A stretch of 39,223 nt of DNA, taken from Nitrospirota bacterium. Lineage in GTDB: Bacteria > Nitrospirota > Nitrospiria > JACQBW01. Made by a program: the position numbers and the translations under genes. Shown one piece after another: positions 1 through 39,223 of the stretch; position 1 is the stretch's first letter, and every line of letters begins with the position of its first letter. The notes under the pieces are model-generated. The model was not told where the DNA came from. It saw only the letters and a program-made list of their open reading frames with translations, and ran no database searches. The stretch is from positions 1 to 39,223 of the forward strand of contig JACQBW010000003.1 in NCBI GenBank assembly GCA_016194305.1. Reading direction: 5' to 3'.

Positions 1-174
1 GACCATGTCATCGATTGCCCGGTAGCATTCTTCGGTGTTAAGTTCGTCTATCGCGCCAGCATCGCGTTCTCCTGCGGAGAGGTAACAATGGTCGCAACGA
101 AGATTGCAGCGTTTGGTGAGATTCCAGGCGATTAGGAAGGGTTTAAAATCTTCTTTGACGATTAATTCAGGCAT
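1..174 (-). CDS. Radical SAM protein, N-terminal part only (heme-biosynthesis NirJ/AhbC/AhbD-like)
   Basis: The first 58 codons of a minus-strand gene are present; the rest lies outside the window. The protein begins MPELIVKEDFKPFLIAWNLT and then shows the radical SAM cluster motif as CNLRCDHCYLSAG (C-x3-C-x2-C), which binds the [4Fe-4S] cluster that cleaves S-adenosylmethionine. A short FxPxxIxWNxTxxCNLxCxHCY entry followed by an acidic helix (ELNTEECYRAIDDM) is typical of the heme d1 / alternative-heme enzymes NirJ, AhbC and AhbD and of related SPASM proteins. Without the C-terminal half the substrate cannot be assigned. The start is the ATG at 172-174; upstream lies a palindromic element at 213-338 that separates it from the stress-protein gene. 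Confidence 0.75.
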   Translation of the reverse strand, partial: MPELIVKEDFKPFLIAWNLTKRCNLRCDHCYLSAGERDAGAIDELNTEECYRAIDDMV

Positions 175-212
175 CTATTTTACCATTGCATTATTAAGAT
201 ATATTGAATCAA

Positions 213-338
213 GGACAGGGAGGGATTATTACCTAAACTACTCCTGCTCCAAAGTTTACCCTCTATTTGTACTTCACTCTTGAATGGTAAACAAACTTTG
301 AAGAGGTCGCTGTTCAGGCAACAATCCCTCCCTGTTTA
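213..338 (+). repeat. Variable-arm / conserved-core palindromic element, copy 1
   Basis: Outer arms at about 215-238 and 313-336 are complementary over roughly 24 positions (left arm contains ACAGGGAGGGATT, right arm AATCCCTCCCTGT). Between them lies the core shared with four other copies in the window: CTCC-AAAGTTTACC, a ~24 nt apical loop, then GGTAAACAAACTTTG and AGAGGTCGCTGTTC. The inner stem here reads CAAAG/CTTTG where other copies have CGAAG/CTTCG, a paired change. It sits between two minus-strand genes, the radical SAM gene start and the stress-protein stop. Confidence 0.85.
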
Positions 339-363
339 GGAAGACCGAACTGAAATCGCTTCG

Positions 364-2400
364 TTATTGAGTAAGCGTTTCTCTTTTTTTGGCTTCGGCC
401 AGCTTATTCATGATGGCCTGCAATGCCTCCGGATTCTTCATGGATTCTTCCATCACCTTTTTCGCTTTTTCAATTCCATCATTGGCAACTTCGAGCGTGA
501 TGGTTTGCGTACCGATGGAAGTGGCATATTCCTCAATGGTGAGTTTCGTTGAATCCCTCATATAGCCCGCCGGAACCCGGTCCAGCCTCTGGACAGCCTC
601 CGCGTTCCAGTTAAATGCAGGTTGATTGTTTTGGACAGCTTCGGTTTTAATTCCCATAATCTCATCCTTCCAGTTATCTTTCTCTTCGGCATACTGAGCT
701 ATGACCTCAGCCGCAAAATCTGTGGTAATTGTTTTAATGCCCTGTTTTCTCGCTGATTTCTCAATGATCGCTTTCGCTCTTCTTCGCAGATAGCCGGACG
801 GCACCTGTCGCAGCCGTGCCTTTCCTTCAGAAGTCCATTCAATGGTTACATCATCGTAGGCAAGTTCGACTTCGATATTCCCTTCGACTCTGGCCGCTTC
901 CTGAATGATCGATTTGTCAATCATTCCGAATTTTACACCTTCGGCGGAACAGATCGGGCATTTTACCGGCTGATCCCCCTTGGCAATGTAGCCGCAGTCA
1001 TTGCACATATAATAGGGGAGGTCGCGCCGCTGGTCGTAGGTAAGAACCTCTCCTCCGCTTCCTGAGGAGACCGTCTTCCCCATGAGGCCAAGCATCTGCG
1101 ATCCGCCTCCCATGAGATCCTGTATGACTTCGTCGCTTCCCTGCATTTTATCCCGGTTTATTTTCTTTTCTTCAAGCGCTTCACCGAGCCGTTTCATGGC
1201 ATCGATAGAAGATTTTGGAAGGAGATGACCCATCGCGGAATCGACCACTTCGTTGGAGATAATCGTATGTCCTTTTTCGACCGCATATCGATAAATGGCC
1301 GTCTTAGCGACCCCTCTTGCAAAAACCGGCACTTTTTCCATCCTTCTCTTGGCTTCGTCGGTCCAGGCAATGGTATATTCGGCCATGGTGTCGATGGGTG
1401 GAACATAGGTTCTGTTCGAGATCAAAACATTGGAAGAGAGCATCCGGAGGAGGTTCTCGGAGTTGCTTCCGATATCCATCGTTTCATCGGAATGAACGCC
1501 AATTCTTCCCATGACAACCAGCCACGGTTTCTCTTTTCGGCAATATTGAATGATCCGTTCAAACGCTTTTCCGTCGAGGAGGGTCGTCTTGATCTTCATG
1601 CCTTCTTCTTCGGCGATTTGCTTTCCGATATCAAGATGGGCCTGATAAATCTTGGCCAGACCGGAATCGATGACTTCTTCATGGAGTTTTTCCTGCTCTT
1701 TAAACCGGAAGACTTTTCCAGCCTCTTCCGAGAGAACCCCAGCGATACTGTTGAAAGACGCATAGTGAAAATAGGGGTCAAAGGCGGCGAGGGCCTCCAC
1801 TTCCATGCCCAGGGCTTTGCCGATTGCAATGGCGCTTTTTAATCCGCCAAATGCCCGATGGCTTCCATCGAGACAAACAAAAATCTTTTTTGAAGTATCG
1901 ATCGGACCGAGATCCTTCACGATAAAAAGATCCGAATTCCGCGTTCTCCGTACCACCCTCTCCGTCACCCCGCCGATCAGACTTTCACGAACGGCTCCGA
2001 CACCGAGAGCACCCATGACGACCAGGTCATAATGGTTTTCGTTAATATCCTGGGCAAGAGCCTGAAAGTTTCGTCCTTCGAGCGATCGGGCCTCGAAGGA
2101 AAGATTGGCATTGCTGCACTTTCCTTTGATAATATCAAGATACGAGTCGGTAATAATTTCCAGGCCCCTCGTGATCAGGGAATCATGGATGCGTCTTTGT
2201 TTTTCCAGTTCTTTTTCGTCATGATATTCTTCCGGCAGACCTGCTTCCATCTGTTTAAAACGTTTGTCATGCATTTTCGCCGCATAAACATGGGACCCGA
2301 TAATGGTCCCGCCGAAGGCTTGGGCAAAAGTAACAGCAATATCGGCGGCCTTGTTGGAGTGATCTGAATTGTCTACCGCGACATAAATGGTCTTATACAT
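364..2400 (-). CDS. Tandem universal stress protein fused to PCP_red-like domains and a rubredoxin-like zinc ribbon
   Basis: A 678-residue cytoplasmic protein. Residues ~1-162 and ~168-340 are two UspA-type domains: the first starts YKTIYVAVDNSDHSNKA and carries the glycine-rich ATP-loop-like stretch VVMGALGVGAVRESLIGG; the second starts KKIFVCLDGS. After these come three related ~50-residue modules (around 345, 516 and 595) with the pattern W-x-x-E-x-x-x-R-[LM]-x-x-[VI]-P, resembling the PCP_red module at the C-terminus of dark-operative protochlorophyllide reductase subunit B. Between the first and second modules is a rubredoxin-like ribbon, CNDCGY...CPICSAEG. USPs are typically ~145 residues, so this is a large fusion. 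The start is the ATG at 2398-2400 with AGGGGG upstream. It follows the cytochrome c gene by 66 bp in the same direction. The domain calls are by eye; function beyond stress or redox sensing is unknown. Confidence 0.8.
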   Translation of the reverse strand: MYKTIYVAVDNSDHSNKAADIAVTFAQAFGGTIIGSHVYAAKMHDKRFKQMEAGLPEEYHDEKELEKQRRIHDSLITRGLEIITDSYLDIIKGKCSNANLSFEARSLEGRNFQALAQDINENHYDLVVMGALGVGAVRESLIGGVTERVVRRTRNSDLFIVKDLGPIDTSKKIFVCLDGSHRAFGGLKSAIAIGKALGMEVEALAAFDPYFHYASFNSIAGVLSEEAGKVFRFKEQEKLHEEVIDSGLAKIYQAHLDIGKQIAEEEGMKIKTTLLDGKAFERIIQYCRKEKPWLVVMGRIGVHSDETMDIGSNSENLLRMLSSNVLISNRTYVPPIDTMAEYTIAWTDEAKRRMEKVPVFARGVAKTAIYRYAVEKGHTIISNEVVDSAMGHLLPKSSIDAMKRLGEALEEKKINRDKMQGSDEVIQDLMGGGSQMLGLMGKTVSSGSGGEVLTYDQRRDLPYYMCNDCGYIAKGDQPVKCPICSAEGVKFGMIDKSIIQEAARVEGNIEVELAYDDVTIEWTSEGKARLRQVPSGYLRRRAKAIIEKSARKQGIKTITTDFAAEVIAQYAEEKDNWKDEIMGIKTEAVQNNQPAFNWNAEAVQRLDRVPAGYMRDSTKLTIEEYATSIGTQTITLEVANDGIEKAKKVMEESMKNPEALQAIMNKLAEAKKRETLTQ

Positions 2401-2466
2401 AAGCTTATCCCCCTTAAAAAAAGAAGGTTAAATTATACAATAACCTGTGAATAAATTACCACATCT

Positions 2467-2958
2467 TTATGGGCTGTTTGGCGGGAGAGATTTTTCAATT
2501 TCTTTTGGAATTGTTCTGATATATCGAATAACCATCCAGGTTTCCTCTTCAGTGATATAGGAAGGGGAATAGGAAAACATACCGGTTCCGGGGCTGCCGT
2601 TTTGAATGACCCAGAAAAGCTCTCCGTCCGTTCGAATTTCATGGAATCGGGGATTGGCAAAATTCCGGGGACGTGGATTTAGAGCCGACCCCGCCGGGCC
2701 GTCGCCTTTTCCTTCGCGCCCATGACAGGCAAAACAACCTCCCTTACCATGATAGATCTCGCTTCCTTTCGAGACAATTTCGGAACTGGCGGGAAACGGG
2801 TTCTTGACGAATTTTTTATCTTCCGGGGCCCTCGGTATTTCTATGTCCCGTTCTTTTCCGACGGTTTCCGCCTCTTTTGGTCCGATGGTCACAAAGAGGT
2901 ACAGGACGCCATTGATCAGGAGAAAAACGAGAAGAAGCTGAAAGATGGTTTTCTTCAT
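2467..2958 (-). CDS. Membrane-anchored class I cytochrome c
   Basis: A 163-residue protein with one uncleaved N-terminal membrane segment (residues ~5-25, FQLLLVFLLINGVLYLFV) followed by a periplasmic domain. The heme motif is CFACH (C-x2-CH) at about residue 75, followed by GREGKGDGPAG, the usual loop of small mono-heme cytochromes. A distal methionine candidate lies in GTGMFSYSP, typical of the sixth ligand in class I cytochromes. It is therefore an electron carrier on the outer face of the inner membrane. It shares direction with the downstream stress protein (66 bp gap). The 175 bp upstream is GC-rich and full of inverted repeats. The electron partner is not identifiable from this window. 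Confidence 0.85.
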   Translation of the reverse strand: MKKTIFQLLLVFLLINGVLYLFVTIGPKEAETVGKERDIEIPRAPEDKKFVKNPFPASSEIVSKGSEIYHGKGGCFACHGREGKGDGPAGSALNPRPRNFANPRFHEIRTDGELFWVIQNGSPGTGMFSYSPSYITEEETWMVIRYIRTIPKEIEKSLPPNSP

Positions 2959-2974
2959 ATTTTACATGGAACTC

Positions 2975-3115
2975 GCGTCGGTCCAGGGTGCGCACTGACT
3001 CGCACCCGCGCACAAGCTTATTGACACTTGTTCGTGCCAACGCGCGCCCCCTACACTGGCAGAGCCAGATGGAGCCTCCCCCTCTCACTCGCTTCCGCTC
3101 GTAGGGGGTGAAGTT
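2975..3115. other. GC-rich intergenic block with several hairpins
   Basis: This ~140 bp stretch upstream of the cytochrome c gene is visibly richer in GC than its surroundings and contains successive inverted repeats. GGGTGCG (2986-2992) pairs with CGCACCC (3001-3007), and CCCCCTAC (3047-3054) pairs with GTAGGGGG (3101-3108) around a 46 nt interior. It could be a structured leader for the cytochrome gene or another intergenic palindrome. No convincing promoter or reading frame was found in it. Confidence 0.4.
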
Positions 3116-3133
3116 TCCTCTCATATGGGTTGG

Positions 3134-3517
3134 TTATCTAATATCTTCCTTGATCATCGTTTTCCAGATGAAGGGGCCCGATGTTTCATAATTCTTGGTC
3201 GACATGAAATTGGTTTTATGGTAGAAATTAATCTTGAATTTTCCCCCACCGTACTTTTTCTGAAGGTATTCCTGAACCATCATCACACCGGTCAATTCAG
3301 GGGCCGGATAGGTGTCGAGATGGTGAAATTGTACAATCATTCCCGTTTTTTCCTGCCCCAGGACTTTGATGATACATTCGGGCAGGATGGAGAGAAAAGT
3401 CGATTTCATCTCTTCAATGGTCGGCTCTCCTTTCACTGCGGCATGAGAAAACTTCTTGATATGTTCCTTGTAGAGGTTCCAGACAATGCTTTTGAAAAGC
3501 GTTTCCTGATCTGTCAT
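3134..3517 (-). CDS. Conserved-looking small protein of unknown function (Na-translocating-cyclase-like fold not excluded)
   Basis: A 127-residue soluble protein that I do not recognise. It starts MTDQETLFKSIVWNLYKEHI and includes PECIIKVLGQEKTGMIVQFHHLD and a Tyr/Lys-rich C-terminal half with a positively charged patch (QKKYGGGKFKINFYHKTNF). There is no signal peptide, membrane segment or cysteine cluster of note. Its ATG overlaps the stop codon of the upstream zinc-ribbon gene (positions 3514-3517, ATGA), so the two are translationally coupled and probably work together. The reading is supported by this coupling and by the lack of a better frame in the interval. Any fold assignment would be a guess. 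Confidence 0.6.
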   Translation of the reverse strand: MTDQETLFKSIVWNLYKEHIKKFSHAAVKGEPTIEEMKSTFLSILPECIIKVLGQEKTGMIVQFHHLDTYPAPELTGVMMVQEYLQKKYGGGKFKINFYHKTNFMSTKNYETSGPFIWKTMIKEDIR

Positions 3518-3828
3518 TCCCGTTTCAATCCGTCTATGCGGTCAATGGCCATATCTTTTCTGCATTTAGGGCATTTCACAAAAACGAGGTTATCATGAAG
3601 GCCAATACTATAATGGTGGGTTAAAAGGTCAAACTCCGTCTGGCAGTCGACACAGGTCGTAAAGGTCCTCCGGTATAGTTTGCTCAATTGAAGCTGGAGA
3701 CTGACGATCATTTCAGTTGATTTCTGGAGCGCCTCTTTCAGAAGGCGGGATTCTTCAGCATTTTCTGACACCCGTATTTCCAAGACGCGGATTTTATCGG
3801 AGGCATTTTCAAATTCTTGCAAATTCAA
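3514..3828 (-). CDS. Small coiled-coil protein with a C-terminal zinc ribbon
   Basis: A 104-residue protein. Residues ~5-50 form a heptad-like helix (ENASDKIRVLEIRVSENAEE, then a run ending LQLQLSKLY), and the C-terminal half carries two CxxC pairs, CVDC (about residue 59) and CPKC (about 88), a likely zinc ribbon. The start chosen is TTG at 3826-3828, preceded by AAGGA about 8 nt upstream; no in-frame ATG fits. A strong minus-strand promoter at 3861-3889 lies directly upstream. It heads a two-gene unit with the overlapping 127-residue gene. A regulatory or adaptor role is possible, but nothing in the sequence fixes one. Confidence 0.6.
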   Translation of the reverse strand: MNLQEFENASDKIRVLEIRVSENAEESRLLKEALQKSTEMIVSLQLQLSKLYRRTFTTCVDCQTEFDLLTHHYSIGLHDNLVFVKCPKCRKDMAIDRIDGLKRE

Positions 3829-3860
3829 TCCCTTTCCTTGATCCTGAACGATAGGAAAAA

Positions 3861-3889
3861 ATTATACCTTTTTTGAAAATGGGGGGCAA
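3861..3889 (-). promoter_or_regulatory. Sigma-70-type promoter for the zinc-ribbon gene pair
   Basis: On the minus strand, -35 TTGCCC (3889-3884), a 17 nt spacer and a perfect -10 TATAAT (3866-3861), located just upstream of the TTG start at 3828. Its orientation is opposite to the typA promoter. Confidence 0.65.
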
Positions 3890-3916
3890 TTGGAATTTTT
3901 CAAAATAGTTTTTACT

Positions 3917-3945
3917 TTGACAGAAGACATTTTCCATGATATAAA
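3917..3945 (+). promoter_or_regulatory. Sigma-70-type promoter for typA
   Basis: Perfect -35 TTGACA (3917-3922), a 17 nt spacer and -10 TATAAA (3940-3945). The predicted start of transcription near 3952 leaves a leader of about 78 nt before typA. That leader contains the terminator-like hairpin at 3969-3992. Confidence 0.75.
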
Positions 3946-3968
3946 TTAAAGGTTTTCTGGATTTATAG

Positions 3969-3992
3969 AACCCCGATAACGGGGTTTTTTTA
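3969..3992 (+). terminator. Intrinsic terminator / attenuator in the typA leader
   Basis: AACCCCGATAACGGGGTT followed by a T run: a 5-7 bp GC stem with a 4 nt loop and about seven T. It lies between the typA promoter and the typA start, so it would stop the transcript at roughly 40 nt unless antitermination occurs. The minus-strand side lacks a T tract, so it acts only in the typA direction. Confidence 0.7.
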
Positions 3993-4029
3993 TTGGTTTC
4001 AAGAAATTCAATAGTGAAAAGGAAAGTTC

Positions 4030-5868
4030 ATGGAAATGGAAACGGTGATTCGTACCAAAGTCAGAGAAGATCTTCGGAATATTGCCATTATTGCCCATGT
4101 CGATCATGGAAAAACGACCCTGGTTGACAAGATGCTCCGTCAAAGCGGGGCATTCCGGACCAATGAAGCGGTAGTAGAAAGGGTCATGGATTCGAATGAT
4201 CTGGAAAAGGAGCGCGGCATCACCATTCTGGCAAAAAATACTTCGGTGAGGTACAAGAATTTTAAAATCAATATTGTCGATACGCCCGGACACGCTGATT
4301 TCAGCGGTGAGGTGGAACGGATTTTGAAAATGGTCGATGGGGTATTGCTTCTGGTCGATGCATTTGAAGGGCCGATGCCACAGACGAAATTTGTCTTGAA
4401 GAAATCACTGGAGCTTGATTTGAAACCGATTGTGGTGATCAACAAGATTGACCGGAACGATGCCCGTGCGAACGAGGTGCTGGATGAAATCTTCGATCTC
4501 TTTGTCGAACTGGAAGCCAACGACGATCAGCTCGATTTTCCGGTGGTTTATGCCTCGGCAAAAGCAGGGGTTGCCAAACTCAGTATGGAATCGGAAGCGA
4601 AAGACCTTCAGCCCCTTTTTGAAACGATATTGAGCAAAATCTCCCCTCCGCCGGGAGATGACGAAGCTCCTCTCCAGATGCTGGTGAATACGATGGAGTA
4701 CGATTCCTTTCTGGGGCGATTGGCCATCGGAAGAATTTTCAGGGGAAAGATCAAAACGGGAGAAATCGTGAATTTGATCCATAAAGATGGAACGATGGAA
4801 AGTGGAAAGGTGGCCCGTCTGCTCGGATATGAAGGTTTAAAGAAAGTCGAGATTAAAGATGCCAAAGCGGGTGACATTCTCTGCGTGGCGGGTTTTGACG
4901 AGGTCAATATCGGAGAGACCATTGCCGATTTGATTCAACCGCATGCCCTCCCTCCGCTCTCGATCGGTGAACCGACGATCTCGATGTATTTTATGGTCAA
5001 CAACTCTCCTTTTGCCGGCCTCGAGGGAAAATTTGTGACCTCCCGGAATCTTCGCGATCGGTTGTTTAAAGAACTTCGGTCCAATGTCGCGTTGAAAGTG
5101 GAAGAGACCGACGATACGGACGCCTTTAAAGTTTCGGGAAGGGGAGAACTTCATCTCTCCATATTAATTGAGACGATGCGTCGTGAAGGATTTGAACTCG
5201 CGGTTTCCCGTCCTGAAGTCATATATAAGATGATCGGTAATGAACGATTCGAACCGATGGAAAAAATGATGATCGATGTCGAAGAAGCGTATATGGGCAT
5301 CGTCATGGAGAAAATGGGTCTTCGAAAAGCAGAATTGAAGAATATGATTAACAGCGGTACCGGACATGTCCGACTTGAGTTTGAAATTCCGGCCAGATGT
5401 CTTTTCGGATACCGGACGGAGTTTTTGACAGATACTAAAGGAACGGGCATTCTCAATCATCATTTTCATGACTATGCACCCTATAAAGGGGATTTTGGGG
5501 GACGGATCAAGGGGGTTCTAATTTCGATGGAACAGGGAGAAGCGGTTACCTATGCCATGAATCATACCCAGGATCGAGGCGTTCTCTTTATCGACCCGCA
5601 GGTCATGGTCTATGAGGGAATGATTGTGGGCGAGAATTCACGAAACAACGATATGGTTGTCAATGTCTGCAAGAAAAAGCATTTGACGAATATTCGATCC
5701 TCCACCGCGGAAGATGCGATCGTCCTGACCCCTCCTCGCAAATTAAGTCTTGAACAGGCGATTGAATTTATCGCAGATGATGAGCTGGTGGAGGTCACGC
5801 CCAAGAGTATTCGGCTCCGCAAGCGCCATCTCAGCGAAAACGAGCGAAAACGCCTGACCAAAAAATAA
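4030..5868 (+). CDS. typA: Ribosome-associated translational GTPase TypA/BipA
   Basis: A 612-residue protein, the family's usual length. The GTPase domain shows G1 AHVDHGKTTLVDK, the switch I/G2 region RGITILAKNTSV, G3 DTPGHADF and G4 NKID, followed by an EF-Tu-like beta barrel (domain II), two EF-G-like alpha/beta domains and the BipA-specific C-terminal domain containing the stretch MNHTQDRGVLFIDPQ. TypA binds the 70S ribosome with GTP and helps assembly and growth at low temperature or under stress. The ATG at 4030 is followed at the third codon by another Met (MEME); an A/G-rich AAAAGGAAAG lies upstream. The gene is monocistronic, driven by the promoter at 3917-3945 and ending in a long palindrome at 5871-5988 shared with the converging HD-GYP gene. 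Confidence 0.97.
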   Translation: MEMETVIRTKVREDLRNIAIIAHVDHGKTTLVDKMLRQSGAFRTNEAVVERVMDSNDLEKERGITILAKNTSVRYKNFKINIVDTPGHADFSGEVERILKMVDGVLLLVDAFEGPMPQTKFVLKKSLELDLKPIVVINKIDRNDARANEVLDEIFDLFVELEANDDQLDFPVVYASAKAGVAKLSMESEAKDLQPLFETILSKISPPPGDDEAPLQMLVNTMEYDSFLGRLAIGRIFRGKIKTGEIVNLIHKDGTMESGKVARLLGYEGLKKVEIKDAKAGDILCVAGFDEVNIGETIADLIQPHALPPLSIGEPTISMYFMVNNSPFAGLEGKFVTSRNLRDRLFKELRSNVALKVEETDDTDAFKVSGRGELHLSILIETMRREGFELAVSRPEVIYKMIGNERFEPMEKMMIDVEEAYMGIVMEKMGLRKAELKNMINSGTGHVRLEFEIPARCLFGYRTEFLTDTKGTGILNHHFHDYAPYKGDFGGRIKGVLISMEQGEAVTYAMNHTQDRGVLFIDPQVMVYEGMIVGENSRNNDMVVNVCKKKHLTNIRSSTAEDAIVLTPPRKLSLEQAIEFIADDELVEVTPKSIRLRKRHLSENERKRLTKK

Positions 5869-5870
5869 TT

Positions 5871-5988
5871 GGTCGTTGAAAAAGTCCATCAGCTGCGTTC
5901 TCGAATCTCGGCTTCGTCAACGTACCTGTCTGGTACGCCTCCCTCTCCTCGATTCTGCGGCCTTTCTTATGGCACTTTTTGAACAACC
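5871..5988. repeat. Long intergenic palindrome between converging genes (second repeat type)
   Basis: A ~118 bp hairpin-forming element fills the gap between typA and the converging HD-GYP gene. The outer arms GGTCGTTGAAAAAGTCCAT and the complement of ATGGCACTTTTTGAACAACC pair imperfectly over about 20 bp, and pairing continues inward through CTCGAATC/GATTCT-like segments. A small inner hairpin, CGTACC-tgtct-GGTACG, lies at 5921-5937. The core is unrelated to the five-copy family at 213, 15331 and 19280-20842. It could serve as a bidirectional terminator. From memory, repeats with this kind of core occur in other genomes, but I cannot confirm that here. Confidence 0.7.
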
Positions 5989-5991
5989 TGG

Positions 5992-7683
5992 TCATTTTCT
6001 GCTGGAAAGAGGAAGTGTGACGGGGACCAGCTGGTATTGTCCTGAACCGTTGGCCACCTCTTCAGGACGGGGAACGGTGAGGGTCAATAATTCATCGTTT
6101 TTGATCACCATTCCCATAAAAAGGTCAATCAGCTCGGGATCAAGCTGGGTTCCCCGGCATTCCTTCAATATCTTGATCACCATTTCCGGTTCTTTGGCCT
6201 TCTGGTACAAGCGATTCGTCGTAATTGCGTCATAAGTATCACATACCGCAATAATCCTCGAATAAAGGTGAATCTCCCTGCCCTTGACTTTGTCCGGATA
6301 TCCTTCGCCATCCCATCTTTCATGATGGTGGCGTACATAGTGCGCCAGATGTCTAAGGGATTGAATCTGGTGGATCAGCCCCTCTCCCTTTTCAGAGTGG
6401 GTTTTCATGATTCTCCACTCTTCCGGTTCTAGCTTTTTAGTCGAGAGGAGAATGTGGTCCGGAACGCCGATTTTCCCGACATCATGAAGCGCCGCGGCAT
6501 ATTTCAGCTGTTCAACCTGTTCTTCTTCAAGCTGTAGATTCTTGGCGATCATTCCTGCATAAATCGAAAGTCGCTGGGCATGGCCTCCCGTGTAAACATC
6601 CTTGCTCTCCAGAGAACCTGCAAATGCCATGATCGTGTCAAGGTTAGCCGCTTTCAATTCAAGGCTTTTGACCTGAATTTGCTCAAATAACCTGGCGTTT
6701 TCAATTGCAGTGGCTGCTTCAGAGGCAAACACTGTCAAAATATTGAGATCCTGGCGCGTATAATTCCGGTTCCCGGAACAATTAGAGATATTCAGAACTC
6801 CGATGATCCGGTTTCTGATTTTCAGCGGAACTGTAATCGCAGAGTTTGCATTGGGTATCGTCCCAAGTATTTTGCCATCGGGCGCCGTCAGCGTCGGAGT
6901 AGTCAGAAGAAGAGGCTGTCCCTGCAGGGCAACCCATCCGGCGATTCCTTCACCCACTGCGGTTCGTGTTGTAAGAATCACCTCCTGTGATAGGCCTCTC
7001 GCATCCTGGATGGTCAGCATTTCTCCCGATTTGTCAAGAAGCATGATGGAACATTTCTCGGCGCCGAGGAGTTTGACCAGGGCGTCTAAAATAGTCTGAT
7101 AGACCTCCCGGAGATTCAGAGTGGTGCTGATGACTTCGGAAATTTCCCGGATGGCTTCAACCGTTTTTTTATAACGTCTGTTTTCCTGATCGACCAGAAG
7201 GCCGTAAAAAATGACAGCGACCAGCAAGAACGGGATCGGCAGCAGGTCTCCCGGATCAGATAGAAAGTGGCTTAAGCCAGTCTCTTTGACCTGAAAGAGA
7301 ACATACATGCCGATGAGCAAAAAGCCGTTGGCCACAATCCCTTTTAGACCCTGGCCAAAAGTGGTCATCAGAATAATCAAAAAATAGAAAAACATAAGAT
7401 AGGAGGAGACATTTTGAAGCAAAAAGATCCCGCTGGAAACCATTGCGGTATCGACAATGATCAAGACAAGATCAAATTTCCGAAGCTCAAAGACTTTCCT
7501 GGGAAGAAAAATCAGGATGACATTGGAGGCAATGTAGAAGAGAACCAATAGGTCGAAAACAAGTTGAGACGAGTTTCCTGCGGAACCTGCCTTTTTTTGA
7601 AATATCAGGAGATAGGATAGGGCAATGATTAGCAACCAGCGGAGCGTAATAACGGTATTACGCTTGTTTTCAAAAAGATCCAT
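5992..7683 (-). CDS. Membrane-bound GAF / HD-GYP c-di-GMP phosphodiesterase
   Basis: A 563-residue protein. Residues 1-~170 contain about five or six hydrophobic helices (for example VTLRWLLIIALSYLLIF and SYLMFFYFLIILMTTF). A GAF domain spans ~195-335 (MLLDKSGEMLTIQDARGL...). A complete HD-GYP domain follows from ~355, with HDVGKIGVPD, HHERWDGEGYP and RIIAVCDTYDAIT. HD-GYP proteins hydrolyse c-di-GMP to GMP, and the conserved metal-binding His/Asp and GYP residues are all present, so it should be active. The start ATG at 7683 has a strong AAAGGAGG upstream. It is the last gene of a minus-strand unit after the TonB receptor, with a 33 bp gap, which suggests the enzyme responds to or controls surface behaviour linked to that uptake system. 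Confidence 0.9.
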   Translation of the reverse strand: MDLFENKRNTVITLRWLLIIALSYLLIFQKKAGSAGNSSQLVFDLLVLFYIASNVILIFLPRKVFELRKFDLVLIIVDTAMVSSGIFLLQNVSSYLMFFYFLIILMTTFGQGLKGIVANGFLLIGMYVLFQVKETGLSHFLSDPGDLLPIPFLLVAVIFYGLLVDQENRRYKKTVEAIREISEVISTTLNLREVYQTILDALVKLLGAEKCSIMLLDKSGEMLTIQDARGLSQEVILTTRTAVGEGIAGWVALQGQPLLLTTPTLTAPDGKILGTIPNANSAITVPLKIRNRIIGVLNISNCSGNRNYTRQDLNILTVFASEAATAIENARLFEQIQVKSLELKAANLDTIMAFAGSLESKDVYTGGHAQRLSIYAGMIAKNLQLEEEQVEQLKYAAALHDVGKIGVPDHILLSTKKLEPEEWRIMKTHSEKGEGLIHQIQSLRHLAHYVRHHHERWDGEGYPDKVKGREIHLYSRIIAVCDTYDAITTNRLYQKAKEPEMVIKILKECRGTQLDPELIDLFMGMVIKNDELLTLTVPRPEEVANGSGQYQLVPVTLPLSSRK

Positions 7684-7716
7684 TCGAAATCCTCCTTTAA
7701 ATGGAATGGCTAACGG

Positions 7717-9804
7717 TTAAAACTGATACGTCACTTTAATGCGATAATTGATTCCATTTTGTTGAATCATATCCTGCAGGTGTTCAGGGCGCCCGGGGTC
7801 ATCATAGGGTTTGTCAAAGAGATTATAGATACTGGCCGACAGATCGAGCCCTTTGGTAATGAGATCGTGAGTGCTCAGTGTCAGATTGGTCAGATAATAC
7901 TGATCGGTATAGATCCCGGGCAGGCCAAGATTTTGAGCGGTCTGTCCTGCGAGCGTCAATTTCTCGCTGGTATAGAGTTCTTCAATTCCGAAAAAGATTT
8001 TTTTCATATAAAGGGGCAGAATCAGGTTTGCCTTGGCAAGTTGATTGGGAGAATTGGGTATTTCTGCGTCTGTGAGTGTATTCTTCACATTTTGGAATGA
8101 ATAGCTGATCCGTCCCTCGATTCCATTCGATCCTTTTCGAGCCAATTCCAGCTCAATTCCCTTGGTTTCCACCTTACCGTCCACATTTTCATCGACATTC
8201 CGGTAAATAATGAAATTGTTGCTTTGGTCTATTCTTTGTTCGATCAGGTCTGTGACAATATTTTTGTATAACGAGACTGTTGCCCTGTAGCCATCGAGAA
8301 AGTATTGATCATAGATGCCTTCAAAAGTCTGGATCTTTTCAGGTTTTAAATTTGGATTTCCCTCGAGTTGCAGTCCGGGAGATGCGTAATAGAGTTCATA
8401 AACATTGGGTGCACGAAACGCGCTCCCGTAAAGGAGTTTAAAATAGGATTTCTGAAATGGATTAAGAATCAGTCCAAGGCGCGGATTATAGGTATGTCCG
8501 AAAGTATCATACTCATCATGACGGAATCCTGCGTTGAGAGTGATCCAGTCCAGGAAGAATGGAAGGTCTAATTGAAGATATTCAGCGATAATCCGGGATC
8601 TCCGGTTATCATCGAGATAAGTATAATTCGGCAGAATATCATAGTTCTGTTGCTGTTGTTTTAGGTTGTCCAGATATTCGCCGCCGATAACGAGTTTATG
8701 GTCATTGAAAATGGCCACCGAATATTTAAGTTCACCTCCGACTCTCTCTCCTCGCTCGAGATCTTTATTGTCAACGCCGCTGTAAAAGAAGTCTCCGGTA
8801 TAGCTGTAATAGTCGTAATAGACGCGGGCCATCGCGTCTCCCCCGCTTCCAAGCCGTTTTTCGATCTTTAAATCGGAGAAGAAAAGACTGTCAACCGACT
8901 GATTGGCCTGATTAAAATCGGCTCCAAACGATCCGGTGGGAACCCCTTTGGTTCTTGAACTGAATGAATTTTCTAACGTAATTCCATGATAGGAGAACTT
9001 TGTGAATACGCTTTTGCTCTGATCAGAGTCCCGATTATCCGCAAGGCCATTGTTGGTCAGGGGGCTGTTGTATTCAGGATAATAAAGACTTTGCCCCCTG
9101 GAAGCATAGCCGGTTCCGGACGCGACCCCTTCAAAGCCATTGGAGTATTCGGTGCCATAGGAGAGGCGACCTTTATAGTTGTCATAACTACCCGCATCCG
9201 TTGAAATTTCGGTCCCTTTGAGGTCACGTCCATTTTTGGTGTGCACATCGATAACCGCGAAAAACGCGTTATTGCCATATAGAGAGGATCCGGGACCACG
9301 GATGATCTCGATGCTGTCGATCAGATCGATGTCAATTGAAAATTCGGTGCCTAGCGGAGCCTGATTCGTAATATTGTCGTTGATCCGATGACCATCGATT
9401 AAAAGAAGGATTTTATCGTTATAATCTCCCGGTCTGCCATAGCCCCGAACGCCCGAATAGCTATAATTCCGGTCGTAGGTAATATCAAACCCCCTGAGGC
9501 TCTGTAAAATGTCTGCCAGGGTCCGATATCCCAGCTTCTTGATTTCAGCGGAGGTTACGACCGTGACGGAAGACGGCGCTTCCGTGACAATCTGTTCAAA
9601 TTTAGAAGCTCCTTCCACTGTGGGAACATCGACGGTAATCATTTCCTCAAGGTTAAGATCTTTTAATTCTCCTTCGTGAACCAGGGGACCGGCCGATACA
9701 GAACGACCGGTCAAAACCAATAACAGGATCAATTCTGTCAGGGAAGCGAGAATAATCGATAGTGACTTGCGACTCATGATCTTATCCTTAATATTCAAAG
9801 TCAT
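7717..9804 (-). CDS. TonB-dependent outer-membrane receptor
   Basis: A protein of up to 695 residues. A signal peptide (ILASLTELILLLVLTGRSVS) is followed by a candidate TonB box region (EEMITVDVPTVEGAS), a plug domain with VTVVTSAEIKKLGYRTLADI, KILLLIDGHRIND and IEIIRGPGSSLYGNNAFFAV, and a beta barrel rich in alternating aromatic strands that ends in the typical C-terminal YRIKVTYQF. It imports a scarce ligand (metal chelate, cobalamin or similar); the ligand cannot be read from the sequence. The ATG at 9804 overlaps the stop of the upstream exported protein (ATGA), but the ATG at 9777 (Met10) has the better ribosome site, AAGGAT 7 nt away, and gives a more normal signal peptide. Both starts are possible. 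It lies in an operon with the upstream exported helical protein and the downstream HD-GYP enzyme. Confidence 0.93.
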   Translation of the reverse strand: MTLNIKDKIMSRKSLSIILASLTELILLLVLTGRSVSAGPLVHEGELKDLNLEEMITVDVPTVEGASKFEQIVTEAPSSVTVVTSAEIKKLGYRTLADILQSLRGFDITYDRNYSYSGVRGYGRPGDYNDKILLLIDGHRINDNITNQAPLGTEFSIDIDLIDSIEIIRGPGSSLYGNNAFFAVIDVHTKNGRDLKGTEISTDAGSYDNYKGRLSYGTEYSNGFEGVASGTGYASRGQSLYYPEYNSPLTNNGLADNRDSDQSKSVFTKFSYHGITLENSFSSRTKGVPTGSFGADFNQANQSVDSLFFSDLKIEKRLGSGGDAMARVYYDYYSYTGDFFYSGVDNKDLERGERVGGELKYSVAIFNDHKLVIGGEYLDNLKQQQQNYDILPNYTYLDDNRRSRIIAEYLQLDLPFFLDWITLNAGFRHDEYDTFGHTYNPRLGLILNPFQKSYFKLLYGSAFRAPNVYELYYASPGLQLEGNPNLKPEKIQTFEGIYDQYFLDGYRATVSLYKNIVTDLIEQRIDQSNNFIIYRNVDENVDGKVETKGIELELARKGSNGIEGRISYSFQNVKNTLTDAEIPNSPNQLAKANLILPLYMKKIFFGIEELYTSEKLTLAGQTAQNLGLPGIYTDQYYLTNLTLSTHDLITKGLDLSASIYNLFDKPYDDPGRPEHLQDMIQQNGINYRIKVTYQF

Positions 9805-10367
9805 TGGAGTGTGGGAAAAGTGTTTAACATCTCTTTTTCAATCTCTTGATTTAAGGCCATCAGCTGATCTGTTTTATTTACCGACATCGCAAATTTGCGA
9901 AAGAGGTTTCTGATCTTTTGTTCTCCGTTAAAGCTCTTTGATTGCAGATAGGGGCTTAATAACAGGTAGTCGAGATAGGCATATTTAAATTTTGTGATCG
10001 CTCTTTCTTTCGAGTGTGAAACTGAATCAATACCCGTTAGTAGCTGGTCTTTCATATCGAGATAGATCAACTGTTGAATTGCCAAAAGAGCCTTTTCTCC
10101 TTCTTTTTGATCAATGGCCGATTGAAGGGCTCTTTCGTTTTTTTTGGAATATTTGGATTCCAGGGATTGCTTCAAAGGTGTAAGGAGTTGAATCGACTTT
10201 TCAATTCCTTCAAAATCATTTTGTTTGGAATAATCGAGCAGTTTTTCAAAAGTGTCGTTGAGAGAGAGGTTGCCCAGGTCACGGTAGGATTGAGCCGAAG
10301 AGAGTTCAGAAAATCCCGAGATTAAGAACAAGAAAAATGCAAATAAAACTTTGAATCGGTATGACAT
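9801..10367 (-). CDS. Exported alpha-helical protein of unknown function
   Basis: A 188-residue protein with a clear Sec signal peptide (YRFKVLFAFFLFLISGF, with cleavage likely after the SSA near residue 25). The mature part is predicted to be nearly all helical and charged, with the stretches KLLDYSKQNDFEGIEKSIQL and RNLFRKFAMSVNKTDQLMAL. There are no cysteines or known motifs. It is the first gene of the operon, and its stop overlaps the TonB-receptor ATG, which points to a periplasmic partner or stabiliser of that receptor. A strong promoter (10449-10476) and a small palindrome (10414-10428, CCCATT-aaa-AATGGG) precede it. I do not recognise a family. Confidence 0.7.
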   Translation of the reverse strand: MSYRFKVLFAFFLFLISGFSELSSAQSYRDLGNLSLNDTFEKLLDYSKQNDFEGIEKSIQLLTPLKQSLESKYSKKNERALQSAIDQKEGEKALLAIQQLIYLDMKDQLLTGIDSVSHSKERAITKFKYAYLDYLLLSPYLQSKSFNGEQKIRNLFRKFAMSVNKTDQLMALNQEIEKEMLNTFPTLQ

Positions 10368-10448
10368 CTTGAACCCACAATAAGAACGCTAAAATGCGAA
10401 AAGGGACAGAACACCCATTAAAAATGGGAAGTCATTTCGCCTCTTTGA

Positions 10449-10476
10449 ATTCTAACAGAGGATCAAGGGATGTCAA
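10449..10476 (-). promoter_or_regulatory. Sigma-70-type promoter of the TonB-receptor operon
   Basis: On the minus strand, -35 TTGACA (10476-10471), a 16 nt spacer and -10 TAGAAT (10454-10449). The predicted transcript carries a ~75 nt leader that contains the palindrome CCCATTAAAAATGGG (10414-10428), a possible operator or leader hairpin. Confidence 0.7.
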
Positions 10477-10502
10477 ATTCGCCTCACAATAAAGGGTGTT
10501 TC

Positions 10503-10530
10503 TTGACAACGCCGGGAAGGATGATAATCT
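10503..10530 (+). promoter_or_regulatory. Promoter of the DUF420-like gene
   Basis: -35 TTGACA (10503-10508), a 16 nt spacer and a weaker -10 TAATCT (10525-10530), about 28 nt ahead of the ATG at 10558. It is divergent from the TonB-operon promoter only 27 bp away. Confidence 0.5.
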
Positions 10531-10557
10531 TTAACCAGAATTGAGCAAGGGCAATCT

Positions 10558-11028
10558 ATGATCCATCTGAAACAACTTTTCTGGTACGGAGTGCTGGCCG
10601 GAATCACAGTGGGCTATCTGATTCTTATTTTTGGGGTCAGATCAGCAAAACGACATAACGTGCCTTATCATTCAAGATCGATGATTTACTTCAGCTCCAT
10701 TGTCGGGATATGGCTCGTCGCCTATGTCAGTAAACAGTTTATCTTCGGGAAAGAACAATTTGGAGGAACTTCCCTGCAATACTGGGCTATTTACATGCCT
10801 GTATTTTTGTTTCATATGTTTCTGGCGCTAACCACGATCGTCCTTGGAGGATATAATCTTTATACCGGATTGACCCGATTCCGGGAAGGGACCGGTGTGG
10901 GTGCCATGAAGGCAGGCGTTTCCAGGCATCGTCTCCTCGGCAACGCAATGGTCTGGAGTTTTACGGGTACCATGGGTACCGCCTATCTTGTTTACCTGTT
11001 GTTGTTCGTAATCTATCCTCGCAACTAG
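10558..11028 (+). CDS. DUF420-like four-helix integral membrane protein
   Basis: A 156-residue protein with four to five hydrophobic segments: LFWYGVLAGITVGYLILIFG, YFSSIVGIWLVAYVS, YMPVFLFHMFLALTTIVLGG and FTGTMGTAYLVYLLLFVIY. It has His residues at the edges of helices (KRHNVPYHSRS, FLFHMFLAL, VSRHRLLGN). This layout, including an [R/K]H[R]-type motif between the last two helices, resembles DUF420 proteins, some of which are linked to cytochrome oxidase or heme-copper assembly. That link is only suggestive here, as no oxidase genes are in the window. The start ATG at 10558 is preceded by CAAGG, and it has its own promoter at 10503-10530. CheR follows 57 bp later and may be co-transcribed. 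Confidence 0.6.
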   Translation: MIHLKQLFWYGVLAGITVGYLILIFGVRSAKRHNVPYHSRSMIYFSSIVGIWLVAYVSKQFIFGKEQFGGTSLQYWAIYMPVFLFHMFLALTTIVLGGYNLYTGLTRFREGTGVGAMKAGVSRHRLLGNAMVWSFTGTMGTAYLVYLLLFVIYPRN

Positions 11029-11085
11029 GTATGCTGTTCCTGGTAGGGGATCGAGGAAGAGTCGATGTCGCTGGCATGAGGGATC

Positions 11086-11904
11086 GTGATTAAAGAGTAT
11101 GAAATTACGGACAAGGAATTCAAACTTCTAAGTTCATTAGTCTATCAGGAAAGCGGGATCCGCTTAAACGAAAGCAAAAAGTCCCTGATGGTTTCCCGTC
11201 TTTCAAGACGTCTCCGCGAGCTGGGTCTCAACTCCTTTAAAGAATATTACGAAAAGCATTTGAACAATGAGAATGATGGCGAGCTGATTCAGTTTCTCGA
11301 CCTCATTTCGACCAATAAGACCAGTTTTTTTCGCGAACCGGTTCATTTCGACTTTCTCAAGAATGTCATTCTCCCTTTCTGCTCATCGGTTAAACAGATT
11401 CATATCTGGTCTTCAGCCTGTTCATCAGGAGAAGAACCTTTTTCGATTGCCATGACGCTTCTGGACACTGTGAACCAACCCGATCAATGGGATATTTCCG
11501 TCCTGGCATCGGATATTTCAACGAGGGTTCTTGCGCGGGCCCGAACGGGCATCTACGACATCAGTCAGATCAGTGAAATCGGAACGGAAAGGGCAAAGAG
11601 TCATTTTTTAAAGGGGTCGGGCCAGAGCGAGGGGAGAGTGAAAGTCAGACCCCATCTTCAGGAATTAGTCACGTTTAAGCGGATAAACCTCATCGACGAT
11701 CATTTTCAGATTGAGAAAAAGCTGGACCTTATATTCTGCAGAAATGTGATGATCTATTTTGATCGGGTGACGCAGGAAGTCTTAATGAACAAATTTTACA
11801 ATTATCTCAAACCCGGAGGCTATCTCTTTATCGGGCACTCTGAAACTCTGCAATGGCTAACTCATCGATATCACTACGTCGCTCCCACCATTTACAGAAA
11901 ATAG
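11086..11904 (+). CDS. cheR: CheR-type chemoreceptor/protein-glutamate methyltransferase
   Basis: A 272-residue protein of standard CheR length. The N-terminal four-helix domain (about 10-75) includes LSRRLRELGL. The Rossmann methyltransferase domain shows TSFFREPVHFDFL, the S-adenosylmethionine loop WSSACSSGEEPFSIAM, the acidic ASDIS motif, and FCRNVMIYFD near residue 220. It transfers methyl groups from SAM to glutamates of chemoreceptors or related signalling proteins. The start is GTG at 11086 with GAGGG just upstream. No cheA, cheB, cheW or receptor gene is adjacent, so its target lies elsewhere or it serves a non-chemotaxis output. It ends 363 bp before aclB. Confidence 0.92.
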   Translation: MIKEYEITDKEFKLLSSLVYQESGIRLNESKKSLMVSRLSRRLRELGLNSFKEYYEKHLNNENDGELIQFLDLISTNKTSFFREPVHFDFLKNVILPFCSSVKQIHIWSSACSSGEEPFSIAMTLLDTVNQPDQWDISVLASDISTRVLARARTGIYDISQISEIGTERAKSHFLKGSGQSEGRVKVRPHLQELVTFKRINLIDDHFQIEKKLDLIFCRNVMIYFDRVTQEVLMNKFYNYLKPGGYLFIGHSETLQWLTHRYHYVAPTIYRK

Positions 11905-12267
11905 TTACTTAAATAATAGCCTAATGGAATTTAACTTCTGACTGATCGCTCCGCCTTATAGTTTAGTCGCTTCTTCATTTTCAGCCCAAACCTGTTTCAT
12001 TTTTGAAACAAAAATCCCTTCTTTTACAGAATAGCTTGTTGAAAGACGTTTTTGTCGATTTCACCCTTGACACGAATAGAGATCTTTTGTTAAATTTTTT
12101 CATTTCAGGCTTGATTTAACAGCCATTCGTTTTCGCACAGCGTTTGGTTCGATCTGCTATGGAATCGGACAAAAATATTCTGCCTTCCCTATCATTTCAG
12201 GAAGGGAAGAGCAGGGTCTCAATGAGAAAAAGCGAAGAATTAACGTTTCAAATGCAAGGAGAAGGAT
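11905..12267 (+). promoter_or_regulatory. Regulatory region upstream of the rTCA operon (operator-like palindrome, promoter, leader hairpin)
   Basis: This 363 bp gap has no gene. It contains a perfect inverted repeat TGTTTCA-TTTT-TGAAACA at 11993-12010, well placed as an activator or repressor site. A promoter-like pair follows, with -35 TTGACA (12067-12072), an 18 nt spacer and -10 TAAATT (12091-12096). In the predicted leader a small hairpin CCTTCC...GGAAGG spans ~12183-12204. A strong AAGGAG ribosome site precedes aclB. Confidence 0.5.
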
Positions 12268-13473
12268 ATGGCTAAGGTACTCGAAGGTCCTGGAATGGGT
12301 CTGCTCAAAAAATGGGGAATGGTCGTTCCCGATTTTGTTGTGGTCACGTCGATTGAACAATTTGAAATGATTGCGCAGGCCAATAAATGGCTTCAGGAAA
12401 AAAAACTGGTCGTCAAAGCCCATGAGGCGATTGGATCGCGATTCAAACTCGGTTTGGTCAAGATCGATCTTAACTTGGCCGGGGCGAAAAAAGCGGTTCA
12501 GGAGATGCTTGGAAAAGAAGTGGGAGGGGGTCTCGTTGTATCGCAGGTCATCATTTCGGAAATGGTTCCTCATAAAGAGGAATACTATATAGCCGTGAAA
12601 TCAGTTCGCGAAGGATCCGAAATTTTACTGGCTGATTTTGGTGGGATTGAAGTCGAATCCAACTGGGACCGGATCCGAAAATTGGGAGTCCCGATCGGGG
12701 AAGCACCCGCTTTAAAAAACCTCGAAAAACTCGCGGGTGATGCCGGATTTAAAGGAGAGCTGGTTGGAAATATCGCCCAATTTGCCATGAAACTTTATCA
12801 GTGTTATGACGCGGAAGATGGCAACTATATGGAAATTAATCCTCTGGTCGTCCGGACCGGCACTCAGGAACTTGTGGCCCTTGATTCGGTCACATTGGTG
12901 GATGGCGATGCCCGATACCGGCATACGGACTGGAACTTTACATTTGCATCGGAGTTCGGAAGACCTTATTCTGACAGTGAAAGGCAGATTCTTGAAATTG
13001 ATGCCCGGGTTAAGGGATCCGTCAAATTTATTGAAATTCCGGGTGGCAATATCGCGCTCTTGCCCGCCGGCGGAGGCGCTTCCGTATTCTATACGGATGC
13101 GGTCGTGGCACTGGGAGGAAAACCGGCGAACTATGCCGAATATTCTGGCGATCCTCCGGATTGGGCGGTGAGCGCTTTGACGGACAAGGTCTGCTCTCTT
13201 CCGAATATCGAACATATCATCGTCGGGGGCGCCATTGCGAACTTTACTAATGTGAAAAAAACCTTTGCTGGCATCATTCAGGGATTCCGGAAAGCAAAGA
13301 GCGAAGGGAAGCTGGAAGGGGTGAAAATCTGGGTTCGGCGCGGCGGTCCGTTTGAAAAAGAAGGATTGGATTCCATGCGTGCGCTGACTCATGAAGGGTT
13401 TGATATTCAAGTTTATGATCGGAATACCCCGTTAACAGATATCGTCGATTTTGCGTTAAAGGGAGGAAAATAA
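12268..13473 (+). CDS. aclB: ATP-citrate lyase, smaller (AclB-type) subunit
   Basis: A 401-residue protein, close to the usual ~400. The N-terminal ATP-grasp-like half begins AKVLEGPGMGLLKKWGM and contains YMEINPLVV (the E-I-N-P-L motif shared with succinyl-CoA synthetase beta). The C-terminal half has LLPAGGGASVFYTDAV and IIVGGAIANFTNV, the citrate/CoA-ligase segment. With AclA it cleaves citrate with ATP and CoA to acetyl-CoA and oxaloacetate, the step that closes the reductive TCA cycle. The start ATG at 12268 has AAGGAG 8 nt upstream. It is followed after one base by aclA. It is first in the rTCA operon and its expression is presumably set by the 11905-12267 region. Confidence 0.95.
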   Translation: MAKVLEGPGMGLLKKWGMVVPDFVVVTSIEQFEMIAQANKWLQEKKLVVKAHEAIGSRFKLGLVKIDLNLAGAKKAVQEMLGKEVGGGLVVSQVIISEMVPHKEEYYIAVKSVREGSEILLADFGGIEVESNWDRIRKLGVPIGEAPALKNLEKLAGDAGFKGELVGNIAQFAMKLYQCYDAEDGNYMEINPLVVRTGTQELVALDSVTLVDGDARYRHTDWNFTFASEFGRPYSDSERQILEIDARVKGSVKFIEIPGGNIALLPAGGGASVFYTDAVVALGGKPANYAEYSGDPPDWAVSALTDKVCSLPNIEHIIVGGAIANFTNVKKTFAGIIQGFRKAKSEGKLEGVKIWVRRGGPFEKEGLDSMRALTHEGFDIQVYDRNTPLTDIVDFALKGGK

Positions 13474-13474
13474 G

Positions 13475-15298
13475 ATGGCAATTCTGGCAAACAAAAATAC
13501 GCGCGTGATGATCCAGGGTGGGCCGGCGGGTGTCAATGCGGCGAAAAAGATGGCGGAATTCTGCCAGTTGAATAAGCTCCCTTTAAATGTGCAGGCGTTT
13601 GTATTTCCTCCCGACGCGGGCAAGACTTATGAAATTCCATACGGTAGCGAACTGATTTCCGTGCCGGTTTATAAGACGGTGGGCGAGGCAACCAGGAACC
13701 ATACCGGTATTAATACAACCCTGATCTATGTCGGCCCGGACAGAGCCTTTAATGCCGCCACTGAAGCGTTGAAAGAGCCCAGCATTCAACTCGTTTCCAT
13801 GATTACCGAAGGGGTTCCGGAAAAAGATTCGAAACTCTTGACGAAAGAGGCAAAGAAACTCGGGAAAGTATTCAACGGACCTTCTGCGATCGGAATCATT
13901 TCCGCAGGGGAATGCCGGCTAGGGGTGATCGGTGGAGCGTATGACAATTTGATATTAAGTAAACTTTATCAATCCGGGTCGTTTGGCGTTCTGACCAAGT
14001 CAGGAGGACTTTCAAACGAAATCATCTGGATCGTCAGCCAGTTTGCCGACGGAGTTTCAACCGCGGTTGGAATTGGAGGAGATGCATTTCCCGGTTCAGA
14101 TTTTGTCACCTACCTTGAAATGTTTGAAAAAGATCCGAAAACCAAAGTGGTTGTGATTGTAGGAGAGATGGGGGGAGACCTCGAGGAGAAAGCGGCAGAA
14201 TGGTTCGGCGCTAAAAAAAGAAGAATTCAACTTATGGCGGTCATCTCGGGATTCTGTCAGGAGACCCTGCCCAAAGGAATGAAATTCGGTCACGCCGGTG
14301 CGAAAGAGGGTCTCCATGGTGAAGGCTCGGCAAGGAGCAAGATGGAACTGCTCAGAAAATCGGGGGCCATTGTTCCTCAAACCTTTGGCGCGCTTGGACC
14401 GGCCATCAAGAAAATTTATGAAGAACTGATTGCCAAGGGGGAAATTCAACAAACGCCCGCGGTGGATGTCCAGACACTTCCCAAACTGCCCAAGACCGTC
14501 CAGCAAGCGATGAAAGAGGGAGATGTGATGGTGGAGCCCCTTTTTAAGTCGACGATCTCCGATGACCGGGGTGACGAACCGCTCTACGACGGATATGCCG
14601 CTTCGGAATTGATCAACAAAGGGTATCAGATTCCTCATGTGATTGGATTGCTCTGGAACAAACAGCTGATTTCAAAAAATGAAGCGGAAATTATCAAACG
14701 GATTATGATGCTCTCAGCCGATCATGGTCCTTGTGTCAGCGGTGCGCTGGGCACGATCGTCGCCGCGTGTGCCGGAATCCCGATGGCTCAGTCGGTTGCC
14801 GCAGGCATGCTGATGATCGGTCCCCGTTTTGGCGGCGCCGTGACCGATGCGGGTAAATGGTTCAAATATGGCGTTGACAAGAAACTGTCCGTTGAGGAAT
14901 TTCTGAACTATATGAAGGCCAACGTCGGACCCGTTCCGGGTATCGGACATCGGGTCAAGAGTTTGAGAAATCCGGACAAACGGGTGAAGGAGCTGGTCGG
15001 ATATGTCAAATCGCTCAAGATTTCGACTCCATGCCTCGATTTTGCCCTGGAAATTGAAAAAGTGACGACGGTCAAGAAAGACACGCTCATTCTGAACGTG
15101 GATGGTGCCATGGCGGCCATTCTGGTTGACTTGGGATTCCCGAATGAAAGTCTGAATGGATTTTTTATATTATCCAGGACGATCGGTATGATCGGACATT
15201 GGGTCGACCAAAAACGGCAGGGGAGCCGTCTCATCCGCCTCTTTGATTATCTGGTGAACTATGCTTCTCCTAAAAGGAGAGAAGTACCGCCATTATAA
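13475..15298 (+). CDS. aclA: ATP-citrate lyase, larger (AclA-type) subunit
   Basis: A 607-residue protein. The N-terminal CoA-binding / SucD-like part carries the phosphorylated histidine in GHAGA (His273). After a linker at ~325-365, the C-terminal citrate-synthase-like domain has SADHGPCVSGA (His417), PGIGHRVKS (His492) and LNVDGAMAAIL (Asp543), the residues expected for cleaving citryl-CoA. The large subunit is thus complete for both half-reactions. The start ATG at 13475 has GGGAGG upstream and sits one base after the aclB stop. A palindromic repeat (15331-15452) separates it from the citryl-CoA-lyase-like gene. As seen in the sequence, AclA does not need a separate lyase, so the presence of one next door is notable. 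Confidence 0.96.
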   Translation: MAILANKNTRVMIQGGPAGVNAAKKMAEFCQLNKLPLNVQAFVFPPDAGKTYEIPYGSELISVPVYKTVGEATRNHTGINTTLIYVGPDRAFNAATEALKEPSIQLVSMITEGVPEKDSKLLTKEAKKLGKVFNGPSAIGIISAGECRLGVIGGAYDNLILSKLYQSGSFGVLTKSGGLSNEIIWIVSQFADGVSTAVGIGGDAFPGSDFVTYLEMFEKDPKTKVVVIVGEMGGDLEEKAAEWFGAKKRRIQLMAVISGFCQETLPKGMKFGHAGAKEGLHGEGSARSKMELLRKSGAIVPQTFGALGPAIKKIYEELIAKGEIQQTPAVDVQTLPKLPKTVQQAMKEGDVMVEPLFKSTISDDRGDEPLYDGYAASELINKGYQIPHVIGLLWNKQLISKNEAEIIKRIMMLSADHGPCVSGALGTIVAACAGIPMAQSVAAGMLMIGPRFGGAVTDAGKWFKYGVDKKLSVEEFLNYMKANVGPVPGIGHRVKSLRNPDKRVKELVGYVKSLKISTPCLDFALEIEKVTTVKKDTLILNVDGAMAAILVDLGFPNESLNGFFILSRTIGMIGHWVDQKRQGSRLIRLFDYLVNYASPKRREVPPL

Positions 15299-15330
15299 TT
15301 TTCGTAAAAAAAAAGTGATTGATAGTTGGA

Positions 15331-15452
15331 AAGATTGCCAGGCTGATCCTTGAACAGCGACTCTTCGAAGTTTGATTACCTTACTAAAATGACGTTAAAA
15401 TAGGGGGTAAACTTCGGAGCCGGAGCAGAGAGAGGATGACCTGGCGATCGTC
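15331..15452 (-). repeat. Variable-arm / conserved-core palindromic element, copy 2
   Basis: Core in the minus orientation: reverse-complemented, it reads CTCCGGCTCCGAAGTTTACC, a ~25 nt loop (CCCTATTTTAACGTCATTTT), then GGTAATCAAACTTCGAAG and AGTCGCTGTTC. The arms are GATTGCCAGGCTGATCCTT (15333-15351) and GAGGATGACCTGGCGATC, complementary with a few mismatches and unlike the arms of any other copy. It fills the aclA-ccl gap inside the operon. Confidence 0.85.
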
Positions 15453-15479
15453 TAATCCCTAATGTGAGAACGAGTCAAT

Positions 15480-16259
15480 TTGTCTGAGATGGAGTGGAAG
15501 ACCAGCATTGCCGGCCAGATCGGCGCGGAGACCGTTATACGCGGATATCCGCTTACGGAACTGATTGGCAAGCTTTCCTTTGCGGAAGCGATATTTCTCG
15601 TTTTGAAAGGGGATCTGCCGACCGATCGGGAAAAGAGGCTTCTTGAAGCCACGCTTGTGGCGATCATCGAGCATGGTATTGCCCCTCCTTCCATTGTCGC
15701 CGCAAGAATGGTTTTGTCCGGAGGTAATTCCGTTAACTCCGCGGTGGCCGCAGGCGCTCTGACACTCGGTGATTTTCATGGTGGAGCGATTGAAGCGCTT
15801 GCGCGGATTCTCCAAGAGTCTATGACGCCGGACGCGGACAATGTTCGCGTTCTGGCCAAGAAAATTATTCTCGAGTACAGACAAAACAAACAACGTGTGC
15901 CGGGTTTCGGGCATAAACTCTATAAGAGAGACCCCAGAGCTCTTAAACTGATTCAAATCGCGCGCGATCTTGGTTTTAATGGAAAATATATCGATCTGGC
16001 GCTAGCCATTCAGGATGAACTGGAAGCCGGTTCCGATGGCAAACCACTCCCCCTGAATGTGGATGGGGTGACCGCCGCGATTCTTTCCGAAATGGGTATC
16101 CATTGGAGGAATGGTTCGGGACTTTTTATCATCGGACGGATACCGGGGGTTGTGGCCCATGTGGTTGAAGAAAAGATGCGGGAGCGCCCTTTTCGAAGGC
16201 TTACTGAGGGCACGCATCGCTATGATGGAAATCCGATCCGCCATTTAAAAGAAAAATAA
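15480..16259 (+). CDS. ccl: Citryl-CoA-lyase-like small citrate synthase homolog
   Basis: A 259-residue protein, about half the size of citrate synthase and similar in length to citryl-CoA lyase (Ccl) of Aquificales. It shows IRGYPLTELIGKLSFAEAIF at the start, VPGFGHKLYKRDPRA (catalytic-type His near 143) and LNVDGVTAAILSEMG (catalytic-type Asp near 198), matching the C-terminal domain of AclA. Ccl normally cleaves citryl-CoA to acetyl-CoA and oxaloacetate after a separate citryl-CoA synthetase; no synthetase gene is present beside it here. The start is uncertain: TTG at 15480 or ATG at 15489, with an in-frame stop just upstream at 15465. Four bases separate it from the first Fe-S gene, so they are co-transcribed. 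Alternative roles are a citrate-synthase-direction enzyme or an ACL accessory subunit. Confidence 0.8.
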   Translation: MSEMEWKTSIAGQIGAETVIRGYPLTELIGKLSFAEAIFLVLKGDLPTDREKRLLEATLVAIIEHGIAPPSIVAARMVLSGGNSVNSAVAAGALTLGDFHGGAIEALARILQESMTPDADNVRVLAKKIILEYRQNKQRVPGFGHKLYKRDPRALKLIQIARDLGFNGKYIDLALAIQDELEAGSDGKPLPLNVDGVTAAILSEMGIHWRNGSGLFIIGRIPGVVAHVVEEKMRERPFRRLTEGTHRYDGNPIRHLKEK

Positions 16260-16263
16260 GAAG

Positions 16264-16974
16264 ATGAAAAAGGCTATTGATAAAAGCGTGGAGATGGTAC
16301 AGGTCGAAATCAGCGGGAGAAAGCATCAGGTTCCTGCGGGATTAACGGCCATCAAAGCAATCTGGTACACGGGTCAGGCCTTGACGCGCGGAATCGGATG
16401 TTTGGGAGGGGTCTGCGGCGCCTGCTCGGTGATTTACCGGATTCGCGGAAATCACGAACTGAACTACGGACTTGCCTGTCAGCTTTTGGTTGAGGAAGGT
16501 ATGTCTTTTTCTTTTGCACCCCACATTCCGTCCAGTAAAGCCACCTATCATCTGGAAGAGATTAAAGATCCCAAACAGGAACTGGTCAAATATTATCCGG
16601 AGGCGGCGCTCTGTCGAAATTGCAATACCTGCACGGAAGCCTGCCCTCAGGGTATCGACGTCAGGGGAAATGTCTGGCGAGCGGTTTTCGGTGAATTTAA
16701 ACAGGTTCGTGATGAAACCCTCAATTGTGTGATGTGCAATCTCTGCATTCCGGTCTGCATTGCCGATATTTCCCCGAACCTCGTTTTTCTTTATGCGCGC
16801 CGAACCCACAACTATTTCTACGAAAAGAAAGTACCTAATCTGACCCACCGTCTGGCTGAAATCGAACAGGGAAAATTCAAGTCCGATTGGGCCGACATCC
16901 ATCGCTGGATATCCAACGAGCAGAAACCTCAAGAGAGTGCCACTTCAGCCGGATTATCCGGCGGACAGAAGTAA
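16264..16974 (+). CDS. Fumarate reductase-type iron-sulfur protein, paralog 1
   Basis: A 236-residue soluble protein. A plant-type [2Fe-2S] domain has Cys46, 51, 54 and 72 (GCLGGVCGAC...LACQ). A ferredoxin-like part binds two [4Fe-4S] clusters through Cys117/120/123/127 (CRNCNTCTEACP) and Cys155/158/161/165 (CVMCNLCIPVC). It resembles FrdB/SdhB in order, but both distal clusters have full four-cysteine C-x2-C-x2-C-x3-C motifs, as in HdrC-like proteins, instead of a [3Fe-4S] site for quinone. It should pass electrons to the flavoprotein FrdA encoded two genes downstream. It lies 4 bp after ccl and 5 bp before its paralog. No membrane anchor gene is adjacent, which suggests a soluble complex. 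Confidence 0.85.
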   Translation: MKKAIDKSVEMVQVEISGRKHQVPAGLTAIKAIWYTGQALTRGIGCLGGVCGACSVIYRIRGNHELNYGLACQLLVEEGMSFSFAPHIPSSKATYHLEEIKDPKQELVKYYPEAALCRNCNTCTEACPQGIDVRGNVWRAVFGEFKQVRDETLNCVMCNLCIPVCIADISPNLVFLYARRTHNYFYEKKVPNLTHRLAEIEQGKFKSDWADIHRWISNEQKPQESATSAGLSGGQK

Positions 16975-16979
16975 TTTCG

Positions 16980-17654
16980 ATGAGTCCTCGCTCCTTCGAG
17001 ATCATTGTCTCTGGAAAACCTTATTCTGTTCCCGAAGGAATGAATGCCATTCAGGCCATCTGGTATTGCGGAATCGATCTGACACATGGCATCGGATGTC
17101 TGGGCGGTGTCTGCGGAGCTTGCACGATGACTTACAAAGTGGGTGATTCGCCGGTCAAAACGGCGCTCGCCTGTCAAACGATGATTCTCGATGGCATGAA
17201 CTTCAGTTTATATCAGCCAGAGGCAAAACGATTTGTTCCCTATAAGAACCGGCTTGATCGAGTCGGGGCCTTGGAGCCATCCAGTCTGAAAACTCATTTT
17301 AGCGAGACGTTGCCCGGCACGAGAAGATGCGTCTCCTGCGGCGCTTGTTCCGTGGTCTGTCCTCAGGAGATTGATGCCATGAAGGGCGTTAAGGAAGCGA
17401 TTAATTGCAATTTCAAAGTCGTATCCGATCTTTTCCTCAATTGCGTGATGTGCGGTCTTTGCGCTTCGGTCTGCGAAGTTCAGGTATTACCTCACCTCGT
17501 AGGCCTTTATAGCCGCCGGGCCACGGCGATCCACCTGACCCCTTCCAGCGAACAGCTTACAAAGAGAGTCGAAGAGATTAAAGCGGGGCGATATGATTCA
17601 GAATGGGATTCCCTGAATAAAATGAGTGCAAAAGACTGGGCCGAGGTCGGATGA
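16980..17654 (+). CDS. Fumarate reductase-type iron-sulfur protein, paralog 2
   Basis: A 224-residue protein with the same plan as the preceding gene: [2Fe-2S] Cys40/45/48/65, then [4Fe-4S] motifs Cys117/120/123/127 (CVSCGACSVVCP) and Cys155/158/161/165 (CVMCGLCASVC). Cysteine spacing in the C-terminal half is identical to paralog 1, so this is a tandem duplication that has diverged. I chose the ATG at 16980, just after the upstream stop, in preference to an in-frame ATG at 16887 inside the previous gene; the chosen N-terminus lines up with paralog 1. Its stop overlaps the frdA start (17651-17654, ATGA). It may form a two-ferredoxin arm with paralog 1 or give alternative electron inputs. Confidence 0.85.
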   Translation: MSPRSFEIIVSGKPYSVPEGMNAIQAIWYCGIDLTHGIGCLGGVCGACTMTYKVGDSPVKTALACQTMILDGMNFSLYQPEAKRFVPYKNRLDRVGALEPSSLKTHFSETLPGTRRCVSCGACSVVCPQEIDAMKGVKEAINCNFKVVSDLFLNCVMCGLCASVCEVQVLPHLVGLYSRRATAIHLTPSSEQLTKRVEEIKAGRYDSEWDSLNKMSAKDWAEVG

Positions 17655-19258
17655 ATACATTAGAATCTTCTCGTGAACTGGTCGATGAAAAGCGGGGTCG
17701 AAGAAGGGATCAGACTTTCGCGCCTGTGTCGATCGAAGAAAAAGAGGAACGGCTTCATGCTTTTCATCCCGATTATCATGCGAAGGGATATCGAAATATC
17801 CGGGTCGGGGCGAATAAGGGCGATAAGACGGTTCATGAGCTGGCAGAGCTTCTCGAAGCCCAGAGCCCGGTGTATCAAAAAGAGGTTAATCTCCAGCCGA
17901 CACTGAACACAGATGTGCTGATTTTAGGCGGAGGAGGTGCCGGGGCCGCGGCTGCGCTGGTTGCCAAAGCGACCGGGGCCGATGTCCTCATTGCCACCAA
18001 GCTCCGTTTTGGCGATTGCAATACTGTTATGGCCGAAGGGGGTATGCAGGCGGCAGCGGGGAAAGAAGATTCACCCATCATCCATTTTAAAGATACGATG
18101 AGAGGCGGACAGTTCAAGAATGACCCCCAGCTCCTGAGAACCCTGGTTGAAGAGGGACCTGAAGCCGCACAGTGGCTTCTTAATCTGGGTGTTTCCTTCG
18201 ATCGAGACGAAGAAGGAAACCTGAAATTAAAAGGGGGTGGCGGAACCAGCCGGGCGCGCCTTTTGACATGTAAGGATTATACCGGGCTCGAACTCATGAG
18301 GACGCTGAAAGACGCCGTCCTGAATGAAAATGTAAAAATTCTTGAGTTTTCCCCTGCGGTGGAACTTCTATCAAATGCTCAGGGGCACTGTACTGGAGCG
18401 GTTCTCAAAAACCTTGACACAGGCCAGTGGATCATCGTGCAGGCCAAGACCATTATTTTGACGACAGGAGGCATCGGGCGGCTTCATATTCAGGGATTCC
18501 CGACCTCAAATCACTTTGGCGCCACCGCAGACGGTCTCCCTCTGGCCTATCGGCTGGGAGCGGCGCTTACCATGGCCGACACTTTCCAATATCACCCGAC
18601 CGGCGTCATTTATCCCGTGCAAATGGAAGGTCTATTGGTGACAGAAGCCATTCGGGGAGCGGGTGCCCAGCTTGTCAATGGAGAAGGTGAGCGGTTTGTC
18701 TACGAATTGGAAACGCGCGATTTTGTCGCGGCTTCGATTATCAGGGAATGCCAGGAAGGGAGAGGCGTGGAGACGCCTTCCGGAAAGAAAGGGGTCTGGC
18801 TTGACTTTCCGATGGTGAATCTGAAAAATGGGCCAGAACACCTCGATCAACATTTTCCAAACATGATTCGCCAATTTTCAAGATTTCAGCTGAATATCCG
18901 GAAAGAACCGATTCTGATTTATCCAACACTTCATTATCAAAACGGTGGCGTCAGAATCAATCGCGATGGAGAGTCGGATATCAAGAATCTTTATGTGGCC
19001 GGAGAAGCTTCGGGTGGAGTGCATGGGAGAAACCGGTTGATGGGCAATTCCCTTCTCGATATCATCGTCTATGGCAGAAGAGCTGGACGGGCGGCTGCCG
19101 AAAAAGCCAAAAGCACGGAATGGTCTCCATTAACCCTGGGCCACCTGGATCGGTTCAATCAGGAACTCCAAAAAGAGAATATTCATCCGGTAAAAACATC
19201 GCCGATGCTCTTTCCTGATTATGTGAGAAAAGAAGAAGTCACGAAAAAAAGCGCATAG
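17651..19258 (+). CDS. frdA: Fumarate reductase flavoprotein subunit, non-covalent-FAD type
   Basis: A 535-residue protein. After an ~80-residue charged N-terminal extension come the FAD-binding DVLILGGGGAGAAAAL (GGGGAG at 93-98), the substrate-region motif YHPTGVIYP with IRGAGAQLVN, and the C-terminal HGRNRLMGNSLLDIIVYG. In fumarate reductases that bind FAD covalently the segment reads S-H-T-V; here it reads D-C-N-T-V-M-A-E-G-G, with Asn124 in place of the flavin-linking His. FAD is therefore predicted to be non-covalent, as in soluble fumarate reductases and aspartate oxidase. In the rTCA cycle it reduces fumarate to succinate. It overlaps the Fe-S paralog 2 gene (ATGA) and is followed by two palindromic elements before sucC. 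L-aspartate oxidase is less likely given the Fe-S partners and context. Confidence 0.88.
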   Translation: MNTLESSRELVDEKRGRRRDQTFAPVSIEEKEERLHAFHPDYHAKGYRNIRVGANKGDKTVHELAELLEAQSPVYQKEVNLQPTLNTDVLILGGGGAGAAAALVAKATGADVLIATKLRFGDCNTVMAEGGMQAAAGKEDSPIIHFKDTMRGGQFKNDPQLLRTLVEEGPEAAQWLLNLGVSFDRDEEGNLKLKGGGGTSRARLLTCKDYTGLELMRTLKDAVLNENVKILEFSPAVELLSNAQGHCTGAVLKNLDTGQWIIVQAKTIILTTGGIGRLHIQGFPTSNHFGATADGLPLAYRLGAALTMADTFQYHPTGVIYPVQMEGLLVTEAIRGAGAQLVNGEGERFVYELETRDFVAASIIRECQEGRGVETPSGKKGVWLDFPMVNLKNGPEHLDQHFPNMIRQFSRFQLNIRKEPILIYPTLHYQNGGVRINRDGESDIKNLYVAGEASGGVHGRNRLMGNSLLDIIVYGRRAGRAAAEKAKSTEWSPLTLGHLDRFNQELQKENIHPVKTSPMLFPDYVRKEEVTKKSA

Positions 19259-19279
19259 AAAAGTGAAATGATTGCATCT

Positions 19280-19412
19280 TTAAACAGACTGACAGAGAAC
19301 ATTCCACTCTGCTCCGGCTCCGAAGTTTACCATCTATCTTAATGACATTTGGGTAAGGTAACCAAACTTCGAAGAGGTCGCTGTTCGGAAAATTCTCTTT
19401 CAGTCTGTTTAA
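19280..19412 (+). repeat. Variable-arm / conserved-core palindromic element, copy 3
   Basis: Arms at 19280-19305 (TTAAACAGACTGACAGAGAA...) and 19387-19412 (...TTCTCTTTCAGTCTGTTTAA) pair over 26 positions with about three mismatches. The core reads CTCCGGCTCCGAAGTTTACC, a loop, GGTAACCAAACTTCGAAG, AGGTCGCTGTTC. It lies directly after frdA in the plus orientation, with copy 4 following 28 bp later in the opposite orientation. Confidence 0.88.
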
Positions 19413-19440
19413 GAAAGAACCTTGTAAATTAGAATAGCTC

Positions 19441-19575
19441 GTTCAGATTAATCAGAGTGTTTTGTTCGTCGCGATTCTTCGAAGTTTTGCTTAGCCCTCC
19501 ACAAAATAGGTTTTTTAGAATGAGGGTAAACTTTGGATCCGGAGCAGAGAATAATATACTCTCATTAATCTGAAC
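19441..19575 (-). repeat. Variable-arm / conserved-core palindromic element, copy 4
   Basis: Arms at 19441-19467 (GTTCAGATTAATCAGAGTG...) and 19549-19575 (...CTCTCATTAATCTGAAC) pair over 27 positions with four or five mismatches. The core, reverse-complemented, reads CTCTGCTCCGGATCCAAAGT, TTACC, a longer, more diverged apical region, then AAAACTTCGAAG. It is the most diverged core of the five. It sits 39 bp upstream of sucC, head-to-head in sequence orientation with copy 3. Confidence 0.82.
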
Positions 19576-19613
19576 CGTTCGATTAAATACCTAATAAGAG
19601 GGGCATGAAATAA

Positions 19614-20695
19614 ATGAATATACATGAATATCAAGCCAAATCTTTGTTTAGAGAATTTCAAATTCCGGTGCCCAATGGCAAACCGGCTTTTTCAGCTGAT
19701 GAAGCCGCCACCATCGCAAAGGACGGCATTCAGGGTCCGGTTTATGTGGTCAAAGCCCAAATTCATGCAGGTGGGCGAGGAAAAGCCGGGGGAGTCAAGA
19801 TTACAAAAAACAGGGATGAAGTCAGAGAATTGGCCAAAAACATCCTGGGAAAAGTGCTGGTGACCCATCAAACCGGATCAGAGGGGAGAGAAGTCCGGTT
19901 ATAATGGCGAGTACCGAGGGGGGAATGGAAATTGAAGAGGTTGCCGAAAAACACCCCGACAAGATTATTAAACTGATGATTGATCCGGCGGTCGGCGCAT
20001 TCCCATTTCATGGCAGGTCGATTGCCTTCCAACTCGGGATGGAAAAAGAGGTCGTTTCGCAGTTTGTACCGTTTCTTCAAAACCTTTACCGGCTTTTTAT
20101 GCAAAAAGACTTAAGTATGGTCGAAATCAATCCACTGGTCATTACCAGGGAGAAGAAACTGATTGCACTCGATGGGAAAGTCCTGGTCGATGACAATGCC
20201 CTGTTTCGACATGAAGATATCAAGGGGATGAGGGATCTGGATGAGGAAGCTCCCTTGGAAATTCGGGCCTCCAATTACGGATTGAATTACGTCAAGCTGA
20301 CCGGAAAGATCGGCTGTATGGTCAATGGGGCAGGTCTTGCCATGGCCACAATGGATGTGATTAAACTGGCCGGCGATGAACCCGCTAATTTTCTAGACGT
20401 CGGCGGCGGCGCTTCGAAGGAGACGGTGAATCACGCGTTTCAGATTCTTCTGGCGGATCCAAATGTAAAGGGCATATTTGTGAATATATTTGGCGGAATC
20501 GTCCGGTGCGAAAGAATTGCCGGAGGAATTATCGAAGCTGCGAAGGAAGTGGAGTTACGTGTTCCGCTCGTTGTCAGACTTGATGGAACGAATGCGCCAG
20601 AGGCCAGGGAGATGCTGAGAAATTCCGGGCTAAAGCTCGAAGTGGCGGAAAATCTCTGGGACGGAGCGCAAAGAATCGTTAAAATGGTGAGATAA
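19614..20695 (+). pseudogene. sucC: Succinyl-CoA synthetase beta subunit, interrupted by internal deletion plus frameshift
   Basis: The reading frame begins at ATG 19614 ([20 protein letters not shown]) and runs through the ATP-grasp start to [11 protein letters not shown], stopping at 19904. The continuation is in another frame from ATG 19904 ([20 protein letters not shown]) to 20695, with the normal [32 protein letters not shown] and NIFGGIVRC motifs. Compared with typical SucC (e.g. E. coli), about 26 residues between 'GQPV/GREV' and 'RVV(F/I)MASTEGG' are missing. So this is a short deletion of non-multiple-of-three length, not a simple indel. The full-length protein would interconvert succinate and succinyl-CoA with ATP. 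Either the gene is broken, or the two halves are made separately (unlikely to be active), or the assembly is wrong at 19890-19905. Palindromic elements flank it on both sides. Confidence 0.85.
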
Positions 20696-20713
20696 TAACG
20701 GATAGCAAATTGG

Positions 20714-20842
20714 TCAGGTACATCGAGGATTAATTTCTCTATGCTCCGGCTCCGAAGTTTACCCTCTATTTTAACGACATTTGAGTTGGGTAACCAAACT
20801 TCGAAGAGTCGCAGTTGAGAAATCATTCCTCGACATACCTGA
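20714..20842 (+). repeat. Variable-arm / conserved-core palindromic element, copy 5
   Basis: Arms at 20714-20739 (TCAGGTACATCGAGGATTAA...) and 20817-20842 (...ATTCCTCGACATACCTGA) pair over 26 positions with about four mismatches. The core CTCCGGCTCCGAAGTTTACC, loop (CTCTATTTTAACGACATTTG), GGTAACCAAACTTCGAAG, AGTCGCAGTT is very close to copies 2 and 3. It lies between sucC and sucD. Confidence 0.88.
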
Positions 20843-20911
20843 TTCACCCAAAACCGAGTTGCTTTAGGTTTTACTCAAATCCTTAAACAAATTAATAATA
20901 GGAATGAATTT

Positions 20912-21892
20912 ATGAGCATACTTGTAAATAAAAAAACCAGAATTATCGTGCAGGGGATAACCGGAAAAGAAGGTTCGTTTCATGCGTTAGCCTGTAAAGA
21001 GTATGGAACCAAGGTGGTGGGGGGCGTCACGCCGGGAAAAGGGGGAACCGAGCTGGAAGGGATTCCGATCTTTAATACGGTGGCCGAGTCAGTTCAAAAA
21101 GTGAAGCCAAACGTCTCGATGATCTTCGTGCCACCTCCGTTTGCCGCCGATGCAATACTTGAAGCTGCAGATTCAGAAATTCCTCTAATTATTTGTATTA
21201 CTGAGGGAATTCCTGTAACAGACATGGTTAAAGTGAAACGTTATCTAGCTGGTAAAAAGAGCCGCCTCATCGGCCCCAATTGTCCCGGCATTATTACGCC
21301 CGAAGAGTGCAAGATTGGTATTATGCCGGGTTTCATCCATAAAAAGGGCCACGTGGGAGTCGTATCCCGAAGTGGCACCTTAACCTATGAGGCGGTATGG
21401 CAGTTGACCCAGCGGGGTCTAGGGCAGAGTAGCTGTGTCGGGATCGGCGGGGATCCGGTCAACGGGACTAATTTTGTCGATATTCTGGAGCTATTTGAAA
21501 ATGATCCTGAAACGCATGCAATCGTCATGATCGGCGAGATTGGCGGAGATGCCGAAGAGAAAGCCGCCGCTTTTATCTCCAAACATGTGACCAAACCGGT
21601 GGTAGGATTCATCGCCGGAATGACAGCGCCTCCCGGAAGAAGGATGGGCCATGCCGGAGCGATCATCGCAGGAGGCAAAGGGGGAGCTTTAGACAAAGTG
21701 AGGGCTCTTGAAAAAGGGGGCGTGACAGTGATCGATAATCCGGCTAAGATCGGAGAAACTGTCGAAAAGAGATTGAAGAGTCTGAAAAAGAAACCGCTCA
21801 AAAGTATCAAAAAAGCGGTTCCGAAATCAAAAAAGCGAGGAATTGCCAGTAAGAAAGTAGCGGTTAGGAAAAAGGTAAAAGGCCGGCGATAA
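20912..21892 (+). CDS. sucD: Succinyl-CoA synthetase alpha subunit with a Lys/Arg-rich C-terminal tail
   Basis: A 326-residue protein. Residues 1-286 are standard Suc[17 protein letters not shown] (CoA/phosphate loop), [29 protein letters not shown] and the phosphohistidine loop [10 protein letters not shown] (His247). The family usually ends at ~290. Here a tail of about 40 residues follows, of which roughly half are Lys or Arg, with motifs such as [18 protein letters not shown] and SKKVAVRKK, like the C-terminal arms of histone H1-type proteins. The ATG at 20912 has AGGA upstream. It is the last gene of the rTCA cluster and ends in the terminator at 21898-21945. The active-site region looks intact even though its beta partner gene is disrupted. 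Confidence 0.93.
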
Positions 21893-21897
21893 TTAAA

Positions 21898-21945
21898 AAA
21901 GCCCTGATTCTTATGCTGGGACGATAAAAATCAGGGCTTTGGTTT
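21898..21945. terminator. Bidirectional intrinsic terminator between sucD and the cold-shock gene
   Basis: AAAGCCCTGATT (21898-21909) pairs with AATCAGGGCTTT (21929-21940): a 12 bp perfect stem with a 19 nt loop. On the minus strand the stem is followed by a T run, giving a strong terminator for the cold-shock gene. On the plus strand the T tract (GGTTTTCTCTC) is weaker but serves sucD. Confidence 0.85.
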
Positions 21946-21958
21946 TCTCTCTATAGGA

Positions 21959-22159
21959 TTAAACCACTTTTACATTACTTGCCTGGGGGCCTTTTGCTCC
22001 GCTGGAGACTTCAAATTCGACGCTATCTCCTTCTTTTAAAGTCTTAAAGCCATCTCCCAATATCGCGGAAAAATGAACAAAAACATCTTCTCCGCCTTCT
22101 TGAGAAATAAATCCATAACCTTTGCTGGCGTTAAACCACTTGACCGTACCTTTTGCCAC
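21959..22159 (-). CDS. cspA: Cold-shock domain RNA chaperone (CspA family)
   Basis: A 66-residue single cold-shock domain. It has both RNP motifs, KGYGFI (RNP1; family KGFGFI) and DVFVHFSAI (RNP2), and the N-terminal AKGTVKWFN and C-terminal [10 protein letters not shown]. It binds single-stranded nucleic acid and melts RNA structure. The start is GTG at 22157-22159, chosen because a perfect AGGAGG sits 7 nt upstream; an extended N-terminus to 22297 would not belong to the family. The leader has overlapping hairpins at 22170-22202, one covering part of the ribosome site, and a terminator-like hairpin further upstream (22311-22348). It converges with sucD. Confidence 0.95.
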
Positions 22160-22165
22160 TATACA

Positions 22166-22202
22166 TCCTCCTTCTATAAGAAGGGCTAGTGCTGCCCCTT
22201 CT
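22166..22202 (-). promoter_or_regulatory. Mutually exclusive hairpins at the cold-shock gene ribosome site
   Basis: On the minus strand the leader reads AGAAGGGGCAGCACTAGCCC, TTCT, TAT, AGAAGG, AGG. The first AGAAGGG can pair with GCCCTTCT (22179-22202), or CCTTCT can instead pair with AGAAGG (22170-22184), which overlaps the Shine-Dalgarno AGGAGG (22167-22172). The middle CCTTCT segment is shared, so only one hairpin can form at a time. This is a plausible temperature-responsive on/off arrangement. Confidence 0.5.
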
Positions 22203-22310
22203 ACCAATGAAACAGGATAGAGATTGCCATTCCTGATACTATTGCTTGCGGAAGGAATTCTCTCCTTACCCGTATTGAACCTGATGAACGCCGGCAATCT
22301 GTTTTTGAGA

Positions 22311-22348
22311 AAAAAAAACCGCAGAGATTTAGGTTCCTTATCCTGCGG
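22311..22348 (-). terminator. Intrinsic terminator in the sir2-csp interval
   Basis: On the minus strand, CCGCAG (22348-22343) pairs with CTGCGG (22324-22319) around an 18 nt loop, followed by eight or nine T (22318-22310). It may end the sirtuin transcript, or act as an attenuator for transcription coming from the promoter-like site at 22402-22431. Confidence 0.7.
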
Positions 22349-22401
22349 CTAACTTTACAAAAGTTTTTTCATACAAAAAGATTACCAATTAAACAGTTGT
22401 C

Positions 22402-22431
22402 ATTTTAAGAGAACCTTAAATAAAATGTCAA
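22402..22431 (-). promoter_or_regulatory. Promoter-like site just after the sirtuin gene
   Basis: On the minus strand, -35 TTGACA (22431-22426), an 18 nt spacer and -10 TAAAAT (22407-22402). Transcription would start near 22395 and meet the terminator at 22311 after ~85 nt, so this is either the cold-shock gene promoter with an attenuator or a short separate RNA. Confidence 0.5.
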
Positions 22432-22440
22432 GAAAAACTT

Positions 22441-23178
22441 TTACCCCATGAAATGAGGGAGAATGTCTTGCGCCCTTCCTAAAAAGGTATGGTCCATCTC
22501 CCCGGAAATGGGAGTCTTTTCAAGATTAATTTCAACTAAAAATGAACCGTTTCGTTTTGCGATTCCCGCCAGAGAAGCGGCAGGGTGAACGACACCTGAA
22601 GTTCCAATTACAAACATGACATCGGAATGCTGGACCGCGGCGTATGATTTGTCCATGTCGGACGTCTCTAACTGTTCACCGAACCAGACGATATGGGGGC
22701 GCAGGAGTCCACCACATTCCAGACAGGTCGGCAAGAGTCGGATGGGCACATCAAAATTAAATGAAATCCGGTGGCAATGCGTGCATCGGACTTTCCAGAT
22801 ATTACCATGTAGTTCAATAGGATTGGTGCTTCCACCTTTTTCATGAAGTCCGTCGACATTCTGAGTAATCAAATGAAAGCGGGTAAAAGACTTTTCGAGT
22901 TCCGCGACCATGTAGTGGCCTGGATTCGGCTCTTTGGTTGCAATGATTCCGCGACGCCAATCATACCATTCCCAAACCAGTCGAGGATCCCTGGCAAACG
23001 CGGCCTGGGTCGCGAGATCCTCTGCTCGATGATTCTTCCAAAGACCATCTTCACCTCGAAACGTCGGAATTCCACTGTCTGCCGAGATCCCTGAGCCGGT
23101 CAAAACCGTCACTGCATTGGCTGTGGCCAGCCTTTTTTTGGTAATTTCAATCTGTTCTTTCATATCCAAGTTCGACAT
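22441..23178 (-). CDS. cobB: Sir2-family NAD-dependent protein deacylase, class III (desuccinylase-type) signature
   Basis: A 245-residue single-domain sirtuin. It shows LTGSGISADSGIPTFRG (NAD loop), TQNVDGLHEKGG, the catalytic His124 in IELHGNIW, a zinc site of Cys132/135 and Cys152/155, and the C-terminal GTSGVVHPAASL. Residues Tyr72 and Arg75 (WYDWRR) match the Y-x-x-R acyl-pocket pair that in SIRT5 and CobB recognises succinyl- and malonyl-lysine. It is therefore predicted to remove acidic acyl groups as well as acetyl groups, using NAD+. It sits beside the succinyl-CoA-forming genes, a fitting place for an enzyme that reverses lysine succinylation, though that link is inference. It is divergent from the Fe-S/CCG protein with a 37 bp gap. 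Confidence 0.93.
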   Translation of the reverse strand: MSNLDMKEQIEITKKRLATANAVTVLTGSGISADSGIPTFRGEDGLWKNHRAEDLATQAAFARDPRLVWEWYDWRRGIIATKEPNPGHYMVAELEKSFTRFHLITQNVDGLHEKGGSTNPIELHGNIWKVRCTHCHRISFNFDVPIRLLPTCLECGGLLRPHIVWFGEQLETSDMDKSYAAVQHSDVMFVIGTSGVVHPAASLAGIAKRNGSFLVEINLEKTPISGEMDHTFLGRAQDILPHFMG

Positions 23179-23215
23179 TGGTTGAGTCTACTTAAATGTG
23201 GTAAGTTAATTCAAG

Positions 23216-24424
23216 ATGAAACCCTCTTTAAGCACTAAAAACCTTCACGAAACACTTGAATACTGTTATGGTTGTTCACAATGTATTTCGTATTGCCCCT
23301 TTTATCCGGCGACTTTCTCCATTCTCGAGGAGGAGAATCAGAAAAAAATTCCCCTGCTGACTGATCGAATTGATCAGATCATTGATCTTTGCTACGACTG
23401 CAAACTCTGCAGCACCTCTTGTTCATTTGATAAAGACCTTCCACACGATGTGTTGCTCGTCAAGTCGGAACATTTCCAGGAGCAGGGGAGGTCATTTCTA
23501 AAATGGATGTTTGCCCATGTCGAGAAGGTTCAAAAATGGGGAGCGACCTTTGCGGACCTTTCTAATTTTATTCTTAATAATGCGCCGATTCGATTTCTTC
23601 TGGAAAAGATAGTAGGTCTCCACAAAAAAAGAATCATGCCCAGATTTTATCGCCAGACCTTCTTGAAATGGTTTATCCGCCACGAGAAGGAGAGACCTCT
23701 CGTTCGTTCCAGTAGGAAGGTCGCCTATTTTTATGGATGCTTTACGAATTACCACCGTCCAAGTGAAGGAATCTCGGCAATCAAAATTCTTGAAAAAAAC
23801 GGAATCGAAGTGGTTGTTCCCGAGCAGGTCTGCTGCGGTCTTCCCCAGGTTTCGGAGGGAGATCTGACGGGCATCGAAAAATACGATGAAAATCTTTCTC
23901 ACCTGATCCCATGGATCGAGAAGGGGTATGATATCGTTGTAACCTCTGTTCCCTGCAGTCTAACGATCAAGAAGGAATTTCCCAAGCATGCGGAATCCCT
24001 GCTCGCTGGAAAAGTCGCTGCTCATACGTATGATATCAGCGAATATCTGATGAAGCTTCATCGGGAAGGGGAACTGATTTCGCCTGATCAACCGGTTCAC
24101 GAAAAGGTCGCTTACCATGTCGCCTGTCATTTGAAAGCGCAAGAGATGGGATATCCGGCTTACGATTTGTTGAAATTGGTGCCGGGACTCACTCGCAGTA
24201 TTATCGATCGGGGTTGCTGTGGTCTGGCTGGAACCATGGGGTATCACAAGGAAGGTTTTGATCTCGCCCAGAAAATCGGAGAAAAGATGATTAACGGGAT
24301 CTCCGAAGAAAACCCGACCCTGGCCGCCAGCGATTGTCCAAAATGCAATATTCAGATAAAACAGGGAACGGGGATCGAGGCACTTCATCCTCTCGAAATC
24401 TTCATAAAAGGATACAAAAAATGA
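23216..24424 (+). CDS. Fe-S protein with two CCG domains (GlpC / HdrD / TfrB-like)
   Basis: A 402-residue soluble protein. The N-terminus has two [4Fe-4S] motifs, CYGCSQCISYCPFYP (Cys17/20/23/27) and CYDCKLCSTSC (Cys59/62/65/69). Then come two cysteine-rich CCG domains: GCFTNYHRP...VCCGLPQ...VPCSL and ACHLKAQEMG...GCCGLAG...CPKC. This is the layout of GlpC, HdrD and the B subunit of archaeal thiol:fumarate reductase. CCG domains carry non-cubane [4Fe-4S] clusters that handle thiol/disulfide chemistry, or they act as electron relays. Given the nearby soluble-type frdA and Fe-S pair, a role as an additional fumarate-reductase subunit is reasonable, but it is on a separate transcript about 4 kb from frdA. 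No lactate or glycerol-phosphate genes are adjacent. The start is the ATG at 23216. Confidence 0.85.
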   Translation: MKPSLSTKNLHETLEYCYGCSQCISYCPFYPATFSILEEENQKKIPLLTDRIDQIIDLCYDCKLCSTSCSFDKDLPHDVLLVKSEHFQEQGRSFLKWMFAHVEKVQKWGATFADLSNFILNNAPIRFLLEKIVGLHKKRIMPRFYRQTFLKWFIRHEKERPLVRSSRKVAYFYGCFTNYHRPSEGISAIKILEKNGIEVVVPEQVCCGLPQVSEGDLTGIEKYDENLSHLIPWIEKGYDIVVTSVPCSLTIKKEFPKHAESLLAGKVAAHTYDISEYLMKLHREGELISPDQPVHEKVAYHVACHLKAQEMGYPAYDLLKLVPGLTRSIIDRGCCGLAGTMGYHKEGFDLAQKIGEKMINGISEENPTLAASDCPKCNIQIKQGTGIEALHPLEIFIKGYKK

Positions 24425-24511
24425 TTACCTTCGAGAAACAAGGAACGGGAGAAGTTCAAATTTACTGGTGTTGATGGAAGGGAAGATTTTCCTTTTGTTA
24501 GGCCGAAATAA
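24421..24511 (+). pseudogene. Possible short decayed reading frame after the CCG protein
   Basis: An ATG at 24421 overlaps the upstream stop (ATGA), as in coupled genes, and encodes MITFEKQGTGEVQIYWC before a stop at 24472-24474. In another frame the text continues VDGREDFPFVRPK to a stop at 24509-24511. Removing one base near 24469 would give a 30-codon frame. It may be a tiny gene with a frameshift, or chance. Confidence 0.25.
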
Positions 24512-24728
24512 TTGAAAAATTAAAATTATAAAGTTAAATATTAAGGAATAATTCTATCTTATTGGATTTCTGCATTATTATTGATAGAAAATAAGGTTAA
24601 CAAACTAGTTGAGTAACTTTCCACTGAAATAGGTGTTAAATAAAGTGCCAGGCAATATTTAAGGGGCTTTTCAATTCAGAGTTTTCTATTATATAGAATA
24701 GAGTAAATATCTGATTCTGAGGTAAATA
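24512..24728. other. AT-rich intergenic stretch, nothing recognised
   Basis: About 217 bp of strongly AT-rich sequence before the outer-membrane protein gene. It probably contains that gene's promoter, but no -35/-10 pair stands out. The sequence composition shifts here relative to the rTCA cluster. Confidence 0.5.
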
Positions 24729-25460
24729 ATGAAAAACTTCTTGGTTATGAATATCACCGCTTTAATTCTCATATCAATAGTATCGAAAGCGGAAGCGAGA
24801 TATGGACCATATCTAAGTTTGGATTTAGAAGGAAACAGTCGAAGAGTAGAAGAAAATTGTATTCAATGCATTGATCCAAATACTGGTTTGCCTGCATTGA
24901 AATTTTATGGGAATGGAGATTCGACACGGTTATTAGCCAGATTAGGAATGGATCTCCGCCCACTAGATATTTATTTAACGTTTGGAGGTTCTACTCTTAC
25001 CGTAAATGAATTTGACGGTTATCACGGACAACTGGCTCCGACATTTGGCGGTGGTATAAAAATTAGAATGTATGAATCGACGTCATATGAACATTTCAAT
25101 ATATTTATTAATCCAGATATAATCTATTTTAAGTCGAGCGATACTATTCAGTTTATATCTCAGTCATTGGGTGTTATAACGGAATCGCATGATGTTTCCT
25201 GGACAGAATATGGGGTTAAAGTGGGGGGATCTGCCAGATATGACTTTATGGAGCCATATGCGGGAATCTCTGTATCATTCCTAGACGGTGAAGAATCAGG
25301 TCCCGTTTTTGGAACAGCAGATTTCAAGGAGAGAGATAATCTAGGTTTCTTTCTTGGAGCGAACTATTATTTTGATCCTACCGGTCAAGCGTCCCTATAT
25401 GGTGAAATCGGGGGCGGGGACAATGGATACGTTAAGGTGGGGATTAAAACGAGATTTTGA
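24729..25460 (+). CDS. Outer-membrane beta-barrel protein (OmpA/OmpW-like fold, unassigned)
   Basis: A 243-residue protein with an N-terminal signal peptide (FLVMNITALILISIVSKAEA, cleavage likely after AEA). It then has alternating amphipathic strands with glycine/aromatic turns (GPYLSLDLEG, LARLGMDLRPLDIYLTFGG, YGVKVGGSARYDF, LGFFLGANYYF) and ends GYVKVGIKTRF, a terminal aromatic residue typical of outer-membrane barrels. A CIQC pair after the signal region might form a disulfide or metal site. About eight to ten strands are expected. Codon use is AT-rich compared with the rTCA genes. It is followed by a lipoprotein gene whose ATG lies 20 bp downstream. The family is not recognised beyond porin-like. 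Confidence 0.75.
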   Translation: MKNFLVMNITALILISIVSKAEARYGPYLSLDLEGNSRRVEENCIQCIDPNTGLPALKFYGNGDSTRLLARLGMDLRPLDIYLTFGGSTLTVNEFDGYHGQLAPTFGGGIKIRMYESTSYEHFNIFINPDIIYFKSSDTIQFISQSLGVITESHDVSWTEYGVKVGGSARYDFMEPYAGISVSFLDGEESGPVFGTADFKERDNLGFFLGANYYFDPTGQASLYGEIGGGDNGYVKVGIKTRF

Positions 25461-25480
25461 GTGATGTAAGGGGTATACCC

Positions 25481-25774
25481 ATGAAATCGATGACCTCGAT
25501 CCAGAGATTCAAAATGCTTTTGGCTGGGGTTCTGCTTTTCCTGATATCGGGCACTCTTTTCGCATGTGTCCCGGCCCATACGAGTCTCTTGTTCGATTAT
25601 CGTTACCCGCCTCGGCCCTATCCGTATTACTACGACCATTATTATTACGGACCCTACTATTATTATCCAGATTACTATGGATATTATAGTCCCTTCTACT
25701 ATCCCCGATATCGAAGTTATCCGTATGTCGTACCGGCTCCTCCTTCATCAGGACGCGGACGGACAGTTCGCTAG
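25481..25774 (+). CDS. Tyr/Pro-rich small lipoprotein
   Basis: A 97-residue protein from the ATG at 25481, which has AAGGGG 7 nt upstream; an in-frame TTG at 25457 that overlaps the previous stop is less likely. A signal peptide (FKMLLAGVLLFLISGTLFAC) ends in a lipobox L-F-A-C, so the mature protein is lipidated on Cys. The mature part is dominated by Tyr and Pro (YYYDHYYYGPYYYYPDYYGY) with a basic Arg/Gly tail. Such Y-rich envelope lipoproteins are often poorly conserved and of unknown function. It probably shares a transcript with the barrel protein. Confidence 0.7.
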   Translation: MKSMTSIQRFKMLLAGVLLFLISGTLFACVPAHTSLLFDYRYPPRPYPYYYDHYYYGPYYYYPDYYGYYSPFYYPRYRSYPYVVPAPPSSGRGRTVR

Positions 25775-25815
25775 GAAATTTCGTTTTTTGATAAAGACTC
25801 GTTAGTCCATTGAGT

Positions 25816-26769
25816 CTAAAATTCGACGAAGGGACCCATTTTTCGATATTTCTCGTATCGGAGGGAGGTTCTTTTATCAGGGGAGATACTTTCAAGTACA
25901 GTCAGGTGGGAATCGATACATTTTGCACAGGTTTCGGCCATTTCTTTTGGGTTTCTATGAGCACCCCCAAGTGGTTCCAGGAGAATGACATCGATTACCT
26001 TTGCCGCGTAAAGTTCCTGTGCAGTCATTTTGAGCGCTTCAGTCGCTTCTTTTGTTTTTCCGCTCTCTTTCCATAGAATTGCGGCGCATCCTTCCGGTGA
26101 AATCACCGAATAGACGGAATGCTCAAGCATAATAATCCGGTCGGCCACACCGAGCGCCAAGGCGCCGCCGCTGCCCCCTTCGCCGATAATGATCGAAATC
26201 ACAGGTACAGAAAGGCGTGACATTTCAAAAAGATTTCTTGCGATCGCTTCCGACTGACCTCTTTCTTCAGCGCCTATTCCGGGGTAGGCTCCCGGGGTAT
26301 CCACCATAGAGATAATGGGAAAATTAAATTTATCGGCTAACCGCATTAACCTGAGTGCCTTTCTGTAACCCTCCGGGTTAGCCATTCCAAAGTTTCTCTG
26401 TACCCTCTCCTTTAAGGTTTTTCCTTTTTGATTGCCGAGATAAACGACCGATCTTCCCTTGAATTTGGCAAGACCTCCGACGATTGACTGGTCATCCGCG
26501 CTAAGACGGTCCCCATGAAGTTCCATTGGTTGTTCGAATATGACCTTGATGTAGTCGGAAAAGGTGGGGCGCTGGTTATGTCGTGCGACCTGAACCTTTT
26601 GCCAGGGGGTTAATCTGGAATAAATCTCAAAGAGGAGTTGATTGAATTTTTTCTGGAGTTTTGCGACCTCTTCCTGGATTTTAAGGTCAGGGGAAGGGGT
26701 TTCTTTAAGTTGGTTGATTCTCAGTTCAATGTCCTGAAGGGGCTTTTCAAAGTCTAGAAAATCGGTCAT
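25816..26769 (-). CDS. accA: Acetyl-CoA carboxylase carboxyltransferase subunit alpha
   Basis: A 317-residue protein (family ~319). The N-terminal helical part (DFEKPLQDIELRINQLKE) precedes the crotonase-like domain, with HGDRLSADDQSIVGGLA, VDTPGAYPGIGAEERGQSEA, the oxyanion region GEGGSGGALALGVAD and SPEGCAAILWK. With AccD it transfers the carboxyl group from carboxybiotin to acetyl-CoA, forming malonyl-CoA for fatty acid synthesis. The start at 26769 overlaps the dnaE stop (26766-26769, ATGA), so it is co-translated with dnaE, an arrangement also seen in several other bacteria. Nothing looks truncated. Confidence 0.97.
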   Translation of the reverse strand: MTDFLDFEKPLQDIELRINQLKETPSPDLKIQEEVAKLQKKFNQLLFEIYSRLTPWQKVQVARHNQRPTFSDYIKVIFEQPMELHGDRLSADDQSIVGGLAKFKGRSVVYLGNQKGKTLKERVQRNFGMANPEGYRKALRLMRLADKFNFPIISMVDTPGAYPGIGAEERGQSEAIARNLFEMSRLSVPVISIIIGEGGSGGALALGVADRIIMLEHSVYSVISPEGCAAILWKESGKTKEATEALKMTAQELYAAKVIDVILLEPLGGAHRNPKEMAETCAKCIDSHLTVLESISPDKRTSLRYEKYRKMGPFVEF

Positions 26770-29700
26770 GCTGTTTCCTGTACATTGATAATATTGACGT
26801 TTTCCCTCCCGAAAATGTCAGAAAGTTCCGAAAGGGAAGTTTCTGAGAGCTGAAGTGAAAAAGAACTCGCTAACGACATATAATATTCTTTTTTGCCCGG
26901 AGTTACCAGTTTTAAAAATACGGGAGCTTCACCCGGATATTTTGTTAACAATCCCTTAAGGTTGGAAATGTCCCCCTCGTCTCGCTGATCGGTATCGATT
27001 AGAATCTCAATCTTGGGTATTTTCTTAGGAAGATTTTGCAATTTTTCAATTTTCGTCAGTTTTAATTTGACCCCCTTTTCCCCTTTGTCTACCACCCCGG
27101 AAAAAATCAGAGGATGTTCCGTTTCAAGCAGATGAGAGGTCGTAAGGTAAAGATCGGGGAAGATGACCGCTTCTATTGTTCCGGCCAGGTCTTCAATTTT
27201 CAGAACGGCCATAGAATCTCCGCGTTTGGTTTTCATGATTTTCTTACTGCTAATTAGCCCCGCCATTCGAACCTCTTCGCTGTCATTTTTCTCTTCTATG
27301 GCCGCGATATCCGAAAGATAATACCGCTTCAATTCGGATTCAAACCGTACCAGCGGGTGACTTGAAATATAAAATCCAAGCGATTCTTTTTCGTTTTTAA
27401 GGAGTGTGGCTTCGTCCCATTCCGACGTCTCCGGAAGATTGCTTTCCGAATCCGTTTTTTCTGCAGACTCGTCGGGAGCGAACGAAAATAACCGTTCCTG
27501 GCCTGCTTCTTCTTCCTTCTGAAAGAGACTCCCATCTTCCATTGCTTTTTCCAATACGGCCATCTGTTGAGCCCGGTTCCCCTTCAAATTTGATAATGCG
27601 CCCCCTTTGATGAGACCTTCAAAGACCCTTTTATTGACCTTGCGAAGATCCACTCGTTTGCACAGATTAAAAATCGAACGAAATGGCCCGTCAGCAATCC
27701 GATTGGCAATAATGACCTCAATGGCCGCTTCGCCGACATTTTTAATGGCGGCAAGGCCAAAACGGATCCCTTCATCCGTGATTGTGAATCGGCTTCGACT
27801 TTCATTAATATCGGGAGGAAGGATCTTAATTCCCATCGCCTTGCATTCCGAAAAGTATTGAACGATTTTATCCGGGTTTCCCATTTCGCTTGATAGGAGG
27901 GCGACCATAAAAGGGATTGGAAAGTGCGTTTTCAAATAGGCGGTCTGGTAAGTAATCAACGCATATGCCGCGCTATGAGATTTGTTAAAGCCGTATCCTG
28001 CGAAATAGGCCATCAAGTCAAATATTTTTTCAGCCTTTTTCTCCGGAATTTTATTTTTCTTTGCTCCTTCAATAAAAATTGTCTTCTGTTTTTCCATCTC
28101 CTCGGGAAGCTTTTTCCCCATGGCTCGCCGAAGAAGATCGGCGTCTCCCAGGCTAAAACCGGCCAGGACGTTAGCAATCTTCATCACCTGTTCTTGATAA
28201 ACAATGACGCCATAGGTCTCTTTTAATATCTCTTCGAGGAGGGGATGCTCATAAGCAATTTTGGTCTTTCCTCGCTTACGTTTAATAAAGTCATCCAACA
28301 TGCCGCTCTGAATCGGTCCAGGACGATAAAGCGCCAAAAGGGCAATAAGGTCTTCAAATCGCTCCGGATGCATTTTGGTCATCAGATCGACCATACCACG
28401 GCTTTCAAGCTGGAAAATTCCGAGTGTATTTCCTTTACAGAGAAGCTCAAAAGTGGCGGGATCATTGGTTGGAATCGTCGAAATATCGAAAGGCTGACTT
28501 TTTTGAATGATCTTCTCCGCCTCCCGGATTACGGTTAAGGTTCTCAGACCGAGAAAATCAAATTTCACCAGCCCGATCTTCTCGATGTCACCCATTGAAA
28601 ACTGGGTGACAATTTCATCATGGGTGCCTCGGTAAAGGGGAACATGCTCGATGAGCGGCTTGTCTGAAATAACGATACCGGCGGCATGCGTTGAGGCGTG
28701 GCGGGCAAGACCTTCGATCGACTGCGCCCGGGTCATCAATTCGTTAACCTTCGGGTCGCTTGTCATCAATTCTTTAATTTTAGGTTCCTGTTCAAGTGCC
28801 TTTTCAAGTGTGATATTCAGTTCGTTTGGTATAAGTTTGGCCACTTTATCGACCTCGGCATAGGGGATATCCAGCACCCTTCCCACATCCCGGATCGAAC
28901 CTTTGGCCGCCATGGTCCCAAAGGTGATAATTTGAGCGACATGGTCGGATCCATATTTATTGACGACATATTGAATCACAGCCTCTCTCCCGTCGACGCA
29001 AAAATCCATGTCGATATCCGGCATGGAAACCCGCTCCGGATTCAAGAAGCGCTCGAAAATCAATCCATATTCGAGGGGATCGATATCGGTAATCTTGACC
29101 GCATAAGCCACCAGACTCCCCGCCGCGGAGCCTCTACCCGGTCCGACCGGGATCCGGTGAGTCCGGGCGTAGTTAATGATGTCCCAGACGATTAATAGAT
29201 ATCCGGCATACCCCATCTTGCTCAACATCGCGAGCTCATCTTCCAATCGTTTTTTATAGACCGGATGGAGAGCGAAATCGACTTTTTTCAGACGCTCTTC
29301 CAGGCCGTGATGGGCCAGTTCGGAAAGATAGGCATCTCTCGACAGCTCATTCGGAACCTGGTACTGGGGGAGGTAGGTGTTTCCGGAAATCAATTTTACT
29401 TTGCCTGCGCACCGTTCAGAAATCAGGAGCGTGTTGGAAACGGCTTCGGGAGTTTCTTTAAACAAGAGCGCCATCTCATCGCCCGATTTAAAATAAAGTT
29501 GATTGCTTTCCGAAGCGAGGTGATTTTTTTGGTGGAGCGTTCTGCCGCTGGCCAGACAATGAAGGATCTCAAGTGACAGGGCGTCTTCCTGTCTGAGGTA
29601 GTGGCAATTGTTTGAGGCGGCAAGTGGTATGGATGCGGTTCTTCCCAGTTTAATCAACTCCTCATTAATTTTCTTTTGTTCAAAAAGGCCGTTATCGCAA

Positions 29701-30230
29701 AGCTCGAGATAAAAATTCTCTTTTCCGAGAATTTCCTGGTATTCGCGGGCCGCTTCATGGGCTAGTTCAACCTGCCCGCGCTCCAGCAGATACGGAATTT
29801 CACCCTTGGAGGCACCCGACAGGGCGATCAGTCCTTTTGAGTTTTCGGAAAGCAGAGCTTTGTCGATTCTCGGTTTGAAATAAAACCCTTCCATGTGGGC
29901 CAGCGAAACCAGCTTCAAGAGATTTTGATATCCGGCCTGATTTTCCGCGAGTAAAATTAAATTATAGTAGGGGGCAGTGAGGTTTGAATTTTCTTTTGTC
30001 ATTCTGCTTTTTGGTGCTACGAACAACTCGCATCCAATAATCGGTTGAATTCCCTTTTTTAAAGCGGCCTTATAAAATTCAACCGTTCCAAAAAGATTGG
30101 CGTAGTCGGTGATTGCGACTGCCGGCATTTCGTATTCCGCAGCAAGATCAATTAAGGGTTCAATCTGGATCGAAGCCTCTAGGAGGGAATACATGGTATG
30201 AAGGTGAAGGTGAACGAACGGCGTAGTCAT
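26766..30230 (-). CDS. dnaE: DNA polymerase III alpha subunit
   Basis: A 1154-residue protein, the usual DnaE1 length (E. coli 1160). The N-terminal PHP domain starts FVHLHLHTMYSLLEASIQI; the polymerase core shows GRGSAAGSLVAYA and the catalytic PDIDMDFCVDGR acids; RHASTHAAGIVIS and GAKKNKIPEKKAEKIFDLM belong to the fingers/finger-loop region. The C-terminal OB domain (about 950-1030, VRMAGLISSKKIMKTKRG) binds ssDNA. It is the replicative polymerase. Its start, ATG at 30228-30230, lacks an obvious ribosome site. Upstream lies a palindromic region and, beyond it, the divergent polysaccharide locus. accA follows with an ATGA overlap. Confidence 0.97.
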   Translation of the reverse strand: MTTPFVHLHLHTMYSLLEASIQIEPLIDLAAEYEMPAVAITDYANLFGTVEFYKAALKKGIQPIIGCELFVAPKSRMTKENSNLTAPYYNLILLAENQAGYQNLLKLVSLAHMEGFYFKPRIDKALLSENSKGLIALSGASKGEIPYLLERGQVELAHEAAREYQEILGKENFYLELCDNGLFEQKKINEELIKLGRTASIPLAASNNCHYLRQEDALSLEILHCLASGRTLHQKNHLASESNQLYFKSGDEMALLFKETPEAVSNTLLISERCAGKVKLISGNTYLPQYQVPNELSRDAYLSELAHHGLEERLKKVDFALHPVYKKRLEDELAMLSKMGYAGYLLIVWDIINYARTHRIPVGPGRGSAAGSLVAYAVKITDIDPLEYGLIFERFLNPERVSMPDIDMDFCVDGREAVIQYVVNKYGSDHVAQIITFGTMAAKGSIRDVGRVLDIPYAEVDKVAKLIPNELNITLEKALEQEPKIKELMTSDPKVNELMTRAQSIEGLARHASTHAAGIVISDKPLIEHVPLYRGTHDEIVTQFSMGDIEKIGLVKFDFLGLRTLTVIREAEKIIQKSQPFDISTIPTNDPATFELLCKGNTLGIFQLESRGMVDLMTKMHPERFEDLIALLALYRPGPIQSGMLDDFIKRKRGKTKIAYEHPLLEEILKETYGVIVYQEQVMKIANVLAGFSLGDADLLRRAMGKKLPEEMEKQKTIFIEGAKKNKIPEKKAEKIFDLMAYFAGYGFNKSHSAAYALITYQTAYLKTHFPIPFMVALLSSEMGNPDKIVQYFSECKAMGIKILPPDINESRSRFTITDEGIRFGLAAIKNVGEAAIEVIIANRIADGPFRSIFNLCKRVDLRKVNKRVFEGLIKGGALSNLKGNRAQQMAVLEKAMEDGSLFQKEEEAGQERLFSFAPDESAEKTDSESNLPETSEWDEATLLKNEKESLGFYISSHPLVRFESELKRYYLSDIAAIEEKNDSEEVRMAGLISSKKIMKTKRGDSMAVLKIEDLAGTIEAVIFPDLYLTTSHLLETEHPLIFSGVVDKGEKGVKLKLTKIEKLQNLPKKIPKIEILIDTDQRDEGDISNLKGLLTKYPGEAPVFLKLVTPGKKEYYMSLASSFSLQLSETSLSELSDIFGRENVNIINVQETA

Positions 30231-30236
30231 TGAAAT

Positions 30237-30350
30237 GAAAACCAGTTGAATTGTTTATTTGCTAATTTGTTTTTCTGGCAAAATTTGCGAATTGATGAAT
30301 TTGTTTTTGTGTTGATGACTTTAACAACTCAACAATTCAACTTTGTTTTC
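30237..30350. repeat. Long inverted repeat between dnaE and the polysaccharide locus
   Basis: Arms at about 30237-30265 (containing AGTTGAATTGTT) and 30321-30350 (containing AACAATTCAACT) are complementary over about 29 positions with one bulge and a few mismatches, around a ~55 nt AT-rich loop. The architecture (long arms, unrelated loop) echoes the five-copy family, but the core is different. It lies just upstream of dnaE (minus) and of the wzx promoter repeat (plus). Confidence 0.7.
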
Positions 30351-30365
30351 TGATTCTATCGGTTC

Positions 30366-30460
30366 CAAAAAAGTCGGTCAAGCCCTTTAACGTTGTTGTA
30401 ATGGAAGATTATTTTAAGTAGAATAAACTGATTTCAGTTTCATAGATCCAAGTGTTCTCC
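30366..30460 (+). promoter_or_regulatory. Duplicated promoter region, copy A (upstream of IS remnant and wzx)
   Basis: This ~95 bp stretch is about 75% identical to 33477-33575. It contains -35 TTGTAA (30396-30401), a 17 nt spacer and -10 TAGAAT (30419-30424), with the same spacing in the other copy. Just downstream of the -10 is a palindrome, AAACTGA-TT-TCAGTTT, near the expected transcription start, a possible operator. Confidence 0.6.
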
Positions 30461-30485
30461 CCCCTGAAATTAGCGCCACTTGAAA

Positions 30486-30698
30486 ATGGAGTCTCCCGGC
30501 GAGTCAACAACTCTGAAACAATCCGAGTCCGGAGCAAAAATTAGGCAATTCTGACGGCAGGATGGTATGTCAGATACCACGTTTTTTAATTTCAAAGAAA
30601 AATTCGGTGGTTTAGAGGTGTCACAAGTGGTGAGATCAAAGAGTCCGGAAGATAGAAACCGCCGCCTCAAACAGACTATCGCTGACCAGAAGCGGTAA
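30486..30698 (+). pseudogene. Remnant of an IS3-family transposase orfA
   Basis: Read in the plus frame ending at 30698, the text gives ...LKQSESGAKIRQF(stop)RQDG, then MSDTTFFNFKEKFGGLEVS, then QVVRSKSPEDRNRRLKQTIA and DQKR(stop). This follows the IS3 OrfA pattern (helix-turn-helix 'LCRKHGxSDATFYNWKxKFGGxEVS', then 'xRLKxLEDENRRLKxLVAD'). The in-frame TGA sits where IS3 OrfA has the conserved Cys codon. The region upstream of the helix-turn-helix is degenerate and the orfB integrase part is absent. It lies between promoter copy A and wzx. Confidence 0.75.
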
Positions 30699-30709
30699 GA
30701 TTTTTTTGA

Positions 30710-32248
30710 ATGCCTCAAATTGATTCCCCAATTCTTATCAAAATGCCAATAAATCGTCTTAAACTCAACTTCATTTCAAATATATGCGGGCAGATCTGGT
30801 CAGGTCTAATGATATTTGCATTTACGCCCATATATATCAGGTTTGTCGGAATAGAAAGCTACGGGCTATTTGGATTTTATGTCATGGTGCAAGGATCCAT
30901 ACAGGTATTGGATTTGGGTATGACCCAAACCATGAATAGAGAAATGGCTCGATATTCCGCTGTTCCAGACAAAGCAGGAGAGACACGGGACTTTGTTCGG
31001 ACTATGGAAGTTTGTTATTGGATAATCGGAATAGTGATCGGAGTTATTTTGTGGATCGTTTCACCCATGATCGCAAAGGACTGGATAAGGGCTGAATCGA
31101 TTACAATTAAAACCGTTCAAAATATTATTATGATTATGAGTATTGTCTTGACGCTTCAGTGGCCAATTAGCCTTTATCACGGAGGATTGCTCGGTCTTCA
31201 ACGACATCCGGAATTAAATGTACTCAAGATGTGTATGAGTACTTTAAGCGGCGGGGGTGCGGTCATAATACTATGGTTAGTCTCTCCGACTATCATGGCT
31301 TTCTTTATCTGGCAAATTGTCGTTACCATTCTTCATTTGTTTTTGAGTAAATTACTGCTTCAGCGCAATCTTCCAATGTGTTTAAGAAAATCAAAGTTCA
31401 GCTTTGAATTAATTCAAAACGTTTGGCATTTTGCGGCGGGAATGAGCGGTATAACCATTTCAGCTATCATTTTGACTCAATTAGACAAGATAATTTTGAG
31501 CAAAATGCTGACCTTAAAAATATTTGGTTATTATTCGTTGGCGAGTACCTTAGGAAGCGGACTCTTAATGTTCATTACGCCTGTTTTTAATACTATATAC
31601 CCCAGATTGTCTTATCTGGTTGCCTTGGGTGATCAAGCGAAATTAAAACATGCTTATCATTTAGGATCTCAAGTCATGGCAGTACTGATCTTGCCTTTAG
31701 CACTCACCATTTCTTATTTTTCATTTGATATACTTTTTTTATGGACTTCCAGCCGTGAAATTGCCCAATACGCTTCAAATATTGTAAGTGTCCTTATCAT
31801 AGGGACCGCCTTAAATGGATTAATGAATCTGCCCTATGCTCTGCAGCTAGCCAACGGCTGGACAAGCATTGGACTGAAAATTAATACATTTTTTATCATT
31901 ATCTTCATTCCTATGATTTATTTTTTGACAAGAACCTATGGGCCCATTGGTGCCGCATCAGTGTGGGTCATTTTGAACGGCCTTTATATGATAATTGGAG
32001 TTCCTCTTACACATCAAAAATTGTTAAAAGGAGAATCCTGGGAGTGGTTTAGTGGAGATATTTTTGTGACTTTGGTCGCAACATTTGTCGCCACTTTCAT
32101 CGCAAGACAGATATTTGTGAGTCCTATGGTACCCTTTGTCGCGATTCTTAATTTAGGAATCACTTTTATATTTGTTTATTCGGTTGGGGTTCTTGCGACA
32201 CCCGTAACAAGAAGCTGGGCATTGAATCGCTTTTTGAAAAAAAGGTGA
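30710..32248 (+). CDS. Wzx-type lipid-linked oligosaccharide flippase (MOP superfamily)
   Basis: A 512-residue integral membrane protein with about 12-14 hydrophobic helices (for example IWSGLMIFAFTPIYIRFVGI, YWIIGIVIGVILWIVSPMIA, IMSIVLTLQWPISLYHGG). The N-terminal pattern (FGLYGFYVMVQGSIQVLDLGMTQTMNRE-like) is typical of polysaccharide biosynthesis/RfbX proteins, which move undecaprenyl-linked repeat units across the inner membrane. Starts at 30710 and 30743 (Met12) are both possible; neither has a strong ribosome site. Base composition is AT-rich, unlike the rTCA genes, and an IS3 remnant precedes it, suggesting acquisition. A glycosyltransferase follows 20 bp downstream. Confidence 0.88.
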   Translation: MPQIDSPILIKMPINRLKLNFISNICGQIWSGLMIFAFTPIYIRFVGIESYGLFGFYVMVQGSIQVLDLGMTQTMNREMARYSAVPDKAGETRDFVRTMEVCYWIIGIVIGVILWIVSPMIAKDWIRAESITIKTVQNIIMIMSIVLTLQWPISLYHGGLLGLQRHPELNVLKMCMSTLSGGGAVIILWLVSPTIMAFFIWQIVVTILHLFLSKLLLQRNLPMCLRKSKFSFELIQNVWHFAAGMSGITISAIILTQLDKIILSKMLTLKIFGYYSLASTLGSGLLMFITPVFNTIYPRLSYLVALGDQAKLKHAYHLGSQVMAVLILPLALTISYFSFDILFLWTSSREIAQYASNIVSVLIIGTALNGLMNLPYALQLANGWTSIGLKINTFFIIIFIPMIYFLTRTYGPIGAASVWVILNGLYMIIGVPLTHQKLLKGESWEWFSGDIFVTLVATFVATFIARQIFVSPMVPFVAILNLGITFIFVYSVGVLATPVTRSWALNRFLKKR

Positions 32249-32268
32249 AAGGGGATACATTTTAGAAA

Positions 32269-33294
32269 ATGACCGGAATAAAGCTTTCTATATGTATTCC
32301 GACCTATAATTTCGGAAAATTCCTTACACCCTGCCTGGATTCCGTTTTAAAACAAATTTCGAATGAAGTTGAAATTATCATTGTTGACGGAGGATCAACT
32401 GACAATACTTCTGAAGTTATTCAAGGGTTTCAAAAGTCCTTTTCTAGAATAGATTACATCCGATTGGAAAAGAAAGGAGGTATAGATAAGGATCTGGCGT
32501 TGACTGTTGAAAAAGCTCACGGGGAATATTGTTGGTTGTTGTCAAGTGACGATCTCATTAAACCGGGTGCGATTGGCAGAATTCTTGATGAAACTCAAAG
32601 TGGATATGGAGTCTATTTAGGTAACCGAACAGTATGTGATATAAACCTTAATCCCATAAGAGAGCAACAGTGGCTTTCCGGAAGGATTGAAGATCAGGTG
32701 TTCAATTTTTCAGATAATTCTGAATTAATTGATTATTTAAACAAATCACAATCGTTAGGAGCGCTATTTAGTTATATGAGCACGATCATTGTGAATCGAA
32801 AAAAATGGATGAACGTTGATTATAATGAGATCTTTACAGGGAGTCATTATGCCCATGTCTTCAGAATCTTTACATTGTTGAGAAGTGGCGGTTTATTAAA
32901 ATACATAAAGGACCCTCTCATAAAATGTAGAACCGGAAATGACAGTTTTTTAGATCATGGAATAGGAAATCGATTTTTAATTGACTTAAAAGGATATCAG
33001 CTTCTGGCAGATGAATTATTTGGAAAGACACCCGTTGTAAGAAACTATTTCATGTCTGTGATGCGACGTGAACATGTTTGGTATGGATTAATCTGTTTAA
33101 GAAGCGAAATATCGAACATAGTTCTGTGGGAAGATTTAAAGCGGAGATTCATGATTTTTGGTTATTCTGAAAAGCAACTTTTATTAGTTGGAATTTTAGG
33201 ATTATTTAAGCCAATTATTTCATTAATCAATAAATTTACCAATTTGAAAAGAAAGTTAGGTCGAGTGGCTAATCAGAATGGGGGAGGAAGGTAG
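32269..33294 (+). CDS. GT2-family (GT-A fold) glycosyltransferase
   Basis: A 341-residue protein. The N-terminal GT-A domain has SICIPTYNFGKFLTPCLDS, EVEIIIVDGGSTDNTSEV (nucleotide-sugar site) and the DxD-like SSDDLI near residue 95. The C-terminal ~120 residues are helical and basic, likely for membrane association. It adds a sugar to the growing O-unit; donor and acceptor cannot be told. It sits with the flippase on an AT-rich segment bracketed by the duplicated promoter region. The start ATG at 32269 has GAAAGGGG about 20 bp upstream, somewhat distant. It closely resembles abequosyltransferase-like GT2 members in layout. Confidence 0.88.
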   Translation: MTGIKLSICIPTYNFGKFLTPCLDSVLKQISNEVEIIIVDGGSTDNTSEVIQGFQKSFSRIDYIRLEKKGGIDKDLALTVEKAHGEYCWLLSSDDLIKPGAIGRILDETQSGYGVYLGNRTVCDINLNPIREQQWLSGRIEDQVFNFSDNSELIDYLNKSQSLGALFSYMSTIIVNRKKWMNVDYNEIFTGSHYAHVFRIFTLLRSGGLLKYIKDPLIKCRTGNDSFLDHGIGNRFLIDLKGYQLLADELFGKTPVVRNYFMSVMRREHVWYGLICLRSEISNIVLWEDLKRRFMIFGYSEKQLLLVGILGLFKPIISLINKFTNLKRKLGRVANQNGGGR

Positions 33295-33330
33295 ATGTCT
33301 AACTAAAGGACACTTGTTTTCGGGCAAATG

Positions 33331-33467
33331 GCCGGGATGGCTAATATCCAATCTTTAGATATTCTGCCGGCTCTCAGTAATGGCATGAGAGGGAACGGGG
33401 GCCCGATCCAATGGGAATCCGGAGGGTGTCCGGGTACAGATGATTTGTCCAATACTGCCTGGACCTT
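33331..33467. ncRNA. GC-shifted hairpin-rich island, candidate structured RNA or element remnant
   Basis: Between the AT-rich glycosyltransferase and promoter copy B lies ~140 bp of clearly higher GC with consecutive stems: GCCGG/CCGGC enclosing AATATC/GATATT (33331-33371), CTCTCA/TGAGAG (33371-33391), CCGGA/TCCGG (about 33419-33433) and GTCCA/TGGAC (about 33449-33467). A 61-codon open frame crosses it (33328-33513) but shows no recognisable domain, ribosome site or signal. I cannot match it to a known riboswitch class; strand unknown. Confidence 0.35.
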
Positions 33468-33476
33468 TTCGGCATA

Positions 33477-33575
33477 TCCTAAAACGGGGTTAAGTCATTT
33501 AACCGAGTTGTAATAGAAGTCTTTTTTAAGTAAAATAAACCGACTTCAGCTTCATCAACCCAAGAATCCATAATA
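33477..33575 (+). promoter_or_regulatory. Duplicated promoter region, copy B (upstream of the dienelactone-hydrolase-like gene)
   Basis: Diverged copy of 30366-30460. It has -35 TTGTAA (33508-33513), a 17 nt spacer and -10 TAAAAT (33531-33536), at the same positions as in copy A, and ...ACTTCAGCTTCAT downstream where copy A has ...ATTTCAGTTTCAT. A clear AAAAGGAG ribosome site follows for the gene at 33592. Confidence 0.65.
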
Positions 33576-33591
33576 TAAAAAGGAGATGACG

Positions 33592-34416
33592 ATGTCATTT
33601 AAAATAAAGCTTGTTCTCAGTTCCTTGTTCCTATTTCTTTTTTTATACCAATTCAATGGATATGGGGAGACGATGACAATGCCGGATGAAATGAAAGGTC
33701 AACACTTCCTGAAAGTCGATAGCAGTGGCGCGTTAAACGGAATGGAAATTTCAGACAAAATTGACGGGAAACCGCTTCACGGTTATTTATCCAAACCGGA
33801 TGGCAAAGGACCTTTTCCGGCGATTATCATGATTCATGAATGGTGGGGATTGAATAAGCATATCAAAGAAACCGCCGATAAATTATCCAAGAACGGGTTT
33901 GTTGTTTTTGCTGTTGACCTTTACAAAGGGAAAGTAGCCACCAACCCGGATGAAGCCAATAAATTTATGGGTGAGGTCAATAAGGAGGAATCGATCGATG
34001 CGTTAGCCGGGGCCTATAGTTGGCTAAAGAAATATCCGGCCTCGAAAGATTCAAAGATCGGGACAATTGGCTGGTGTTTCGGCGGAGGATATTCACTTCA
34101 GGCAGGTTTAAATCTTCCTAAAGTGGATGCGGTGGTGATTTATTACGGACTTCTTGAGTCAGATCCCAAAGTCCTATCGAAATTAAAGGGACCCGTTCTA
34201 GGCATTTTCGCCAACCAGGATGGGTGGATCAACACAAAAATGGTGAATGATTTTGAGACAGGGTTAAAAGAGGCCAAAGTGGCAAATAGTATTAACCGTT
34301 ATGATGCGGATCATGCTTTTGCAAACCCAAGTAACCCAAAATACAATGCGACTGCCGAGGCAGATGCCTGGGGGAAGACAGTAGAATTTTTTAGCAAAAA
34401 TCTCAAGAGTAAATAG
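33592..34416 (+). CDS. Secreted dienelactone hydrolase-family alpha/beta hydrolase
   Basis: A 274-residue protein. An N-terminal signal peptide (KIKLVLSSLFLFLFLYQFNG) leads into an alpha/beta-hydrolase with IIMIHEWWGLNKHIKETADK, the nucleophile elbow GWCFGGGYS (Cys, as in dienelactone hydrolase), FANQDGW (Asp) and DADHAFANP (His), a complete Cys-Asp-His triad. It acts on an ester or lactone in the periplasm; the substrate is unknown. I chose the ATG at 33592 because AAAAGGAG is 6-7 nt upstream, while the ATG at 33586 directly abuts that site. Its promoter is copy B. It is flanked by polysaccharide genes but may not belong to that pathway. Confidence 0.88.
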   Translation: MSFKIKLVLSSLFLFLFLYQFNGYGETMTMPDEMKGQHFLKVDSSGALNGMEISDKIDGKPLHGYLSKPDGKGPFPAIIMIHEWWGLNKHIKETADKLSKNGFVVFAVDLYKGKVATNPDEANKFMGEVNKEESIDALAGAYSWLKKYPASKDSKIGTIGWCFGGGYSLQAGLNLPKVDAVVIYYGLLESDPKVLSKLKGPVLGIFANQDGWINTKMVNDFETGLKEAKVANSINRYDADHAFANPSNPKYNATAEADAWGKTVEFFSKNLKSK

Positions 34417-34423
34417 GCCCACA

Positions 34424-34510
34424 CAGGTTGAGTTGTTTAACTGTTTATTTGTAGAAGTGGAAGAAATGATCATCCAACTAAATGGCTCTGCCATTCAACG
34501 ATTAAACCTG
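34424..34510. repeat. Imperfect inverted repeat between the hydrolase gene and rfbB
   Basis: Left arm CAGGTTGAGTTGTTTAACTG (34424-34443) and right arm CCATTCAACGATTAAACCTG (34491-34510) are complementary at about 14 of 20 positions, with some G-T pairs. It may be a weak terminator or one of the same class of long-armed palindromes found before dnaE. Confidence 0.4.
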
Positions 34511-34518
34511 ATTTAATT

Positions 34519-35616
34519 ATGACAATACTCGTTACCGGCGGCGCAGGATTTATAGGTAGTAATTTTGTACTGGAATGGGTCCGGGAGGGGCGCGGTAAAG
34601 TCATTAATCTGGATAAATTGACTTACGCCGGAAATCTGGACAGTCTCGCCGCGATCAGGAATCATCCAGATCACCAGTTCATTCACGGGGAAATCGGCGA
34701 TCAAATTCTGGTTTCTAAATTGCTTCGGGAACATCGACCGAAGGCAATCATCAATTTCGCTGCCGAAAGCCATGTCGATCGATCCATTCATTCCCCCTGG
34801 GAATTCATTCAAACGAATGTCGTTGGGGTCTTTCACCTCTTGAATGAAACGTTCCTCTATTGGAAGGGATTAAACTCGGAAGATCAAAGCAGATTCCGGT
34901 TTCTCCACATCTCGACCGATGAAGTTTACGGGTCGCTGGGCATTGAGGGAGAACCCTTCCGGGAAGATTCGCCGTATCAACCCAATTCACCTTACGCCGC
35001 ATCGAAAGCGTCATCTGATCACCTGGTGAGATCATATTTCCACACGTACGGATTACCTACGTTAACCACGAATTGTTCCAATAATTATGGTCCCTATCAA
35101 CATCCTGAGAAACTCATTCCTCTCATGATCTTGAATGCTCTGAAGGAAAAGCCTCTTCCTGTTTATGGAGACGGGAAAAATATCAGAGATTGGCTATATG
35201 TCGAAGACCATTGTAGTGCCATCCGGGTGGTACTTGAAAAGGGACGAGTCGGTGAAACCTACAACATCGGGGGAAGAAGTGAAAAGACCAATATCGAACT
35301 CGTTAAAACGTTAACGGGAATCCTTGATGGAATCAAACCGAGAAGATCAGGTCTGTATGAAGAGTTGATTCAATTCGTTACGGACCGGCCGGGTCATGAC
35401 CGCCGCTACGCGATCAATGCGAGAAAAATTGAGAATGAGCTTGGCTGGCAGCCAAAGGAGAGTTTCAAGACGGGACTTGAAAAAACCGTCCGATGGCTCC
35501 TTGAACATCAGGAATGGACCGAAAATATTTCAAGTGGAAAATATAAAGCCTGGATCGAAACGAATTATGCTTCCCGGGAACAGATCGTAAAGCACGGTCT
35601 TAAAGGTGAGGAATAA
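34519..35616 (+). CDS. rfbB: dTDP-glucose 4,6-dehydratase
   Basis: A 365-residue short-chain dehydrogenase/reductase. It shows the NAD loop [11 protein letters not shown], the [10 protein letters not shown] segment, [10 protein letters not shown] (catalytic Thr/Asp/Glu region), the YAASK motif (Tyr and Lys of the catalytic set) and [17 protein letters not shown], all diagnostic of RmlB/RfbB. It converts dTDP-glucose to dTDP-4-keto-6-deoxyglucose, the second step to dTDP-L-rhamnose. The start ATG at 34519 lacks a strong ribosome site. It is followed after one base by rfbA; the order rfbB-A-C-D in this window gives the complete rhamnose pathway. Confidence 0.97.
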
Positions 35617-35617
35617 T

Positions 35618-36493
35618 ATGAAAGGGATCATTCTGGCGGGAGGGCATGGAACCAGGTTATATCCCATTACGCAAGGAGTCAGCAAACAGCTTCTACCTGT
35701 CTACGACAAACCGATGATCTATTATCCGTTGTCTACACTGATGCTGGCAGGGATTCGAGAAATTTTATTGATCTCCACCCCAATCGATCTACCCCAATAT
35801 CAGCGCCTTTTAGGAGACGGAAGCCAGTACGGAATCCGTATTGAATATGCCCCGCAGCCCAAACCGGAAGGGTTGGCGCAGGCCTTTATCATCGGAAAAA
35901 AGTTTTTGAATGGAGAAGGGGCCTGCCTGATTCTGGGTGACAATATTTTTTATGGACATGGATTAAGAGAAATCCTGCAAAAAGCGGCTTCAAATCAAGA
36001 CGGTGCGACTGTTTTCGGATATTGGGTTAAAGATCCGGAACGATACGGTGTCGTTGAGTTTGACCAGAACGGGAGAGCCATATCCATAGAAGAAAAACCA
36101 AAATCGCCACGTTCGAGCTATGCGGTGGTGGGAATCTATTTCTTTGACAAAAAGATTACCGAAATTGCTTCCCAGGTGAGACCCTCTCCAAGAGGGGAAC
36201 TGGAAATTACCGATGTCAATAATGCGTATTTGAAAAAGGGCGAGTTAAGAGTTCAGCAGTTTGGCCGGGGAATGGCCTGGCTAGATACCGGGACCCATGA
36301 AGCCCTGCTTCAGGCGGGAAATTTTATCGAAACGATCGAACAGCGGCAGGGTTTAAAAGTCGCCTGTCTGGAAGAAATTGCCTATGATCTGGGATATATC
36401 AACGCCGAGCAGGTTTTGATCAGGGCTAAACTTCTTGACAAGACAGAATATGGAGAATATTTGAAAAAGCTTGTTTCTGAAAAAGGGAGGTAG
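35618..36493 (+). CDS. rfbA: Glucose-1-phosphate thymidylyltransferase
   Basis: A 291-residue nucleotidyltransferase of standard length. The signature [20 protein letters not shown] is at the N-terminus, followed by [24 protein letters not shown] (metal-binding Asp) and [18 protein letters not shown]. It makes dTDP-glucose from glucose-1-phosphate and dTTP, the first step to dTDP-rhamnose, and is usually feedback-inhibited by the end product. I used the ATG at 35618 with GGTGAGG upstream; an in-frame GTG at 35606 that would overlap rfbB is less likely. It is adjacent to rfbC with no gap. Confidence 0.97.
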
Positions 36494-37048
36494 ATGGAAA
36501 GAATTGACACCTCTTTGTCCGGTCTCTTTTTGATCAGGCCTAAAATTTTTTCTGATCCGCGAGGGTTTTTTTTTGAAAGTTACCACAGGGACAAATTTTC
36601 CAAACTCGGTATTTCGAATGCCTTTGTTCAGGATAATCATTCTAAATCGGTCAAAGGAACCTTAAGAGGACTACACTACCAGTTTAAATTTCCACAAGCC
36701 AAGCTTTGCCGTGTTATCCAGGGGGAAGTATTTGATGTGGCCGTCGATATTCGTAAGGGATCCCCTTCGTTCGGCAAATGGGTTGGGGTGCTTCTCTCGG
36801 CAGAAAATAAGGAACAGATCTATATCCCGAGGGGATTTGCACATGGTTTTCTGGTCCTCTCGGAGACCGCCGAGTTTCTTTATAAATGCGACGACTTTTA
36901 TCACCCGGAAGATGAAATCGGGATTGCCTGGAATGATCCTGAAATCGGAATTAACTGGAGTTTCGCCGAGCCTATTCTCTCCAATAAAGATAAAGTAAAC
37001 CTTGAACTATCAAATATAACTCACGATAAACTCCCAGAATTTAAATGA
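36494..37048 (+). CDS. rfbC: dTDP-4-dehydrorhamnose 3,5-epimerase
   Basis: A 184-residue cupin-fold epimerase of normal size. Seen: DPRGFFFESYHRDKF, FVQDNHSKSVKGTLRGLHYQ (catalytic His in RGLHYQ), KLCRVIQGEVFDVAVDIRKG, IPRGFAHGFLVLS and CDDFYHPEDEIGIAWNDPEI. It epimerises dTDP-4-keto-6-deoxyglucose at C3 and C5. The start ATG at 36494 has GGGAGGT upstream. Its stop overlaps the rfbD ATG (37045-37048, ATGA), so the two are coupled. No unusual features. Confidence 0.97.
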   Translation: MERIDTSLSGLFLIRPKIFSDPRGFFFESYHRDKFSKLGISNAFVQDNHSKSVKGTLRGLHYQFKFPQAKLCRVIQGEVFDVAVDIRKGSPSFGKWVGVLLSAENKEQIYIPRGFAHGFLVLSETAEFLYKCDDFYHPEDEIGIAWNDPEIGINWSFAEPILSNKDKVNLELSNITHDKLPEFK

Positions 37049-37881
37049 TTAAAGTTTTGCTTTCCGGATCAAAAGGGATGTTGGCGCACGCCTTTTTGAA
37101 GAAAAAGCCCAATGATTGGAGTATTCTCGCAACAGATATCGAAGAACTCGATATCAGGAATCGAGTCCAAGTTCATAAAACAGTTGGCGATTATGGCCCC
37201 AATCTTATTATAAATTGTGCCGCGTTTACGCGAGTTGATGACTGTGAAACAGAAAGAGAGCTCGCTTTCTCCATCAACGCAAAAGGTGCCGGAACTATGG
37301 CTGAATCAGCTCGAGAAATTGAAGCCAAATTAGTTCATTTCAGCACAGATTATATTTTCGATGGCACCAAAAAAAGTCCGTACCTCGAAGATGATCCCCC
37401 AAATCCGATAAGCGTCTACGGATCGTCAAAATTGGCCGGGGAACGAAACGTCCGAAATGCGTCCGAAAACCATTTGCTTATTCGAACACAATGGCTATAC
37501 GGAGACGGTGGCAATCATTTTGTTAAAACGATATTAAATTTGGCTAAGGAACGGGACTCCATTAAGGTTGTCAATGATCAGTTCGGCTCACCCACCTGGA
37601 CCGAAGATCTCGTAGACGCGACCATTGCATTAATCCACAAGGAATCCATCGGAACTTACCATGTCGTTAATTCGGGAGAATGCAGTTGGTATGACTTTGC
37701 CAGAGAAATCGTTAAAGAAGCGGGGCTAAGTACAAAAGTCATTCCCTGTTCGACTGCTGAATTTCCGCGTCCTGCGAAACGCCCCTCATATTCTGTACTA
37801 TCAGTTGACAAAACAAGCAATGTATTGGGACAGGTCATTCCGGGCTGGAAAGATTCTTTAAGAACAATGGTAAGGGGCTAA
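37045..37881 (+). CDS. rfbD: dTDP-4-dehydrorhamnose reductase
   Basis: A 278-residue SDR-family reductase. Seen: the N-terminal NADPH loop LLSGSKGMLAHAF, INCAAFTRVDDCETERELAF, STDYIFDGTKKSPYLEDDPP, YGSSKLAGE (catalytic Tyr-x3-Lys) and IRTQWLYGDGGNHFVKT. It reduces dTDP-4-keto-rhamnose to dTDP-L-rhamnose, the last step. It overlaps rfbC by 4 bp. About 40 bp downstream begins the AT-rich chain-length gene, where composition changes sharply. The pathway is therefore complete within 34.5-37.9 kb. Confidence 0.96.
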   Translation: MIKVLLSGSKGMLAHAFLKKKPNDWSILATDIEELDIRNRVQVHKTVGDYGPNLIINCAAFTRVDDCETERELAFSINAKGAGTMAESAREIEAKLVHFSTDYIFDGTKKSPYLEDDPPNPISVYGSSKLAGERNVRNASENHLLIRTQWLYGDGGNHFVKTILNLAKERDSIKVVNDQFGSPTWTEDLVDATIALIHKESIGTYHVVNSGECSWYDFAREIVKEAGLSTKVIPCSTAEFPRPAKRPSYSVLSVDKTSNVLGQVIPGWKDSLRTMVRG

Positions 37882-37923
37882 ATTCTTAATTATTATTAAT
37901 TCATGTAATATAAAGGAACATTC

Positions 37924-38718
37924 TTGGAAAATAAAAACGGTGAAATGAAACTTATTGATTTTTGGAACATCATTATAAAGAGAAAAAATATAGTGATTTG
38001 TCTTTCTCTTTTTTCTATAGCTCTCACATTTTCAATTTCTCTCTATTTTCCAAAAATATACGAAGGTGAGGTGGTATTAGCAATTCCAACGGGCTATAGT
38101 GGCTATGTCATTAATACCAGTGAGTCACAGGCAATTATCAACGTCTTATTGAATGAAATAAAAAAAGGGAATCCATTCGGTGGTATTGATGCAAATTTAG
38201 TCAAGAGTATTGATAATATAAAACTGAGTCCCATTAGTAACTCAGAGTCGAAATTGACATTGTTAGTTTATGTAAAACAAGATCCAAATAAGGGATATGA
38301 GGTTTTGAATAAAATAGTTTCTTATTTGCAAGGAAATGAGTACGTCGCGAATAAAATTAATTATGAAAAGGAGGCATTGCAGGAAAACATCGGAGAGGCT
38401 AAAAAAGAATTAGATGATGTACTTAATATTAAAAATGGCCTTCAGAAATTAATAGTAAAAAAATCATCTATAAATATAAGTCCAATTGAGCTCGAATCAA
38501 AGATAAATGAACTCAAGTCGAAAATTAGAAATTTGGAGGTTGAAAGACTCTCTATCAGAGGTTATGAGTATGTAACAAAACCCTATGTTTACAAAAATAA
38601 AGTTAAACCCAATCTGACCTTGAATGCCATACTGGCCGGAATCTTTGGATTATTCTTGAGCATACTATTGGTGCTTGCCCTTAATTCATTTGAAATTGAA
38701 AGTCGTGGGAAAGAGTAA
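37924..38718 (+). CDS. Wzz-type polysaccharide chain-length determinant / co-polymerase
   Basis: A 264-residue protein with two membrane helices flanking a periplasmic coiled-coil domain: TM1 near residues 20-40 (IVICLSLFSIALTFSISLYF) and TM2 near 232-252 (LNAILAGIFGLFLSILLVLA). The first helix is followed by the Wzz-type start FPKIYEGEVVLAIP. The periplasmic part (YEKEALQENIGEAKKELDDV and following) is strongly helical. There is no C-terminal tyrosine-kinase domain. It sets the modal chain length of O-antigen or capsule. The start is TTG at 37924 with AAAGGAA 6-7 nt upstream; ATG at 37945 (Met8) is the alternative. AT-rich codon use sets it apart from rfbBACD. Confidence 0.85.
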   Translation: MENKNGEMKLIDFWNIIIKRKNIVICLSLFSIALTFSISLYFPKIYEGEVVLAIPTGYSGYVINTSESQAIINVLLNEIKKGNPFGGIDANLVKSIDNIKLSPISNSESKLTLLVYVKQDPNKGYEVLNKIVSYLQGNEYVANKINYEKEALQENIGEAKKELDDVLNIKNGLQKLIVKKSSINISPIELESKINELKSKIRNLEVERLSIRGYEYVTKPYVYKNKVKPNLTLNAILAGIFGLFLSILLVLALNSFEIESRGKE

Positions 38719-38816
38719 TTGCGTTCTTCAGTTTATAGTTATGAATCTTCACTCAATTTGTTCTTAAGGCAGGTCAATTTAATTAATAGTTAAATTCTGT
38801 TTTCCAAAAATTGCTT

Positions 38817-39223
38817 ATGCAGAAAACTTTATCATTCCTAATGGCACTTTCATTTGTGTTCCTCGCTATTGATGATCTGCCCTATTTTTATTCTGAATTT
38901 GGAGAAATGGCTTATCTTGCCCCTTTTTATTCATTATTTGCCGCATTATTGTTTTGGATTTTAAAATTGGCATACGATGGCAGAATATTTTTACCGACAA
39001 CCTTAAGTGCAAAATTATTTGTGTTTTTTATAATTTGGATTCTGCTTTCTGGTGCACTAAACCTTTATGATGTGACAGGAATAGAAGTTAAAGGGAGATT
39101 GGGAATAGAAAAGTTAATTTTTCAACTAATAGTGGTCTTATTTGGTTTTATCGTTGCTATATTTATCTATAATGTACTAATTCTTACAAGAGAACCATTG
39201 GTCACCATACGGCGCCTGATTTT
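38817..39223 (+). CDS. N-terminal part of an O-antigen polymerase/ligase-like membrane protein
   Basis: An open frame from the ATG at 38817 runs off the window end (135 complete codons). It begins MQKTLSFLMALSFVFLAIDD and has at least four hydrophobic segments (MAYLAPFYSLFAALLFWIL, LFVFFIIWILLSGALNLYDV, LIFQLIVVLFGFIVAIFIYN). Many predicted helices, few motifs and its place after a Wzz-type gene suggest a Wzy polymerase or WaaL ligase, which are recognised mostly by topology and the missing C-terminal half. No ribosome site is obvious. Composition is AT-rich like the preceding gene. Confidence 0.6.
   Translation, partial: MQKTLSFLMALSFVFLAIDDLPYFYSEFGEMAYLAPFYSLFAALLFWILKLAYDGRIFLPTTLSAKLFVFFIIWILLSGALNLYDVTGIEVKGRLGIEKLIFQLIVVLFGFIVAIFIYNVLILTREPLVTIRRLI

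Follow-up and report, generated by a model that had tools for sequence, protein, structure and literature searches.

Organization of the Locus

The window, that is, the whole stretch of 39,223 nucleotides of Nitrospirota DNA analysed here, contains dnaE and a dienelactone hydrolase family gene. They are separated by ∼3 kb, which holds, in order, an IS3-like remnant, a polysaccharide flippase gene, a glycosyltransferase gene and the block of sequence under study. The features of the region, in window coordinates, are:

30376–30452, + strand: left copy of a 77-nt imperfect direct repeat, with a hydrolase-facing promoter-like site, TTGTAA-17-TAGAAT, at 30396–30424
30453–30698, + strand: IS3-like left end and stop-broken orfA remnant (HTH_Tnp_1 match below cut-off; a copy in the own genome on contig C6)
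30710–32248, + strand: polysaccharide flippase gene (Polysacc_synt, PF01943, E = 3e-17; GC 0.386)
32269–33294, + strand: glycosyltransferase family 2 gene (PF00535, E = 5e-29; GC 0.35)
33295–33487, no strand assigned: the block, orphan sequence from the last cassette gene to the right repeat (GC 0.497, four short stem-loops)
33328–33513, + strand: open frame of 61 codons that spans the block and has its last codons in the promoter repeat; unlikely to be a gene
33488–33564, + strand: right copy of the 77-nt repeat, with a hydrolase-facing promoter-like site, TTGTAA-17-TAAAAT, at 33508–33536
33586–34416, + strand: dienelactone hydrolase family gene (PF01738, E = 1.3e-51; 67% identical counterpart in the family relative G001)

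An Insert Flanked by a Promoter-like Repeat

In G001, a contig begins in dnaE (− strand), and a single short intergenic region leads to the adjoining hydrolase gene (+ strand), with a length of about 55–100 nt depending on which hydrolase start is correct. After the hydrolase gene, G001 keeps counterparts of the next three genes of the window in the same order. The first of these window genes matches the Pfam family GDP_Man_Dehyd/Epimerase and is dTDP-glucose dehydratase-like by our reading, and we read the other two as rfbA and rfbC. This empty arrangement was seen in G001, the one relative inspected for it. The genome G002, from the same family, gave no hydrolase match, and hydrolase-like matches also occur in G004, G006 and G008.

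The two copies of the 77-nt repeat bracket the whole insert and are identical at 60 of 77 positions (E = 2e-12). Both resemble the G001 intergenic region beyond chance (67 against at most 33, and 48 against at most 38, in 500 shuffles each); the block itself gives no alignment to that region above chance (18 against a shuffle mean of 19). The promoter-like sites in these sequences are consensus matches only (4, 3 and 3 found against shuffle means of 1.7, 1.0 and 0.6), and the hydrolase-facing ones are supported because their hexamers line up in all three sequences, the two repeat copies and G001. A dnaE-facing promoter-like site at 30381–30353 on the − strand overlaps the left end of the left copy. 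Sites facing dnaE and sites facing the hydrolase gene accompany both the left copy and the G001 intergenic region, and no dnaE-facing site was found in the right copy. From these alignments, the repeat appears to consist of copies of the promoter-like region between dnaE and the hydrolase gene. The hydrolase gene is presumably transcribed from the right copy, which lies downstream of the block, so that the block is probably not needed for its expression. Transcription of the flippase and glycosyltransferase genes may now start from the left copy.

The remnant that follows the left copy matches HTH_Tnp_1 with E = 2.5e-4, but its 21.6 bits fall short of the curated threshold of 24.1. The remnant presumably belongs to the IS3 family. 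Its terminal sequence is common to another copy in the own genome (C6:74117–74170), to which 30453–30698 is 81% identical over 54 nt, with 68% identity over 182 nt, and a transposase-like HTH_21 frame adjoins the C6 copy. Left ends similar to 30453–30698 are found in the own genome (G000) at C6:74117–74170, C6:67767–67808 and C7:150216–150244. A terminator-like hairpin with a T run lies at 30677–30697, just before the flippase start (one found, 0.5 expected).

A paralogue of the cassette glycosyltransferase, 65% identical to it, lies 9 kb downstream on the same contig, at C3:42156–43154 of the own genome (L052:3157–4179). No other relative of the cassette glycosyltransferase appeared in 269 class genomes at E ≤ 1e-20, and a search of genome contigs added one distant locus. 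The paralogue is flanked by a glycosyltransferase-like frame (our reading) on one side and a C-methyltransferase gene on the other, and an O-antigen ligase-type gene is close by. One of the two paralogues sits in the insert and the other in a larger polysaccharide cluster.

Composition and Hairpins of the Block

The initial annotation described the block as an island of much higher GC between AT-rich stretches. The step is real, as the core (33331–33467) has a GC of 0.533 against 0.35 in the preceding glycosyltransferase gene and 0.316 in 33488–33585 after the block, while the whole 193-bp gap (33295–33487) has 0.497. It is weaker than claimed, since the GC of the core is equalled or exceeded by 9.7% of the 137-bp stretches in the window, and the contrast is therefore due mainly to the AT-rich neighbours. 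For comparison, GC is 0.424 in the hydrolase gene, 0.461 in dnaE and 0.449 (sd 0.067) on average over the window.

The consecutive stems, of which at least four had been reported, show a similar mixed picture. Four non-overlapping perfect hairpins are present in the block (33343–33363, 33371–33391, 33419–33433 and 33447–33464; stem of at least 5, loop of 3–12), a number that is rare for a single stretch. At least four hairpins occur in 0.2% of 1000 mononucleotide shuffles of the block, in 0.64% of 7970 overlapping 137-bp genomic stretches, and in 0.22% of the 1381 stretches with similar GC. This rarity depends on the cut-offs, as the share of stretches that reach the block's count is 0.36% with loops to 9, 2.2% with loops to 20 and 4.6% with stems of 6, and rises to 43% with stems of 4 and loops of at most 8. 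Eight other places in the window also hold four or five hairpins (at about 7401, 10061, 15151, 29601, 32141, 34691, 35411 and 37021), most of them inside long open frames.

DNA-Level Relatives

Comparison with related genomes, suggested in the initial annotation, found no convincing relative of the block in the genomes searched. In its own genome, the block DNA is found in a single place, itself, and the only matches on contig C3 are of 14–28 nt. None of 57 other relatives gave a match at E ≤ 0.001. Within the class, 10 of 268 other genomes matched at E ≤ 0.05, in pieces of 18–44 nt with a best E of 0.003 and at most three first-look candidates scored per genome, and within the phylum 4 of 394 others matched at E ≤ 0.01, in pieces of 20–32 nt with at most two candidates scored per genome. 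The relative, class and phylum genome sets overlap. A search in distant mode returned nothing at E ≤ 1. The matches in relatives, class and phylum are all short or weak, and none is a convincing relative of the block.

Coding Potential

The initial annotation does not mention a + strand frame at 33328–33513, which starts with an ATG and runs through 61 codons before its stop. Its length is that expected by chance, with its 68-codon stop-to-stop span reached by 34% of 2000 shuffles. Its reading frame has the best codon usage among the six of the block. The score of the 61-codon stretch itself, −0.018, comes close to but does not reach the 5th percentile for real genes (0.0003), and it exceeds the 99th percentiles for shifted frames (−0.083) and for shuffles (−0.062). 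The codon usage is nevertheless ambiguous, because opposite-strand frames of real genes, with a 95th percentile of 0.0003, also reach this value. The end of the frame lies within the promoter repeat, where its stop overlaps the −35-like hexamer, and a single-sequence structure model of the product is poor (pLDDT 49).

No protein family could be assigned. Pfam gave no match to the open frames of the block on either strand, NCBIfam and PHROGs gave none among the block frames tried, and no PDB sequence matched the 61-codon frame. The view that the block holds no recognisable protein is upheld for the frames scanned, and the family match by which one frame would have been exposed as a gene fragment was not obtained in Pfam, NCBIfam, PHROGs or PDB. 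In a protein search, the 61-codon frame finds only itself in its own genome, 20 of 57 other relatives at E ≤ 1 (best 0.001), and 4 of 394 other phylum genomes at E ≤ 0.01 (best 9e-4). We inspected the open frames around four of these outside matches, namely the one in G048 discussed below and three more, and compared others from the 57 relatives by alignment. In genome and viral contigs no match was confirmed, plasmids gave none, and phages gave five records at E of 4 or worse. A genuine small-protein gene of 61 codons is favoured by its codon score, which approaches the range of real genes and exceeds that of shifted frames and of shuffles. Given the equal scores of opposite-strand frames, the chance-level length, the stop inside the promoter repeat, the poor model and the lack of any family, PDB or convincing homologous match, we nevertheless consider it unlikely.

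Is the Block a Decayed Gene Fragment?

More specifically, the debris could have decayed from the 3′ part of a cassette gene, such as one for a NeuB-like nonulosonic acid synthase. The best match outside the own genome of a covariance model built from the block lies at the end of a NeuB-family gene (G048:C4), and as such a gene would suit a polysaccharide cassette, a NeuB origin was tested. The same place is the best outside match of the 61-codon frame among the 57 relatives, although the two matches are not independent. In a stop-broken + frame of the block, HERERGPDP resembles HEREWRADP of the G048 gene with a pairwise P of 0.006, in the very gene on which the frame was selected. A second member of the NeuB subfamily shows no signal (P = 0.29). 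The conserved C-terminal motif of the subfamily was not found in the block, which matches 4 of the 11 residues invariant among three NeuB members, counted by eye. The block's NeuB profile score of 1.0 falls between the 95th and 99th percentiles of shuffled frames (0.4 and 2.2), taken from the 2137 of 3000 shuffled frames that gave a score and before correction for frames and selection.

The covariance-model match itself ranks first among 295 other genomes with an E of 1e-3 per genome, a level at which about 0.3 such matches are expected by chance. The next matches reach almost the same score (22.0 and 19.0 bits, compared with 22.8) and lie in other genes, endonuclease III-like and MltG-like by our sequence reading. 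NeuB records number 95 in plasmids and 3 in phages, and viral contigs gave none by protein and one by motif. With the C-terminal piece by itself as query, plasmids gave 11 records, of which a single one was convincing. Of seven plasmid NeuB records taken up, one was scored against the block frame and four others were set beside it for comparison. Taken together, these sequence comparisons do not bear out a NeuB origin of the block, and a decayed 3′ fragment of this kind is improbable.

It is still less probable that the block derives by decay from the start of the C-methyltransferase gene downstream of the paralogous glycosyltransferase, as the ATG-anchored global alignment of the first ∼46 nt exceeds 99% of shuffles (P = 0.0085) but falls to P = 0.037 once the ATG is left out, with the gene start ranking 23rd of 1069 ATG-anchored stretches, and the sequence after the paralogue gave no match to the block beyond chance.

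Is the Block a Structured RNA?

A structured RNA upstream of the hydrolase gene, the first explanation offered in the initial annotation, could be a leader or a small RNA and would account for the four consecutive stem-loops. The folding energy of the block itself (33335–33470) is ordinary, with z-scores of −0.59 on the + strand and −1.55 on the − strand, and with 49 and 14 of 200 shuffles, respectively, folding as well. Extended to 211 nt (33310–33520), the folds reach −1.77 and −1.61, equalled by 9 and 11 of 200 shuffles. Of 335 stretches with the same GC, both strands considered, 7.6% fold as stably as the + strand of the block or more so, and for its − strand the share is 28%.

Rfam gave no match in the window at the gathering score and none in the block at E = 10, where the only hit was to a snoRNA model (E = 3) outside the block, and a tRNA/tmRNA scan found no tRNA in the block. 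The covariance model, built from the block's own stem chain and searched in 295 other genomes, matched 16 of them at E ≤ 1 (best 1e-3), none a convincing homologue, and it was not found in seven further loci. No terminator-like site occurs in 33100–33800. The promoter-like site of the hydrolase gene lies downstream of the block, which is therefore not a leader of that promoter. Together with the equal hairpin counts at eight other places in the window, these results speak against a structured RNA, which we regard as quite improbable.

It is also very unlikely that the junction DNA between the cassette and the hydrolase promoter has given rise to an orphan product confined to this species, whether a structured RNA or a small protein. 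Were a transcript or peptide to come from the block, it would represent a new element arising from junction sequence.

Origin of the Block

The block is probably non-functional, orphan junction debris, left at the right end of a ∼3-kb cassette that came in by transfer or rearrangement. This reading of the block as debris rests on position and on exclusion, and it is the most likely one given the flanking repeat, the insert-free G001 and the lack of RNA, gene or element signals. The insert, its absence from G001, the repeat and the left-edge transposase-like remnant are all observed, as is the finding of no known families and no convincing relatives for the block. Against it, four hairpins are an unusual number for a single stretch, the codon score of the 61-codon frame leaves room for a small or foreign gene, and the empty arrangement is known from a single relative, G001.

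The insert may have come by transfer or rearrangement that duplicated or re-imported the hydrolase promoter, in which case decayed donor or rearranged DNA would fill the space from the last cassette gene to the promoter. Insertion could have proceeded through transfer with recombination in the promoter, or through duplication followed by IS insertion and loss. The earlier suggestion that the block is debris on the cassette's right side agrees with its position between the last gene and the right repeat, in an insert that G001 lacks. That it is debris of a mobile element as such is not borne out, since the transposase remnant sits at the opposite, left edge and no further copy of the block occurs in its genome.

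As junction debris, the block is ordinary and of little importance alone. It illustrates that the junction of an inserted cassette can by itself be enough to produce a GC step with hairpins, and it defines the borders of the insert, through the flanking promoter repeat and the transposase-like remnant.

Comparison with Known Systems

The left edge resembles IS3-family insertion sequences in that 30453–30698 matches an own-genome copy and also, at a score below the cut-off, HTH_Tnp_1. In contrast, the block resembles the stretch holding the C6 copy no better than chance, and no right end was found here.

Inserted polysaccharide gene cassettes with insertion-sequence remnants at an edge are a general kind of arrangement. 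The region studied here differs from such cassettes in its flanking repeat, which is a 77-nt promoter region at 78% identity rather than a fresh target-site duplication, and in the orphan scrap at its right edge. It is like them in its lower-GC flippase and glycosyltransferase genes, in the transposase-like remnant at one edge, and in its absence from a family relative.
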